Source: Bacillota bacterium
GTDB taxonomy: Bacteria > Bacillota > SHA-98 > UBA4971
Length of the DNA: 58,017 nucleotides
Reading direction: 5' to 3'
NCBI GenBank assembly: GCA_024653485.1
Contig: JANLFY010000015.1
Location: forward strand, 1 to 58,017
The notes beneath the pieces were generated by a model that worked only from the letters and a program-made list of their open reading frames with translations, was not told where the DNA came from and made no database searches. Position numbers and translations under genes: made by a program. Shown here piece by piece: positions 1 through 58,017 of this stretch. Within the stretch, counting starts at the first letter, position 1; each line of letters begins with the position of its first letter.

Positions 1-916
1 CCGTGGCGGTCGCGGCTTCGTCCGCGCTCGCGGCGAGCTCGTGCCCGGTGGACGCGACCTGTTTCGCGTGGCCCGATATCTCTTGAACCACCGTCCGGAG
101 GCTCCCAACCATCTCGGCGAAAGCACGAGCCGTGGCGCCCACCTCGTCACGTCTCTCGGTGCCGGGCACCTTCACTTGTAGACGGCCAGAGGCGACTTCC
201 TGGGCGACGCGCGCGAGAGCCCCCGTCGGCCGCACTATGCTCGCGGAGAGGGAGATGGCGAGGATGATCCCTAGCGCGACGGAAATCCCGAGGGTGCCCA
301 AGGTGCGCGTCCAGACCCCCGAGACCGTGGCCTTCGCTGCTTCGCCAGCTTGTGCGGTGGAGTCTCGCAAGGCCGCGAGCATCGCGGCGAGGTCCGTGCG
401 GATCTGTTCTATGACGGCGTCGCCCTGGTCCGTCATGTAGAGCATCACTTCGCCTCGTTGTCCGCTGTCAAGATAGCCGAACACGCTGGTCCTGCACTGT
501 TCCCATGCGTCGCGTATTCGCTGGACTTCCTTGTCGCCTTCGTCCGGGACTTGAGCAACGGCCGGCGCGGGTCCTGCCGCGGAGGAGCCACTTGACTCGG
601 GCGCGGGCCCTTCGCCGCATAGCGCGGCGAACTGCTCTCGAATCTCGGCGTCCGCGGCTGTGAGTGCCTCGCGCAGCTTGGGATCTCCCATGAACAGGTA
701 CCCGCGCAGGGCGACGGAGAATCTCTCTATTGCTCCGTTCAAACGCTCGATATGCAGCAGTCGCGGAATTTCCTGGTCGAGCATCAAATTGAGCTCTGAA
801 TTGACGCCCGAAACTCCCTGAAGCCCGAAGAACCCGACCACAGCCATGAGAAGAAGAAGCAGGGCGTAACCTGCAACAATCCTGTAACCGAGACCGAAGT
901 GCGTCCGAAGCCTCAT
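1..916 (-). CDS. methyl-accepting chemotaxis protein, 5' part (runs off the window)
   Basis: Transmembrane chemoreceptor that senses a ligand outside the cytoplasmic membrane and signals to CheA/CheW. I read about 305 codons on the minus strand from the ATG at 916. There is an N-terminal transmembrane helix (about residues 13-33), a sensor region of roughly 165 residues with a Pro/Ala/Ser-rich insert, a second helix (about 203-225, ending in SIVRP), and a HAMP domain with an RLQVKVPGTERRDEVG-type stretch. A methylation-helix start (HELAASADEAATAT) follows before the edge. The cytoplasmic signalling hairpin is missing because the window ends. A GGGAGGG ribosome-binding site lies 7 nt before the ATG, and a SigD-type promoter lies upstream. 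The gene is divergent from the solute-binding protein at 1458. Ligand unknown. Confidence 0.9.
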   Translation of the reverse strand, partial: MRLRTHFGLGYRIVAGYALLLLLMAVVGFFGLQGVSGVNSELNLMLDQEIPRLLHIERLNGAIERFSVALRGYLFMGDPKLREALTAADAEIREQFAALCGEGPAPESSGSSAAGPAPAVAQVPDEGDKEVQRIRDAWEQCRTSVFGYLDSGQRGEVMLYMTDQGDAVIEQIRTDLAAMLAALRDSTAQAGEAAKATVSGVWTRTLGTLGISVALGIILAISLSASIVRPTGALARVAQEVASGRLQVKVPGTERRDEVGATARAFAEMVGSLRTVVQEISGHAKQVASTGHELAASADEAATAT

Positions 917-981
917 GGTGTACCCTCCCATTCAAGGTGTCGCGCATTATTCACCAAGGGACATCCAGCCTCTCTGTCAAC

Positions 982-1008
982 TTATCGGCAGGTTTCTGGA
1001 GCAGTTTA
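982..1008 (-). promoter_or_regulatory. SigD/sigma-28 (flagellar-type) promoter of the chemoreceptor gene
   Basis: On the minus strand the sequence reads TAAA, then 15 nt, then GCCGATAA. This equals the classical sigma-28 (FliA/SigD) consensus, including spacing. It lies about 66 nt upstream of the chemoreceptor ATG at 916, in the correct orientation. Chemoreceptors are classical members of this regulon, so position and function agree. It implies a flagellar regulon and motility in this organism. Confidence 0.8.
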
Positions 1009-1101
1009 GGGTTCAGCCATTTCGAGAGCTTGAACGCGAAGCAAGTGGGTTCGCGTGGACTTGCCCAGGTCGAGCGCGGGTTCCTGAAAAAAGTCTTGGG
1101 T

Positions 1102-1130
1102 TTGAAGGAATTCGTGGGCGAGCGTAGAAT
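1102..1130 (+). promoter_or_regulatory. SigA-type promoter of the Liv-type transporter operon
   Basis: TTGAAG (1102-1107), a 17-nt spacer and TAGAAT (1125-1130) fit the housekeeping consensus at 4/6 and 5/6 positions with ideal spacing. Transcription would begin near 1137 and give a leader of about 320 nt before the gene at 1458. The inverted-repeat cluster starts about 12 nt after the predicted start, a usual place for a repressor site. Confidence 0.5.
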
Positions 1131-1148
1131 AGCGACATTGAGCGGCTG

Positions 1149-1186
1149 TGATAACATCATCTTATCAGACCATCAGATTACCTGAT
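1149..1186. promoter_or_regulatory. candidate operator cluster upstream of the transporter operon
   Basis: Three interleaved inverted repeats are visible: TGATAA(1149-1154)/TTATCA(1162-1167), ATCAG(1164-1168)/CTGAT(1182-1186), and ATCAG(1172-1176)/CTGAT(1182-1186). The core TCAGACCATCAGATTA (1165-1180) recurs with one mismatch at 10562-10577. TCAGACCA contains a half-site like those of FadR-subfamily GntR regulators (TGGTC/GACCA). The best local candidate to bind it is the GntR protein at 8542. This link is inference. Confidence 0.45.
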
Positions 1187-1457
1187 CAACTGAACTCCGT
1201 CGGATCCAGCTGCTCTCGCGCGGACCGCACACGGTCGACCGGTGTTGACCGATACGGGCTGCGTAAGCTATGTCTGTGGCAGTCTGCCCGCGGGTGGTGT
1301 CTAGTGCAGAGGATCGTATGTTCCTCGCAGAAGGGAGGTGGGGCAAGGGCACACGAGCGCGTTAAAGGCTCAGGTGCACGGTGATTCAGGTGTTCTGTGC
1401 GTCAGCCGTAGGTGGTCCGACCTGGTACATCGGGAACGAAAGGGGAGTTACGCCCAG

Positions 1458-2705
1458 ATGAAGAGAGCATTCACGGTCGTGCTGTCCATTGTGTGTCTAT
1501 TGGTAGTAGGCATCGGCTCAGTGGCCTCTTCGGCAGCGCAGCCCAAGGAGTTCAACTTGGGGATACTGCTTCCTCTCACGGGCACGTTCGCCGCGGTCGC
1601 CAAGACCCAGCAAGAAGGCGTTCTGCTCGCGGTGGATGAGATCAATGCAGCTGGCGGCCTGAACATGCCTTGGGGGAAGGTCCCAGTCAAGCACCAAGTG
1701 GCAGACGATGAGGCCAGCCTCGATGTAGGCGTGAGGAGATTCATGTACATGGCCGGCAGCGGCGCAAACGCTGTGGTTGGTCAGACGTGGGCGCCGCTAG
1801 CATATTCCCTCAACGAGATGGTGAAGCAATACCCGCTTCCGTACTTCCCAGTGGCCGTCATGGCAAAGGAGGCGTTCGTCAAGGGCAAGCTGTCCAACTA
1901 CACTTGGGCGGTGGCCTACAGCCCGTGGACCGTCGGATACATGGCCGGCTCCGCAGCCATCAACACCCTGGGCAAGAAGAAGATATTCTTCTTGGCGCGT
2001 TCTGACAGCTGGGGTTGGGACATATGGGAAGGCGTGAAGGCGGCCGCGAAGCAGTACGGTGGCGAGATAGTGGGCTATGAGGAGGCGCCTCTCGGCACGA
2101 GCGACTTCGTGACCATCCTTCAGAAAGTGCGGGCGGCTAAGCCTGACGTGTTCATGTCCGCCCAGTTTGCGGGGGATGCAATCGCACTGCTGAAGCAGAC
2201 GTACGACATGGGCCTCTACAAGGAAATGACCATCTTCAACAGCTTCCTCACGAACGTGGTCGCCCAGGGCCTACCTGCTGAAGCCGTCAACGGGCTGTAC
2301 GGTATGCACTACTTCTACTGGGATATGAGCGGCTTCGCCGACAAGGAAGTGGCGAAGCTGGCCTCCCAGTACGTCGAGGCATTCAGGAAGAAGTACGGTT
2401 ACCCGCCTGACAGCTATGCCACGATCGCATACGTCGCTGCCAAGCACCTGTTTGACGTGGTCCAGAAGGCAGGAACGTTCGAGGCGGCTAAGGTCTCTGA
2501 ATACATGAAGAAGAACCCCGAGTTCATGACCGTCAAGGGCCCGGCGAAGTGGCGCGAGGACCACTCGGCTGTATTCAAGTACGCCGCGTTCCTCGTAAAG
2601 GGCAAGAGCCCCAAGGATAGGAAGGACAACTGGGATCTGTTCACGATAGTGGGTTCGCAGGGTGGCGACAGCGTCATGCCGCCTCTGAAGGACCTGGGGT
2701 ACTAG
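1458..2705 (+). CDS. ABC transporter solute-binding protein, Leu/Ile/Val-binding (LivK) family
   Basis: Extracytoplasmic receptor that delivers substrate to the LivH/LivM channel encoded downstream. It has 415 residues: a signal peptide with a hydrophobic core (about 7-23) and an ASSAA-type signal peptidase I site near residue 28, then the type I periplasmic binding fold starting GILLPLTGTFAAVAKTQQEG. There is no lipobox cysteine, so the protein is predicted to be soluble. That is unusual for a one-membrane Gram-positive cell and fits a periplasm. The ATG at 1458 follows an AGGGGAG ribosome-binding site; a longer upstream reading is unlikely because it would bury the signal peptide. The family takes amino acids, amides, urea and aromatic acids, so the ligand cannot be named. 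Neighbouring nitrilase and hydantoinase genes suggest an amide or cyclic amide. Confidence 0.92.
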   Translation: MKRAFTVVLSIVCLLVVGIGSVASSAAQPKEFNLGILLPLTGTFAAVAKTQQEGVLLAVDEINAAGGLNMPWGKVPVKHQVADDEASLDVGVRRFMYMAGSGANAVVGQTWAPLAYSLNEMVKQYPLPYFPVAVMAKEAFVKGKLSNYTWAVAYSPWTVGYMAGSAAINTLGKKKIFFLARSDSWGWDIWEGVKAAAKQYGGEIVGYEEAPLGTSDFVTILQKVRAAKPDVFMSAQFAGDAIALLKQTYDMGLYKEMTIFNSFLTNVVAQGLPAEAVNGLYGMHYFYWDMSGFADKEVAKLASQYVEAFRKKYGYPPDSYATIAYVAAKHLFDVVQKAGTFEAAKVSEYMKKNPEFMTVKGPAKWREDHSAVFKYAAFLVKGKSPKDRKDNWDLFTIVGSQGGDSVMPPLKDLGY

Positions 2706-3157
2706 AGACATGGTTTAGCCAGCCGCGGGAAGCGCGGTGGCCTCTCACGTAGCCCATCACTAGGTTTTCCGAGTGGGCCGCCGAGGCTTGCGGCAGGCGA
2801 AAGCCGCGAATTGGGATTCGGGTGCGACCTCGAGCATGCTTCCGGCCGGTGCGACCCTCGCTCGCGGCGAGGGCCGCACCGGCGCGGGAGGAGGTCACTG
2901 CGCCGGGCGCGTCGGCACCTCTCTCCGCCAGCTCTGATCGGAATCAGAAGCGAACCGCGCTTCGGTGTGCTCCCGGGCGCGACGCGCCGGGTGTAGCTCA
3001 AGGGAGGCCGGCTGGCACAGGGGGGCCTAGGGGCCGCCGGAGGAGCAACCGCGGGGTTCTGAGGGAGCTGCCGGGAAGATCGCATGGCTTTCCTAAGAGG
3101 GTTCCGTCGACCGGTCAGAAGTCGCCCCGGCAAGGGGCTGCAAAAGGGGTCTGGGGA
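2706..3157. other. long GC-rich spacer between binding protein and first ATPase
   Basis: These 452 nt inside the transporter operon carry the perfect hairpin described separately and further GC-rich inverted repeats, for example CCCGG...CCGGG near 2970-2990. I see no plausible gene: the open frames here lack a good ribosome-binding site and are GC-driven. Such a spacer after a binding-protein gene is a common device for making more receptor than membrane components. Confidence 0.4.
2845..2883 (+). terminator. strong hairpin after the binding-protein gene (attenuator or mRNA stabiliser)
   Basis: Arms of 9 bp (GCCGGTGCG/CGCACCGGC) and 7 bp (CCCTCGC/GCGAGGG) are separated by one a/c mismatch and enclose a 5-nt loop. 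No T-run follows, so it is not a classical intrinsic terminator. It more likely protects the upstream mRNA or lowers read-through. Confidence 0.45.
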
Positions 3158-3913
3158 ATGAGCACGAGCAACGCAGCAATCGAGACGAAGGGCGTAACCA
3201 AGACGTTCGGGGGATTCACGGCTGTCAACAAGGTGACATATAGCCTCGCACAGAAGGAAGTCGCGGGGATAATCGGACCCAATGGAGCGGGCAAGACGAC
3301 ATTTTTCAACCTCATTACGGGGGCTTACATTCCAGACGAGGGATCGGTGTTCTACGGAGACAGGGACGTCACCAAGGTTCCCCCGCAAGGCAGGGTGAGC
3401 CTTGGTGTGAGGAGGACGTTTCAGCTGGCCTCCACGTTCGACAACCTCAAGGTCGTCGACAACCTGAAGCTCGCTTACTTCAGGACGTACAAGGGGAGCT
3501 CCATCGCAAGCATGCTTTGCACCAAGATGGACTCCATCGCAGACAAGGCGATAGTGGATCAACTCGCAAGGTTTGGGCTCAGCGGTGTGGCCGAGACGGC
3601 GACCAGGAACCTGTCCCTGGGCGACAAGCGCAAGCTGGAAATGGCGATGGCGCTCATCGGCAAACCCACCGTGCTGCTGCTCGACGAGCCCTTCGCGGGG
3701 CTCAGCGAGAGAGAGATAGACGAGACCATAGACATCCTCAGGGACTATGTGCACAAGATCTCCATTTTGATTGTGGAGCACAAGATAACGAAGCTGAAGA
3801 CCTTCGTCGAAAGGGTCACCGTGCTCGCCAGCGGCGAGATCATAGCTGACGGCGGCTTCGAAGAAGTACTCCGCAGCCCGGCGGTGCGGAAGAGCTATTG
3901 GCAGATCGATTAG
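3158..3913 (+). CDS. livG: branched-chain-type ABC transporter ATPase (LivG family)
   Basis: Cytoplasmic ATPase of the Liv-type importer. The Walker A motif GPNGAGKT is near residue 40, the signature reads NLSLGDKRKLEMA, Walker B is VLLLDEPFAGLS, and the switch histidine lies in LIVEHK. Length is 251 residues, as usual for LivG. The signature lacks the usual SGGQ core (LSLGD), which is common in LivG/LptB-like ATPases. ATG 3158 was chosen over longer readings because the protein starts directly with the family N-terminus and GGGG stretches lie upstream. The next gene, livF, begins 50 nt downstream. Confidence 0.93.
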   Translation: MSTSNAAIETKGVTKTFGGFTAVNKVTYSLAQKEVAGIIGPNGAGKTTFFNLITGAYIPDEGSVFYGDRDVTKVPPQGRVSLGVRRTFQLASTFDNLKVVDNLKLAYFRTYKGSSIASMLCTKMDSIADKAIVDQLARFGLSGVAETATRNLSLGDKRKLEMAMALIGKPTVLLLDEPFAGLSEREIDETIDILRDYVHKISILIVEHKITKLKTFVERVTVLASGEIIADGGFEEVLRSPAVRKSYWQID

Positions 3914-3963
3914 CCTTTGCGATGAGCTGTCTGAGTGATATTACGATAAGGACGGAGAAAGAC

Positions 3964-4659
3964 ATGACCGGCAATCCGATTCTGGAAGTCAAGGATCTGA
4001 ACGTATCGTACGGGCAGTCTAGAGTGCTCTTCGATGTCTCCCTCAAGGCGTACGCGAAGGAAGTCGTTGGCGTAGTGGGGCGGAACGGCGCAGGGAAGAC
4101 GACCCTCATGAGGACGATAGGCGGGTTCCTGAAGCCGTCCAGCGGTTCGGTGAACTTCAAGGGCGGGAACATCGTGGGGCTGCGCTCGTACGAAATAGTG
4201 CGAAAGGGCCTGAAGTACATTCCCCAGGACAAAGGGGTGTTCTCGGACCTGACGGTGATGGAAAACCTCCAGCTCTCCAGCTACGCTATGAAGGATTACG
4301 ATTGGAGCAAGGTGACCCACTACTTCCCGAAGCTACAGCAACTCATGAACAGGAAGGGAGCGTACCTCAGCGGCGGAGAGCGCCAGATGCTCATGATCGG
4401 AAGGGCCATTCTGGGCAAACCCGACGTCCTCCTGCTTGATGAGCCCACGGAAGGGCTCTCCCCAAGCGTCGTGCAGGACCTTGCCCGCACATTCAAAGAG
4501 CTCAAGGAGAGCATGACCCTGGTGCTGGTTGAGCAGAACCTCTCTGTTGTCGCGGAGGTCGCCGACAGGCTCTACATCATGAGGGAAGGGAGAATATCCG
4601 CCGAGGTCTCGGACGCGAACGAGATCAAGACGCTCTCATTCGAGAAGTACCTGCTCTAG
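3964..4659 (+). CDS. livF: branched-chain-type ABC transporter ATPase (LivF family)
   Basis: Second ATPase of the Liv-type importer, pairing with LivG as the nucleotide-binding heterodimer. It starts MTGNPILEVKDLNVSYG and has Walker A GRNGAGKT, signature YLSGGERQM, Walker B VLLLDEPTEGLSP and switch region LVEQN. Length is 231 residues, typical of LivF. The ATG at 3964 has GGAG 6 nt upstream; the longer frame open from 3898 starts inside livG and lacks support. Genes are ordered receptor, LivG, LivF, LivM, LivH. Confidence 0.93.
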   Translation: MTGNPILEVKDLNVSYGQSRVLFDVSLKAYAKEVVGVVGRNGAGKTTLMRTIGGFLKPSSGSVNFKGGNIVGLRSYEIVRKGLKYIPQDKGVFSDLTVMENLQLSSYAMKDYDWSKVTHYFPKLQQLMNRKGAYLSGGERQMLMIGRAILGKPDVLLLDEPTEGLSPSVVQDLARTFKELKESMTLVLVEQNLSVVAEVADRLYIMREGRISAEVSDANEIKTLSFEKYLL

Positions 4660-4691
4660 ATTCATGTCGTGAAACGAAGGGGATAGGCGGA

Positions 4692-5672
4692 ATGACCAAA
4701 CTGTTCAAAGACTACGGGAGCATTGTGCTGACTTTCGGAGCCGTCCTGCTGCTGCGGCTGGTTCTCCCAAGGCCGTTCATCATGGACGTGTTGATATTCG
4801 GCGTATATGCGATGGCGTTCAATTTCCTAATGGGCCACCTCGGGCTTGTCTCTTTCGGACAGCCGGCGTATCTCGGTCTAGGCGCGTACGGTGCCGCGCT
4901 GTACCTGAGCTACATAGGAACGAACCCATACGTGGGGATCATCGCCGGCATAGCGCTGGGTCTGGTCGTGAGCATGCTCGTGGGGCTGTTCCTGGTGAAG
5001 CTGAGCAGCAGCTACTTCACCCTGGCCAATCTGGCGTTTTGCGCGATAGTGTTCTTCTTGTTCCAGAAGGGCCTCGTTTCGATCACACGCGGTGACACGG
5101 GGCTGTGGTACCTCTTCAGAATGACGAAGGGTCTCTTGCTGGATTTCAAGAACCCCAATGATCTGTTCATCTTCGTCTTCGTAGTGGCGGTTCTGGTGTG
5201 GTTGCTGTTCAGATACCTCGACACGACCGTGTACGGGGCGAGCTGCCTTGCCGCCAAGCTGAACGAGACCAAGTTGCAGTTCCTGGGCTACAACACCTTC
5301 AGGATCAAGTGGCTCGGGTTCGTGATCGCGAACGGGGTGGCGGCCCTGGCTGGATCTCTGTACGCCGTGTATTTCGGATTCGTTTCTCCCGGCCTCACCG
5401 AATTGACGCGCGCAGCAGAGGTCGTCATCGTGGGGCTTCTTGGTGGCGTTGGCACGTTGCTCGGGCCGATCGTCGGGGCGCTCGTGTACATCGGCATGAA
5501 GGACCTGACGAGCAAGTTCATAACGTACTGGGAGCTCGTCGTCGGGCTTCTGCTCATTTTCGTGATGCTGGCGGGAGAGAGGGGCATAGTCGGCACGCTC
5601 CAGCCTCTGCTCGGCCGGCTTGCAGGGAGGCGTGCGACTGCGAGCGCTCGCGCTGGGGCGGAGCGACCCTAG
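4692..5672 (+). CDS. livM: branched-chain-type ABC transporter permease (LivM family)
   Basis: Integral membrane channel subunit of about 326 residues. Many hydrophobic helices alternate with short loops, and the family stretch LGLVSFGQPAYLGLGAYGAA is near residues 51-70. The C-terminal half contains the LivM/LivH coupling region (GLLGGVGTLLGPIVGA, about 250-265), which contacts the ATPases. The ATG follows a purine-rich GGGGATAGGCGGA stretch. It forms the translocation path with LivH encoded 188 nt downstream. Confidence 0.92.
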   Translation: MTKLFKDYGSIVLTFGAVLLLRLVLPRPFIMDVLIFGVYAMAFNFLMGHLGLVSFGQPAYLGLGAYGAALYLSYIGTNPYVGIIAGIALGLVVSMLVGLFLVKLSSSYFTLANLAFCAIVFFLFQKGLVSITRGDTGLWYLFRMTKGLLLDFKNPNDLFIFVFVVAVLVWLLFRYLDTTVYGASCLAAKLNETKLQFLGYNTFRIKWLGFVIANGVAALAGSLYAVYFGFVSPGLTELTRAAEVVIVGLLGGVGTLLGPIVGALVYIGMKDLTSKFITYWELVVGLLLIFVMLAGERGIVGTLQPLLGRLAGRRATASARAGAERP

Positions 5673-5859
5673 AGCTGGCGGTGGACCTCCGACGCTAGCG
5701 CCCTGAGCAGGGACACGGCATGTAGAGGCCAGTCCCGCGAGACGCCTCGTCGCGCAATCGCGGGCGGCCGGAGCCCGTGAGGGAACGGCCGACCCGCCGT
5801 GGGGCTGAGCGCCCCGGGTAACCACGTAACCGTGGCATGGCAGAGAGGGTGGGTAAGTG

Positions 5860-6729
5860 ATGGATCTTAGCAGGCTGATATCCGCGATTATCTTCGGGCT
5901 TAGCATGGCAAGCATATACTTTCTGCTGTCGATAGGCTTGTCGCTGTGCTACGGCCTTATGAGAATCATCAGCATCGACCAGTTCTTGTACTACACTGTG
6001 GGGGCGTACCTCACCTTCACCGTGTTCTCGGTGTCTGGCAGCTTTTGGCTGGGAGCCTTGGTGGGCATTGTAGCGAGCTGCATCGTCGCGCTAATAGTCG
6101 AAAAGAGCATATTCAAGCGGATATACGAGAAAGGCATCATGTTCAGCATGATCACGTCGTTCGGGGTTCTCCTGACAGGCGTGGGTGTCACCAAGTACAT
6201 CTGGGGGCTCGTTCCCCGTCCAGTGGCCACCCCTATCGCTGGGCAGATAGGCCTGTTTGGGGCGGAGGTGCCGACGTATCGCTTGTTCGTGATCGGGCTC
6301 GTGGCCGTGCTGTATGTCTGCCTATGGCTCTTCCTAGAAAAGACCATAATCGGAAAGGCGATCCGAGCGGGTATCGAGGACGCGGAGAAGACCGAGGGGC
6401 TTGGAGTGGACATATACAAGATGTTCACGGTGATGTTCCTCATAGCGGCTAGCCTGTCCGCGCTCGCCGGGGGGCTTCACGCGCCGCTCATCATGGTGGA
6501 TCCACACATGGGTCTGAGGTTGATGTCGACCGCGTTCATGATTGTTATCATCGGAGGTCTTGGAAGCATCAAGGGGACTCTCATCTCTTCGCTGCTCATA
6601 GGGCAGGTTGTGTCGCTAGGCTTTCTCATCTGGGCGCCCATTGCTGACATGGCTCCGTTCGTCATCATGCTGCTCGTGTTCCTGGTCAAGCCGACGGGAC
6701 TCTACGGCAGCGAGCTGATGAAGAGGTGA
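5860..6729 (+). CDS. livH: branched-chain-type ABC transporter permease (LivH family)
   Basis: Second channel subunit, about 289 residues and almost entirely membrane-embedded. It starts MDLSRLISAIIFGLSMAS, and the family coupling region FMIVIIGGLGSIKGTLISSL is near 230-250. GAGAGGGTGGG precedes the start; a GTG immediately before the ATG (5857) is also possible. The LivM-before-LivH order is the reverse of the Escherichia coli liv operon. The operon appears to end here, since 136 nt with GC-rich inverted repeats (CGCTCGA/TCGAGCG, about 6750-6785) separate it from the next gene. Confidence 0.92.
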   Translation: MDLSRLISAIIFGLSMASIYFLLSIGLSLCYGLMRIISIDQFLYYTVGAYLTFTVFSVSGSFWLGALVGIVASCIVALIVEKSIFKRIYEKGIMFSMITSFGVLLTGVGVTKYIWGLVPRPVATPIAGQIGLFGAEVPTYRLFVIGLVAVLYVCLWLFLEKTIIGKAIRAGIEDAEKTEGLGVDIYKMFTVMFLIAASLSALAGGLHAPLIMVDPHMGLRLMSTAFMIVIIGGLGSIKGTLISSLLIGQVVSLGFLIWAPIADMAPFVIMLLVFLVKPTGLYGSELMKR

Positions 6730-6865
6730 CCCGGACTGGGCGCGTCGACGCTCGACGAGCTGAGGCCTGACGGCTCGAGCGTGGGATGGGCGGAGAGTCC
6801 AGGACTCGTGGCTTCGCGGAGCGCGAGCCCGGCGGACCGACGGGATAAGCTGGTAGGATACGGAG

Positions 6866-8155
6866 TTGGTGAGAGTGGCGGAAGTGGCTGTGGTCCATCG
6901 CGACCTGATACCAGGGTCGCCCGCGCGGTACGATGAAGATGCAGTGAGCGCCGTATACGAGATGCTGGACCAGGGCGTGCGCCTGACGGGCGGGATCGAG
7001 TCAGTCATAAGCCCGGGCGACAGGGTCCTTCTGAAAGTGAACGCTTGCTGGCCGGTTTCCCCTGACTCTGGAATCACGAGCGACCCGAGAGTGGTCGCCG
7101 CGGTGGTTCGGTATCTGAAGAATGCGGGCAAAGCCAGGAGCGTCACTGTCGCCGAGCGATCCAGCATCAAGGCCGACTCACTCGAGTCGCTCAAACGGTC
7201 GGGGGTGTACGATGCGGCTTTGAGAGAGGGAGCAGATAGAATCGTGCCCCTTGAAAGGGACGTCAGGCTGAGCGCCACGATACCCGGCGCTAAGGTGCTG
7301 CGCGGCGAGGTTCACTTGCCACGATGCGTGGTCGAGGCGGACAAGATCGTGTACCTCGCCAAGATGAAAACACACAAAGTCTGCGGAATAACCGCCGCCA
7401 TGAAGCTGAGCCAGGGCATGCTTCCGTGGAGCGAGCAGATCAAGTACCACAGAAACGACATAGACCAGAAGATAGTCGACCTGCTTCGGCTGGTGAGGCC
7501 GGATCTGTCGATCGTGGACGCTCTCTGGCCGATGCAGGGCCAGGGCCCGGGGTCGCCTTACAGGGAGGACCTCATAAGGGATTTCAATACCATCGTTCTC
7601 GGTCGAGACCCGGTTGCTGTGGATTCGGTGTGCGCAAGGCTCATGGGATTCGACCCGATCTTCGAGGTCGCGTACATCCGCGACGCAACCGTTGCGGGCC
7701 TCGGAGAGGGCAGGCCGGACCGGATAGACGTGAAGGGCGAGGACGTGGAGCGGATAAAGAGGAGCTTTCGCAGGGGAGACATAAGCCTGATAGGGCTTCA
7801 CCCCAAGATCGACGTGTACTTGAGTGGCAGCTGCAAAGGCTGCTGCCATTTCACGAGAACCGGGCTCGACCCCTGGCTTGCAGACCAGGAGAAGCTCAAG
7901 GACTTTGACACCGTCGAGAAGATAACGCTCATAATCGGCAAGGACAATCCCCTCGAGATTCGGACCGAGCACCACCCTCCGAAGTCGTATACCTTTGTCA
8001 TCGGAGACTGCGCGAGCCGTCATAGGGACAAGGGGATTTTCCTCCCGGGATGTCCTTCGCTCAGCCTCCATGGTCTCATGCCGTTCATCGGTCTTGGCGA
8101 CGAGGAGATATTGGCGAAGTACGCGAGGCGACTTCCGGAGGGCTTCGTGCCGTGA
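6866..8155 (+). CDS. DUF362 family protein
   Basis: About 429 residues. The body resembles DUF362 proteins: LLKVNACWPVSPDSGITSDPRVV near residues 55-77, then AKMKTHKVCGITAAMKLSQG and an internal IVDALWPMQGQGPGSP stretch. Members of this family are often fused to or encoded beside iron-sulphur proteins, and no reaction is established that I can name. A cysteine cluster SCKGCC near residue 325 could hold a metal or Fe-S centre but is not a full ferredoxin motif. Start is TTG 6866 or GTG 6869, with AGGA 7-10 nt upstream. It lies between the importer and its probable regulator, so a role in the same pathway is likely but unproven. Confidence 0.7.
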   Translation: MVRVAEVAVVHRDLIPGSPARYDEDAVSAVYEMLDQGVRLTGGIESVISPGDRVLLKVNACWPVSPDSGITSDPRVVAAVVRYLKNAGKARSVTVAERSSIKADSLESLKRSGVYDAALREGADRIVPLERDVRLSATIPGAKVLRGEVHLPRCVVEADKIVYLAKMKTHKVCGITAAMKLSQGMLPWSEQIKYHRNDIDQKIVDLLRLVRPDLSIVDALWPMQGQGPGSPYREDLIRDFNTIVLGRDPVAVDSVCARLMGFDPIFEVAYIRDATVAGLGEGRPDRIDVKGEDVERIKRSFRRGDISLIGLHPKIDVYLSGSCKGCCHFTRTGLDPWLADQEKLKDFDTVEKITLIIGKDNPLEIRTEHHPPKSYTFVIGDCASRHRDKGIFLPGCPSLSLHGLMPFIGLGDEEILAKYARRLPEGFVP

Positions 8156-8541
8156 GGCAGGCCATGGGCCGCGGTCCGAGATGGGATGGGCGTGAAATCG
8201 GACGGTGAACATGCGCGGAGGATGGCGGACGGCATGACCATCTCCGCTTCGAGCGGGATGGTTCAGGGCGGATAGGAGGATTCGCCAGGGGTGGCGCCGA
8301 AGCATCATGACTTGTCGGCATTCCGGGGCGTTCGCGAGCTCGGGCGTTATTGGGCCTCCGTGCGGGAGAGGTGCCAGGGTCGACACCAATGGGAGGCCTT
8401 GCAGCCACAGTCGTAGTTGCCGCCTGAAGCCAGCTTTCTTAGTAGATCGAACGGGGTAGCGGATGACCGGTGCTTTGACGCAGGATACTCACTATGTTGT
8501 TGTCGGCTGAGGACGGGGCCCGTTTGAGCAGGGGGAGAATC
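8156..8541. other. 386-nt spacer upstream of the GntR regulator
   Basis: I found no convincing gene, hairpin-plus-T terminator or strong promoter. A weak TTGCCG-17 nt-TAGTAG match exists near 8420-8447. The 16-nt motif found before the importer and before the hydroxyacid dehydrogenase operon is not present here; only the heptamer GACCATC occurs. Confidence 0.35.
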
Positions 8542-9276
8542 ATGAAGCCAGTTCAGAAACACCGTACCGCGTCTCTCGTGGCCGAGCAGATCAAGCACTT
8601 CATGGAGGAGCACCAGCTCAAGCCGGGGGACCGGCTGCCCACTGAGCGGGAGCTCACCGAGATGCTGAGGGTGGGAAGGACATCCCTCAGAGAGGGGCTC
8701 CGGCTCTTGGAAGCGGACGGTCTCATCGAGGTCAAGGCCGGTGAGGGAATCTTCGCCGGCAGACTCTCGGTGGACTACTTCCTGAGACCGGTCTCCGTGA
8801 GCAGCCTTCTACGTATCAGTGAGCGCGAGACTCTGGAGCTGCTGCACCTTCGCAAAGTCATAGAGGCGGAAGCTGCGTCTCTTGCGGCGACCCACGCGAA
8901 AGCCAGCGAGTGCAGAACGCTCGAGAAGATTGCCGCTCGAATTGGGGAGTGTATCACTGACGGAGCGAAGTTCATCCCAAATGACGTGGCGTTCCACATC
9001 GCCCTGGTTAGGGCGTCGGGCAACTCGGTGTTTTCCAGGTTTTACATGGCCGTCATAGACATGCTCGTTGCCCAGGAACGACTCACCGTTCAGGTTCCCG
9101 GAGTGATGAAAAGAGCTTACGAGGACCATCTTGCCATAGCCAGTGCGATTGCCTCGCGGAATCCGAGGCTCGCCTACGAAGAGGTAGTGAAGCACCTCGA
9201 CGGAGTCGCGCAGGCCTACGAAAAGGCTAGTCGGTCTGCTATCGACTTGACCGGCTCAGGCGGGTCCGGGACATAG
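8542..9276 (+). CDS. GntR-family transcriptional regulator, FadR subfamily (FCD domain)
   Basis: DNA-binding regulator of 244 residues, normally a dimer whose DNA affinity changes when a small acid binds. The N-terminal winged helix-turn-helix shows the GntR pattern LKPGDRLPTERELTEMLRVGRTSLREGLRLLEADGLI. The all-helical FCD domain follows, with possible metal or ligand residues in LRKVIEAEAA and DVAFHIALVRASGN. ATG 8542 has GGGGAG 5-6 nt upstream; the longer frame from 8494 lacks such a site. It sits between the importer/DUF362 block and the dehydrogenase block, so it probably controls both through the shared motif at 1165 and 10562. The inducer is unknown. Confidence 0.88.
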   Translation: MKPVQKHRTASLVAEQIKHFMEEHQLKPGDRLPTERELTEMLRVGRTSLREGLRLLEADGLIEVKAGEGIFAGRLSVDYFLRPVSVSSLLRISERETLELLHLRKVIEAEAASLAATHAKASECRTLEKIAARIGECITDGAKFIPNDVAFHIALVRASGNSVFSRFYMAVIDMLVAQERLTVQVPGVMKRAYEDHLAIASAIASRNPRLAYEEVVKHLDGVAQAYEKASRSAIDLTGSGGSGT

Positions 9277-9437
9277 CACGACTGCGCTCGGTCGCGGTGT
9301 GCTGCGGTGGGTCCCGGGCGGGGCCTGGGGCGCGGCCCTGACAGTGTGGAGGCCTTTGCGTTTCGCGACGATTCCTGGCCGCAGACGGGGCGCTGGTGTG
9401 TGGGCAACTTGGGACGTGGATACGGGGTGAGAAGTGG

Positions 9438-10466
9438 ATGAAGGCTGTGAGGCTCGTTGAGATAGGGCAACCCCTCCGTCTGGAGGAATTGGACAGGCCC
9501 GCCTGCGGTCCTGGGGAGGTGCTCGTCTCGGTTCGAGCGGCGGGCGTGTGCGGAACCGACTTGAAGCTCCAGGCGGGGAAGATACCTCTCGAACGTCTGC
9601 CGGTAACTCTCGGCCACGAGTTCTCAGGGGTCATTGTGGAGAAAGGAGCGCTTGTCGAGGGCTTTGGCGAGGGTGACGAGGTCCTCATCTCCTTCTACGT
9701 CCCGTGCAACACATGCAAGTGGTGTCTGGCTGGCAGGCACACGATTTGCGAGAACCTCAAGGGAAGGCTGGGATTCGAGCTTGATGGCGGGCTCGCGGAG
9801 TTTGTAGCAGTTCCTGCAAGCTGCCTCGTGAGGAAGCCGCCGACCCTATCGTTCGAGGAGGCGGCCATCGTCTCCGACGCAGTGGCCACCCCGTACCACG
9901 CACTGCGCAAGAGGGCCGCGGTCGCCGAGGGGGACGCTACCGTGGTCGTGGGCGGCGGCGGTGGCCTCGGCCTTCACGCTATCCAGATCGCGAAGAGCCT
10001 CAGGAACGTCGTCATAGGATTGGACGCGTCCAGTGAGAAGCTCCGGCTGATGAGGACCTACGGGGCGGACGAGGTCATCGACGTGCGTGAGAACCCAGAT
10101 TGGGGCGCGGCGATCCGCGAATTGACCGGCGGAAGGGGCGCTGACAACGCGATCGATTTCGTGAGCAGCGTGGAGACTGTGAGGAACGGCATAGTCGGGC
10201 TGAGGAAGGGAGGCAAGTTGGTGCTCGTGGCGTACTCCGCCGATCTTCGTGTGGACAGCTTGAAAGCGGTGCTCAGTGAGCTTGACGTCATGGGTTCGAG
10301 GGCCGCGACAAAGCGTGACATCGAGGAATGCTTGGGGCTGATAGCCAAGGGAGAGGTCAAGCCGGTGATCGGCGAGGTGCTTCCGTTCGAGGAAGCCAAC
10401 AAAGCCCTATCCATGTTACGGGAGGGAACCGTCAACGGAAGGGTGGTCCTGAGAGTGTCGCATTGA
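9438..10466 (+). CDS. zinc-dependent MDR alcohol/polyol dehydrogenase
   Basis: NAD(P)-dependent oxidoreductase of the medium-chain dehydrogenase superfamily, 342 residues. Visible are the catalytic zinc region GVCGTDLKLQ, the histidine-glutamate pair in GHEFSG, and structural-zinc cysteines in PCNTCKWCLAGRHTICE. The Rossmann motif VVVGGGGGLGLHAIQIA lies about residue 170. Such enzymes oxidise or reduce alcohols, polyols or threonine-like substrates. The ATG at 9438 gives the normal family N-terminus; the open frame from 9396 adds 14 unrelated residues. A paralogue lies at 12833. Confidence 0.88.
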   Translation: MKAVRLVEIGQPLRLEELDRPACGPGEVLVSVRAAGVCGTDLKLQAGKIPLERLPVTLGHEFSGVIVEKGALVEGFGEGDEVLISFYVPCNTCKWCLAGRHTICENLKGRLGFELDGGLAEFVAVPASCLVRKPPTLSFEEAAIVSDAVATPYHALRKRAAVAEGDATVVVGGGGGLGLHAIQIAKSLRNVVIGLDASSEKLRLMRTYGADEVIDVRENPDWGAAIRELTGGRGADNAIDFVSSVETVRNGIVGLRKGGKLVLVAYSADLRVDSLKAVLSELDVMGSRAATKRDIEECLGLIAKGEVKPVIGEVLPFEEANKALSMLREGTVNGRVVLRVSH

Positions 10467-10561
10467 CCCGGCGAGTCTGGGGCGACATCCGGGACGAGGA
10501 GGGCTTGTCGAGGATGGATGGGTCGATGACCGACTGCACATGATGTGTGGAAGAACCGCGG

Positions 10562-10577
10562 TCAGACCATCAGACTA
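10562..10577. promoter_or_regulatory. second copy of the candidate GntR operator motif
   Basis: TCAGACCATCAGACTA matches 15 of 16 positions of 1165-1180. It lies 50 nt before the chosen start of the hydroxyacid dehydrogenase gene and 95 nt after the end of the preceding gene. The shared position upstream of two operons flanking a GntR gene is the argument for it being an operator. Confidence 0.45.
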
Positions 10578-10627
10578 GCGTATCATCTGCTCGGCGAGGT
10601 GCAGATGGGCATACTGGGGGGTTGTAT

Positions 10628-11605
10628 GTGGAACGCAGGTACAGGGTGGCGATCACCGATTACGTGTTTCCAAACCTGGAGGAAGAGCATCGGGTGCTTT
10701 CGGAGATCGGGGCTGAGATAGTGTCGTCTCAGTGTCGCACCGAGGACGAAGTGATCGACGTATGCCGGGGAGCGGACGCCGTCTTGGTGTGCTACGCGCC
10801 GGTGACCGCGCGGGTCATAGATTCCCTGGACCGATGCAGGATAATCGCGCGCTACGGGATCGGGGTAAACAACGTGCACATCGGGAGAGCGACCGAGAGG
10901 AGGATCCTGGTCACCAACGTGCCGGACTATTGCGTGGACGAGGTGTCAGACCACGCGCTCGGATTGCTCCTTGCGCTCGCACGGAAGATTCCCCAGCTCG
11001 ACCGGACTGTCAAAGGAGGTCTGTTCGATTTCAAGGGGTGGCGCCCCATGTTCAGATTGAAAGGCAAAGTGCTAGGGCTGATGGCTTTGGGGAAGATCGG
11101 CCAGGCTCTCACCCCCAAAGCACAGAGCTTGGGATTGCAGGTGATCGCCCACGATCCGTTCGTGCCCCAGAACCTGGCCGACTCCTTGGGCGTGAGGCTA
11201 GTGTCGTGGGATGAGCTCCTGTCGACGTCGGATTTCATCTCCATCCACTCTCCCCTGACTCCCGAAACCCGCCATGCCTTCAGCACGGAAGCGTTCCGGA
11301 AGATGAAGAAGACCGCGTACGTGATCAACACGGCTCGCGGGGAGATAATCGACGAAGAGGCGCTGGCGCAGGCGCTTGAGACAGGACAGATAGCCGGTGC
11401 CGCACTCGACGTTCTAACTGACGAGAAGGCCGTCTCCAAGAACAAGCTGCTGCGCTTCGACAATGTCATAATCACGCCCCACGCCGCCTTCTATTCGGAG
11501 GAATCCACCGTGGAGCTGCAGCGCAAGGCCGCGGAACAGGTGCTCGCAGCGCTGAAGGGGGAGCGTCCCAAGTACTTGCTGAACAAGGAGGTCTGGACAG
11601 CATGA
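10628..11605 (+). CDS. D-2-hydroxyacid dehydrogenase family (CtBP/SerA-like) oxidoreductase
   Basis: NAD-dependent dehydrogenase of 325 residues acting on D-2-hydroxy or 2-oxo acids. The catalytic arginine is in NTARGEIIDE and the catalytic histidine in ITPHAAFYS. The middle acidic residue should lie in the ALDVLTDE stretch. The nucleotide-binding loop reads ALGKIGQ where the family has GxGxxG, so the first glycine is alanine. GTG 10628 follows a GGGGGG ribosome-binding site; an upstream ATG at 10547 would place the operator motif inside the gene. Its stop overlaps the next start by 4 nt (ATGA), so the two are translationally coupled. Confidence 0.85.
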   Translation: MERRYRVAITDYVFPNLEEEHRVLSEIGAEIVSSQCRTEDEVIDVCRGADAVLVCYAPVTARVIDSLDRCRIIARYGIGVNNVHIGRATERRILVTNVPDYCVDEVSDHALGLLLALARKIPQLDRTVKGGLFDFKGWRPMFRLKGKVLGLMALGKIGQALTPKAQSLGLQVIAHDPFVPQNLADSLGVRLVSWDELLSTSDFISIHSPLTPETRHAFSTEAFRKMKKTAYVINTARGEIIDEEALAQALETGQIAGAALDVLTDEKAVSKNKLLRFDNVIITPHAAFYSEESTVELQRKAAEQVLAALKGERPKYLLNKEVWTA

Positions 11606-12822
11606 GTGAGACACCGTGGAAAAGCGACAAGTGGTTCGTGAGCCCGTGGAACTACGATCCCGAAGTGCGCGAGGGGATGACGTTCAGCAACAAGATTCAG
11701 TTCCATGACGTCTCCCTGCGCGACGGGGAACAGCAGGCTGGAGTGACTTTCAGCAAGGACGACAAGGTGCGCATAGCGGAGAGCCTGGCGGAGGCGGGAA
11801 TCCACCGTATCGAGGCGGGGATGCCCGCAGTGTCCAAGCAGGACGAAGAGGCGATCAAAGAGATAGTCAGAAGGAAGCTCGGCCCCAAGATCTTCGCGTT
11901 CTCCCGCTGCATGGTGGAGGACGTCAAGCGCGCCGTTGACTGCGGTGTGGACGGCGTTGTGGTGGAGATCCCTTCGAGCACGCACATAATCGAGTATGCA
12001 TACAAGTGGCCCTTGCAGAAGGCCATCGATCTCTCGGTGGAGGCCACGCGGTACGCAAAGGAACAGGGCCTGTACACGGTGTTCTTCCCGATCGATGGCA
12101 CCCGGGCCGAGTTCTCTTGGTTCCTCAACCTGATAGAGACGGTGGCCAGGGACGGCCACATGGACGCCCTGGGCATCGTGGATACTTTCGGAGGGATATC
12201 TCCGCACGCCGTAGGCTATCTCGTGCGCAAGATCAAGGAGCGGGTGAAGAAGCCCCTTGAGACCCACTTCCATGACGATTTCGGCCTCGGCGCGGCCAAC
12301 ACCATCATCGCCCTTGCCGCGGGCGCGGACGTGGCTCACACGACGGTCACCGCCATCGGAGAGCGGGCGGGCAACACTCCTTACGAGGACGTGGCTCTCG
12401 GGCTCAAGGTCCTGTACGGAGTCGACACGGGGATCAAGACCGAGAAGATGTACGCCGTGTCCAAGCTGGTTCGCAAACTCGCCGGCATCGAGGTGCGGCC
12501 CAACAGGCCGATCGTAGGAGACATGATATTCAAGATAGAGTCCGGGATCATCTCCAGTTGGTTCAGGAACTGCGGGCTGGGCAACGCGGTGGAGCTCATG
12601 CCGTTCAGATGGGACCTCGTAGGCCAGGAACCCGCCGAGGTAGTGCTGGGAAAGAACAGTGGGGCTGACTCGATCAGGATTTGGCTTGACCGCATTGGCG
12701 TAAAGGCCACGGACGAGCAAATCAACACCATCCTCTGGCAGGTCAAGGACTTCGCGTACGAGCACAAACGCCTAATGACTCAACCGGAATTCGAGTCGCT
12801 CGTGGCGAAGGTAGTGAAGTGA
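11602..12822 (+). CDS. HMG-L/LeuA-like carboxyltransferase of unknown specificity
   Basis: TIM-barrel acyl transferase or lyase of the homocitrate/isopropylmalate synthase and HMG-CoA lyase superfamily, 406 residues. The substrate-binding motif DVSLRDGEQQAG (about 36-47), the metal histidines in THFHDDFG (about 222-229) and the GERAGNTPYEDV stretch are clear. The region corresponding to HESGIH of LeuA/NifV reads KIESGI, so the conserved histidines there are absent. An LGKNSG motif typical of synthases follows. The C-terminus is short, without a leucine-type regulatory domain. Condensation of acetyl-CoA with a 2-oxo acid, or the reverse cleavage, is possible, and the hydroxyacid dehydrogenase partner would suit either direction. 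The exact reaction is unknown. Confidence 0.8.
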   Translation: MSETPWKSDKWFVSPWNYDPEVREGMTFSNKIQFHDVSLRDGEQQAGVTFSKDDKVRIAESLAEAGIHRIEAGMPAVSKQDEEAIKEIVRRKLGPKIFAFSRCMVEDVKRAVDCGVDGVVVEIPSSTHIIEYAYKWPLQKAIDLSVEATRYAKEQGLYTVFFPIDGTRAEFSWFLNLIETVARDGHMDALGIVDTFGGISPHAVGYLVRKIKERVKKPLETHFHDDFGLGAANTIIALAAGADVAHTTVTAIGERAGNTPYEDVALGLKVLYGVDTGIKTEKMYAVSKLVRKLAGIEVRPNRPIVGDMIFKIESGIISSWFRNCGLGNAVELMPFRWDLVGQEPAEVVLGKNSGADSIRIWLDRIGVKATDEQINTILWQVKDFAYEHKRLMTQPEFESLVAKVVK

Positions 12823-12832
12823 GGTCCTGGGA

Positions 12833-13846
12833 ATGAAGGCAGCGGTGCTCAAAGGTGTGCGAGAGCTGGACATCGAGGAGGTCGCTGCTCCTGAACCTGG
12901 GCCCGGGCAGGCACTGGTTCGGATCAGGGCCACGGCCATTTGCGGCACTGACCTCGGGATATACATGGGCAAGTCGCGGGCGAGAATGCCTCTCATCCCG
13001 GGCCACGAATCGAGCGGCACCGTAGTGGCCTTGGGGCCTGGGGCTCGAGGTCTCTCCGTTGGGGATCGAGTGGTCCTGAACCCCCTTCTCTTCTGCGGCC
13101 GATGCCGGTACTGCCTTGCGGGCAGGCCTAACCTTTGTCTCGAGGGAGGGCTCATGGGTCGAGAGAGGCCGGGTACCTTCGCTGAATTCGTGGCAGTCGA
13201 AGACTACCGATGCCATCGCCTGCCCGACACCGTCAGCTTTGCCGACGCGACCAGCTTGGTCGTGCTGAGCACGGTTCTTGCGGGCGCTAGACTCGCCGGA
13301 ATCCGGGCGGGGAACAGCGTCGCAGTGGTTGGCCTGGGTGCTGCGGGCATCCTCCACACCCAGCTTGCGAAGGCTTCGGGCGCGCATCCGGTGATCGGCA
13401 TCTCGCGCAGCGCTTGGAAGCTCGATCTCGCGCGACGGCGCGGGGCCGACGTCACGATCGGTGGAGGTGATGTGGTGAGAGAGGTACTCAAGCATACGGA
13501 CGGCATCGGAGTCGACGTTGCCATCGAGTGCGCCGGGAAGGCGGAGACCCTCCGGCACGCGATGGAGATGACGCGCCCAGGCGGAACTGTCCTGGCGTTC
13601 GGCATCCTGCCGCCGCGCCTTGAGGACTTCGACGGTTTCGATCTCTACTATAAGGAACTGACCATTGTTGGGAGCCGCGCAATGTTGCCGGAGGACTTCG
13701 ATGGCGCGATCAAGGCCGTCGAGAGAGGCGCGATCGACCTAGGCTCCATAGTGACTCACACCTATGCGCTGGACGAGCTCGAGGCCGCGTTCGGCAAGGT
13801 GGAGACGAGCCCGGGCGATGTGTTGAGAGTCGTCATCGAGATCTGA
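12833..13846 (+). CDS. zinc-dependent MDR dehydrogenase (second paralogue)
   Basis: Medium-chain dehydrogenase of 337 residues. Catalytic zinc residues are in AICGTDLGIY and GHESSG, structural-zinc cysteines in CGRCRYCLAGRPNLC, and the Rossmann loop is VVGLGAAGILHTQLA (about 160-175). It starts 10 nt after the carboxyltransferase gene, so it is part of the same operon. Substrate unknown. The two MDR enzymes flank the hydroxyacid/acyltransferase pair, which suggests consecutive steps on an alcohol, ketone or hydroxyacid intermediate. Confidence 0.88.
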   Translation: MKAAVLKGVRELDIEEVAAPEPGPGQALVRIRATAICGTDLGIYMGKSRARMPLIPGHESSGTVVALGPGARGLSVGDRVVLNPLLFCGRCRYCLAGRPNLCLEGGLMGRERPGTFAEFVAVEDYRCHRLPDTVSFADATSLVVLSTVLAGARLAGIRAGNSVAVVGLGAAGILHTQLAKASGAHPVIGISRSAWKLDLARRRGADVTIGGGDVVREVLKHTDGIGVDVAIECAGKAETLRHAMEMTRPGGTVLAFGILPPRLEDFDGFDLYYKELTIVGSRAMLPEDFDGAIKAVERGAIDLGSIVTHTYALDELEAAFGKVETSPGDVLRVVIEI

Positions 13847-13912
13847 GGGCGAGGAAGACCACGTACCTGAGCGTGCAGGTAGCTGAACGTGCACATAAAG
13901 GGAGGTAGGACA

Positions 13913-15163
13913 ATGGAGCTTTCGTTCATCAAGCGACCCCACGAGTACTCACCCAGGCGTGTGTACAGCACATCGGGCACGGACTGGCAGGAGCGCGTCA
14001 ACTTCGATCGGATGAGGAAAGAGAGGTTGGCTCGCGCCAAGCAGATGATGGAGAAGCACGACTTGGGCGCGCTGGTGTGCTTCGTCGGAGAGAACGTGCG
14101 GTACATCACCAGCGTGTGGCAGGGCAACTGGAAGAACAACATTTTCATCCGTTACTGCGTGCTCCCCCGCGGAGGCGAGCCGATCCTCTTCGAGACAGTG
14201 GGTTCGGACCTCGAGTGCGCCAAGATAGACGCTCCCTGGATGGAGGGACGGATACGGCCCGCCATCACGTGGAAGTGGGCGGAGTCGGCCGAGGAAATGA
14301 TGGCCGAGAGAATGGCGGAGAGCGTGTATCAAGCTCTCAAGGAAAGCGGCGTGGAGAAAGAGAAGATCGGGATCGACATCATGGATATGAGGGCGTACAA
14401 CGCTCTGTCCCGGAAAGGGCTCAACATAGTGAACGGGTGGCCGGCGCTCTCTGAGGCTCGGGTCGTCAAGACGCGCGATGAGATCGAGTGTCTCAAGATC
14501 TCCTCCGCCTTCGGCGACGCAGCAATGTGGAAGATAAAGTACGAGTGGCTGAAGCCCGGGGTGAAGGAGTCGTACATCACGGCCAAGGTTAACGAGTACC
14601 TCTACGAAGAGGGGTTTGACTTCGTGTACGACATCATCGTGGCGTCGGGTGGGAACACCAGTCCGTATAGGCGGTGGCACACCGACAAGCTCATCCGCCA
14701 GGGCGACCTCGTCATCGTCGACATCAACGCCATCGGGCCCGGCGGATACTTCGTCGACTTCGTGCGCTGCTTCAAAGTGGACACGAAGCCGACCAAGGAG
14801 GAGAAGGACCTCTACAGGGAGTGCTACGACTCGCTGTACGCCTCGCTCGCGGAGCTCAAGCCGGGCAACACCACGCGCGACGTCGCTCTGAAGTTCCCGG
14901 TGTACGACGATGACAAGTACGGCAGCGTGAGCTTGCAGCAGTTCGCGCACTCCATAGGCCTGTCACTGTACGAGGGCATGTGGATCTCCCGTGCGTACTC
15001 ACTCGACTACCCGGTGGAGATCAAGGAGAACATGTGCTTCGCCATAGAGACGTTCGCAGGACACCCCGGTTTGCCGCAAACCGTGCGCCTGGAGGAAGAC
15101 GTCGTCGTGACCGACAAGGGCCCTGAGCGGCTCACCATGTTCGAGCACTGGGCTGAGTTCTAG
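13913..15163 (+). CDS. M24 (creatinase/aminopeptidase P fold) metallohydrolase-like protein
   Basis: Pita-bread-fold enzyme of 416 residues with a creatinase N-terminal domain (about 30-185) followed by the M24 catalytic domain. All five metal ligands of the fold are visible: D270, D282, H346, E379 and E394. D270 and D282 are 12 residues apart (DINAIGPGGYFVD). Classical M24 peptidases have 11, while DMSP lyase DddP, as I recall it, has the longer IGP-GY loop. The ATG has GGGAGGT 6-8 nt upstream. Fold and metal site are well supported; substrate (peptide, ectoine- or creatine-like amide, DMSP-like compound) is open. A terminator follows. Confidence 0.82.
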   Translation: MELSFIKRPHEYSPRRVYSTSGTDWQERVNFDRMRKERLARAKQMMEKHDLGALVCFVGENVRYITSVWQGNWKNNIFIRYCVLPRGGEPILFETVGSDLECAKIDAPWMEGRIRPAITWKWAESAEEMMAERMAESVYQALKESGVEKEKIGIDIMDMRAYNALSRKGLNIVNGWPALSEARVVKTRDEIECLKISSAFGDAAMWKIKYEWLKPGVKESYITAKVNEYLYEEGFDFVYDIIVASGGNTSPYRRWHTDKLIRQGDLVIVDINAIGPGGYFVDFVRCFKVDTKPTKEEKDLYRECYDSLYASLAELKPGNTTRDVALKFPVYDDDKYGSVSLQQFAHSIGLSLYEGMWISRAYSLDYPVEIKENMCFAIETFAGHPGLPQTVRLEEDVVVTDKGPERLTMFEHWAEF

Positions 15164-15179
15164 CGGCGGACGCGCGTTC

Positions 15180-15233
15180 GTCGGAGGCGGCGGGCCCACA
15201 TCGGGCGGCACCCGTCCGCCTCCGACTGTCTTT
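15180..15233 (+). terminator. terminator-like hairpin after the M24 gene
   Basis: A perfect 11-bp stem GTCGGAGGCGG (15180-15190) / CCGCCTCCGAC (15216-15226) is followed by TGTCTTT. It lies 16 nt after the M24 stop codon, so it probably ends the 10628-15163 operon. The nitrilase gene then needs its own promoter or read-through. Confidence 0.7.
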
Positions 15234-15300
15234 GGGGATCGGCGTCCGGGCCTTTCTTCGTAGCGCGGGGGCTGCCGATCAAGTGGGGAGGGAGCGCGAC

Positions 15301-16962
15301 ATGAAATCCAAGCTGACGGTGAGCTGCGTACAACTGAGTGCTTTTCCGCTCGAACGTGCTGAGGAGGGCTTGGCCCACGCCCTGGGAATGGTGGACAAGG
15401 CGGCCATGGCCGCGCCGGACCTCGTGGTGTTGCCGGAGTGCGCCTACCCGGCGTACTACTTGGCGGACTGGGCGTCGAGGCGAAGCTCCCTTCGACCCGC
15501 GTCCGAAGTGCTGGGCCTCTTCGCGGAGAAGGCGAGGAGGTACGGGTGTTACATAGCAGTGGGGATAGCAGAGGAACCGCCCGGCGAGAACAAAGAGGCG
15601 TACAACAGCGGTTTCCTCCTCGACCCCGAAGGGAGGGTCGCAGGAAGCGCGCGAAAGCAGTTCCTATGGCACTTCGATGCCCGGTGGTTCACTCCCGGGG
15701 TAATGGGTGACGCCGTCCAGCTCCCCTGGGGCCGGGTAGGCATGTTCATCTGCGCCGACGGGCGTCTACCGGAGATACCGCGCGCGCTCGCACTGAAAGG
15801 CGCGCGTCTTTTCATCGACCTCACCAACCTCGTTGCCGCCAGCAAGGACGAGACGCGGCTCACCAGCGCCCAAGTGGAGTACATGCTGAAAGCGAGGGCC
15901 ATCGAGAACCAGGCGTGGATCGTCATGGCCAACAAAGTTGGGACGGAAGCCGACACTATAGTCTACTGCGGTCGCAGTCTCGTGGTCTCGCCGCAGGGCG
16001 ACGTAGTCGCGCAAGGAAGCGCACACATTCCCGAGGTGGTGACCGCCGAGATCCCGCTGCCGCTTGACTGCTCCGGGGCGGTGGACGGAGTGTTCGAACC
16101 GCTTGCTGCGCGCCGTCCGGATACTTACGGCGATCTCGTGCGCCCGTTCGAGGAGCTCACTGTATCCTCCACCATCGAGGAAAGCGTGGTTCCGGGGGAG
16201 AAGTCTCCCGTAGTGGCCGCGTTCCAGCTCGATATGGATGAGAGCACTGACCTGCTCGCTCCGAAGATCGAGCGACGGCTGCGCGACCTTGCCGTGCAAG
16301 GCGTGGAGCTGGTGATCCTGCCGGAGCCGTTTCCGAGGGAGCGGCCTATCGAAGAGAACGAGGCCCTGTTGCGCCTCGTTTCGAGGGCTTCAGCCCATAC
16401 GGGCTTGGCCGTCGTATTCACGGGAGACGAAATCGACGGCACGGCTAGGTACCGAACTGCGTTTTTCGTCGAGAAGGGTGCTGTGACGGCGAGGTACCGG
16501 AAAGTGCACCTGGATGCAAGCGAGAAAGGGATCTGCAGTCCCGGGTCGGGGCCGTACCCCGTCGTCTGCGGTGAGCGCGGCAACTTCGGAATCATGCTTG
16601 GGTACGAGGGTTTGCTGCCAGAAGTGGCGAGGATCCTTGCGCTGAGGGGTGCAGATGTCATCCTGTGGCCGTGCCGCTTCGCCGGCGATCGCTATGAGTG
16701 GTTCGCCCGGACGAGAGCAGCCGAAAACCGTGTCTTCGTGGTGGCGGCCAATGCCGTCGGCAGGCACGGGATCGGAGCTAGCCTCATCGCGAGCCCCCAG
16801 GGGGCGGTTCTGGCTCAAGCCTTCGCAGGACGAGAACAAGCCGTTTCCGCGACGTTGGTGACAGCCGAGGCGCGCTGCAAGTCCATCGTGCCGGGCACCG
16901 ATGCGATCCTCGGTCGCCAGCCCATGTCTTATCGCCTGCTAGTCGAATCAGCTCGGAGTTGA
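15301..16962 (+). CDS. tandem-domain nitrilase-superfamily amidohydrolase, second domain degenerate
   Basis: Carbon-nitrogen hydrolase of 553 residues with two complete nitrilase folds in one chain; normal members have one fold of about 260-300 residues. Domain 1 keeps the catalytic triad E46 (LPECAYP), K119 (ARKQFLWHF) and C151 (FICADG). Domain 2 (about 297-545) keeps E342 (LPEPFPR) and K401 (YRKVHLD) but has glycine 434 in LGYEG where the nucleophilic cysteine should be. Domain 1 is therefore probably the active amidase, carbamoylase or nitrilase, and domain 2 structural or ligand-sensing. ATG 15301 follows GGGGAGGGAG. The adjacent hydantoinase makes an N-carbamoyl-amino-acid hydrolase role attractive, but this is inference. 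Confidence 0.85.
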   Translation: MKSKLTVSCVQLSAFPLERAEEGLAHALGMVDKAAMAAPDLVVLPECAYPAYYLADWASRRSSLRPASEVLGLFAEKARRYGCYIAVGIAEEPPGENKEAYNSGFLLDPEGRVAGSARKQFLWHFDARWFTPGVMGDAVQLPWGRVGMFICADGRLPEIPRALALKGARLFIDLTNLVAASKDETRLTSAQVEYMLKARAIENQAWIVMANKVGTEADTIVYCGRSLVVSPQGDVVAQGSAHIPEVVTAEIPLPLDCSGAVDGVFEPLAARRPDTYGDLVRPFEELTVSSTIEESVVPGEKSPVVAAFQLDMDESTDLLAPKIERRLRDLAVQGVELVILPEPFPRERPIEENEALLRLVSRASAHTGLAVVFTGDEIDGTARYRTAFFVEKGAVTARYRKVHLDASEKGICSPGSGPYPVVCGERGNFGIMLGYEGLLPEVARILALRGADVILWPCRFAGDRYEWFARTRAAENRVFVVAANAVGRHGIGASLIASPQGAVLAQAFAGREQAVSATLVTAEARCKSIVPGTDAILGRQPMSYRLLVESARS

Positions 16963-17083
16963 CGCCCGTCAAAGCTGGTTGCTGATTGTCGGTCGCCAGT
17001 AGACGCGGATCGTAAGGTCCACGGCGGACTCGGTCGCCCACGCGAATGTCGACGATTGCACTCGGAACGGAGGGGGTATTCGA

Positions 17084-18451
17084 ATGACCCATGTAGACTT
17101 GGTGATCAAGGGGGGCAGGATCGCGCTTCTGGACGGCTCGCTGGTTGAGGCCGATGTGGCGGTGAGCGGAGAGACGATATGCGGACTGGGCACGGGCTTC
17201 GATGCCAGTGAGATCATAGACGCGACCGGCCTCGTGGTCCTCCCAGGCGCGGTCGACGGCCACGTCCACATGATGGATCCGGGCTACACGTCACGAGAAG
17301 ACTTCACAACAGGGACGACCGCGGCGGCATACGGCGGCACCACCACGGTGATCGAGCACCATCGCACCGATCCCCAGGTTTTCGATTGGAAGGAGCTCGA
17401 GCGCAAGCGCCAGCACCTGGAGGGGAGAAGCTTGGTGGACTTCGCGCTGAAGGGTGGAATCTCCCACGGTAACCTCGGGGAACTCAGGCAGATGTGGGAT
17501 CGCGGCATCACGGCGTTCAAGATGTTCACTTGCTACCTTCACGGGGCAGACGCCATTCACGTTGGGCTTCAGCAGTACGTTTTCACGGAGATCGCGCGAA
17601 TGAACGGGACGGTTCTCATCCACGCTGAGGACGACGGGATCGTGTCCGCCAACGAACAGGCATTGCGAGCAGCGGGTCGCAAGGACTACATGACCCACTA
17701 CGAGGCCAGGAGCGAGCTCGCTGAAACGCTTGCCATTCGACAGGCCCTCCTCATGGCGGAGAGAACCGGAGCGCGGGTGGTCTTTGCCCACGTAAGCACG
17801 CCCGAGAACCTGTCCATCATCAAGGAAGCCAGGGCAAGAGGCGTGAAGGCGTACGCCGAGACGTGCCCGCAGTACTTCTACCTCAGCACGGAGACCCTCC
17901 GGGAGAAAGGGCCTTGGGTGAAGTTCGCTCCTCCCGTGAAACCACCGGGAACTCAGGAGCGCATGTGGGAAGCCATGGCGCGCGGCCTGGTGGACATAAT
18001 CTCCTCCGACCATTGCCCGTTCGAGAAGGAGCGGAAAGAGAGAGGGCTTGATGACATGTGGGCGGCACCTCCAGGAATCCCGGGGGTCGAGACGTGTCTC
18101 CGGCTAATGCTCACCGGCGTGGCCGAGGGGAAGATTCACATGGGCACCCTGGTCGCCTGCATGAGCACGAATCCTGCCAGGCTGTACGGGTTGTACCCGC
18201 GCAAGGGCAGCCTTGCCGTGGGCTCGGATGCGGACCTCGTGTTGGTGGACATGAACGCCTCGGAGACGCTTGCGAACGCGGGCGTGAAATCCAAGTGCGG
18301 CTGGACTCCTTACGAAGGCACGGTCGTCAGGGGAATCCCGTTGACCACGATCGTGAGGGGGAAAGTCGTGGTCCGAGATAGGGAGATAGTGGGGAAACCC
18401 GGGTTCGGGCGCTTCGTGCCGCGTGGCAGGACGTGGGGCAGTGTGGTGTGA
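17084..18451 (+). CDS. dihydropyrimidinase/hydantoinase/allantoinase-family cyclic amidohydrolase
   Basis: Zinc-dependent enzyme that hydrolytically opens cyclic diamides, 455 residues. The binuclear metal site is complete: H60 and H62 (DGHVHM), a lysine for carboxylation at 146 (AFKMFT), H180 (LIHAED), H236 (FAHVST) and D309 (SSDHCPF). Motif context matches hydantoinase and allantoinase rather than dihydroorotase, but the substrate cannot be fixed from sequence alone. The ATG has GGAGGGGG upstream. Coupled with the nitrilase at 15301 it would convert a hydantoin or dihydropyrimidine to an N-carbamoyl amino acid and then to the amino acid, NH3 and CO2. No dihydropyrimidine dehydrogenase is in the window. 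Confidence 0.87.
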   Translation: MTHVDLVIKGGRIALLDGSLVEADVAVSGETICGLGTGFDASEIIDATGLVVLPGAVDGHVHMMDPGYTSREDFTTGTTAAAYGGTTTVIEHHRTDPQVFDWKELERKRQHLEGRSLVDFALKGGISHGNLGELRQMWDRGITAFKMFTCYLHGADAIHVGLQQYVFTEIARMNGTVLIHAEDDGIVSANEQALRAAGRKDYMTHYEARSELAETLAIRQALLMAERTGARVVFAHVSTPENLSIIKEARARGVKAYAETCPQYFYLSTETLREKGPWVKFAPPVKPPGTQERMWEAMARGLVDIISSDHCPFEKERKERGLDDMWAAPPGIPGVETCLRLMLTGVAEGKIHMGTLVACMSTNPARLYGLYPRKGSLAVGSDADLVLVDMNASETLANAGVKSKCGWTPYEGTVVRGIPLTTIVRGKVVVRDREIVGKPGFGRFVPRGRTWGSVV

Positions 18452-18743
18452 GGACTGGCCGGTCTTGGTTGCCCTGCGCCCTCAGCTGTTGAGCGGCTGG
18501 GCGCAGAAGTGCCAGCGGCCCAGGGACGAATCCCGCGCTCTGCTGGACGATGCCAGGCATCGAGCGCTGGAGGTGTTTTTTGCGTTTGAGGTAGGAATGT
18601 GGTGTTTCGTGTAGAATTAGTAGACCCGCAGCTTTCGTGGCAGAGAGCGCCCGGAGGCCTGTGGCCGCCGGGCGAACAGCGCCGAGAGCGGGCGCGCCCG
18701 TCTTCGCGCTCGAAGGCCGCGCGACGCGCACTTAGCAGGGTGT

Positions 18744-19640
18744 ATGCAGGGGGTCGATGGGTTGCGGGTCAAGATCATAGTGAATCCTATGGCAGGGCGG
18801 GGGCGCGCGGTCAGAGCCGTTCCGGTGATCTGTCGAGCGCTCGAGCAAGGCGGGGCAGACTACGACATTTACGTGACCAAAGGCCCCGGCGACGCCACAG
18901 CAGCGGCAAGGAAAGCGGTTGATGAGGGGTACGAGGTGATCGCGGCGGCCGGCGGGGACGGGACGACGAACGAGGTTGCCAACGGAATAGCCGGGCGGGA
19001 GGCTGCCCTCGGTGTCATACCGTGTGGAAGCGGCAATGACATGGCGATTAGCTTGGGTCTTCCCAGAGACGTGGAGCAGGCGTGCCGCGTGCTTGTCAGG
19101 GGCAAGGCTAGTAGGCGCGACCTCGGGCGCGTCAACGAAAGGTACTTCGTCAACGCCGTCGGAGTGGGGTTCGACGCCACGGCCGCGAGAGCGGCTAGCA
19201 GCGACTTGAGATGGCTTCCGGTGCGCGGGGCCCCTCTCTACGTGATAGCGGTCTTGAAGACTCTGGCGGAATACAAGGCTTGCGAGATGGTCCTGACAGT
19301 CGACGATAAGGTCATGACAGTGCGGCCTCTCCTCGTGGCTGTAGGGATTGGCAAGACGTACGCGGGGGGCATGAAGATCGTCCCGGATGCCGTGCCCGAC
19401 GATGGTCTGTACGACGTGTGCGTCGTGGAGTCCATGGGGAGCCTGGAGACTCTGTACCACCTCCCCAAGGTCTTCACGGGGTCTCACACGAGAATGGGAC
19501 AGACTACGATGATGCGGGCGCGGTACGTCTCGATTCGCTCGTCTGCACCTGTGCCGCTTCATATGGACGGCGAAGTGTTCGTCAAGGAGTCGATGGAATT
19601 CACTCTCATTCCGAGGGGGCTAGCCGCGATACATCCGTGA
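18744..19640 (+). CDS. diacylglycerol kinase-family lipid kinase (YegS/DgkB/BmrU type)
   Basis: ATP-dependent lipid kinase acting at the cytoplasmic face of the membrane, 298 residues. The N-terminus shows IIVNPMAGRGRA and the nucleotide-binding GGDGTTNEVANGI motif (about 75-87), followed by IPCGSGNDMAISLGLP. The C-terminal beta-sandwich ends in MDGEVF. Such proteins phosphorylate diacylglycerol or related lipids; the bacterial substrate varies. ATG 18744 is used; a TTG at 18762 behind GGGGGT is an alternative. About 290 nt of GC-rich spacer with a short T-run near 18580 precede it. rimO begins 6 nt after the stop. Confidence 0.85.
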   Translation: MQGVDGLRVKIIVNPMAGRGRAVRAVPVICRALEQGGADYDIYVTKGPGDATAAARKAVDEGYEVIAAAGGDGTTNEVANGIAGREAALGVIPCGSGNDMAISLGLPRDVEQACRVLVRGKASRRDLGRVNERYFVNAVGVGFDATAARAASSDLRWLPVRGAPLYVIAVLKTLAEYKACEMVLTVDDKVMTVRPLLVAVGIGKTYAGGMKIVPDAVPDDGLYDVCVVESMGSLETLYHLPKVFTGSHTRMGQTTMMRARYVSIRSSAPVPLHMDGEVFVKESMEFTLIPRGLAAIHP

Positions 19641-19645
19641 GGGCC

Positions 19646-21016
19646 ATGGGCGAGGTTGTAGCACTGGTGTCCCTGGGTTGCGCGAAGAACTTGGTGGACT
19701 CCGAGGTAATGGCAGGTTTGCTGAGCTCGGCCGGGTATCTTTTGACGTCGTGCCCGGAGGACGCGGACGTCATAGTCGTGAACACATGCGCGTTCATAGA
19801 CGCAGCTCAGCAGGAGGCGGTCGACACCATACTTGACCTCGCCAGGTACAAGAAAACAGGGAAGTGCCGCGCTCTGATAGTCACGGGGTGTCTCGCCCAG
19901 AGGTTCGCGTCCGAAGTCCTCGCCGAAATGCCGGAGGTAGACGCTGTAGTCGGCACAGGAGACTTCCCCGGCATCGCGGGAGTGGTAAGACAAGCTCTCG
20001 CGGGGCAGCGAATCGCGAAGGTGGGGACTCCGTGCTACCTGCACGACGAGAACGCACCGCGCATTCTCTCGACTCCGCCCTACATGGCTTATGTAAAGAT
20101 CGCGGAAGGATGCAGCAATCGGTGTTCGTACTGCGTGATCCCGGAGCTTCGCGGCCCATACCGGTCGCGGCCGAGTGAGTCTGTGGTCGCCGAGGTTCGG
20201 CGTCTCGCCAGCCATGGGGTCAAAGAGCTGATCCTCATCGCTCAGGATACAACGAGGTATGGAGAGGACATCTACGGAAGACCGTCTTTGGCCGGCTTGC
20301 TTCGGGAGGTCTGCGAGGTCGATGGCCCGAGGTGGGTGCGAGTGCTTTACATGTACCCATCGAGGGTGACCGACGAGCTCATTGAGGTCATGGCGTCTGA
20401 ATCAAAGATCTGCAAGTACGTCGACCTGCCCCTCCAGCACGCAGACGACGACATCCTGAGGTCCATGAACCGCAAAGGGACCTTGGAATCCGCGCGGGAG
20501 ATCATCGCCAGGCTCAGGCAAGCCATGCCCGACGTCACCATCAGGAGCACGTTCATGGTGGGATTCCCGGGAGAGACCGAGGAGCACTTCGGGCGGCTCC
20601 TCGATTTTCTGAGGGAGGTCCGCCTCGACAGGGTCGGGGTTTTTGCGTTCTCGCCGCAGCGGGGCACGCCTGCCGCGAGGCTCCGGGGCCGGGTGCCTTC
20701 AAGGATCAAGGAGAGACGGCGCCGGGAGGCCATGGAAGTCCAGGCAGTCATCTCTCGTGAGAAGAACGAGGCGAGGGTGGGCAGAGTCTTCGACGTGCTC
20801 ATCGAGGGAAGGTCGGAGGAGAGCGATCTCGTCACTGTGGGCCGCTCCCAGGCTGAAGCGCCGGAGATCGACGGTTTGATCTACATCGGCAACGAACACC
20901 CTCCGCCGGGCGAGTTCCGGAGAGTGCGGATAGTCGATGCGGGCGACCACGATCTCGTCGGCGAGATTCTGCCGACCGGCGCGAAGGACGGCGGGGCCAG
21001 GAAGGAAGGGGCCTGA
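19646..21016 (+). CDS. rimO: ribosomal protein S12 methylthiotransferase RimO
   Basis: Radical-SAM enzyme that adds a methylthio group to the conserved aspartate of ribosomal protein S12. The order is UPF0004 domain (SLGCAKNLVDSE, VNTCAFI, TGCLAQR, giving the three auxiliary-cluster cysteines), the radical-SAM CxxxCxxC motif in EGCSNRCSYCVIP, and a C-terminal TRAM domain (about 385-445). SLGCAKN and the following residues are typical of RimO rather than MiaB. ATG 19646 was chosen although the frame is open from 19418, because the upstream part lies within the kinase gene. In many Bacillota rimO is next to pgsA-cinA-recA; here it is about 26 kb away from cinA. Confidence 0.93.
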   Translation: MGEVVALVSLGCAKNLVDSEVMAGLLSSAGYLLTSCPEDADVIVVNTCAFIDAAQQEAVDTILDLARYKKTGKCRALIVTGCLAQRFASEVLAEMPEVDAVVGTGDFPGIAGVVRQALAGQRIAKVGTPCYLHDENAPRILSTPPYMAYVKIAEGCSNRCSYCVIPELRGPYRSRPSESVVAEVRRLASHGVKELILIAQDTTRYGEDIYGRPSLAGLLREVCEVDGPRWVRVLYMYPSRVTDELIEVMASESKICKYVDLPLQHADDDILRSMNRKGTLESAREIIARLRQAMPDVTIRSTFMVGFPGETEEHFGRLLDFLREVRLDRVGVFAFSPQRGTPAARLRGRVPSRIKERRRREAMEVQAVISREKNEARVGRVFDVLIEGRSEESDLVTVGRSQAEAPEIDGLIYIGNEHPPPGEFRRVRIVDAGDHDLVGEILPTGAKDGGARKEGA

Positions 21017-21437
21017 CTCCCTCATAGGCCTGGGTCTTCGTGGCGCAGGACGCTTGCCTCGATGAGGTGGCTCAAGAAGCCCCCTCCGTCCGGGCGATCT
21101 CCGACGGGCGTCGTGAAATCAAGCTCGCCGGATCAAGAGTTCGGCGCCCTTGGAGGGCGGGACGTGGTTTGTGCAAGAGAGTGCAATCTTGGCATGGCGG
21201 AATGCAGAGTCTTGCACTGGCGAGCGTCGTCCCGCGATGGGAACGCTGGAGCCCGGTGCAAGGCAGCGGTTTGTGCGGGAGTCAGGGCAGCGCTGCGGCG
21301 GTGTCGAGGTGAGCCGGTGCGGAGAGACGCTGGCACGTGGTTTGCAGGCTGTGTGATGACGGCAACGGAAGATGGGGATCCGCTGTGTGGCTCGAGGAGT
21401 GCGCAACTCAACAAACCAGAGAGGAGAGGGATGCGGC
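21017..21437. other. 421-nt leader or spacer before glutamate dehydrogenase
   Basis: A perfect inverted repeat GTGCAAGA (21171-21178) / TCTTGCAC (21210-21217) encloses 31 nt containing further TGCA-rich sequence. It could be an operator pair or part of an RNA leader. I saw no riboswitch or T-box signature, and no clear promoter or gene. Confidence 0.3.
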
Positions 21438-22697
21438 ATGAGCGCGGAGACGAGGCCCAAGAGCGCGTACGAGATCGCCCTGCAGCAGTATGATGCGGTT
21501 GCGGGGAGGCTGGACATCGACCCGGGAATCCGTGAGCTCCTTCGCCATCCAAAGACGAGCCTGGAAGTGGCGTTTCCCGTCAGGATGGACGACGGCACGG
21601 TGAAGGTCGTGACCGGGTACCGGGTTGTGCACAACACCGCGAGGGGCCCGGGCAAGGGCGGCATCAGGTACCATCCCGGTGTGACGTTCGACGAAGTGAA
21701 GGCGCTCGCTATGTGGATGACGTGGAAGTGCGCGGTGGTGGGCATCCCGTTCGGTGGCGCGAAGGGCGGTGTCGTGTGCAATCCCAAGGAGATGTCGCAG
21801 GGCGAGATCGAGAGGTTGACCAGGCGCTTTACAAGCGAGATTAGCGGGGTGATAGGGCCACACACCGACATCCCGGCGCCAGACGTTTACACCAACGCTC
21901 AGGTGATGGCGTGGATAATGGACACGTACAGCACTCACAAGCGCGAGTTCACGCCTGGCGTTGTGACGGGCAAACCCATTCCACTGGGCGGATCGCTGGG
22001 GCGGAACGAAGCTACCGCGAGAGGCTGCGTGTTCACTATAAGACAGGCAGCCAGGCACATCGGTGTACCCATGGACCGTCTGCGCGTCGCGATCCAGGGG
22101 TACGGGAACGCGGGCTCCATAGCCGCATCCCTCCTGCACGCGGACGGCTGCAAGATCGTGGCCGTCTCGGACTCCAAGGGCGGTGTATACTGCGATAGAG
22201 GCCTCGACCCCGCGAAGGTCCTTGCTCACAAGAATCTCACCGGCTCCGTTGTGGGAGCCGAAGGGACTGAACCCATATCCAACGCGGGCCTTCTCGAGCT
22301 GGAGTGTGACGTGCTGGTGCCGGCTGCTCTCGAGAACCAAATCACGGCGGACAACGCGCCGCGCGTGAAGGCAAAGGTCGTGGCGGAGGCAGCGAACGGG
22401 CCCACGACGCCGGAGGCGGATGACATCCTTTATGACAAGGGAGTCATGGTCATCCCCGACATCCTGGCGAACGCAGGCGGCGTGACCGTTTCCTACTTCG
22501 AGTGGGTGCAGAACCTCATGGTGTACTACTGGACTGAAGAGGAAGTCAACGGGAAGCTCGAGCAGATCATGAATCACAGCTTCGAAGCCGTGCTCGACAT
22601 GGCACAGAAAAAGAAGGTCCACATGAGGAACGCTGCCTACATGCTCGCCATCTCGAGGGTTGCCGAGGCCGAGAGGTTGAGAGGCATCTACCCGTGA
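21438..22697 (+). CDS. gdhA: glutamate dehydrogenase (NAD(P)-dependent)
   Basis: Interconverts glutamate and 2-oxoglutarate plus ammonia; a hexameric cytoplasmic enzyme. It has 419 residues, the length of the small hexameric class. The active-site stretch [42 protein letters not shown] is split across about 70-112 and contains the catalytic lysine-glycine-rich loop. Family motif [13 protein letters not shown] and Rossmann motif IQGYGNAGS follow. ATG 21438 follows GGAGAGG; the open frame upstream from 21372 adds unrelated residues. It could take up or release ammonia produced by the amidohydrolases upstream. Cofactor preference cannot be judged. Confidence 0.94.
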
Positions 22698-23142
22698 GGC
22701 CCGCGCTGGCAAGGTGAGCGAGCGTCGTCTCCGCGACGTGATGGTGGCGCGAGCAGTTCCTGTTCAGGGCATGAGCATCCGGCATCTTGCCAGGCGCATC
22801 GCTCGGGGGCCGGCGCTCCCAACCGGGGTTCCTGCGGTTTGGCTTGCGACGGGTTTCCCTGTGGAATCGCGGCCCGCCTCAACCCACTGACGGGTGAGGC
22901 GGGTCTTCCGTGCCCTGGCAAGCAGCGGGACAAATTGTGACTGTGGGGAGGAAGAAACGGATCGAGCGTAGAATCCATATCTTCTGGGAACGTGGCCAGC
23001 ATGGCGGAAGCACTCCGAAGGAGTCTTCCCTGTCGTCCGGCCGGCGTGGCCCGAAGGGAGGGATGCGGCGGGCGGCACGGTCCGTGACTTGCGTTAATTA
23101 GCGTCGCGGGGCTTCTTCAACGTGAAAGGAGGCGCTTTCAGT
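22698..23142. other. 445-nt spacer between gdhA and the BMP-type transporter
   Basis: It holds the terminator at 22873-22910. Beyond it is a leader of about 230 nt with a TAGAAT hexamer near 22972 but no matching -35 box. I looked for a purine riboswitch, expected before nucleoside transporters, and did not find its conserved core. No gene is apparent. Confidence 0.35.
22873..22910 (+). terminator. intrinsic terminator-like hairpin downstream of gdhA
   Basis: CCCGCCTCAACCC (22873-22885) pairs with GGGTGAGGCGGG (22892-22903) with a single bulged A and a 6-nt loop. It is followed by TCTTCC. The T-tract is weak, as is often seen in GC-rich genomes. It is the likely end of the gdhA transcript. 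Confidence 0.65.
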
Positions 23143-24183
23143 ATGTCCAAGAGAACCACCTGGATCGTGGTGGTCGCTGTAATCGTCGTACTAGCTGGGG
23201 TGTATATAGCAGTTCGCGGGATTCCGACGGCGCAGAAGGCCGAGGAAGCGAAGGCGTTCAAGGCGGGCATGGTGACAGACATCGGAGGCCTTGGGGACCA
23301 GTCGTTCAACGATGCGGCTTACCGTGGTCTCGAGAAGGCCAAGAGCGAGCTGGGCGCTGAGATCAACGTCGTAGAGTCCAAGAAGATGGACGACTACGAG
23401 CCCAACCTCCGCAGCCTCGGCGATCAGAAGTACGACATAACCTGGGCCATCGGCTTCTTGATGACTGACGCCATGAACAACGTTGCCCCCCAATATCCGG
23501 ACCTCAAGTTCGGCATCATCGACAGCGTTGTTGAGCAGCCGAACGTCGCGTCAGCGACCTTCAAGGAGCACGAGGGTTCCTACCTCCTGGGGATCATCGC
23601 GGCTAGCATGACGAAGACGGGGACGGTCGGGTTCGTGGGCGGTATGGATGTCCCGGTCATTGAGAAATTCGAAGTGGGTTACCTCGCGGGAGTCCGCACC
23701 GTGAACCCCGACGTCAAGGTCCTCATAGGCTACACGGGCAAGTTTGACGATCCCGCCAAGGGCAAAGAGGTAGCCCTCGCGCAGTTCAGCCAAGGCGCTG
23801 ACATCGTCTATCATGCGTCCGGCGCGTGCGGAATAGGGGTCATTGAGGCCGCCAAGGAGAAGGGCGCCGGATTCTGGGCCATGGGAGTCGACTCCTGCCA
23901 GCATCACCTCGCGCCCGACAACGTCATGTCGTGCATGTTGAAGCGTGTGGACGTGGCGGTGTACGACGTCACCGCGAAGGTGAAGGACGGCACGTTTGAG
24001 GCGGCCCACTACGAGTACGGCCTCAAGGAAGACGGTGTAGGCCCGTGCGACGAGACCTCCAAGCACGTCCCGCAGGACGTGTTGGACAAGGTGAACGCTT
24101 ACAAGGCCAAGATCGTCGGTGGGGAGCTCGTGATCCCTGCTACCAGAGCTGACCTCGAGACCTTCACGCCGCCCGCGCTGTAA
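23143..24183 (+). CDS. BMP/Med-family ABC solute-binding protein
   Basis: Extracytoplasmic receptor of the basic-membrane-protein family, whose characterised members bind purine nucleosides. About 346 residues: an N-terminal hydrophobic segment (about 7-26), then the BMP start KAGMVTDIGGLGDQSFNDAAYRG and later ITWAIGFLMTDAMNN and GVDSCQHHLAPDNVMSCMLKRVD. No lipobox cysteine follows the hydrophobic segment, whereas Gram-positive BMP proteins are usually lipoproteins. It is therefore either a membrane-anchored or a soluble periplasmic receptor. ATG 23143 lies 10 nt after GGAGG; a GTG at 23122 is unlikely. The three other importer subunits follow. Confidence 0.9.
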   Translation: MSKRTTWIVVVAVIVVLAGVYIAVRGIPTAQKAEEAKAFKAGMVTDIGGLGDQSFNDAAYRGLEKAKSELGAEINVVESKKMDDYEPNLRSLGDQKYDITWAIGFLMTDAMNNVAPQYPDLKFGIIDSVVEQPNVASATFKEHEGSYLLGIIAASMTKTGTVGFVGGMDVPVIEKFEVGYLAGVRTVNPDVKVLIGYTGKFDDPAKGKEVALAQFSQGADIVYHASGACGIGVIEAAKEKGAGFWAMGVDSCQHHLAPDNVMSCMLKRVDVAVYDVTAKVKDGTFEAAHYEYGLKEDGVGPCDETSKHVPQDVLDKVNAYKAKIVGGELVIPATRADLETFTPPAL

Positions 24184-24218
24184 GCCGCCCGGCGGCGAGA
24201 GTACGCAAGCGCGGCGCA

Positions 24219-24237
24219 GCTCCCCGCGAGGGGGAGC
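24219..24237 (+). terminator. short hairpin after the BMP receptor gene
   Basis: GCTCCCC and GGGGAGC enclose the 5-nt loop GCGAG, without a T-run. It probably shields the receptor mRNA 3' end together with the larger hairpin that follows. Confidence 0.4.
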
Positions 24238-24243
24238 GGCAGG

Positions 24244-24288
24244 AAGTGCCAGGTGCCGGCTCGCGCGAGCGGCGGCGCCTGGCACTTT
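24244..24288 (+). terminator. attenuating terminator between receptor and ATPase genes
   Basis: AAGTGCCAGGTGCCG pairs with CGGCGCCTGGCACTT over about 14 positions with one internal mismatch. The apex is GC-rich, and the 3' arm ends in TTTT. It lies between the binding protein stop and the ATPase start, so partial termination here would give more receptor than transporter. Confidence 0.7.
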
Positions 24289-24308
24289 TGAAAAGGGAGG
24301 TGTGCTCG

Positions 24309-25949
24309 CTGTCAGAACGTGGGAATGCTCCCGTGGTTGAGATGCGAGGTATCACAGTGACGTTCCCGGGCGTCGTCGCAAACGACGATGTGAGCATCGA
24401 TGTGTACCCGGGCGAGATACTGGCACTCCTCGGGGAGAACGGCGCAGGGAAGACAACCCTAATGAACGTGCTTTACGGTCTCTACCGACCAGACCGAGGA
24501 GAGATCCGCGTCAGGGGCAAGACCGTGAGCATTCGAGACCCCAACGACGCTATCAAGCTCGGCCTCGGCATGGTGCACCAGCATTTCATGCTCATACCGC
24601 CTTTCACCGTGGCGGAGAACATCGTCCTGGGGACGGAGCCGGTGGCGGCCGGCGGCGTTCTCGACTCCCGGCGCGCTGTGGAGAACGTGAAGAACCTTTC
24701 GGCCAAGTACGGGCTTGCGGTGGACCCGAGCGCGAGGGTCGAGAACATATCCGTGGGAATGCAGCAACGTGTGGAGATCTTGAAAGCTCTTTATCGGGGC
24801 ACGGAGGTGCTCATTCTCGACGAGCCCACCGCGGTCCTCACGCCGCAAGAGGTTGATGAGCTCGCAGGCATCATGCGCAACCTGGCGAGCCAAGGGAAGT
24901 CAATAGTGTTCATCACACACAAGCTCAAGGAGGTCATGGCCATAAGCGACCGGGTGACCGTGCTCAGGCGGGGAAGGGTCGTGGGGACGCTTCCCACGCG
25001 TGAGACCACACCGGAGGACCTGGCGCGGATGATGGTGGGGCGTGACGTGGTGCTTTCCGTGGAAAAGGGCCCGCCTCGGGTCAAAGACGTGGTTCTCACG
25101 GTCGAGGGCGTCCACGTGAGGAGCTCGCGAGGCTTGCCCGCCCTGAAAGGCGTATCGTTCGAAGTGAGGGCGGGAGAGATCGTGGGCATCGCGGGGATAG
25201 AGGGGAACGGCCAGAGCGAACTCGTGGAAGCGCTCACAGGGCTGCGCAAGGTGAGCGCTGGGCGGATCTTGGTGGGCGGCGTAGATGTCACGAATAGGCC
25301 TCCTCGACAAGTGATAGAGAGAGGGGTTGGACACGTTCCGGAGGACCGGCAGCGGCGCGGCCTCATTCTCGACTTCTCCATAGCTGAGAACCTCATCTTG
25401 GAGAGGTATTACAAGCCACCGTTCGCGCGAGGGGTCAACCTGGACTACAGGGCGGTCCGGACCTACGCCCGCCAGCTCATATCGGAGTTCGATATCCGAA
25501 CGCCAAGCGAGAACGTTCGAGTTGGAGCGCTCTCCGGCGGGAACCAGCAGAAGGTCGTGGTAGCAAGGGAGCTCTCCCTGGAGCCCCGACTCCTCATTGC
25601 GTCTCAGCCTACCAGGGGTCTGGATGTCGGGGCAATAGAATTCGTGCACAGAAGGCTCGTTTCCCAGCGCGACGAGGGGAAAGCCATACTCCTCGTCTCG
25701 CTGGAACTCGACGAGATCATGTCGCTTTCCGATAGGATACTCGTCCTCTACGAGGGTCAGATAGTCGGTAGCATGAAAGCCGAGGAGGCAACGGAGCAGG
25801 AGATAGGGTTCTTGATGGCCGGCGGCCGCCGGGGGCCAGTCGAGGGGACAAGCTCGCAAGCGGTGCCGCGAGCGGGAGGTGAGCGTGATGCCCGAGCCGG
25901 GACAAGGCACGAAGGTGCTCACGGGATGGCGCAGGCTAGTGCAACGTGA
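24309..25949 (+). CDS. BMP-type ABC transporter ATPase, two nucleotide-binding domains (YufO-like)
   Basis: Cytoplasmic energy unit with two ABC domains fused, as in the nucleoside importers of the BMP family. Domain 1 has Walker A GENGAGKT, signature ISVGMQQRVEILKAL and LILDEPTAVLTP. Domain 2 has the degenerate P-loop region GIEGNGQSELVEAL, signature ALSGGNQQKVVVARE and LLIASQPTRGLD, the usual asymmetry of this family. The best ribosome-binding site (GGAGG, 24296-24300) is 8 nt before CTG 24309. The only in-frame ATG nearby (24342) would cut into the conserved VVEMRGI start, so a CTG start is proposed. The C-terminal tail of about 40 residues after the family end overlaps the permease gene by 62 nt. 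Confidence 0.88.
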   Translation: MSERGNAPVVEMRGITVTFPGVVANDDVSIDVYPGEILALLGENGAGKTTLMNVLYGLYRPDRGEIRVRGKTVSIRDPNDAIKLGLGMVHQHFMLIPPFTVAENIVLGTEPVAAGGVLDSRRAVENVKNLSAKYGLAVDPSARVENISVGMQQRVEILKALYRGTEVLILDEPTAVLTPQEVDELAGIMRNLASQGKSIVFITHKLKEVMAISDRVTVLRRGRVVGTLPTRETTPEDLARMMVGRDVVLSVEKGPPRVKDVVLTVEGVHVRSSRGLPALKGVSFEVRAGEIVGIAGIEGNGQSELVEALTGLRKVSAGRILVGGVDVTNRPPRQVIERGVGHVPEDRQRRGLILDFSIAENLILERYYKPPFARGVNLDYRAVRTYARQLISEFDIRTPSENVRVGALSGGNQQKVVVARELSLEPRLLIASQPTRGLDVGAIEFVHRRLVSQRDEGKAILLVSLELDEIMSLSDRILVLYEGQIVGSMKAEEATEQEIGFLMAGGRRGPVEGTSSQAVPRAGGERDARAGTRHEGAHGMAQASAT

Positions 25950-27036
25950 AGAGACGAGGGAGCTCTTCATCCCGGTCATAGCCGTGATGCTGGCTTTGGT
26001 GTTAGGCGCCATCCTGGTGACACTGGGTGGCAAGAGCCCTGCGGCCGCCTATGGGGCTCTCGTGCGCGGTGCTTTCGGAGGTCTGGGCAATCTGGCCGAG
26101 ACTCTGATCAACGTGACTCCGCTCATCTTCACCGGGCTCGCGGTTGCTCTTTCGTTCAAGTGCGGGCTTTTCAACATTGGTGCTGAGGGCCAGCTCATCA
26201 TGGGGCAAATCGTGTCAGCTTGGGTGGGTTTCTCCCTCACCGGTCTTCCTGCGTTCGTGCACATGCCCCTCGCTCTGGCGGCCGGTGTGGCCGCGGGGGC
26301 GGTGTGGGGCGCCGTGCCCGGCTATCTAAAGGCGAGGCTCGGGGTGCACGAGGTCATCAACACGATAATGATGAACTACATCGCGCTGTACTTCAGCCAC
26401 TATCTCGTAATAGGACCGCTGAAAGCGCCAGGCCCTCTACCTGTGACGCCAACCATCGCGCCGACGGCAAAGCTCTGGAGGTTCCTTCCACCAACCAGGC
26501 TGCACTTGGGGGTCATTCTGGCCATTGCGGCTGTGTGGCTGGTGTACTATGTTCTCTTCCAGACCACGTTGGGGTTCGAGATCAGGGCCGTGGGCGAAAA
26601 CGCGGAAGCCGCGCGTTACGGGGGCATCAGCGTTCGTAGGAACATCGTGCTGGCGATGTTAATGAGCGGAGGGCTGGCGGGGGCAGCAGGGGCCGTTCAG
26701 GTGCTGGGGCTTCAGTACAAGTTCCTCGACATATTCAGCTTCACGGGGTACGGCTTCGACGGCATAGCCGTGGCGCTCTTGGGCCGGAATCACCCGCTCG
26801 GTGTGCTCGCCGCTGCCTGCCTGTTCGGGACCCTCGCGCGGGGAGCCATCCTCATGCAGAGCATAGCGAGGATACCCAAGGAGATCATCGGGATAATGCA
26901 GGCGACCATAGTGCTCATCGTGGCGGCTGACGAGATCATAAGGCGGCTGGTCATGCCCAGGCGAAGGCAGAAGGTGCCGGTCGCGGCCGAGGCTTTCGCG
27001 CACGGAGTGGATGGGGGGGATGATCATGCTGCATAG
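25888..27036 (+). CDS. BMP-type ABC transporter permease (YufP-like)
   Basis: Integral membrane subunit of about 382 residues with roughly ten hydrophobic segments. Family stretches include [26 protein letters not shown] (about 74-99) and [19 protein letters not shown] 25888 has GGAGG 8 nt upstream and lies inside the 3' end of the ATPase gene. Translational coupling is likely. It probably forms the nucleoside channel with the second permease. Confidence 0.9.
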
Positions 27037-27970
27037 GCTCACGGACGTCACCGTATACATAGCTCTCGTCGTGTCGACGCTGCGCATGGCGACGCCTCTC
27101 ATCCTTGCCTCGTTGGGCGGCGTGTTCTCGGAGAGGTCGGGAGTCGTCAACATCGCACTCGAGGGCATAATGCTGGTTGCAGCTTTCATGGCGATGCTCG
27201 TCTCTCACCTAACCGGAGTGCCGTGGCTCGGGGTGCTCGGCGCGACGGTGGCCGGGGTATGTGTCGCCGCGATTCACGCCGTCGTGTCGATCAAGTACAG
27301 AGCCGAACAGGTTGTGAGCGGAGTCGCCATAAACATATTCGCGCTGGGGTTCACCGGTTTCATGCTTCGGAGCGTGTTTCAGCACGCGGGGCAGTCCCCG
27401 CCCGTTCCCAAGGTAGCCGACTGGACCATCCCAATAGTGGAGAAGGTCCCGGTTGTTGGGGAGATGATAGGCAAGCATACTCCGTTTGTGTACATTGCGC
27501 TGGCCGCGGTGATAGTCGCGCACTTCATACTCTTCAAGACGGCGCTGGGGCTTCGCATACGAGCGGCGGGAGAGCATCCTCGTGCCGCCGAGACGGTGGG
27601 GATAAACGTGTTCAAGATCAGGTACATGTGCGTGCTCGCAAGCGGAGCCCTCGCGGGCATCGGCGGCGCGTCTCTGTCTCTAGGCTTCCTGAGCCAGTTC
27701 CAGGAGAACATGACTGGGGGCAGGGGATTCATAGCCCTCGCCGCGATGATATTCGGGAAGTGGACGCCATTCGGGTCGCTCGGAGCCTGCCTCCTCTTCG
27801 GGTTCGCCGACGCGCTGCAAATCCTGTCGCAGACCCTCGGTATCATGATCATCCCGCGGGAGTTCCTGCTCATGGCACCATACATCCTGACAATGGCCGC
27901 GCTGGCTGGGGTGATCGGGAAGGCGGTCCCGCCCGCCGCGAGCGGTGTCCCCTACGAGCGACAGAATTAG
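27026..27970 (+). CDS. BMP-type ABC transporter permease (YufQ-like)
   Basis: Second channel subunit, about 314 residues and highly hydrophobic. It shows the family motif [26 protein letters not shown] near residues 22-47 and [19 protein letters not shown] in the coupling region. Its ATG lies 7 nt after a run of G at 27013-27018 and overlaps the first permease by 11 nt. In-frame ATGs at 27011 and 27020 would overlap the ribosome-binding site. This gene completes a receptor-ATPase-permease-permease operon. Confidence 0.9.
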
Positions 27971-28199
27971 CGTCGCTGACCAGGATTGGAAGGGCACGAA
28001 GAGACCGGGAGCACGGCCGCCGCGCCGCGGAGAGCCGCTCTCCCGGCCTCTCTGTCTCTGTGCCACGAAATGGCAGATGCCCTCTATGTGGAAAAACCTC
28101 AAGGTCTTTGGAACACGTGAAGGAAGTATGGAACCTGGTGTCGAAAACACGCTCAATGAGCATGAGATCCTGACCCATTGTTGATTGGAGGAGCACGAC

Positions 28200-28853
28200 A
28201 TGGTTGATGTTCTCATCAAGGGCGGACCGGTGATGATCCCACTGCTTATCTGCTCGGTCCTGGCGCTTGCCGTAGCCTTCGAACGCATCCTCTACATGCT
28301 CAGGACGTCGCAGGACCCTGAGCGAGCCTTGCGGCTCATTTCGGTGGCCATCGATCGTGACAGGATGGCCGAGGCTGTAGCTGCCGTACAGCAGCTGCGA
28401 GGGCAGGTCGGAGCGCTAGCCACAGTGGCGCTCACCAACGCAAACCGGCCCAAGGCAGAGCTTGAAGCGGAAGTCAAGGCCGCCGGAGAGCGTGAGGCGT
28501 TCCTCCTCGAGAGTCACCTTCCGATGCTGGACATGGTGGTAACGGTTGCCCCACTCCTGGGGTTGCTCGGCACGGTCACGGGGCTGATCAAGAACTTTCA
28601 GGTCCTTGCGAGGACGCCGCAGATGCTCGAAGCGGGGGCGCTCTCCGCAGGCATTGCCGAGGCCTTGATCACGACGGCCGCTGGGCTTGTCATCGCCGTC
28701 CCGGCGTTTGTCCTCCACGTGTACATCACAGGGCTCATAGACAGGAGGCTCGTCGAGATGAGCGAGTTTGGGTCGAGCCTGGTGAACCTCCTTGCGGAAA
28801 GGGTGAGCGAAGGTGGAATTTCGCAGAAGCAGCCGCAGAAGGCCTCGAGTTGA
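28200..28853 (+). CDS. exbB: MotA/TolQ/ExbB proton-channel family protein (ExbB-like)
   Basis: Inner-membrane stator subunit that uses the proton-motive force to energise TonB, 217 residues. Three membrane segments are visible, at about 9-28, 107-130 and 150-175. The family signature APLLGLLGTVTGLIKNF is near 118-134 and the conserved EALITTAAGLVIAVPAF near 155-171. ATG 28200 has GGAGG about 8 nt upstream. The exbD reading frame starts 41 nt before its stop. The cluster with exbD and a TonB-like gene distinguishes it from flagellar MotA and supports an ExbB role. Confidence 0.9.
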   Translation: MVDVLIKGGPVMIPLLICSVLALAVAFERILYMLRTSQDPERALRLISVAIDRDRMAEAVAAVQQLRGQVGALATVALTNANRPKAELEAEVKAAGEREAFLLESHLPMLDMVVTVAPLLGLLGTVTGLIKNFQVLARTPQMLEAGALSAGIAEALITTAAGLVIAVPAFVLHVYITGLIDRRLVEMSEFGSSLVNLLAERVSEGGISQKQPQKASS

Positions 28854-29235
28854 TCTAGTTCCCATGGTGGACGTGATGATGTTCCTCATCGCGTTCTTCA
28901 TGCTGTTTACGACGTTTCGCTCAAATCCCGCGGGACTAACCGTGAGGCTTCCGAAGGCGGCGACGGCGACTCCACAGGAATCCGCGGGCATAACAGTCGT
29001 GATAGACAGGGTTGGAGACGTCTACCTTGAAAACCGCAGGATGACCCTGGACTCGCTGCGACAAGACATCGAAAAGAGCGTTCAAGCGAATCCGGACCAG
29101 TTCGTGATCATCAGGGCGGACAGCAATGCCAGGTACTCCAAGCTGGTCGAGGTCATGGACGCTGCAAGGCTGGCTGGAGCCACTAGACTTGCGCTCGCCG
29201 CGGAGAGAAAGCGTGTGGAGGGAGCGCAGGAATAG
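28813..29235 (+). CDS. exbD: ExbD/TolR-family protein
   Basis: Partner of ExbB in the proton-driven energy-transducing complex, 140 residues with a single membrane helix (about 15-36). That helix carries the essential aspartate at residue 20 (VDVMMFLIAFFM). A periplasmic domain follows, with GDVYLENRRMTLDSLRQDI and VIIRADSNARYSKLVEVMDAAR, typical of ExbD. It starts at GTG 28813 inside exbB. The overlap of 41 nt implies translational coupling. Confidence 0.9.
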   Translation: MEFRRSSRRRPRVDLVPMVDVMMFLIAFFMLFTTFRSNPAGLTVRLPKAATATPQESAGITVVIDRVGDVYLENRRMTLDSLRQDIEKSVQANPDQFVIIRADSNARYSKLVEVMDAARLAGATRLALAAERKRVEGAQE

Positions 29236-29316
29236 GACGGGCCTGGAGACACGAACGACATGACGGAGTCGGGACGATGAGAGCGGAGGGCCAGGAGGGA
29301 AAGGACGGTGGCGTAG

Positions 29317-30438
29317 GTGGAGCGTAGCAAGGGGAGGTCGAGGATGGGGCTGGCTTTCATGGTTTCGCTCCTGGTTCACGCTGCCGTGATACTGCTCGTG
29401 CCGGTAGTGAGCCCTGGAGGAGTCGTGGTGTTCCCGGTTGAGTTCGGTGAGATAGAACAGGCGTTCGAGGCTCCGAGGGAAGGGAGTCAGGACGGACAAG
29501 TGGCCGCAGCGCCGCGACCGGGCTCAGCAGATACCGCTTCGGGGACTCAGGGCGACGGGTCAGAAGCACAAGTCGCCGCGACGGAGACGCCCAAACCGGA
29601 GCCCAAGCCCCAGTCGAAGACCGCTCCCAGGCCGGCACCCGAATCGAAGGCCGAAGGGACGGTTTCGCTCAAGCCCGCTCCCAAAGTGGAACAGAAGACG
29701 CCCGCACCTGGGAAGGCGCAGGTTTCTGCCTCTCAGGAGAGCGAGAAGTCCCCCAAGGCAGGGGCCGTGTCCAGCGTGAAGGCGACGAATGGCGACGGCC
29801 AGTCTGAGCCCTCCGCGAAACCCACAGCTCCGCGACGTGAAGCCGCTGGCGCGGGCGAGACGCAGGGGAACGGGACGCCCACGGGGGCAGGGGGGGCGAC
29901 CAGTGAGAGCGTTCTCACGGGTAAGTCTGGAGAACCGATGCCACTTGCGTCGGCAGGGTCGTCCCAAGGAGCCGGGGCGGAGGCATCGGGCACGACCCCG
30001 GCACCCGGCCCACCTGCTGGAGCGGGCCAGGGCGCGGCAGCTGCGACCGACGCGACGGCAGGGGGCACGGGGCCCGTTGAGCCCGAGACGTCTTCTTCGG
30101 CCGCCGGCCCTGCGAAACCGCGTGGCGAGGAGTTTGGCTCGGGGCGAGCGCTCGTCTTGTCAGGCGTTCCGCCGGTCTACCCGAAGAACGCCCAGAACGA
30201 AGGGGTCGAGGGCGTAGTTGCGCTGGCGGTGAAGGTGGACTCGGTTGGCGTCGCAACGAGCGTCGTCGTGATACAAGGGTCAGGCGATCCACGCCTGGAT
30301 GAAGCGGCTATGCGCGCGATATCACGCCTATGGCGCTTCCAGGCCATTGGGTGGCCGTACGAATTGTCGGTCCGAGTGACCTTCAGGGAGTCGTCAGTGG
30401 AGGTAGCATTTGGCGGGGTGAGGATCCTGGGCGACTGA
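29317..30438 (+). CDS. tonB: TonB-like energy transducer
   Basis: Predicted periplasm-spanning protein, 373 residues. It has a single N-terminal membrane anchor (about 10-31) with a histidine in the helix (SLLVHAAVIL), as in TonB. A Pro/Lys-rich then Ala/Gly/Ser-rich linker (about 45-280) follows. The TonB C-terminal domain starts near 284: PPVYPKNAQNEGVEGVV, then LDEAAMRAISRLWRF. TonB normally couples ExbB/ExbD energy to outer-membrane receptors, so its presence argues for an outer membrane. Start is GTG 29317. No TonB-dependent receptor gene lies in the window. Confidence 0.88.
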   Translation: MERSKGRSRMGLAFMVSLLVHAAVILLVPVVSPGGVVVFPVEFGEIEQAFEAPREGSQDGQVAAAPRPGSADTASGTQGDGSEAQVAATETPKPEPKPQSKTAPRPAPESKAEGTVSLKPAPKVEQKTPAPGKAQVSASQESEKSPKAGAVSSVKATNGDGQSEPSAKPTAPRREAAGAGETQGNGTPTGAGGATSESVLTGKSGEPMPLASAGSSQGAGAEASGTTPAPGPPAGAGQGAAAATDATAGGTGPVEPETSSSAAGPAKPRGEEFGSGRALVLSGVPPVYPKNAQNEGVEGVVALAVKVDSVGVATSVVVIQGSGDPRLDEAAMRAISRLWRFQAIGWPYELSVRVTFRESSVEVAFGGVRILGD

Positions 30439-30482
30439 GGGCGAGTGCGGCATGTCGCCAAGTCGCATGGGAGGGTTGACGA

Positions 30483-32525
30483 GTGACCAGTTGGAAAGCC
30501 AAGATGACCCGCCCGTTCGTTGGGGTTGCCCTGACGGTCGTCGCATGCATGGGGGGCTTCATCGCGCCGTGGCCTGCCGCGATGAAGGTCGAGGGGACGG
30601 GCTTGAGCTCGGTGCCCAATCTCGAGATTGGCAACCAGTACATAAAGGTGTTTGTGAACGCGACGGACGACGGCACCGCGAGATTCGCCGTGGACTCCAC
30701 AGGTGGAGATCCACTGAACGATGCGGACGATGACAAGCCGCTCGTGTACGGTCGGCCTTGTCCCTGGACATCCTACACCACCGTGAGGGTGGACGGCGAG
30801 GATTACGTCTTCGGCGGTCGAACGCAACGTCGACCCGGAGGAACAGGCAATTACGGCACTGAGGTCGTCGCACCCGCAGTGTCCGGCGACAGCATCGTCG
30901 CTGCCTGGAGGTTCGGCGACATAGAGGTCTCTCAGGTGCTCTCCATTGTGAGGAGCACCACCACGGGGCTCTTGGACACCGCGAGGATCACGTACGTGGC
31001 TACGAACTTGGGCTCCATTGCGCATGAGGTGGGGCTTCGCATGATGCTCGACACAATGCTCGGAGCGAATGACGGAGCGCCTTTTCGCGCGGGGGACAGG
31101 GCGATTGTCTCCGACACCGTATTGGGGTCAAACGAGATGCCCCGCTTCTGGCAGGCGTTCGACTCGCTGTCAAGCCCTTCCGTGACGAGCCAGGGGACGC
31201 TAGGAGGGTCTGAGGTAACGACGCCCGATCGCGTGCTTTTCACGAACTGGGGGAGTCTTGCCGACGGAGTCTGGGATACCGACGTCTCACCCGGTCGAGA
31301 CTTCACTAGGACGGGTGAGTACGAGCTTGACAGCGCGATTGCGATGTACTGGGATCCCAGACCTCTAGCTCCCGGAGAATCGATGGAGTTCACGACGCTC
31401 TACGGAATGGGAGGCATCAGTGTAGCGCCTGGAGTGCTTTCCATAGGGGTGACGTCGCCCGCCGAGGTCACGTTGGGCAGGGACAGGCCGGCGACCTTCC
31501 CCGTGGTGGCCTACGTTGAGAACTCGGGTCCCACGGTTGCGCTGAACGTCCGTGTCGCTATCGAGCTTCCCAAGGGGCTTGCGCTCGCTGCCGGAGAAGA
31601 GGCGGGGCGGGCCGTAGGCGACCTCCGGCCGGGAGAGACCGCGCAAGTCGCATGGGAGATTGTGCCCGACGTACTTGGACAGGCGGACCTCGAGTACTCG
31701 GTGGCGGTGGAGGCCGAGAACGCCGAGGCCAACCGGGTGAGACGCTCTGTAAGAGTCCTCGCACCCCCCGACTTGAGGGTTAGAGTGGAGGCGGCGCCGG
31801 AGTTCACTGTGAAGGATGACCAGTTCGATCCCGGTTTGCTGCGTGTGAAGGCGGTTATCGAGAATGTGGGCGGCGCACCCGCATATGGGGTGAAGGCGGT
31901 GCTCGCCCTCGGCCAGGGAATCCGGCTCGCGGAGCGAGAGAAGGCATCGAGGTTCCCGAGCACGGTGTCCCCGGGTGAGAGGTGGGCGGAGGTGTGGCAG
32001 ATAGCACCCTCCGGGCAGTCGGGGGATTTCGATTACGTGGTCAAGGTTGAGTCGCGCAGCGCAGAAGAAAGGTTCGCGACTGGACGGGTGCGTGTGCCTG
32101 AGCTTGCTTCACGAATCCTCGTGCAGGCGCCAACGGTGATGCGGGAGGCGGGCGAGTTCTTCACCGTGGACGTGGTGGGACGGAATCTGGCGGGTCTTGA
32201 GGAGATGCGCCTGGACGTGCGGTTTGATCCCTCTATTCTCGAGGCCGTCTTTGTATCCAAGGGAACGGCTTTCGTGGACGAAGACGCGGTGGCCTCCTGG
32301 GAGGAGGGGGTGATCGACAACTCGACGGGTGTTGTGAAGGGAGTCTCAGGACGGTTCCGGAAGGCGCGGGACGTCACGGGCATCCTCGCGACCATCAGTT
32401 TCCGCGCGAGGACTCCAGGGGCGTGCCACATCTTGCTGGAGAACGTGTTGCTCGCCCGAAGCGGTGGGGCGGCTCTTCCGGTCTCTGTGCAAGGCGCCTC
32501 CGTGACAGTGCGAAACCACGACTGA
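30483..32525 (+). CDS. large exported protein with CARDB-like repeats and a C-terminal cohesin-like domain
   Basis: I recognise domains but not a named family. The 680 residues begin with a signal peptide (hydrophobic about 12-27). An Asp-rich DPLNDADDDKP stretch, which could bind calcium, opens a beta-rich N-terminal region (about 40-310). Two beta-sandwich segments with CARDB/NEW3-like features (about 320-540) follow; an example is VENSGPTVALNVRVAIELPKG. The last 130 residues (VRFDPSILEAVFVSKG, ISFRARTPG) match the cohesin-type fold. GTG 30483 has GGGAGGG 6 nt upstream. It lies between tonB and the SLH protein, so it is probably an extracytoplasmic adhesion or scaffold part of the same envelope module. 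Substrate or partner unknown. Confidence 0.75.
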   Translation: MTSWKAKMTRPFVGVALTVVACMGGFIAPWPAAMKVEGTGLSSVPNLEIGNQYIKVFVNATDDGTARFAVDSTGGDPLNDADDDKPLVYGRPCPWTSYTTVRVDGEDYVFGGRTQRRPGGTGNYGTEVVAPAVSGDSIVAAWRFGDIEVSQVLSIVRSTTTGLLDTARITYVATNLGSIAHEVGLRMMLDTMLGANDGAPFRAGDRAIVSDTVLGSNEMPRFWQAFDSLSSPSVTSQGTLGGSEVTTPDRVLFTNWGSLADGVWDTDVSPGRDFTRTGEYELDSAIAMYWDPRPLAPGESMEFTTLYGMGGISVAPGVLSIGVTSPAEVTLGRDRPATFPVVAYVENSGPTVALNVRVAIELPKGLALAAGEEAGRAVGDLRPGETAQVAWEIVPDVLGQADLEYSVAVEAENAEANRVRRSVRVLAPPDLRVRVEAAPEFTVKDDQFDPGLLRVKAVIENVGGAPAYGVKAVLALGQGIRLAEREKASRFPSTVSPGERWAEVWQIAPSGQSGDFDYVVKVESRSAEERFATGRVRVPELASRILVQAPTVMREAGEFFTVDVVGRNLAGLEEMRLDVRFDPSILEAVFVSKGTAFVDEDAVASWEEGVIDNSTGVVKGVSGRFRKARDVTGILATISFRARTPGACHILLENVLLARSGGAALPVSVQGASVTVRNHD

Positions 32526-32589
32526 CGATGAAGAGGCGGAACACAACGGGCGGACTACAGCGGATCCTAGCTGTATTGGGGGGAATGCA

Positions 32590-33807
32590 ATGAGCACGAA
32601 AACGCGCATCGGCCTACCTGCGAAAGCGCTGTGCATCATAGTGATGTCGGTGACGCTCGTCGCCGTGCCTTTCGCAGGGATGGCGGCCGAAGTAAAGGAC
32701 GTTCCGAAGGATCACTGGGCATACCAGGCCGTGAAGATGCTCGTGGACAAGGGCTATCTAGCGTTGTACGGAGACGGAACGTTTCAAGGCGGAAGATCGG
32801 TCGACAGGTACACGCTTGCCGTAGTGATAGCGAAGATCCTCAACGAGATCGAGACGGGGAAGGTCGGCGCGACGCCCGAAGACGTCGAACTCCTCAGAAA
32901 GCTGTCCGGGGAGTTTCGGCAGGAACTCGTCCAGGTAGCGAACGATCTGGGCGTTTTCAAGAAATCCCTTGACGAGCAGGCGCGAGCTCAGGTCGTCATC
33001 AAAGAGGACCTCGCCCGGCTCACCTATACCCAAGGTCAGATGAGGGCCGAAGTGCAGAAGATGATCGCGGAAATCACCGCATCGACGGCAAAGAGCGTGG
33101 CCGCCGCAGACCAGAGAGCCCGTCAGGCCGAGGAGGGGCTTTCCGCGAGGATAGATGAGAACGAACGCGAAGTCAGCCGCTTGGCAGATGAGCTCGTGAA
33201 GGGGTTTGACAGCGCCCAGGCGTCCATCGCGGACCTCGCCGGTCGAATGGACGCGGCCGACAAGGGCCTTTCCGGCCGCCTAGATGCTCACGACGGAAAG
33301 CTCTCGCAGCTCGACGAGGATCTTTCCGCGGCGATCTTGCGCTTGAGCACCGTTGAACCCCAGCTCGCGCTGGTCACGGAGGGGCTGGTGACTGCCAAGC
33401 GCGACCTCGGGAAGAGCATCGAGACCCTCAGTCTGGGTCTCTCCGCGACCAACGACGACCTCCTCGCAACCAAGAACGGGCTCTCCGCTTTGCAGGAGGA
33501 CGTGAGGAGACTGCAAGCCGAGGTCGGCATGAGCGTGGCCGAGCTCAACGCGGCTGACGCAGAGCTGGAGCAGAGCTTGGGTGAAGTCGCCGGGAAGGCG
33601 CTCACGCTTGAACAAGGCCTTTCGACGGAGCGCGCGGCGAGACTGTCGACTGACACGTCCCTCCAAACGGCGCTTGCGGACCTCGCTGCCGACTTCGCCG
33701 CGTACAAGGCGCAGACCGCCAAGGACGTGGACTCTCTGCGGAAGGAGAACGGCCTCCTCAAGGTGCTCCTGGCAGCCGTGGCCGTGCTCGGCCTGGTGAT
33801 CAAGTAA
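32590..33807 (+). CDS. SLH-domain coiled-coil protein with C-terminal hydrophobic helix (Omp-alpha-like)
   Basis: 405 residues. A signal peptide (about 12-30) is followed by one SLH domain (DVPKDHWAYQAVKMLVDKGY... about 36-85), which in this family binds secondary cell-wall polymer. Then comes a continuous helical coiled coil rich in Ala, Glu, Lys and Leu (about 95-385, quasi-repeats such as GLSARIDENE and GLSGRLDAHD). It ends in a 16-residue hydrophobic helix at the extreme C-terminus (VLLAAVAVLGLVIK). This order and length match Thermotoga Omp-alpha, which tethers the outer envelope to peptidoglycan. ATG 32590 has GGGGGG 6 nt upstream. The 3' end overlaps the convergent phosphatase gene by 8 nt. 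Confidence 0.85.
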   Translation: MSTKTRIGLPAKALCIIVMSVTLVAVPFAGMAAEVKDVPKDHWAYQAVKMLVDKGYLALYGDGTFQGGRSVDRYTLAVVIAKILNEIETGKVGATPEDVELLRKLSGEFRQELVQVANDLGVFKKSLDEQARAQVVIKEDLARLTYTQGQMRAEVQKMIAEITASTAKSVAAADQRARQAEEGLSARIDENEREVSRLADELVKGFDSAQASIADLAGRMDAADKGLSGRLDAHDGKLSQLDEDLSAAILRLSTVEPQLALVTEGLVTAKRDLGKSIETLSLGLSATNDDLLATKNGLSALQEDVRRLQAEVGMSVAELNAADAELEQSLGEVAGKALTLEQGLSTERAARLSTDTSLQTALADLAADFAAYKAQTAKDVDSLRKENGLLKVLLAAVAVLGLVIK

Positions 33808-34426
33808 GGGCTCGCAGGTGGCATGAGTCGTTCATGAGAAGCACCCTTGGGGCTTTCCCGGGGCAGTATTCGACGGCGGAGAGAGACCCGTTTGTTAGGC
33901 GTATCCTATGGCGAGAGTCGGGTGTTATCCCCAGCGCGTCACACAGCACCATCTTGACGGGGCCGGCGTGGCTCACGACGCAGATTGAGGCGTCCGGATG
34001 GGCCGAGACGAGCTCCATGACCTTCGGCACAACCCTGTCCATCAGGTTGGCGTAAGACTCGCCTCCTGGGATGGGGTTGTTTGTCGTGTCCTCGAGCCAT
34101 CGCGAGACATCCGAAGATCGGGTCCTTTGGAGCTCTTCGAAACTCATTCCTTCCCATTCCCCCATGTCTATCTCCCGCAGCTCCCTCAACTCCACGACCG
34201 GCACGCCATGGGGTCTCGCTATGGCCTGAGCAGTCGCGACCGCCCGAGACAAGTCGCTCGCGTACACGGCGGCGAGGCTCTCCCGCGCTAGCCTGTGGGA
34301 CAGCCTCTCCGCCTGGAGCTCCCCTCCAGCAGAGAGAGGGATGTCGCGATGTCCTTGGAATCGGTGGGCTGCGTTCCATTCGGTTTCTCCGTGTCTCACA
34401 AGGAACACTCGAGTGGTCACCGGCAT
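33800..34426 (-). CDS. histidine phosphatase superfamily protein (phosphoglycerate mutase-like)
   Basis: Phosphohydrolase of 208 residues. The catalytic motif VRHGETEWN is at residues 9-17 and contains the histidine that is phosphorylated. A second RHG-family region GEWEGMSFEEL and the second catalytic histidine in VVSHAGPVKMVLCD follow. The function could be sugar-phosphate or cofactor phosphatase (CobC-, GpmB-like); the sequence does not decide. Start at 34426 has GAGGAGG about 8 nt upstream. The frame stays open upstream to 35290, but that stretch lies antisense to corA and is not conserved-looking. It is the only gene on the minus strand after 916. Confidence 0.88.
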   Translation of the reverse strand: MPVTTRVFLVRHGETEWNAAHRFQGHRDIPLSAGGELQAERLSHRLARESLAAVYASDLSRAVATAQAIARPHGVPVVELRELREIDMGEWEGMSFEELQRTRSSDVSRWLEDTTNNPIPGGESYANLMDRVVPKVMELVSAHPDASICVVSHAGPVKMVLCDALGITPDSRHRIRLTNGSLSAVEYCPGKAPRVLLMNDSCHLRALT

Positions 34427-34630
34427 CCTCAGCCTCCTCAACGTGACGACGTCGTGACAGACTGTCGTGCGTTTCGACGCCCTCCTGTCAATCTCCTGCT
34501 GAGCGAAGATGAGGGCAGCGCTTGGGCGCGACAAGCCGCGAGCCGGCATACTACCTGTTGCCAAAGGGAGATACTCACGGAAGGAGCTTTGGTCTTGGCA
34601 ACGAATCCAAAGGAGGTGAGGTGAGGGGAC

Positions 34631-35608
34631 ATGGTGCGGGCGTTCCTCTTCGGCGGTCGCGACGGGGCCTCGCTTCCTCTGGAGGACGAGTCCGGGATAG
34701 AACGGGCCACCCGGCGTGGGGAGGGCGTCTTGTGGGTTGATCTTCAGGCCCCGGAGGAGGACGAATTCCAGATGCTGTCGCGCGTCTTCCACTTCCATCC
34801 TCTGTCCATCGAGGACTGCCGAGCCTACAGCGAGTTCCCCAAGGTGGATGAGTTCTCCGACTATCTGTTCGTAGTAACCCACTATGTGGAGTGCGCCGCC
34901 GACGAGACCTGTGACAGGCTTTCCATCGGAGAGCTCGACATATTCGTGGGGCAGGCGTTCGTCGTAACGGTCCACACGCGGCCCGCCGCCATCGTGGACC
35001 GGTGCATCGAAAGGTTCCGGGAGCATCCCGAGACGCCTGCGATGGGGCCCGACTTCTTGGTTCACGCGCTTCTCGACGAGTTGGTCGACGCTTTCGTGCC
35101 TCTGCTCGACCGATGGGACGACTTGCTCGAGGACACCGAGGAGGCTCTTCTCATGGGGCGCACCGGAGACGTTCTTCAGCGGCTTACCGCCATAAGGAGG
35201 AGCATCCTCCGAGCTCGAAAGAGCTTCACGCCCACGAGAGAAGTGGTGGGAAGGTTGGCCCGGCGAGACGTGGCTTTCATATCGGAACAAGCCGCATGGT
35301 ACTTCAGGGACGTTTCAGACCACGCCCTCAGGATCCACGGCATGCTCGACTCGGCGAGAGACGCGGTCGCCAACCTGTTCGAGCTCTACATGTCCATGTC
35401 GTCTCATAGAGCCAACCTGGTGATGAAGAGACTCACGATAGTCGCCACGGTGTTCCTGCCCCTCACGTTCATCGCGGGGGTGTACGGCATGAACTTTAGG
35501 TACATGCCGGAACTCGAATGGCGGTACGGTTACCTGATGGCATGGATCGTGATGCTTCTCGTAGGGGGAGGTTTCCTTGTCTACTTCAGGCGAAGGGGCT
35601 GGTTCTAA
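34631..35608 (+). CDS. corA: CorA-family divalent-metal (Mg2+/Co2+) transporter
   Basis: Pentameric membrane channel for Mg2+ and related ions, 325 residues. A large cytoplasmic domain (about 1-265) is followed by two C-terminal membrane helices (about 270-290 and 302-318). The first ends in the signature YGMNF that forms the pore entry. Basic residues RRRGWF close the protein, as in CorA. The ATG follows GTGAGGGGAC. It is transcribed divergently from the phosphatase across a 204-nt region in which I saw no Mg2+ riboswitch. The following gene starts inside its 3' end. Confidence 0.92.
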   Translation: MVRAFLFGGRDGASLPLEDESGIERATRRGEGVLWVDLQAPEEDEFQMLSRVFHFHPLSIEDCRAYSEFPKVDEFSDYLFVVTHYVECAADETCDRLSIGELDIFVGQAFVVTVHTRPAAIVDRCIERFREHPETPAMGPDFLVHALLDELVDAFVPLLDRWDDLLEDTEEALLMGRTGDVLQRLTAIRRSILRARKSFTPTREVVGRLARRDVAFISEQAAWYFRDVSDHALRIHGMLDSARDAVANLFELYMSMSSHRANLVMKRLTIVATVFLPLTFIAGVYGMNFRYMPELEWRYGYLMAWIVMLLVGGGFLVYFRRRGWF

Positions 35609-36659
35609 ACCCGGTGTCAAGCCGGACATCAAAGGCTTTCTTCCGGACGAGATGCGCGATTTCCTAGTGGAAATGGGCGAGCCCTCGTATAGGGCAACGC
35701 AGGTTTTCTCGTGGATACACCGGAAGGGCGTCTCGTCGCTAGATGAAATGACGAACATACCGCTCGCGCTGCGCCGGAGAATCGGCGAGGTCGCGCGCAT
35801 CACGAACCTCGAGATCATTTCGCGGAGGCTTGGGGCGGAGGGCACGGTCAAGTATCTCTTGGGGCTTGCCGACGGCAACTGCGTGGAGGCGGTGAGGATG
35901 AAGTACGGGTACGGCACGTCGGCGTGCGTTTCGACGCAGGTGGGCTGCAAGATGGGATGCGCCTTCTGCGCGTCTGGAGTCGGGGGATTCGTGCGGAACC
36001 TGGGCCCAGGCGAGATAGTGGACCAGGTCCTCAAGATGAACGCGGACTTTGCCCCGGCGCCCCAGGAGGGGTCACGGGTGGGGTGGGTCGTGCTGATGGG
36101 AACAGGCGAGCCGCTCGACAACTACGGTGCCTCCGTGAAGGCGCTCCGTATCCTCAACGCCAAGGAGGGCCTGAACTTGAGCTTCCGCCGCATGACCGTG
36201 TCTACGTGCGGCCTGGTCCCCGGCATGAGGCGGCTTGCCGAAGAAGGGATTCCCGTCACTCTTTCAGTATCCTTGCACGCCCCTACGGACGACCTGCGCG
36301 ACGAGATCATGCCGATCAACAAACGTTACCCCATCCCGGAGTTGATGGAGGCCGCGTCTTTCTATGCGGGCCGCACGGGGCGACGAGTCACTTTCGAATA
36401 CGCGTTGATTCGAGGGGTCAATGACGGCCCTGAGCAGGCAAGTCAGCTTGCTGGACTGCTGAGAGGCATGCTCGCCCATGTCAACCTGATCCCTCTGAAC
36501 CCCGTCACGGAAAAGGGCTTTCAGCGCTCGTCTCGTGAGACGACAATGCGTTTCTTCGCCATTCTGAAGCGCGCGCGGATTCCTGTGTCCGTGAGACGAG
36601 AACTCGGTCTCGACATCGACGCCGCGTGCGGGCAGCTCCGCCGCAGATATTGCAGGTGA
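35577..36659 (+). CDS. rlmN: 23S rRNA (A2503-C2)/tRNA (A37-C2) methyltransferase RlmN
   Basis: Radical-SAM methyltransferase that methylates A2503 of 23S rRNA and A37 of some tRNAs, 360 residues. The CxxxCxxC cluster motif is in GCKMGCAFCAS (about residues 122-132). SAM-binding GTGEPLDNY and the resolving cysteine in DAACGQLR near the C-terminus are present. TTG 35577 has GGGGGAGG 6 nt upstream and lies 32 nt inside corA. A shorter ATG start would lose conserved N-terminal sequence. Coupling to corA is therefore likely. Confidence 0.94.
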   Translation: MSTSGEGAGSKPGVKPDIKGFLPDEMRDFLVEMGEPSYRATQVFSWIHRKGVSSLDEMTNIPLALRRRIGEVARITNLEIISRRLGAEGTVKYLLGLADGNCVEAVRMKYGYGTSACVSTQVGCKMGCAFCASGVGGFVRNLGPGEIVDQVLKMNADFAPAPQEGSRVGWVVLMGTGEPLDNYGASVKALRILNAKEGLNLSFRRMTVSTCGLVPGMRRLAEEGIPVTLSVSLHAPTDDLRDEIMPINKRYPIPELMEAASFYAGRTGRRVTFEYALIRGVNDGPEQASQLAGLLRGMLAHVNLIPLNPVTEKGFQRSSRETTMRFFAILKRARIPVSVRRELGLDIDAACGQLRRRYCR

Positions 36660-36729
36660 GCATCGGCGGAGATATACTGCGACTGGGAACACGCGCACGG
36701 CTTTGCCGGAAGGTTCGGGGGGCTTGGTG

Positions 36730-37563
36730 ATGAGCTTCCTCACACGGGTTGAACGGGCGATCGAGGAGGTAGTCGAGGGCATCTTCCGCCGTGCCCGCGA
36801 CGCCACCCATCCTGTGGAGATAGGGCGGTACCTCGTGCGCGAGATGGAGGACGAAAAGAGGATCTCGGTGTCGCGTACCTACGTGCCCAATCGCTACAGG
36901 GTGAAGCTGCACGCAAGGGATGTCGATTACCTTGGGCCGCTCGCGCGCACCTTATCGCGCGAGCTCTCGGGCCACGTAATCGCACGCGCACGTAGGCAGG
37001 GTTATTCATTCGTAGGGCGGGTAGATGTGGAGTTCGAGGCGGACGAAGACGCGAAACCGGGGGACATACGGGTCGACGGGCTGTTCGTCGAGGACGACGA
37101 GGCCGGCGGTGAAGAAGACGGCGGCTCGACCCGTCGGTGCCCGGTCCTTGGGGAAGTCCACGACTATGGGTCGGCGCGGGCTGACCTGAAGCTGGCGGCC
37201 CAGCTACCGGATGGTTCAGGCGCTCCAGTCGCACGTCAGGACTCTCCGGGCCACCTGGAACGAGGTCAGCCAGGGTTTGCTCATCTTGCGCTGATGTATG
37301 GGACGAGCAGAGAGCGAGTGGTTCCGCTCTCGGGCGAGAGGATGATAGTGGGTCGGTCGAGCTCGTGCCACATCGTCATCGAAGATGCCGGCGTGTCCCG
37401 GCGTCACGCCGAGATCGGGCTGGAGTCCGGTCGTTTCTACGTGGCGGATCTTGGCAGCACGAACGGCACGTACGTCAACGGCAGGAAAGTGTCGCGGCAC
37501 CTCCTTGCCGATGGGGACGTGGTGAGTTTCGGCAAGGTCGCGGCCCGCTTCAGGGAGGCGTGA
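36730..37563 (+). CDS. DUF3662-FHA domain protein (FhaA-like)
   Basis: Phosphothreonine-binding adaptor of 277 residues. The N-terminal DUF3662 domain (about 1-120; VEGIFRRARDATHPVEIGRYLVREME) is followed by a poorly ordered acidic linker and a C-terminal FHA domain (about 190-277). The FHA has GRSSSCHIVI, SRRHAEI and STNGTYVNG, which supply the phosphopeptide-binding loop. The FHA-FHA-PP2C-FtsW-PBP-kinase order is shared with Actinobacteria and several GC-rich Bacillota. It is therefore a likely target of the PASTA kinase at 41460. ATG 36730 follows a GGGGGG stretch. Confidence 0.88.
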   Translation: MSFLTRVERAIEEVVEGIFRRARDATHPVEIGRYLVREMEDEKRISVSRTYVPNRYRVKLHARDVDYLGPLARTLSRELSGHVIARARRQGYSFVGRVDVEFEADEDAKPGDIRVDGLFVEDDEAGGEEDGGSTRRCPVLGEVHDYGSARADLKLAAQLPDGSGAPVARQDSPGHLERGQPGFAHLALMYGTSRERVVPLSGERMIVGRSSSCHIVIEDAGVSRRHAEIGLESGRFYVADLGSTNGTYVNGRKVSRHLLADGDVVSFGKVAARFREA

Positions 37564-37566
37564 CGG

Positions 37567-37995
37567 GTGGCGTTCGTTTGGTTCCTCGCGCGCGTCGTCC
37601 TCGCGGGTCTCACGTGCTTGTTTCTCTACCGGGCGGCGAGGGCGGGGGGCCTCGTGAGAGGCGGCGATCGGCAGCCTCGCGTGCGGGAACGGGGAATGAG
37701 CCAAGGTAGACTCGAGGTCGAGACCGGACCCGGGGTCCCGTCACCAGGTGAGTGGTTCGACCTGGGAGGTGTCACAGTCCTCGGGCGGTCGCCCGAGAGC
37801 GACATAGTGATCCTCGACCCGTATGTGTCGGCGAGACACGCCGAGATCGTCCTCTCGGGCTCGGGGTTCTTCGTGCGCGATCTCGGAAGTGCCAATGGGA
37901 CTTACGTGAATGGCAGAAGACTCGGCCGCAAAAGGCTCCTGCGGAGGGGAGACCGGCTGGAAGTTGGCGACACCGTATTTCGGTTCCGGGGGTGA
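37567..37995 (+). CDS. membrane-anchored FHA domain protein (FhaB-like)
   Basis: Short protein of 142 residues with an N-terminal membrane segment (about 2-22), a basic linker, and an FHA domain (about 60-142). The FHA contains LGRSPESDIVI, SARHAEI and SANGTYVNGRR, enough for phosphothreonine binding. GTG 37567 has GGGAGG about 7 nt upstream. It begins 3 nt after the stop of the other FHA gene. FhaB-like proteins in Actinobacteria bring the kinase and division or peptidoglycan proteins together. Confidence 0.88.
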   Translation: MAFVWFLARVVLAGLTCLFLYRAARAGGLVRGGDRQPRVRERGMSQGRLEVETGPGVPSPGEWFDLGGVTVLGRSPESDIVILDPYVSARHAEIVLSGSGFFVRDLGSANGTYVNGRRLGRKRLLRRGDRLEVGDTVFRFRG

Positions 37996-38000
37996 GCGTT

Positions 38001-38708
38001 ATGCAGGCCTCTGCCCGTACGGATGTGGGTCTTGTCAGGTCCGTTAACGAGGACGACTATCTCGTCGGCGACGGAATCTTCGCCGTTGCCGACGGTCTCG
38101 GCGGCCATGAGGCGGGTGAGATCGCAAGCCGGATGGCCATCCGCATGTTGAGGGAGTTCAGACCTCCTGGTGACGGAGACCCAGGGGTTGCCCTGGCGGA
38201 GGCATTGGAGGGAATCAACCGTGCCGTGTACAAGAGATCCGTGGACGATCCTTCGTGCGAAGGGATGGGCACGACCCTTACCGCGTTGCTCATTGCGGGC
38301 GACAAAGCATACATAGGCCACGTGGGTGACAGCCGGGCGTATTTGATTCGAGAGAACAAGATATGCAGGCTCACCGAGGACCATTCCATCGTCGGCGAGC
38401 TCATCCGCATGGGCCTGCTTTCAGAGCCCGAAGCGCGGGCTCATCCACAGCGCAACCTCCTCACTCGTGCAATCGGCACGCAACCGGACGTGGAAGTCGA
38501 GGTGGGCTATTGCAAGCTCGCGGGGCGTGACCGGTTCCTCCTCTGCACCGATGGTCTATCCGGCGCGGTGGACGATTCTGAGATTTTGAGAGTAATGGCT
38601 TCCGCCTCCGACCCCGGGTCGGCCGTGGACCAGCTAGTGGAGCTGGCGATGCACGGAGGAGGTCACGACAATATCACCGCTGTAGCGGTGTTCTTGGACT
38701 TGCCATGA
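38001..38708 (+). CDS. prpC: PP2C-family Ser/Thr phosphatase (PrpC/Stp-like)
   Basis: Metal-dependent phosphatase that removes phosphates put on by the PASTA kinase, 235 residues. The metal-binding motif VADGLGGHEAGE is near 28-39, GTTLTALLI and GHVGDSRAYLI follow, then LLCTDGLSGAVD and GGHDNITAVAV. All aspartates of the PP2C site are in place. ATG 38001 follows GGGGGTGAG. Its stop overlaps the next start in ATGA, so expression is coupled to the FtsW/RodA protein. Confidence 0.93.
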   Translation: MQASARTDVGLVRSVNEDDYLVGDGIFAVADGLGGHEAGEIASRMAIRMLREFRPPGDGDPGVALAEALEGINRAVYKRSVDDPSCEGMGTTLTALLIAGDKAYIGHVGDSRAYLIRENKICRLTEDHSIVGELIRMGLLSEPEARAHPQRNLLTRAIGTQPDVEVEVGYCKLAGRDRFLLCTDGLSGAVDDSEILRVMASASDPGSAVDQLVELAMHGGGHDNITAVAVFLDLP

Positions 38709-40033
38709 TGCGCGAGATGCACCAGGCGACCTGGGATCGGGATGAACCGGGTTATTCCGATACACTGCTTGCCACGGCCCTCCTCCCGGGCATGATGGGC
38801 ATGGTCATGGCCACGGTGGCGTCGGGGAAACCCGATCGATCGCCGGGATGGGTTGTGGTCGCGAGCTTCCTCGGAGTGTTTCTTGCGTGTCACGTGTTGT
38901 TGGGCAGAGGGCGCCGCGCTGGTGACCCCGTGATCTTCTCGCTGGTGGCTTTTCTCTCCGGTCTGGGTTTGGCCGAGGTGCTCAGGCTCGACCCAGGACT
39001 CGCTGTGAGGCAGGTGGGACATCTCGCGGTGGGGGCTGGCCTCACTTGGATGCTGGTGAGGTATACTCCAGGGATCCGGGTGCTCGAGAGATACAGGTTC
39101 ATCGCGGCTGCGACGGCCTGCTTGCTCCTGGCGAGCACAATAGCGTTCGGTGTCGAAGTGGGCGGCGCCAAGTCGTGGCTCGACCTCGGGTTCGTTGCCG
39201 TTCAACCGTCGGAGGCCGCCAAGATCCTCATGGTATCGTTCTACGCAGGCTACTTGAAGGACACGAAGGCGCTCTTGAGGAGATCATCAAGGAGGCTCCT
39301 GGGCCTACCCCTGCCTGACCTGTCGTACTCAGGGCCCCTTGCCATGATGTGGGCTCTTGCCCTGGTCCTTCTGGTGTTTCAGAGAGATCTCGGCGCAGCT
39401 CTGCTGTTTTTCGGCGTCTTTCTGCTGATGATGTACGCGGCCTCGGGGAGGGTTTCATACGTGCTGGGTGGGGCGGCTCTCTTGGCCGTGGGCGGATTCG
39501 CGTGTTCCTGGATGTTTCCGCATGTGAGGGCGAGGTTCGTCGTGTGGCTCAACCCATGGCGGTTCGTGGATTCGTCTGGATACCAGAATGTTCAGTCCAT
39601 GTTCGCCGTGGCGGCGGGTGGGCTCATCGGGGTGGGACCTGGGCGCGGGATGGCGCACGTGATCCCGGCCAGCGCTACGGATTTCGTCTTTGCCGCGATC
39701 TGCGAAGAGATGGGGCTTGTGGGAGGGCTCGCCGTGATCGCCTCGTACGCGCTCCTAGTGCACAGGGGGCTTCTCTGGGCCTCCCGGTCGAGCGACGACT
39801 TCAGGGCGCTCCTGGCGGCTGGCCTGACATGCCTCATCGGGCTGCAGTCATTGACGATCATCGGCGGCGTGCTCGGGCTGGTGCCGCTCACCGGCGTGAC
39901 TTTGCCGTTCGTAAGTTACGGCGGTAGCTCCATGATCACTTCCTTTGTCGCACTCGGGCTCCTCTTGCGAATCGCATGGGAGGAGCGCGAGGAGCGGGCA
40001 AGAGAGGAAAGAAGGGTGGGAGTTGACGGATAG
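38705..40033 (+). CDS. FtsW/RodA/SpoVE-family peptidoglycan glycosyltransferase
   Basis: SEDS-type polytopic membrane enzyme that polymerises lipid II glycan strands, 442 residues with about ten to twelve helices. The family signature GVTLPFVSYGGSSMITSFVALGLLL lies near 397-421. The conserved aspartate-containing region (ATDFVFAAICEEMG) is near 322-335. It is encoded directly before a class B PBP, the normal functional partner. Whether it serves division (FtsW), elongation (RodA) or sporulation (SpoVE) cannot be decided here. Confidence 0.92.
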   Translation: MMREMHQATWDRDEPGYSDTLLATALLPGMMGMVMATVASGKPDRSPGWVVVASFLGVFLACHVLLGRGRRAGDPVIFSLVAFLSGLGLAEVLRLDPGLAVRQVGHLAVGAGLTWMLVRYTPGIRVLERYRFIAAATACLLLASTIAFGVEVGGAKSWLDLGFVAVQPSEAAKILMVSFYAGYLKDTKALLRRSSRRLLGLPLPDLSYSGPLAMMWALALVLLVFQRDLGAALLFFGVFLLMMYAASGRVSYVLGGAALLAVGGFACSWMFPHVRARFVVWLNPWRFVDSSGYQNVQSMFAVAAGGLIGVGPGRGMAHVIPASATDFVFAAICEEMGLVGGLAVIASYALLVHRGLLWASRSSDDFRALLAAGLTCLIGLQSLTIIGGVLGLVPLTGVTLPFVSYGGSSMITSFVALGLLLRIAWEEREERAREERRVGVDG

Positions 40034-41441
40034 CCTCCGCCGGATCTTCATCGCATTTCTTGCCGCATTCGCCGTGCTCGCGGCGAGGCTGATCATCGCG
40101 GGTATATTGCAGGCGCCGGACCTCTCCGCCCACCCAAGAAATCCCAGGCTTGCGGAGGCGAGGCGTGACATCGTCCGCGGAGGGATATATCTCTCTGGAG
40201 GCGAACTAGTGGCGAGGGACAGCGCGCCCGGAGGGCCGAGGCTGTATGCGGGTCCGCCCGGGCTCGCGCACCTCATCGGGTACGAAGACGCGAGGTACGG
40301 CACTGCGGGGCTCGAGGCCAGCTACAACTCTGAGCTGCTCGGGCTGGGCGGGGAGAGCCTGCTCGCGAGGATCGCGAGGGACGTCTTCTCCAGAGGCGGC
40401 AAGCGAGGAAACGACATCATCCTGACGGTGGATGCCACCGTGCAGCGAGCCGCGGAGCGAGCGATGGCAGGCCGCCGAGGCGCTGCTTGCGCGCTGGATC
40501 CCAGGACCGGCGCGGTTCTCGCAATGGTGAGCAACCCGGGGTTTGCGCCCGAGCGCATAGCGTCCCAATGGGAGAGCCTCGTGAAGGACGAGACCAGCCC
40601 GCTCTTCAACAGGGCCACTCTCGGCCTCTACCCGCCTGGCTCCGCCGTTAAGCCGCTGATAGCCGCGATAGCTCTCTCTTGCGGGGCGGTGGGCGCGGAT
40701 GAAGTCTTCCGGTGCGAAGGCGCGATAGGGGTGGGGGTCCGAGACGACGACGATCGGAAAGTGGCGTGCCCTGACGGCACTGCCCACGGCGACGTGGACC
40801 TCGCTTCGGCCATCGCTCTTTCGTGCAATGTCGCCTTTGCCCAGATCGGCTGGCGCGCCGGCTCGGAAAAGCTGTATAATGGTCTTCGGGGCTTCCATGT
40901 TGCAACCGCCTTGCCCTTTGACGTGCCGACCGCCGCGGGGACCATCACCGCGGGGGCTCCCGCTCTCGACAGGGCATCCGTGGCCCAGGTGTCTATCGGC
41001 CAAGGCGCGCTCGCGGTGAGCCCTCTCCAGATGGCGTGCGCCATTGCGGCGATCGGCAATGGCGGTGTGATGCGTCGACCGCATGTGGTCCGCGAAGTGC
41101 GTTCCCCTGACGGAACGCCTCTTCGCAGAGTGACTGGTGCAATCTTGGGAGTGCCGGCCTCCGCGAGCTCCGCACGGCTGGTCGCGGAAATGATGGTGGA
41201 GGCGGTTTCGAGAGGGACTGCTCGAGCGGCTGCCCTGCCGGGAGTGAGGGTCGCGGGCAAGACTGGCACGGCCCAGAACCCCCACGGAGAGCCCCATGCG
41301 TGGTTCGTGGGGTTCGCGCCAGCGGAGAAGCCGCGTTGCGCGGTGGCGGTCGTGATAGAGAATGGAGGGTCAGGCGGACGTGTCGCGGCGCCGGTGGGGC
41401 GTGAAATCCTGCGTGCGGCGCTGGGGAGCAGCTGGCGGTGA
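40023..41441 (+). CDS. class B penicillin-binding protein (transpeptidase, PbpA-like)
   Basis: Peptidoglycan transpeptidase of 472 residues. A single N-terminal membrane anchor (about 8-27) is followed by a short pedestal (about 28-135) and the transpeptidase domain. Active-site motifs are SxxK at S207 (PPGSAVKP), SxN at 267 (LSCNVAF) and KTG at 413 (AGKTGTAQ), all intact. The protein is shorter than PBP2 or PBP3 of Escherichia coli and similar to actinobacterial PbpA. TTG 40023 is preceded by GGGTGGGAG and overlaps the ftsW/rodA gene by 11 nt. The two form a SEDS-bPBP pair under kinase/phosphatase control. Confidence 0.92.
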   Translation: MTDSLRRIFIAFLAAFAVLAARLIIAGILQAPDLSAHPRNPRLAEARRDIVRGGIYLSGGELVARDSAPGGPRLYAGPPGLAHLIGYEDARYGTAGLEASYNSELLGLGGESLLARIARDVFSRGGKRGNDIILTVDATVQRAAERAMAGRRGAACALDPRTGAVLAMVSNPGFAPERIASQWESLVKDETSPLFNRATLGLYPPGSAVKPLIAAIALSCGAVGADEVFRCEGAIGVGVRDDDDRKVACPDGTAHGDVDLASAIALSCNVAFAQIGWRAGSEKLYNGLRGFHVATALPFDVPTAAGTITAGAPALDRASVAQVSIGQGALAVSPLQMACAIAAIGNGGVMRRPHVVREVRSPDGTPLRRVTGAILGVPASASSARLVAEMMVEAVSRGTARAAALPGVRVAGKTGTAQNPHGEPHAWFVGFAPAEKPRCAVAVVIENGGSGGRVAAPVGREILRAALGSSWR

Positions 41442-41459
41442 CGCAGGCGAGGTGAGACC

Positions 41460-43412
41460 ATGACAGAGGAGGTTCTCGGGAGAAGGTACACCATCCTCTC
41501 GAGGGTGGGCGAGGGCGGCATGGCCGAGGTGTACAGGGCACGCGACTCCGTGCTCAACCGGATCGTCGCCATAAAGGTCTTGCGGCCTCAATTCGCGTCC
41601 GACGAGGAATTCATCGAGAGGTTCCGCAGGGAAGCGCAGGCCGCGGCGAGTCTCTCCCACCCGAACATCGTGAGCATATACGACGTGGGTCATGATGGCG
41701 ACCGCTATTACATCGTCATGGAGTACGTAAGCGGCAAGAGCCTGAAGGACCTCATCCGCGAACAGGGGCCGCTCCGCCCGGAGAGGGCGGCTTGGATAGC
41801 CTCGCAGATCCTTGCCGCGCTCGACCACGCTCACAAGAACAACATCGTTCATAGGGACATAAAGCCTCACAACATCCTGGTGACCCCCGAAGGCAGGGTG
41901 AAGGTGACCGACTTCGGCATAGCCCGAGCCAAGAGCACTTCTGCGCTCACTGAGACGGGCACCATAATCGGCACGGTGAACTACTTCTCTCCGGAGCAAG
42001 CAAGGGGCGAGGCGGCGGGCGTGGGCTCCGACGTATACTCGCTTGGCGTGGTGCTGTACGAGATGCTCACAGGCAGGGTGCCGTTTCGTGGCGACACGCC
42101 CATTGCCATCGCCCTTCAGCATCTTCAGGGCACCGCCATCCCTCCTTCGGAGCTCAATCCCAGGGTGCCGGCTGACCTCAGCCGGGTCGTGATGAAAGCC
42201 CTCGAGAAGGATCCCGCTCGCCGTTACCAACAGGCCAGGGAGATGATGAGGGCTCTGGAGAAATACTCCTCTGTTCCGGCTGGTGAGGAAGTCGAGGAGG
42301 AGACTGCGGTCGGGGCAGGAGGAAAAGGACAGGGCGCACCCGAGGCGCCCACAGAGGTATTCAGGGTGCCTCAGGTGACTCGCGGCGGAGGCTCGAAGGG
42401 AGTGGATGATACTCTGGCAAGACCCGCCAAGGCTTCGCACGGCCCCGGCAAGGCCATCTTGGCCATCATCGCGTTCACGGTGGCTCTCCTCGTCCTCGCG
42501 GCAGTGGCCGTCATCAGGTTGCCCGAGTGGTTGTACGTTGAGGAGGTGCGAGTTCCCGACTTCACCGGGAAGACTCTGGACGAGGCCAGAATCATAGCGG
42601 AACAAGCGGGCCTGCGTCTGGATGAGCCTGATAGACGCTACGATGATTCGGCCCCGCCGTACTCGGTGATCGCCCAACGGCCTGCTCCGTACGAGAAGGT
42701 CAAGCTCAATAGCAGGGTTACTCTCGTGGTGAGCATCGGAAAAGAGATGGTGGAGGTGCCGGATCTCAAGGGCATGGACCTCCGTCAGGCTCTTCTGGAG
42801 CTCGAGCGGTTGGAGCTCAAGGCGGGGAGCCAATCAGAGGAATACAGCTCGGAGATCGAGCGCGGGCGAGTGCTCTCGCAATCGCCAGACGCCGGGAGGC
42901 GCGTCGAGAAGGGCGTTCCCGTGGACATCGTGCTCTCGGCGGGCCCTCAGCCGAACGTCGTAGTCGTGCCCGAACTTGTGGGCACCACAGTCTCCGAGGC
43001 CGAGTCAATGCTGGCATCGGCGGGGCTCGTGAGAGGCGATGTCGTCGAGCAGCCGCGCGAAGGCGAGGATCCCGGCATAGTCCTCAGTCAGGTCCCCGCG
43101 GCTGGGCAGGAAGTGGAGCGCGGCACACCTGTGAACCTCGTGGTGTCCGCCGGATCGAAGGAACCGTCCTCGATTCTCGACGCCATAACTCCCGTGTCCA
43201 CGATTGTCACGATCCTCGTGCCTCCGGGCGCTGACCAGCAGGAGGTCAGGATCAGAATAAACGACTACTACGGTGAAAGGGACTACTACGTCGGGATGCA
43301 CTCCCCAGGCGAGCGCGTCGAGAAAGAGGTGAACGCGTGGGGCAGGAAGGTCAGGATCAGGGTGTACATCGCCGGGGTGCTGTACGAGGACGAGTGGGTT
43401 CCCAAGGGATAG
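41460..43412 (+). CDS. prkC: PASTA-domain Ser/Thr protein kinase (PrkC/PknB family)
   Basis: Membrane kinase that senses muropeptides and controls growth, division and (in spore-formers) germination, 650 residues. The kinase domain (about 10-270) has VGEGGMAEVY, VAIKVL, HRDIKPHN and the DFG loop. A juxtamembrane linker is followed by one helix (about 331-352), three PASTA domains (about 358-570) and an additional C-terminal domain of about 80 residues. That last part is rich in Tyr and charged residues (INDYYGERDYYVGMHS) and resembles a small beta-sandwich. The phosphatase at 38001 and FHA proteins are in the same cluster. Confidence 0.94.
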   Translation: MTEEVLGRRYTILSRVGEGGMAEVYRARDSVLNRIVAIKVLRPQFASDEEFIERFRREAQAAASLSHPNIVSIYDVGHDGDRYYIVMEYVSGKSLKDLIREQGPLRPERAAWIASQILAALDHAHKNNIVHRDIKPHNILVTPEGRVKVTDFGIARAKSTSALTETGTIIGTVNYFSPEQARGEAAGVGSDVYSLGVVLYEMLTGRVPFRGDTPIAIALQHLQGTAIPPSELNPRVPADLSRVVMKALEKDPARRYQQAREMMRALEKYSSVPAGEEVEEETAVGAGGKGQGAPEAPTEVFRVPQVTRGGGSKGVDDTLARPAKASHGPGKAILAIIAFTVALLVLAAVAVIRLPEWLYVEEVRVPDFTGKTLDEARIIAEQAGLRLDEPDRRYDDSAPPYSVIAQRPAPYEKVKLNSRVTLVVSIGKEMVEVPDLKGMDLRQALLELERLELKAGSQSEEYSSEIERGRVLSQSPDAGRRVEKGVPVDIVLSAGPQPNVVVVPELVGTTVSEAESMLASAGLVRGDVVEQPREGEDPGIVLSQVPAAGQEVERGTPVNLVVSAGSKEPSSILDAITPVSTIVTILVPPGADQQEVRIRINDYYGERDYYVGMHSPGERVEKEVNAWGRKVRIRVYIAGVLYEDEWVPKG

Positions 43413-43426
43413 CGGGAGGTCGACAA

Positions 43427-44317
43427 GTGCCTGAGGGACGGGTTACTAGGGCTTACGCCGGGCATTACTACGTCGATTCGGGTGGGAAGACCGTTGACTG
43501 CGCGGTCCGGGGAAGGCTCCGGAAGGAGGGGAAGGAGATCTTGGTGGGGGACATGGTCTCCTTCAGCGTGACCGGTCCCGACAGCGGCGTCATCGAGGGT
43601 CTTCTCCCCAGAAAGTCGCGTCTGGTGAGGCCCCCGGTCGCCAATGTTGATCAGGCTGTGATCGTGATGGCTTGTGCGGACCCGGATCCAGACCTGGAGC
43701 TGCTCGATCGCATGCTCGTGGCCGTGGCGTCCGCGGGTCTGGAGACGGTGATTTGCTTCAACAAGATGGACCTCGTAAGTGACTACGCTTCGAGGAAGAT
43801 GGCTCAGCCCTACCGGCGCGCGGGCTATTCGGTAGTCCGGGCAAGCGCGAGGGCAGGCTGGGGCCTCCGGCCCCTGCGTAAGGCGCTCGCCGGAAAGATC
43901 TCGGTTTTCTCGGGGCCCTCCGGCGTGGGCAAGTCCGCGCTTCTCAACGCTCTCGAGCCGGGTCTCCGGCTCCGCTGCGGTGAGACGAGCGCGAAGACCG
44001 GACGAGGGAGGCACACAACGCGATACTCGGTCCTCCTCGAAGTGCGCCCTGGTGGGTATGTAGCTGACACGCCGGGATTCTCCAGGCTGGAGCTGGACCT
44101 CGCGGGCCTTCGGAGGGAGGCTCTCGACGACTACTTTCCCGAGCTCGTGGCGAGGCGGAACGGCTGTAGGTTTGCGGGATGCCTCCATCACAAGGAACCT
44201 GGCTGCGCGGTGAGAGCCTCCGTGGAGGCGGGGGAAGTGTCCCCTTCGCGTTATGCGCACTACGTGAAGTTTCTCGAAGAGATCATCGAGGCGGAAAGGA
44301 AAGGGAAGCTTTGGTAA
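43427..44317 (+). CDS. rsgA: ribosome small-subunit-dependent GTPase RsgA
   Basis: Circularly permuted GTPase that helps mature the 30S subunit, 296 residues. An N-terminal OB domain (about 1-70) is followed by G4 NKMD, then G1 GPSGVGKSALLN and G3 DTPGF in permuted order. The C-terminal zinc knuckle is RFAGCLHHKEPGCAV. GTG 43427 has GGGAGGT 6 nt upstream. Placement between prkC and rpe is standard for Bacillota. The frame is open from 43337 but the upstream part lies within the kinase gene. Confidence 0.94.
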   Translation: MPEGRVTRAYAGHYYVDSGGKTVDCAVRGRLRKEGKEILVGDMVSFSVTGPDSGVIEGLLPRKSRLVRPPVANVDQAVIVMACADPDPDLELLDRMLVAVASAGLETVICFNKMDLVSDYASRKMAQPYRRAGYSVVRASARAGWGLRPLRKALAGKISVFSGPSGVGKSALLNALEPGLRLRCGETSAKTGRGRHTTRYSVLLEVRPGGYVADTPGFSRLELDLAGLRREALDDYFPELVARRNGCRFAGCLHHKEPGCAVRASVEAGEVSPSRYAHYVKFLEEIIEAERKGKLW

Positions 44318-44979
44318 GAATCGTGCCGTCGATACTCTCTGCGGACTTCGTGCATCTGGCTGACGAGGTAGCCCGAGTGGAGTCGTGCGCAGACATGCTG
44401 CACGTCGACGTCATGGACGGACACTTCGTCCCGAACATCACAGTGGGGCCGCCGGTCGTGGCGTCACTGCGGCGGGCGACTCGCCTGCCTCTTGACGTTC
44501 ACTTGATGATAGAAAACCCAGACGCGTACGTCGATCGCTTCGCCGCTTCCGGCGCTACTCTGATAACAGTGCACGCTGAGGCGACGCCTCACTTGCACAG
44601 AACGCTCCAGTCGGTGAAAGCCGCGGGAGTCAAGGCCGGTGTCGCCATCTGTCCCGCTACCCCTGCATACTGCCTCGAGTACGTCCTTGACCTCGTGGAC
44701 CTCATTCTCGTCATGACGGTGAACCCGGGGTTCGGCGGCCAGGAATTCATCGGCGGGATGCAGGCTAAAGTGAGGCAGGTAAAGGCCATGATAGAGGCCG
44801 CAGACCGTCGGATCGACATCGAAGTCGACGGGGGCATTTACGAAGCCACCGCGCCGCTTGCGGTGCGGGCAGGGGCGAACGTCCTCGTCGCGGGAACCTC
44901 GGTGTTCGGTGGGGGCAGCCCGTGTGACAATATCCAGCGGCTGAGGAGGAGCGCGCTGTCAGCCCTCCCGTCTTGCTGA
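44311..44979 (+). CDS. rpe: ribulose-phosphate 3-epimerase
   Basis: Epimerase converting ribulose-5-phosphate and xylulose-5-phosphate in the pentose phosphate pathway, 222 residues. TIM-barrel motifs PSILSADF, MLHVDVMDGHFVPNITVG (metal and substrate residues), HLMIENP and MTVNPGFGGQEFI are complete. The TTG at 44311 follows AAAGGGAAGC and overlaps rsgA by 7 nt. The longer frame from 44179 adds 44 unrelated residues that lie in rsgA. Order prkC-rsgA-rpe is conserved in Bacillota. Confidence 0.94.
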   Translation: MVRIVPSILSADFVHLADEVARVESCADMLHVDVMDGHFVPNITVGPPVVASLRRATRLPLDVHLMIENPDAYVDRFAASGATLITVHAEATPHLHRTLQSVKAAGVKAGVAICPATPAYCLEYVLDLVDLILVMTVNPGFGGQEFIGGMQAKVRQVKAMIEAADRRIDIEVDGGIYEATAPLAVRAGANVLVAGTSVFGGGSPCDNIQRLRRSALSALPSC

Positions 44980-45052
44980 CGGACGGAGTGTCTTGACTGC
45001 CCTGTCAAGACGCGTCCCGAGCGAGCACATTGCCATGTTTGCCTGATGTTTG

Positions 45053-45071
45053 CCCTCGCGCGAGGCGAGGG
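45053..45071 (+). terminator. terminator-like hairpin after rpe
   Basis: CCCTCGC (45053-45059) and GCGAGGG (45065-45071) pair perfectly around 5 nt and are followed by the T-rich CGTTGTGTT. The same 7-bp arms occur in the hairpin at 2854-2872. It probably ends the corA-rpe transcript, and it lies directly before the next promoter. Confidence 0.5.
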
Positions 45072-45076
45072 CGTTG

Positions 45077-45085
45077 TGTTATAAT
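45077..45085 (+). promoter_or_regulatory. extended -10 promoter for the 45116 gene
   Basis: TGTTATAAT is an exact extended -10 element (TGn plus TATAAT) 30 nt before the GTG start at 45116. No good -35 box lies at 17 nt, which is usual for extended -10 promoters. It would start a new transcript for the anchored protein and the FtsH paralogue. Confidence 0.6.
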
Positions 45086-45115
45086 TCCTGCTAGCCCGTT
45101 TGGGAGGGAGAGCAG

Positions 45116-45691
45116 GTGAAACTGTTCGGGCTCGATGCGAGGAAGATCGCCGCTGCGTTCTTCGTGACCTTGGCTGTTCTCACCGGAGGGCGGATCGCGG
45201 CGTACCACATCCAAGTAGAGAGGCCCCTCGAAGCGTTGCTCGAAGGGCGTTCAGACGTGGCGGCTTGGCGTCTAGTAAAGAGCGATGGGCCGACTGACGT
45301 CGAGGTGCGTGTGGTGCTGCGAGACGTTCGGAACATCCAGACCACTCTGCTGGATCTCGGCGAGGATATCGCAGGGATGACGCGGGGGGCGTTCCGACTA
45401 GTCGTCGAGGACACCCGAAATGCCGAACTCACTGAGACATACCAACGGATGCGCCTCGCAGTGGAGGAAGCGATAGCGCGCGGTACCTTCCGGGAGATGG
45501 CGCAGGAAATCGAGTCCCAGGCCATAGAGGCGGGGTTGGACAGGTGCGGCGTGTACGTAGACTCTCAGAACGTGTACCTGCAACTGCACAAGGGTGAACG
45601 CTATCTCTACGAAGTGATACCGAGACGAAAGGCCTCGGCGCTTCCCGACGACACAGCTTCGAGCCTGTCTGGGGTGTCCGCTCGGCGATGA
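45116..45691 (+). CDS. single-pass membrane-anchored protein of unknown function
   Basis: I do not recognise this family. The 191 residues start with a short basic segment and one hydrophobic helix (about 10-30), so most of the protein should be extracytoplasmic. The soluble part is helical and charged, with LRDVRNIQTTLLDLGEDIAG, a long helix (about 105-145) and a beta segment VYVDSQNVYLQLHKGERYLYEVIP. GTG 45116 lies behind GGGAGGG. It has its own promoter and precedes an FtsH paralogue by 160 nt, so it could be a substrate, adaptor or partner of that protease. This is inference from context. Confidence 0.65.
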   Translation: MKLFGLDARKIAAAFFVTLAVLTGGRIAAYHIQVERPLEALLEGRSDVAAWRLVKSDGPTDVEVRVVLRDVRNIQTTLLDLGEDIAGMTRGAFRLVVEDTRNAELTETYQRMRLAVEEAIARGTFREMAQEIESQAIEAGLDRCGVYVDSQNVYLQLHKGERYLYEVIPRRKASALPDDTASSLSGVSARR

Positions 45692-45851
45692 GCGAGCGCC
45701 CGTCCTCCGGCGGGACCATTCCCTTTGGCGGAGTCCGCGCGGAGGACCGCGGAGATAAGTCCCTGGGTGTGGACGTGAGAGAGCCCGTCCCCGGAGACGC
45801 GTGACACGGCCGGTTGCCGGTGGGCGCGCCCCGGGCTGGAGGAAAGGGTGA

Positions 45852-47363
45852 GTGAATCCAACCATGATGAAGGAAGTCGGTGTGGGGGCGTCGCTCGCTG
45901 CTGCCACGTTCCTCGCCGTGTCCGGTTACGACATCACGCCGTTGCTGCTCGTGGTGGGCATAGCGGCGGTGCTTTGGTACGTCCAGGCGGGCGCAGGCTT
46001 GGGTGTGGGCAGGCGCTTTCAGGTGCTGGGCCACGACCAGGATGGTCCGGGAGTCCCGCGCGTTTCCTTCAGCGACATCGGAGGGCAGGAAGTCGCAAAG
46101 CGGGAACTCATGGAAGCCCTCGAGTTCGTGGTCAATGCCGACAAGGCGAAGGCCTTGGGCATTCGTCCATTGCGGGGCATCCTGCTCACCGGCCCGCCCG
46201 GCACGGGAAAGACGCTGCTCGCCAAGGCTGCGGCCAGCTACACAGGGAGTACGTTCCTTGCCGCGAGCGGATCGGAGTTCGTGGAGATGTACGCAGGGGT
46301 GGGGGCACAGCGTGTGCGCCAGCTCTTCGCGACTGCGAGGACTCGTGCAGCCCGTGAAAAGCGCGGCAGCGCCATGATATTCATAGACGAGATCGACGTG
46401 CTCGGAGGAAAGCGAGGCAAGCATACCAGCCATCTCGAGTACGACCAGACCCTCAATCAGCTGCTGGTCGAGATGGACGGAATCAACCCGTATGACGACG
46501 TTAGGATCCTGGTGATAGGGGCCACCAATCGAGCTGACCTCCTCGACCCCGCGCTCTTGAGGCCTGGACGGTTCGACCGCGTGGTGCAGGTCAATCTGCC
46601 GGACCTAGAGGGGAGGCTGCACATCCTTCGAATATACACCAAGGACAAGCCACTCGCGGAGGATGTAGATCTAAAGGAAATCGCCAAGGATGCGCTGGGG
46701 TTCTCCGGTGCCCATATCGAGAACCTAGTGAACGAGGCGGCCATCTTGGCGCTGCGTCAGGGCAAGAACGCGATCGGAGCGAGAGAGTTCAAGGAAGCCG
46801 TGGACAAGGTGGCCATGGGCGAGAGGCTCGACCGTCGTCCCAGCCGCGAGGACCTCGAGAGGATTGCGTTCCACGAGGTCGGTCACGCACTGGCAAGCGA
46901 GACATTGCGTCCAGGATCGGTCTCCGCCATCACAGTGACGCCGAGGGGAAAGGCGCTGGGGTACACAAGGCAGAGCCACGAAGAGGACTTGTGTCTGTAC
47001 ACCCGCGAATGGCTTGAGGACCAGCTCGCCGTGCTGCTAGGTGGGGCTGTCGCCGAGGAGATCCGCTTCGGAGTGCGTTCCACGGGCGCGGTGAACGATT
47101 TCGAACAGGCCCTTGAAATCGCGAGGCGTCTTGTGGGGTCCGGCATGTCGCCTCTCGGCGTGGTCGGCGTGGACGACCTTCCCAAACAGCTCTATCACGA
47201 GACGATCAGTGCGATCCTCAAGGCTCAAGAGGGAAGAGTGCGACAGATCCTCGAGGCGGCAAAGGACACTCTGGCGGAGGCCAGCGTGGTGCTGCTGGAG
47301 AGGGAGAAGCTGGACGGCGAAGAATTCAGGGAGATGGTAAGACGCGGCCAGAGGGCGACGTGA
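45852..47363 (+). CDS. FtsH-family AAA+ metalloprotease paralogue with minimal membrane domain
   Basis: ATP-dependent zinc protease, 503 residues against about 600-650 for normal FtsH. Two hydrophobic segments (about 9-24 and 28-46) are separated by only a few residues, so the usual extracytoplasmic domain of about 70 residues is missing. The AAA+ domain has Walker A GPPGTGKT (114-121), Walker B MIFIDEID and the arginine finger region LRPGRFDR. The M41 site is intact: H341, E342, H345 (HEVGH) and the third ligand D416 (VNDFEQAL). GTG 45852 has GGAGG 9 nt upstream; an ATG at 45864 is an alternative. Active protease is likely; substrates are unknown. Confidence 0.88.
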
Positions 47364-47421
47364 AAGCGACGTTGCCCAGGGGAAGCCCTTGACCGGGCCG
47401 CATCGTCGCGAGGTGACCACA

Positions 47422-48675
47422 GTGAGGGCCGAGGTGATCTCCATAGGAACGGAGCTGCTCCTAGGGCAGATTGTGGACACGAACGCTGCGTACATCTGTC
47501 TTCGGCTGGCGGAAGTCGGTGTGGACGTGTTCCATCGGGTCACGGTCGGGGACAACTTGGATAGGGTCGCAGCGGCGATTGCGGACGCTCTCGCCAGAGC
47601 GGACGTGGTGATTACGACGGGAGGCCTCGGGCCAACTGAAGACGATCCCACGAGAGAGGCCGTCGCGAGGGCAACGGGCCTGCCTCTTGTCGTGTCGGAC
47701 CAGGCCCTTCGCCACGCCGAGTCCCTCCTAGCCAGGTCAGGGCACCCGATGGACCGCGCGCGTGAGAGCGCGTTGACGCAGGCGAGGGTACCGCGGGGCG
47801 CGCTGGTCATCCATAACGATCGAGGCACGGCGTGTGGGTTCATAGTGGAGAGTGACGCGAAGGCCGTCATCTCGATGCCGGGCGTTCCGGGCGAGATGCA
47901 AGGGATGATGGAGTCCACAGTCGTGCCCTATTTGAGAGACAGGGCGGGAGGCGCCGGCACCGTCATCCGCTGGAGAGAGTTGAGGATCTGTGGCCGAGGA
48001 GAAACGGCGGTGGAAGACGAGGTTCGCGATCTTCTCCATGGCCGGGCCAATCCGACGGTGGCACCCTTGGTGTCGCTTGGTGAGGTGAGGCTCAGGATAA
48101 CGGCGAAAGCGAGGTCCGCTGAAGAGGCAGAGGCCATGATCGCGCCGGTCGAGGCGGAGATCAGGGCGAGGCTGGGCGAAGACGTGTACGGAGCGGACGA
48201 CGATGAACTCCATGCAGTAGTAGTGAGGCTTCTTGCCGAGCGCAAGCTGGCGTGCGCCGTCGCGGAATCCGTGACCGGGGGGCTCATTGCCCACAAGCTC
48301 ACTGAGGTGCCCGGGTGCTCCGCCGTGATGGGGCTGGCGGTCACGAGCTACAGTGATGACGCAAAGAGGAGGGTCCTGGGGGTTCCGGCGGAGCTCCTGG
48401 ACAGGCATGGAGCCGTGAGCCGCGAGGTGGCCGTGGCCATGGCGAGAGGGGTGCTCGGCCTGGGACGCGCGGATGTGGCCGTGTCCACCACAGGGCTGGC
48501 GGGGCCATCTGGAGGCCGACAGAAGCAGCCGGTGGGTTTGGTTTACGTGGGGCTCGCCTGGCGCAACGGGGTCGCATGCACGAGATTGATGCTGTTCGGT
48601 ACGCGGACGGAGATCCGGGAGAGAGCCGCCAAGAAGGCGCTGGACCTCCTGCGTAGGCGCCTTCTGCGAAGATGA
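47422..48675 (+). CDS. cinA: competence/damage-inducible protein CinA
   Basis: Two-domain protein of about 417 residues. The N-terminal MoCF/COG1058 domain (about 1-170) contains EVISIGTELLLGQIVDTN and VVITTGGLGPTEDDPTREAVA. The C-terminal PncC-type domain (about 260-415), which in other bacteria deamidates NMN, reads AVAESVTGGLIAHKLTEVPG, then TSYSDDAKRRVLGV. The catalytic serine, tyrosine and lysine are present, but the usual SCTGG is SVTGG. It starts at GTG 47422 after GAGGTGACC. The cinA...recA neighbourhood is typical of Bacillota. Its stop overlaps the next ATG. Confidence 0.92.
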   Translation: MRAEVISIGTELLLGQIVDTNAAYICLRLAEVGVDVFHRVTVGDNLDRVAAAIADALARADVVITTGGLGPTEDDPTREAVARATGLPLVVSDQALRHAESLLARSGHPMDRARESALTQARVPRGALVIHNDRGTACGFIVESDAKAVISMPGVPGEMQGMMESTVVPYLRDRAGGAGTVIRWRELRICGRGETAVEDEVRDLLHGRANPTVAPLVSLGEVRLRITAKARSAEEAEAMIAPVEAEIRARLGEDVYGADDDELHAVVVRLLAERKLACAVAESVTGGLIAHKLTEVPGCSAVMGLAVTSYSDDAKRRVLGVPAELLDRHGAVSREVAVAMARGVLGLGRADVAVSTTGLAGPSGGRQKQPVGLVYVGLAWRNGVACTRLMLFGTRTEIRERAAKKALDLLRRRLLRR

Positions 48676-50225
48676 TGGGCAGAGCGGTGGGTGGCCCAGC
48701 CACGGCGACGAGCAGTATCCGCGGGACATACGCAGGCGGGTCTCCTGCGACTCCGCGAGCGTGGCATCAGCGCAGTGAAATCGCGAAGGCCGCAGTCACG
48801 TGGGCGGTCGTGACCTTCGCGAGCGTCTACGCGGCAGTCAACCTCTTTGGGTCCATCTCTTATCGTGTTGCGGGTCTCGACGTACACATATCCGCGCGAA
48901 TCGGAATACCGGGATACAGCGCACTTGCGATTCCCCCCATCGGCAGAGTCGAGGCAAGTACCCACGCCGTTCCACTTCAGCTCGAGGCGACCCTTGAAAA
49001 CATCAATCCGGGCGCGCTTCAGGACGCGATGGCGCGCGGTGAGGTGCCGTCCAGCATCAGCGAGCAGTTCAGGACGGATTCTGGGAGAGTCGTGGCATGT
49101 TTCGCGCTGCGCATAGCCGCGTTGGCCGCGGCGGGAGGAGCTTTCGGCGCTGCGGCAATGTCGGGGCTGAGCCCGAGGAGAGCGCTGGTGGGGGCCGCCG
49201 TAGGTCTCGCGGCAAGCTCGACGCTCCTCGGGCTCACCTATGCCACTTTCGATCGGGAAAGGCTCGCGAACCCGCGCTACGAAGGGGTGATCGAGGCGGC
49301 CCCGTGGATGTTGGGCCTCTTGGACGGCAGCCTTCTCAAGGCTGGCGAGGTGGCGGGGAGCATGCACACCATCGCAGCCAACATCCGCGCGTTCTTTGAC
49401 AAGGCCGAATCATTTCATCAGCTCGAAAGCGGTCAGCCGTTGGTGAGAGTGCTCCATGTGTCGGACATCCACGACAACCCTCAAGCCTTCGATTTCGTAG
49501 CCCAGGTGGTCGAGAATTTCGGGCCGGATCTCGTCATCGACACGGGGGACATCACCGACTTCGGCACGTTACCCGAGGCGAGAATGGCCGCGCGCATGGT
49601 GAGGGAGCTTGGCGTCCCCTACCTGTTCGTTCCGGGAAACCACGATTCACCCGAGGTCGCGAGGGTTATGTCGTCCGAGGGCGGAGCGATCCTCCTCTCC
49701 GAGGGCGTGGTGGACTTCATGGGGATCCGCATCGCCGCCGTGCAGGATCCCGGAGCCCTTCGAGCCGATATGGCGCCGGCGAGCCATGAAGAGCTGGAGC
49801 TGGCGAGGGCGCGGTTGGATGAGATCGTAACGCCGTCTGGAGACGGTTCGGCCAGGGCACCTGACGTTGTGGCGGTTCACGATGCGAGAGCGGCCGAGGG
49901 AGCGATCGGCAAGGTTGGTGCCGTCCTGAGCGGTCATGACCATCGTCTCGCCGTTTCAATACGCGGGCCCACAGTCTGCGTGAACGCTGGGACCACGGGG
50001 GGAGCCGGTCTGCGGGGGTTCAAGGTGGAGGGGGGAGTGCCCATGAGCGTTGCGCTCCTGCACTTTGCGGTGGGCGAAGCCAATGGACGCGATGCCCCGG
50101 GGCCCGTCCGACTGGTAGCAGTGGACACCATACGAATCCACGGCGAACGACATGGGTTCGATCTCGAGCGGAGGATCGTAGGACAGTCTTACGCCAGCCG
50201 CACTGAGGCCAACGAAAATCCTTGA
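48672..50225 (+). CDS. membrane metallophosphoesterase of unknown substrate
   Basis: 517 residues. About 35 polar N-terminal residues precede one helix (about 38-60), a region of about 80 residues, two further helices (about 142-190) and a linker. The C-terminal calcineurin-like phosphoesterase domain (about 258-420) is complete: VSDIHDN, DTGDITD, PGNHDSPE and GHDHR. With three helices the catalytic domain would face outward if the N-terminus is inside, but the topology is not certain. ATG 48672 overlaps the cinA stop (ATGA). An enzyme inserted between cinA and thpR-recA is unusual. Lipid-linked, nucleotide or cell-wall phosphate esters are possible substrates. Confidence 0.8.
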   Translation: MMGRAVGGPATATSSIRGTYAGGSPATPRAWHQRSEIAKAAVTWAVVTFASVYAAVNLFGSISYRVAGLDVHISARIGIPGYSALAIPPIGRVEASTHAVPLQLEATLENINPGALQDAMARGEVPSSISEQFRTDSGRVVACFALRIAALAAAGGAFGAAAMSGLSPRRALVGAAVGLAASSTLLGLTYATFDRERLANPRYEGVIEAAPWMLGLLDGSLLKAGEVAGSMHTIAANIRAFFDKAESFHQLESGQPLVRVLHVSDIHDNPQAFDFVAQVVENFGPDLVIDTGDITDFGTLPEARMAARMVRELGVPYLFVPGNHDSPEVARVMSSEGGAILLSEGVVDFMGIRIAAVQDPGALRADMAPASHEELELARARLDEIVTPSGDGSARAPDVVAVHDARAAEGAIGKVGAVLSGHDHRLAVSIRGPTVCVNAGTTGGAGLRGFKVEGGVPMSVALLHFAVGEANGRDAPGPVRLVAVDTIRIHGERHGFDLERRIVGQSYASRTEANENP

Positions 50226-50300
50226 GATCTACATGGCAAAAGCAGGAAATCAGCGTCGGACGTGGAACAGATCATCAGTCTCTTTTCGGGGGGTTGCGTC

Positions 50301-50882
50301 TTGAGTCTGAGGATGGTTCGCTGCTTCGTCGCCGTTTTCTTGAGTCCGACCCTGAGGCCGCAGGTGGTGGCTCTTCAGAGATACCTCGCCCAGAGTGGGG
50401 CTGACGTGAAATGGGTGGAGGCTGAGAACCTTCACTTTACCGTGAAGTTCCTGGGCGATGTGGAGGAATCGAGGCTTGCGGCCTTGACCACGGTTCTAGA
50501 GGCTTGCGCCGGCGGAATTGGCCCGTTTGAGCTGAGTCTGGGGGCCGCCGGAGCGTTCCCGAGGCTTCAGGATCCGCGGATCATCTGGGTTGGCGTCGAA
50601 GCGGGGAAGCAGCCCTTCGTGACGCTTGCCTCCGCGGTCGAGGAGGCTATGAAAGCGGAGGGCTTCAGGCGTGAGGGCAAGGGCTTCTCGCCCCACCTTA
50701 CCGTGGGCAGGACTAGATCGGGGCGCAATCTCGGCGTGTTGGTGGAGCGGCTTTTGAGCTGCGCGCCTCTCAAGGGCGCCATGCGGGTCGACGAGATCCA
50801 GCTGGTAGCAAGCGAGCTCACGAGCAGCGGACCGATATACAGTCCCGTGGCCACGGTATCGCTCTTTCGTGGGAGAACGTAA
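50301..50882 (+). CDS. thpR: RNA 2',3'-cyclic phosphodiesterase ThpR (LigT-like)
   Basis: 2H phosphoesterase that opens 2',3'-cyclic phosphates on RNA ends, about 193 residues. The two catalytic HxT motifs, LHFTVKF and PHLTVGR, are present about 80 residues apart, as the family requires. The frame is open from 50262. TTG 50301 has GGGGGG 7 nt upstream, while ATG 50313 (MVRCFVAVF) lacks a spaced ribosome-binding site, so TTG is preferred. It lies between the metallophosphoesterase and recA. The next promoter is inside the 459-nt spacer that follows. Confidence 0.9.
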   Translation: MSLRMVRCFVAVFLSPTLRPQVVALQRYLAQSGADVKWVEAENLHFTVKFLGDVEESRLAALTTVLEACAGGIGPFELSLGAAGAFPRLQDPRIIWVGVEAGKQPFVTLASAVEEAMKAEGFRREGKGFSPHLTVGRTRSGRNLGVLVERLLSCAPLKGAMRVDEIQLVASELTSSGPIYSPVATVSLFRGRT

Positions 50883-51005
50883 AGGCTGCCGAGAAAGGCG
50901 GCCGCGGGGCGTTCACGATGCGCGCCGAGGAATGAGAGGCACGACGGCCTCGGGCAAGAGGTAGGAGGGACAAGCCACACGGAGAACACGAGAGGATATT
51001 CAAGC

Positions 51006-51017
51006 GAACACGTGTTC
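51006..51017. promoter_or_regulatory. LexA/DinR (SOS) box upstream of recA
   Basis: GAACACGTGTTC is a perfect 12-bp palindrome preceded by C. It matches the Gram-positive SOS consensus CGAAC-N4-GTTC. It lies 59 nt upstream of the -35 box of the predicted recA promoter, further away than usual. Either a second promoter overlaps it or looping or roadblocking is involved. LexA is not encoded in the window. Confidence 0.75.
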
Positions 51018-51075
51018 TTGCCGCATCCGGGCGTAGGCACGGCGTTTTCATCAGTGGAACGGCTGTCCGCGCGTG

Positions 51076-51104
51076 TTGTGAGGCCTCACGGAATGAGGTA
51101 CAAT
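51076..51104 (+). promoter_or_regulatory. SigA-type promoter of recA
   Basis: TTGTGA (51076-51081), a 17-nt spacer and TACAAT (51099-51104) match the housekeeping consensus well. Transcription would start near 51111, giving a leader of about 230 nt before the recA ATG. The palindrome GTGAGGCCTCAC overlaps the -35 region and could be a further protein site. Confidence 0.65.
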
Positions 51105-51341
51105 TACGTGGGTGAGTGTTGTCTGGTCTGGCAACGTACGGTCCTCCCAACAGGCTTGGCCCAGGTCGGGCGGTCCTGAGCCTCGTGCGGAGATGCGGGA
51201 GGTGTCTCCGCCGGGCGCCTGGCTCGATCGGGTCAAGCGAGGGAGGCGGGCACCGAAGACGCGGGGCGCAATGCGTGCGGCGGTTGGGCCACGTCGGTCA
51301 TGGTTTGATCACGGGACGTGTTCCTGAGAAGGAGGAAGACG

Positions 51342-52373
51342 ATGGAGAAGGAGAAGGCTCTGGAAATGGCCTTGTCGCAGATAGAAAAGCAGTTCGGAAA
51401 GGGCTCCATTATGAGGCTGGGCGAGGCGGACGCTCGACTTGGCGTCGAGGCGATCCCCACCGGGGCTCTTTCGCTGGACATCGCGCTTGGAATAGGCGGG
51501 ATGCCTCGGGGGAGAGTCATAGAGATATTCGGGCCTGAGTCGTCGGGCAAGACCACCGTGGCACTACACGTCATCGCCGAGGCGCAGAAGGCCGGGGGCA
51601 TCGCTGCGTTCATCGACGCCGAGCACGCCCTTGATCCGGTGTACGCGAAGAAGCTCGGCGTAGACGTGGACAACCTCTTGATCTCCCAGCCCGACACAGG
51701 AGAGCAGGCCCTCGAGATCGCTGAGGCTCTGGTGAGGAGCGGCGCGGTGGACGTGGTGGTCATCGACTCCGTGGCGGCCCTCACACCCAGAGCGGAGATC
51801 GAGGGCGAGATGGGAGACGCTCACGTGGGGCTTCAGGCGCGGCTGATGTCGCAGGCCCTCCGGAAGCTCACTGCAGCCATAGGCAAATCGCGCACTTGCG
51901 CCATATTCATCAATCAGATTCGTGAGAAGGTGGGAGTGATGTTCGGAAACCCCGAGGTCACTCCAGGAGGGCGGGCACTGAAGTTCTATGCGACCATCAG
52001 GCTCGAGGTGAAGCGGGTTGAGGTGCTCAAGCAGGGTCAGCAGATGATCGGGAGCCGCACCAGGGCAAGGGTCGTCAAGAACAAGATCGCGCCTCCTTTC
52101 CGCGAGGCCGAGTTCGACATCATTTACGGTCAGGGCATTTCACGAGAGGGTAGCATACTCGATCTGGGTGAAGCCAACGACATCATAGCGCGCAGCGGCA
52201 CTTGGTATTCGTACGGCGACATCAAGTTGGGACAGGGAAGGGAAAACGCCCGCGAGTTCCTGCGGGACAATCCGGATCTTGCGGCGGAGATAGAGAGCAA
52301 GGTTAGGCACTTGGCAGGCCTCAAACTGCCTGCTCCCAGCCAGCCGAGCACGACCGAGGGCGAGACGAGCTGA
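51342..52373 (+). CDS. recA: recombinase RecA
   Basis: DNA-dependent ATPase for strand exchange and the co-protease for LexA cleavage, 343 residues. Walker A GPESSGKT (about 66-73), IDAEHALDP, Walker [11 protein letters not shown], the L2 region ([22 protein letters not shown] split near 195-216) and the acidic C-terminus are typical. ATG 51342 has AAGGAGG 8-9 nt upstream. LexA box and promoter upstream indicate SOS control. recX follows after a 399-nt gap instead of immediately. Confidence 0.97.
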
Positions 52374-52772
52374 GGTAGCGCAGAGCGCGGAGCGTCGGAC
52401 GCACGTGGTGTCGAAGACTTGCGGTCAGCGAGAGGGGGAGGGTGATGAGCTCTTCCCCTTTTCGACTGTTCCGAGCCGTTCCGCGAAGGTGCGCCGCGAG
52501 GCTGTGCCTAGACGTGGCAACGGGACCGCTCCTAGAGCGGGGACCTAGAAGGAGTTTTCGATGAAGACGAGAACGTCTAGTCATTGAGCGGCGAACGCAT
52601 TCATTCGGCGAACGCCTCGGGCATTCCGTTCCAAGGGTGACGGAGGCGGGCGCGGTCGGGCATTCGGATGGCACAAGGGGCCGATAATGTATTCTGAAGG
52701 GACGGGATGCGGCGCCCGGGCGTGGCGTCGCGTAGGTGAACGCTCACGAGACAAGTCTTTGAGGAGAGGGTG
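52374..52772. other. 399-nt spacer between recA and recX
   Basis: A short hairpin CCGCTC/GAGCGG (52526-52540) without T-run is present, plus one small open frame with a good ribosome-binding site (52445-52564, listed separately). I see no strong promoter. recA and recX may be co-transcribed or separate. Confidence 0.35.
52445..52564 (+). CDS. possible small ORF, 39 codons, between recA and recX
   Basis: An ATG at 52445 follows GAGGGGGAGGG closely. The frame gives 39 residues rich in Arg, Leu and Pro (MSSSPFRLFRAVPRRC...) and ends in TGA. I recognise no family. In a GC-rich genome such frames are frequent, so only the ribosome-binding site speaks for it. Confidence 0.2.
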   Translation: MSSSPFRLFRAVPRRCAARLCLDVATGPLLERGPRRSFR

Positions 52773-53321
52773 ATGGGCGTAGAGGAGGGCTACATCAAGC
52801 ATGGCGGTCCGGCGCATCCGGGCCGGAAGGCGAGGGAGTATGCCCTCAGGCTTCTGGCGATGAGCGACCGAACCGTGAAGGAACTCGAGGAAAGACTTCG
52901 CGCGAAAGGCTTCCCAGAGGAGGTCGTCGTCGAGATCGTCAGGGACATGACGAGGCTTGAGTATCTCGACGATGAGAAGTTGGCGGTAAGGTTCGCGGAG
53001 GGATGCGCGGAGAGGCGGGGGATCGGCCCCATGCGCGTTCGGGCCGAGCTTTCCCGCCGGGGCGTCCCCGACAGCCTCATAGAGCATGCTTTGAGGCTTG
53101 CGTTTGATGCGGACAGAGAAAGCGCGATAGCGCTCGCGTCCGCCAGAACTTGGCTCGAGCGGCACGGTCCGTCATCCGGGGAAGACCTGGGCGCCGCGAA
53201 ACGGAGGCTGTGCGGATTCCTCGTCCGACGCGGGTTCTCATTGGAGGTCGTCGAAAGGGCGCTCCGCGAAGTGCTGGGCTCGCTCGGCGGGCCAGAGGAG
53301 GACTCGACGGCGCTCCGCTGA
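52773..53321 (+). CDS. recX: regulatory protein RecX
   Basis: Modulator that binds RecA filaments and inhibits or controls RecA activity, about 182 residues made of three-helix repeats. Family features are ALRLLAMSDRTVKELEERLRAKGF and YLDDEKLAVRFAEG (about 23-75), followed by RGIGPMRVRAELSRRGV. A GTG at 52770 immediately precedes the ATG; the ribosome-binding site is GAGGAGAGGG. Placement downstream of recA supports the call. Confidence 0.9.
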   Translation: MGVEEGYIKHGGPAHPGRKAREYALRLLAMSDRTVKELEERLRAKGFPEEVVVEIVRDMTRLEYLDDEKLAVRFAEGCAERRGIGPMRVRAELSRRGVPDSLIEHALRLAFDADRESAIALASARTWLERHGPSSGEDLGAAKRRLCGFLVRRGFSLEVVERALREVLGSLGGPEEDSTALR

Positions 53322-53416
53322 CCCAGTGGCTCGTTGAGACAGGCGCTCTGCCGCCAGCTCGAACGGGCGCCGCCGCCTGCCTTTGTGCCCGCTTGATTCG
53401 GCGCTTGGCGATTGCC

Positions 53417-53445
53417 TTGACACCGCCAGGCGGAAAAGGTACAAT
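53417..53445 (+). promoter_or_regulatory. strong SigA-type promoter of rny
   Basis: TTGACA (53417-53422), exactly 17 nt, then TACAAT (53440-53445): a perfect -35 and a 5/6 -10 box. Transcription should start near 53452. The leader of about 120 nt contains a hairpin GCCGGAG/CTCCGGC (53466-53485) and a terminator-like stem (53528-53550) before the rny ribosome-binding site. Confidence 0.8.
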
Positions 53446-53527
53446 AAGCGTGAATTCCGGTTCCGGCCGGAGAAGACGCTCCGGCACTAGACTTCATGAC
53501 GACATATAACGTGTCTTCCATCTAGTG

Positions 53528-53550
53528 GCCGAGTTCATGCTCGGCTTTGT
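53528..53550 (+). terminator. terminator-like stem in the rny leader
   Basis: GCCGAG (53528-53533) pairs with CTCGGC (53540-53545) and is followed by TTTGTT. It lies between the strong promoter and the GGGAGGTGA ribosome-binding site of rny (53559-53567). It could act as an attenuator or as a processing site; RNase Y acting on its own leader is speculation. Confidence 0.5.
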
Positions 53551-53574
53551 TCATGAGAGGGAGGTGAATTCGGT

Positions 53575-55110
53575 ATTATCGGAGTCATAGTAGCAGTCGT
53601 CGTTTCAGTCCTGGTTGGGGCCGCTCTCGGGTATCTGGCCAGGAAAACCTTGGCGGAGGCCAAGATCGAGTCAGCGGAGCTCGCGGCAAAGAGGATCGTC
53701 GAGGAGGCTGAGAAAGAGGCCGAGGCTGCCAAGAGAGAGATTCTCTTGGAGGCGAAGGAGGAGACGCACCGACTCCGCACCGAGATCGAGCAGGAAGAAC
53801 GGACCCGAAGGGCCGAGCTACAGAGAACAGAAAGGCGGCTTCTTCAAAAGGAGGAGAGCCTCGACAGGAAACTGGAGGTGCTCGAGCGCAAAGAGGAGTC
53901 CATCTCGAGGAAGGAGCGGGAACTCGAAGCGGCCAAAGAGGAGCTCGCGAAGCTGCATGCGGAGCAAAGGGCAGAGCTCCAGCGGATATCAGGGTTGTCT
54001 TCCGAGGAAGCGAAAGCGCTCCTTCTGAGGGATATCGAGAACGAGATCCGGCACGAAGCCGCAGTCATGATAAGAGACATAGAGACCCAGGCTAAGGAGG
54101 AAGCAGACAGGCGTGCCAGGGAGATAGTGGCGGCCGCGATCCAGAGGTGTGCAGCGGATCATGTGGCCGAGACGAGCGTATCGGTGGTATCTCTTCCCAA
54201 CGACGAGATGAAGGGCAGGATCATCGGACGGGAAGGCCGAAACATCAGGGCTCTCGAAACGCTGACGGGAATAGACCTCATCATAGATGACACGCCCGAG
54301 GCTGTCATCCTGTCAGGGTTCGATCCCGTGCGACGCGAGATAGCCAAGGTAGCCTTGGAGAAGCTCATCTCCGACGGGCGGATTCATCCGGCGCGAATCG
54401 AGGAGATGGTAGAGAAAGCCCAGAAGGAAGTGGAGGCTGTCATAAAAGAGGAAGGAGAAAGCGCCGCCATCGAAGCGGGCGTGCACGGTCTCCATCCGGA
54501 ACTCATACGTCTCTTGGGGAGGCTGAAATTCAGGTCGAGCTTCGGGCAGAACGTCCTCAAGCACTCTCTCGAGGTCGCCCACCTGGCGGCAGGCATGGCT
54601 GCTGAGCTCGGTGCGAACATTGCGGTGGCGAAGCGGGCGGGCTTGCTCCATGACATCGGTAAGGCGGTCGACCATGAGGTGGAAGGCCCACACGTCCAGA
54701 TAGGCGTGGATCTCGCTCGCAAGTACAGGGAGTCTCAGGAGGTCATCCATGCCATTGCCACTCACCACGGAGACGAGGAGCCGAGAACCATCGAGGCTGT
54801 CTTGGTTCAGGCCGCGGACGCGGTGTCGGCGGCTCGGCCCGGTGCTAGGCGCGAGACGTTGGAGGCCTACATCAAACGCCTGACGAAGCTCGAAGAGGTC
54901 GCCGACTCCTTTGACGGTGTGGAAAAGGCTTTTGCGATCCAAGCCGGTCGCGAGATCAGGATAATGGTGAAGCCCGAGAAGATAGATGACCTGGCTGCGG
55001 TGAGGCTTGCAAGGGACATAGTGAAGAGGATCGAAGAGGAGCTCGAGTATCCGGGTCAGATCAAGGTCACCGTCATCCGGGAGACACGAGTGGTCGATTA
55101 TGCGAAGTGA
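53575..55110 (+). CDS. rny: ribonuclease Y, apparently starting at an AUU codon
   Basis: Membrane-anchored endoribonuclease that initiates mRNA decay in Bacillota, 511 residues. An N-terminal helix (about 1-22, [20 protein letters not shown]) leads into [14 protein letters not shown] long coiled coil (about 30-190), a KH domain ([23 protein letters not shown]) and an HD domain ([22 protein letters not shown]) follow. The C-terminus [10 protein letters not shown] matches the family. In frame, no ATG, GTG or TTG exists between the stop at 53554-53556 and TTG 53650. TTG 53650 would delete the membrane helix. ATT 53575 lies 10 nt after GGAGG (53560-53564) and is the best start. A sequence error in this leader is the main alternative. 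Confidence 0.9.
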
Positions 55111-55137
55111 TGGGCAGGTCTCAGGTCTGAGGATGGA

Positions 55138-55164
55138 GGCAGGGTGGCAGCGTCTCACCCTGCC
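55138..55164 (+). terminator. hairpin after rny
   Basis: GGCAGGGTG (55138-55146) and CACCCTGCC (55156-55164) form a perfect 9-bp stem with a 9-nt loop. ATATCCTTCTG follows, so the T-tract is weak. It may terminate rny transcripts partly. Confidence 0.5.
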
Positions 55165-55237
55165 ATATCCTTCTGAAAGAGCGTCAAGCAGGAGTCTGGC
55201 TGAATGCAGAGAATCCTGTTGTAGGTGTTGAGGGAAG

Positions 55238-55816
55238 GTGGTCAAAGTGGCAGGGCGTGTTGGCGAGTCTCGCGGGGTGGACGACAGCACCGCGAACAGC
55301 GTCAGCCTTCTCATCTCCATACTCGTGCGGTACCCAGAGATCGCTACGGTGAACTTCGTCCCCCAGGGAAAGGTGCTGAAGTTCACGTTCATGGCGTCGA
55401 CACCGCTTTCGGATGATGTGTGGAAGGCCTTCCACGACGGCCTGCGCGAAAGCGTGCAAGGATACGCGGCGCTCGTCCACGGCATGTCTCCCATGCTGCA
55501 AGTGGTGCGGCGAGACTACGAGGGAGTATCGCTGATCGAAATCTCCAGGGACGCTGCCACTCTGACCCAGGAGGAGATATCGCTCATAATCGAGTTCGCC
55601 AGGGAACAGCTGGGACCCTCGCTCGTGACCGAGGGTGTGGCCGATGAGGCGGCCTTCGACGGAGATCTGGTGTTCCAGGACGAGATGATCGAGAATATGC
55701 TCGAAGATCTCAAGGAGACCATACAACACAGGAAGCTCATCGGTTTCCGCGACGACGGGCGCGTGTTGGTCTTCAACAAACAAGCTGAGAAGCGGAGCGA
55801 GCGCACCAGATCATGA
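55238..55816 (+). CDS. conserved-context protein of unknown function between rny and ymdB
   Basis: I do not recognise the family. The protein has 192 residues, no signal peptide or membrane helix, and is probably cytoplasmic. It looks alpha/beta: VNFVPQGKVLKFTFMAS, then VVRRDYEGVSLIEISRDAATLTQEEISLIIEFAREQLG, then an acidic helix and a basic C-terminus. Start is GTG 55238 or GTG 55247, both behind GAGGGAAGG. It overlaps ymdB in ATGA, so co-translation is likely. A role in RNA turnover or developmental control would fit the neighbours, but nothing in the sequence proves this. Confidence 0.7.
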   Translation: MVKVAGRVGESRGVDDSTANSVSLLISILVRYPEIATVNFVPQGKVLKFTFMASTPLSDDVWKAFHDGLRESVQGYAALVHGMSPMLQVVRRDYEGVSLIEISRDAATLTQEEISLIIEFAREQLGPSLVTEGVADEAAFDGDLVFQDEMIENMLEDLKETIQHRKLIGFRDDGRVLVFNKQAEKRSERTRS

Positions 55817-56604
55817 TGCTGCGAATTCTCTTCATCGGCGATATCGTGGGAAAGCCGGGACGAAGGGCGTGCCAGACCCTGCTCCCGGAGATTGTCCAGC
55901 GGCTGCGGGCGGACGCGGTGATCGCCAACGGAGAGAATGCGGCCGGGGGATTCGGCCTGACGGCCGACACGTCAAAGGAGATTCTAGGCTGCGGCGTTCA
56001 CGTCATCACCACCGGCAACCATGTGTGGAACAAGAGAGAATTCTATCAGGTCCTGGCCGCGAGCGAGCGCGTGCTTCGACCGGCCAACTATCCCCCAGGT
56101 GCCCCGGGGAGGGGCGCGGCGGTATTTCAGGTCGCCGGGGGAGTGCGCCTGTGTGTCGTGAATCTTGCTGGCCGGGTCTTCATGGCGCCCGTGGACTGTC
56201 CGTTCCGGACGGTTGACAGAATTCTGGAGGAGCTGTCACCAAGCTGCGACCTCTTCGTCGTGGACTTCCACGCCGAGGCAACCTCCGAAAAGGTCGCGCT
56301 GGGCTGGTATCTTGACGGCCGTGTCGCGAGCGTAGTCGGCACCCACACACACGTCCAGACAGCCGACGAAAGGATCCTGCCAGGCGGAACCGCGTACATC
56401 ACGGATCTCGGCATGACGGGGCCCGTTGACTCGGTCATCGGAGTGCGAACGGACATAATCGTCCAGCGGTTTCTGTCCGGGCTGCCCGCGAAGTTCGAAA
56501 CAGCGTCTGGTCGGGCGCAGGTTTCCGGGGCTCTTGTGACTGTTGACACGGGGACAGGGAAGGCAAAGGATATCGAACGAGTGCTCGTAGCGGAAAACGA
56601 ATAG
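55813..56604 (+). CDS. ymdB: YmdB-family metallophosphoesterase (2',3'-cyclic nucleotide phosphodiesterase)
   Basis: Cytoplasmic metallophosphoesterase of 263 residues; in Bacillus YmdB acts on 2',3'-cyclic nucleotides and affects biofilm and motility decisions. Motifs ILFIGDIVGKPG, ANGENAAGGFG, TTGNHVWNKRE, VDFHAEATSEK and GTHTHVQTADE supply all metal ligands. Length and motif order are those of the TIGR00282 group. The ATG overlaps the upstream stop. A strong terminator follows. Confidence 0.94.
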   Translation: MMLRILFIGDIVGKPGRRACQTLLPEIVQRLRADAVIANGENAAGGFGLTADTSKEILGCGVHVITTGNHVWNKREFYQVLAASERVLRPANYPPGAPGRGAAVFQVAGGVRLCVVNLAGRVFMAPVDCPFRTVDRILEELSPSCDLFVVDFHAEATSEKVALGWYLDGRVASVVGTHTHVQTADERILPGGTAYITDLGMTGPVDSVIGVRTDIIVQRFLSGLPAKFETASGRAQVSGALVTVDTGTGKAKDIERVLVAENE

Positions 56605-56615
56605 CCTCGAAGGGC

Positions 56616-56650
56616 AGCTGGGCCGCGCGCATGCGCGGCCCAGCTTTTTT
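56616..56650 (+). terminator. intrinsic terminator after ymdB
   Basis: AGCTGGGCCGCGC (56616-56628) pairs perfectly over 13 bp with GCGCGGCCCAGCT (56633-56645) around a 4-nt loop and is followed by TTTTT. It is 11 nt after the ymdB stop and is the clearest terminator in the window. Confidence 0.92.
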
Positions 56651-56746
56651 CAGGATCTGAATATGCGGTTAGCAGGATTTTGGGTACGAGCATATAACTA
56701 TGAAGATGGCAGCAGGTAGTCCCCACCATGTTAGGAGGAATTATAC

Positions 56747-57007
56747 ATGGAGGTTCTCAAGGTGTCCTCAAAGTCGAATCCTAATTCGGTTGCGGGTGCC
56801 CTGGCAGGCGTGCTGAGAGAGCGCGGTTTCGCCGAAGTTCAGGCAATAGGGGCAGCGGCGCTCAACCAAGCGGTGAAGGCCGTCGCCATAGCGAGGGGCT
56901 TCGTGGCGCCGAGCGGCATGGACCTCGTCATGATACCCGCTTTCGCCGATGTCGAGATCGACGGAGAGGAGCGCACCGCGATTAAGCTTATAGTACAGCC
57001 CAGGTAA
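56747..57007 (+). CDS. spoVS: stage V sporulation protein S (SpoVS)
   Basis: Small nucleic-acid-binding-like protein of 86 residues, required for spore coat and core completion in Bacillus. Homologues also occur in some non-sporulating bacteria. The whole length matches: MEVLKVSSKSNPNSVAGALAG, then AIGAAALNQAVKAVAIARG and a C-terminal KLIVQPR. ATG 56747 follows AGGAGGA at ideal distance. It is independently transcribed, since a terminator precedes it; a weak TTAGCA-18 nt-TATAAC promoter lies at 56669-56698. Its presence suggests, but does not prove, spore formation. Confidence 0.95.
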   Translation: MEVLKVSSKSNPNSVAGALAGVLRERGFAEVQAIGAAALNQAVKAVAIARGFVAPSGMDLVMIPAFADVEIDGEERTAIKLIVQPR

Positions 57008-57086
57008 GGGGCAACCGCGGCGCCGCCATGGCTCACGAGTCGGGGACGCGTTCATGGGCGCGGCTGCTAGAAGCGGGTTTAATTAC

Positions 57087-57170
57087 ATGAAGGTATTGAC
57101 CTCGAGTGGTCGAACTTTCTTTGCGACAGGTGAGGAGGTGAAGAACGGAATAGAGGTGTCGCGCAAGTGA
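57087..57170 (+). CDS. possible 27-residue leader peptide coupled to the acetyltransferase gene
   Basis: ATG 57087 opens a frame of 27 codons (MKVLTSSGRTFFATGEEVKN...) whose TGA overlaps the GTG of the next gene as GTGA. The ribosome-binding site is weak (AGAAGCGGG). Such overlap is typical of translational coupling. It may be a leader peptide, a gene remnant or chance. Confidence 0.3.
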   Translation: MKVLTSSGRTFFATGEEVKNGIEVSRK

Positions 57171-57709
57171 TCGAGGGAGCTAAGACGGTGCTTCGCCCGC
57201 TGGGCGAGAAGGACCTTGAGATTGTCTGCGGATGGGACTCGGACTACTATGTTGCAGCAGTACCTGGACCGAGAGACGACCGGCACCTCGATGAACGAAG
57301 GGATTACGAGAAGATCCTCCGATCCCGGACGGCAAAGGTGTTCGCCATCGAGACCCGCGACGGCTCGCTCATTGGCGAAATAGGACTAGTGGAGATAAGC
57401 TGGCGCAAGCGCGAGGCTGAGCTCGTCGTGAGAATCGGTGACCACCGATACAGAGGCAAGGGTTTCGGACAAGATGCAATCAGGTGCATGCTTGAGCATG
57501 CCTTTGCCCACACCAAGCTGGACCGGGTCTATCTGAGAGTGTTCAGCGAGAACGTCCCTGCCGTCAGGTGTTTTCTGAAGTGCGGCTTCCGGAAGCAGTG
57601 GGCGACGACCAGGAGACTCGAGGCGGGGGGGCCCGCGCGGAAGGTCATCCTGATGACCGTTGAGCGAGACGACTTCTTGCGAAGCATCCGGAGCCGAGCG
57701 GCGTCGTAG
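57167..57709 (+). CDS. GNAT-family N-acetyltransferase
   Basis: Acetyl-CoA-dependent transferase of 180 residues, RimJ/RimL-like. The acetyl-CoA loop (RYRGKGFGQDAIRCMLEHAF, about 104-123) and the C-terminal NVPAVRCFLKCGFRK are clear. Substrate unknown: ribosomal protein, antibiotic or small amine are possible. GTG 57167 has AGAGGTG about 8 nt upstream. The gene follows spoVS on the same strand and is followed by a terminator. Confidence 0.88.
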   Translation: MIEGAKTVLRPLGEKDLEIVCGWDSDYYVAAVPGPRDDRHLDERRDYEKILRSRTAKVFAIETRDGSLIGEIGLVEISWRKREAELVVRIGDHRYRGKGFGQDAIRCMLEHAFAHTKLDRVYLRVFSENVPAVRCFLKCGFRKQWATTRRLEAGGPARKVILMTVERDDFLRSIRSRAAS

Positions 57710-57788
57710 GTTGCTTGCGTGAGTCGAGAGAAGCCTGCTCCGTCTGGGCAGGATGAATGCGACCACGATCTGCAGATGAGAGTTGTTG

Positions 57789-57820
57789 CGGCCCTGGCAT
57801 CACGTGCCGGGGCCGTTTCC
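57789..57820 (+). terminator. intrinsic terminator after the acetyltransferase
   Basis: CGGCCCTGGCA pairs with TGCCGGGGCCG (11 bp with one T-G wobble) around a 5-nt loop, followed by TTTCC. It lies 80 nt after the stop codon. Confidence 0.75.
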
Positions 57821-58017
57821 TCGCCTGGGACAGCATGCCTGCACGTGACCCTGCCTGCACGTGACCCCCAATTTCGGTGTCAGCCGTTCCGCGCTGCGAT
57901 TGAGCGCCGCCTTCACGGTAGGCTGCGTCGTACCGCCGTCCCACTTGGCGCCGACTGGCTATCCCGAGTTCGACAAGGCCTGGGCACACAAAGGGGCTGA
58001 AGTGCAGTAATGACGGG
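57821..58017. other. end of window, no gene recognised
   Basis: Open frames exist (57719-58000) but show no known motif and run through the terminator. A tandem repeat starts the region. A stretch encoding something like APTGYPEFDKAWAHKGAEV near 57945-58001 may be a gene remnant, but I cannot place it. Confidence 0.25.
57836..57867. repeat. perfect 16-bp tandem repeat, possible mobile-element end
   Basis: TGCCTGCACGTGACCC occurs twice without a gap (57836-57851 and 57852-57867), followed by CCCAATTTCGGTGTCAG. Repeats of the type GTGACCCCC...GGTGTCA resemble the multiple terminal repeats of IS21-family elements as I remember them. No transposase is visible before the edge. Confidence 0.4.

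Follow-up and report, generated by a model that had tools for sequence, protein, structure and literature searches.

A block of five genes, exbB, exbD, tonB, coh and slhcc, lies at 28200-33807 of the window, the 58,017-nucleotide stretch of DNA analysed here. The same gene order recurs in diderm Bacillota, where it tracks Omp85 and never stands beside a TonB receptor, and this upholds the view of the first-pass annotation that the genes form a dedicated envelope module; that the module energises and tethers an outer layer, as the annotation also held, we infer. We put it at about an even chance that the five genes specify a proton-driven trans-envelope module that is Tol-Pal-like in its working and has different outer parts.

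The window (assembly GCA_024653485.1, contig JANLFY010000015.1, 1-58,017 forward) comes from a Bacillota bacterium (GTDB SHA-98; UBA4971) whose 3.0 Mb genome is 98.9% complete. A Bacillota host had been proposed, along with a Bacillota-type order of recA-recX-rny-ymdB-spoVS; the genome shares its phylum group with G054, a genome in which a contig match points to Candidatus Frackibacter, and recA, rny and ymdB are confirmed. All five genes claimed for the block are present, run in the same direction and are closely spaced:

28200..28853, + strand: exbB, ring subunit of the motor's proton channel (ATG at 28200, stop at 28853; MotA_ExbB 9e-26)
28813..29235, + strand: exbD, motor subunit with the membrane residue Asp20 (ExbD 2e-30; overlaps exbB)
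29317..30438, + strand: tonB, with an N-terminal membrane helix, a long variable linker and a TonB C-terminal domain (TonB_C 7e-16)
about 30169-30387, + strand: TonB C-terminal domain within tonB (TonB_C 7e-16)
30483..32525, + strand: coh, exported 680-residue protein, fixed between tonB and slhcc (alignment A1; AlphaFold2; 88 of 398 Bacillota genomes)
30606..31472, + strand: N-terminal domain of coh, a mutarotase-like beta-supersandwich (predicted structure, fold matches)
31473..32102, + strand: middle of coh, two Ig-like (NEW3/CARDB-type) domains (Pfam, AlphaFold2 model)
32103..32519, + strand: C-terminal cohesin domain of coh (2xdh, Z 17.9; cohesin profile 6e-13)
32590..33807, + strand: slhcc, exported protein with SLH, coiled coil and C-terminal hydrophobic helix (SLH 3e-6; layout of relatives)
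32695..32808, + strand: SLH motif, presumed wall-binding end of slhcc (SLH match)
33754..33804, + strand: C-terminal hydrophobic helix of slhcc, presumed outer-membrane anchor (hydrophobic stretch in 97 of 98 relatives)

A survey of ExbD loci in 27 relatives, where TonB at some distant loci was too divergent for tblastn, found the order exbB-exbD-tonB-coh-slhcc throughout, the exceptions being two loci that adjoin TonB receptors and a third that a contig end truncates. The coh alignment was then scanned against 84,980 species genomes, 242 of which matched. Among the best 80 of these 242, which include Limnochordia, Halanaerobium, Orenia, Halonatronum, Natroniella, Halanaerobacter, Candidatus Frackibacter and Hydrogenispora, the complete set of five runs in order along a single strand at 70 loci and contig ends truncate the remaining 10, so the block is more than a product of chance. 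At all 80 the order is unbroken as far as the contigs extend, and the median intergenic gaps in this best 80 of 242 are -12, 15, 10 and 4 bp, a spacing as in an operon. Recurrence in independent genomes rules out a chance neighbourhood, a local oddity and an assembly artefact; the first-pass annotation had asked whether the order recurs in Limnochordia or other diderm Bacillota, and it does, Halanaerobiales included. No description of the five-gene block was found in the literature searched, which was largely open-access.

The association with an outer membrane is close. A phylum sample of 398 Bacillota genomes has full-length coh in 88, Omp85 in 101 and both in 87 (Fisher p=1.5e-71, relatedness ignored), and the lone coh genome without Omp85 is a fragmented assembly. 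Thirteen of the 14 genomes that have Omp85 and no coh belong to two families (f31 and f61), which are presumably Negativicutes, since these are the other diderm Bacillota lineage known; the fourteenth is 84% complete and comes from a family that otherwise carries coh. The exbD gene lies directly upstream of coh in 83 of the 88 coh genomes. In four of the other five, coh starts at most 0.7 kb from the start of a contig, and the fifth is G120.

The annotation had noted that no TonB receptor is attached to the genes, and a wider search agrees. The window's own genome holds no TonB-dependent receptor, by the barrel (PF00593) or the plug (PF07715), and a receptor lies within 8 kb of the module exbD in none of 83 cases, as against 20 of the 26 other exbD genes in coh-bearing genomes; some of the other six may belong to modules that a contig end has split from their coh. 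PF00593 receptors occur in 26 of the 88 coh-bearing genomes and are missing from the other 62. Receptor and second exbD are found together in 19 of the 88, receptor only in 7, second exbD only in 2 and neither in 60 (p=1e-11). Because the module exbD lies away from receptors and a second exbD tracks them, the module motor is, on the evidence of gene positions, set apart from the uptake motors. In G006, a genome of the same family as the window's own, plug domains occur in proteins of about 1000 residues (G006:C50:2544-2873 and G006:C127:4533-4859), at which the PF00593 barrel was not matched. Since this genome has a single ExbD, its module motor might serve a receptor as well.

Judged from residue conservation, the proton path of the module motor is shown to be intact; Thr125 and Thr159 of ExbB are invariant in the 83 module copies, as is Asp20 of ExbD in every module copy aligned. 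The membrane helix of TonB carries an S-x3-H motif in 84 of 94 relatives. The best NCBIfam models for the motor proteins are TolQ and TolR, both far below cut-off, and the C-terminal domain of the rod is of TonB type, not TolA type (TonB_C 7e-16). A tree of ExbB and ExbD groups all 83 module copies with eight receptor-linked copies (support 0.93) and places the copies from the two families lacking coh in a separate clade (support 0.99). Pairwise divergence of coh correlates with that of ExbBD at r=0.93, and the values for the SLH and TonB domains are about 0.85; these figures fit a long co-inheritance of the module parts, and shared species history alone also yields high correlations. The eight receptor-linked ExbB (L236-L243) are short open frames of about 150-175 residues, and they cluster with the module motors rather than with other receptor-linked motors.

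The outer membrane that exbB, exbD and tonB had been taken to imply is borne out by the rest of the genome, where BamA/Omp85 and LPS genes are both found, so that an objection from their absence falls away. A single Omp85/BamA gene is clustered with genes for TamB, an OmpH/Skp-like protein, LpxD, LpxA, LpxB, LpxC and LptA, and with one for a 778-residue protein that has an LptD_N domain. Adjoining this cluster are genes for SLH proteins of 952, 910 and 572 residues whose final strand closes with a Phe and which, by this layout, are OmpM-like tether-porins. Judged by its genes, the organism possesses an outer membrane, and in cultured Limnochordia an outer membrane has been seen by electron microscopy (PMC11456536). 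Pal was not found in the genome, because its sole OmpA-domain protein is MotB, encoded beside MotA. Two LptD/OstA-like proteins are encoded in the outer-membrane cluster, at L202:14349-16121 (590 residues) and L070:830-3166 (778 residues).

The product of coh had been called cohesin-like. The name holds for the terminal domain; the protein consists mainly of a mutarotase-like domain plus Ig domains. Pfam finds NPCBM_assoc (4e-8) and, weakly, Cohesin, the latter confirmed by 18 of 21 family members, and an AlphaFold2 model based on 21 relatives (pLDDT 85.7) presents, from N to C terminus, a beta-supersandwich, two Ig-like domains and a cohesin. Modelled alone, the N-terminal domain matches GH94-type and galactose-mutarotase domains with Z of about 16-17, over about 200-230 residues at 8-14% identity. 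It is the most conserved part of the protein, with more than 50 invariant positions among 21 sequences, and this concentration suggests one conserved ligand or partner, a common fold being in itself no proof of function. The predicted cohesin superimposes on 2xdh with Z 17.9 (rmsd 2.1 over 128 residues), and its region matches cohesin chains by profile (6e-13). Since the alignment contains no conserved lipobox, coh is assumed to be a soluble exported protein; within the window's own genus a Cys is present in the signal region, and lipidation is possible there. Roughly a dozen Bacillota genomes that have no Omp85 encode very large exported proteins with the N-terminal domain at their start; of these proteins one runs into YD/RHS-type repeats and another ends in SLH-like repeats (giants at L244:1954-8172 and L247:1571-8308). 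The domain would appear to be reused in cells apparently lacking an outer membrane.

In slhcc a signal peptide is followed by a single SLH motif (3e-6), and the protein ends in a hydrophobic C-terminus. Its long coiled coil is read from the sequence itself and from weak matches to coiled-coil families. Among 98 relatives the hydrophobic stretch lies at most 6 residues from the C-terminus in 97, usually 0-1 residue away. The helix is often just 13-15 residues long and in most relatives has no charged cytoplasmic tail; 79 of the 98 tails reach a 19-residue hydropathy of at least 1.6, and the helix could equally be placed in the inner membrane instead of the outer. The gene sits apart from the main outer-membrane cluster, and the barrel-ending SLH proteins are encoded elsewhere; no YadA-type anchor was found in the genome. 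Viral contigs searched with slhcc gave one match, to the SLH region alone. At one locus (L092) an additional SLH gene lies upstream of exbB, about 2.9 kb upstream of coh, and the usual downstream one is also present.

The first-pass annotation had likened slhcc to Omp-alpha of Thermotoga, and the comparison, made by description, stands as one of layout alone: SLH, long coiled coil and short hydrophobic C-terminus. As described, Omp-alpha (OmpA1) runs from an SLH through a coiled coil of 316 residues to some 20 hydrophobic residues at the C-terminus; it is placed in the outer sheath and is paired with a porin gene (PMC3387000). In contrast, slhcc always shares its operon with coh and a Ton motor, and the T. 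maritima control genome gave no ExbD match. OmpM of diderm Bacillota shares the SLH end and the coiled-coil stalk, but slhcc ends in a helix, without a barrel.

A mechanism can be proposed from these parts. By analogy with Ton and Tol, ExbB-ExbD in the inner membrane would use the flow of protons to move TonB, and the C-terminal domain of TonB would extend across the periplasm. To judge from its predicted folds, coh may stand where TolB does, as an adaptor in the periplasm that would bind a glycan, a protein partner or both, at the wall or outer membrane, through its mutarotase-like domain and its cohesin. The layout of slhcc would suit a wall-to-outer-membrane tether in the place of Pal: the SLH end would bind the wall, the coiled coil, probably trimeric as in OmpM, would bridge the gap, and the C-terminal hydrophobic helix would lie in the outer membrane, as proposed for Omp-alpha. 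TonB could then pull on coh, slhcc or both, so that the tether is loaded, released or repositioned and the outer membrane is held to the wall or drawn in at division.

The likeness to Tol-Pal lies in the equal number, order and kind of parts (tolQ-tolR-tolA-tolB-pal), namely a two-protein proton motor, a trans-periplasmic rod, an exported adaptor and a wall-binding tether, and in the association with an outer membrane, not with receptors. The differences are in the parts themselves. The rod ends in a TonB-type domain; coh is a predicted supersandwich with Ig domains and cohesin, whereas TolB is a beta-propeller; and slhcc combines SLH, coiled coil and C-terminal helix, whereas Pal is an OmpA-domain lipoprotein. 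Because TolB and Pal are absent, the module is not a member of the Tol-Pal family, though by analogy it may work like one. Several observations count against such a reading. Neither coh nor slhcc shows a recognisable conserved strand of the Ton-box kind, the rod has its TonB-type rather than TolA-type domain, and OmpM-like proteins already give the genome a passive tether. The lengths of TonB and slhcc, moreover, would be expected to co-vary if both bridge the same gap, and co-variation is absent: a matching of tether and TonB lengths that appeared among nearest pairs (Spearman 0.52, p=0.001) disappeared with independent contrasts (r=0.13, p=0.35), which were no better than the coh control.

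Likeness to the Ton system is seen in the homologous motor and TonB, with the proton path and the membrane-helix motif conserved. The module differs in having two fixed extra partners, coh and slhcc, and in its separation from receptors, with none beside the 83 module exbD genes and none in most coh genomes. A survey published in 2025 found Tol-Pal confined to Gracilicutes and, among diderm Firmicutes, detected Ton in Negativicutes only (PMC12204202); as far as gene content goes, the present data extend that range among diderm Firmicutes. In 2009 a TonB/ExbBD set without receptor was noted in Halothermothrix orenii and, in the passage concerned, left unexplained, with coh, slhcc and a wider distribution unmentioned there (PMC2626281). 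There too exbB, exbD and tonB occur together, and this Halanaerobiales genome probably carries the system described here.

Four readings of the block deserve to be weighed. The one that we favour, at about even odds, is the Tol-Pal-like module proposed above. Its boldest form, which we hold at somewhat short of even probability, is a force-transducing system not described before and going back to the ancestor of diderm Bacillota, two families (presumably Negativicutes) set aside, that would couple proton motive force to an SLH-based tether between wall and outer membrane and so do the job of Tol-Pal. It is unlikely, at roughly one chance in five, that the module is instead an uptake system, in which an ordinary Ton motor would work with an outer-membrane gate other than a recognised TonB receptor (for example OmpM-type or another beta-barrel), coh would bind substrate through its sugar-enzyme-like domain and slhcc would position coh. 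The TonB-type C-terminal domain speaks for uptake, as do the fold of the coh N-terminal domain, common among carbohydrate-active proteins, and the 7 of 26 receptor-bearing coh genomes without a second exbD, in which the module motor may serve receptors; but receptor-bearing genomes usually have a second, receptor-linked exbD (19 of 26), and a single copy with fixed partners over very diverse lineages and lifestyles suits a housekeeping role better.

More doubtful still is an inner-membrane stator or surface-force machine, with the slhcc helix in the inner membrane and the SLH domain pinning ExbBD-TonB to the wall, as MotB does for flagella, to supply force for gliding, secretion or display of coh. 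ExbBD-type motors power gliding and secretion in other bacteria, which counts in its favour, and a hydrophobic helix at the C-terminus could halt a Sec-exported protein in the inner membrane; 79 of the 98 tails reach the hydropathy given above. Against this stand the shortness of the helix, its place at the very C-terminus and its want of a charged cytoplasmic tail, together with the layout shared with Omp-alpha, which is described in the outer sheath (PMC3387000). We regard as highly improbable a cellulosome-like display, with coh a scaffold for dockerin enzymes, slhcc its anchor and the motor genes chance neighbours. A scaffoldin would likewise have a cohesin, and that of coh is clear in fold and sequence match, with an SLH protein adjoining; however, a search for Dockerin_1 gave no match in the window's own genome or in 59 of the 61 genomes covered, and coh and the motor genes keep together at about 80 loci (the best 80 of 242).

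The receptor-less kind of TonB can now be linked with coh and slhcc, both conserved and uncharacterised, in a block that goes with the outer membrane throughout Bacillota and has cultured hosts in Halanaerobium and Orenia. The energising of outer membranes outside Gracilicutes, and a possible step in the diderm-to-monoderm transition, thereby become directly testable. If the force-transducing reading is true, the module would be a second, independently assembled way to energise an outer membrane, and losing it could have been one element in the passage of Bacillota to the monoderm state.

Some 3 kb downstream of the module, at 36703-43412, lies a cluster of genes for FhaA, FHA, PP2C, FtsW-RodA, a penicillin-binding protein and a PASTA kinase, of a type best known from Actinomycetota. 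This neighbourhood fits an envelope role, by gene association, and is not general. The rlmN gene, which lies between the module and the FhaA cluster, is near the module in 12 named loci among the best 80 of 242, and rlmN and FHA genes are also near it in the closest families.
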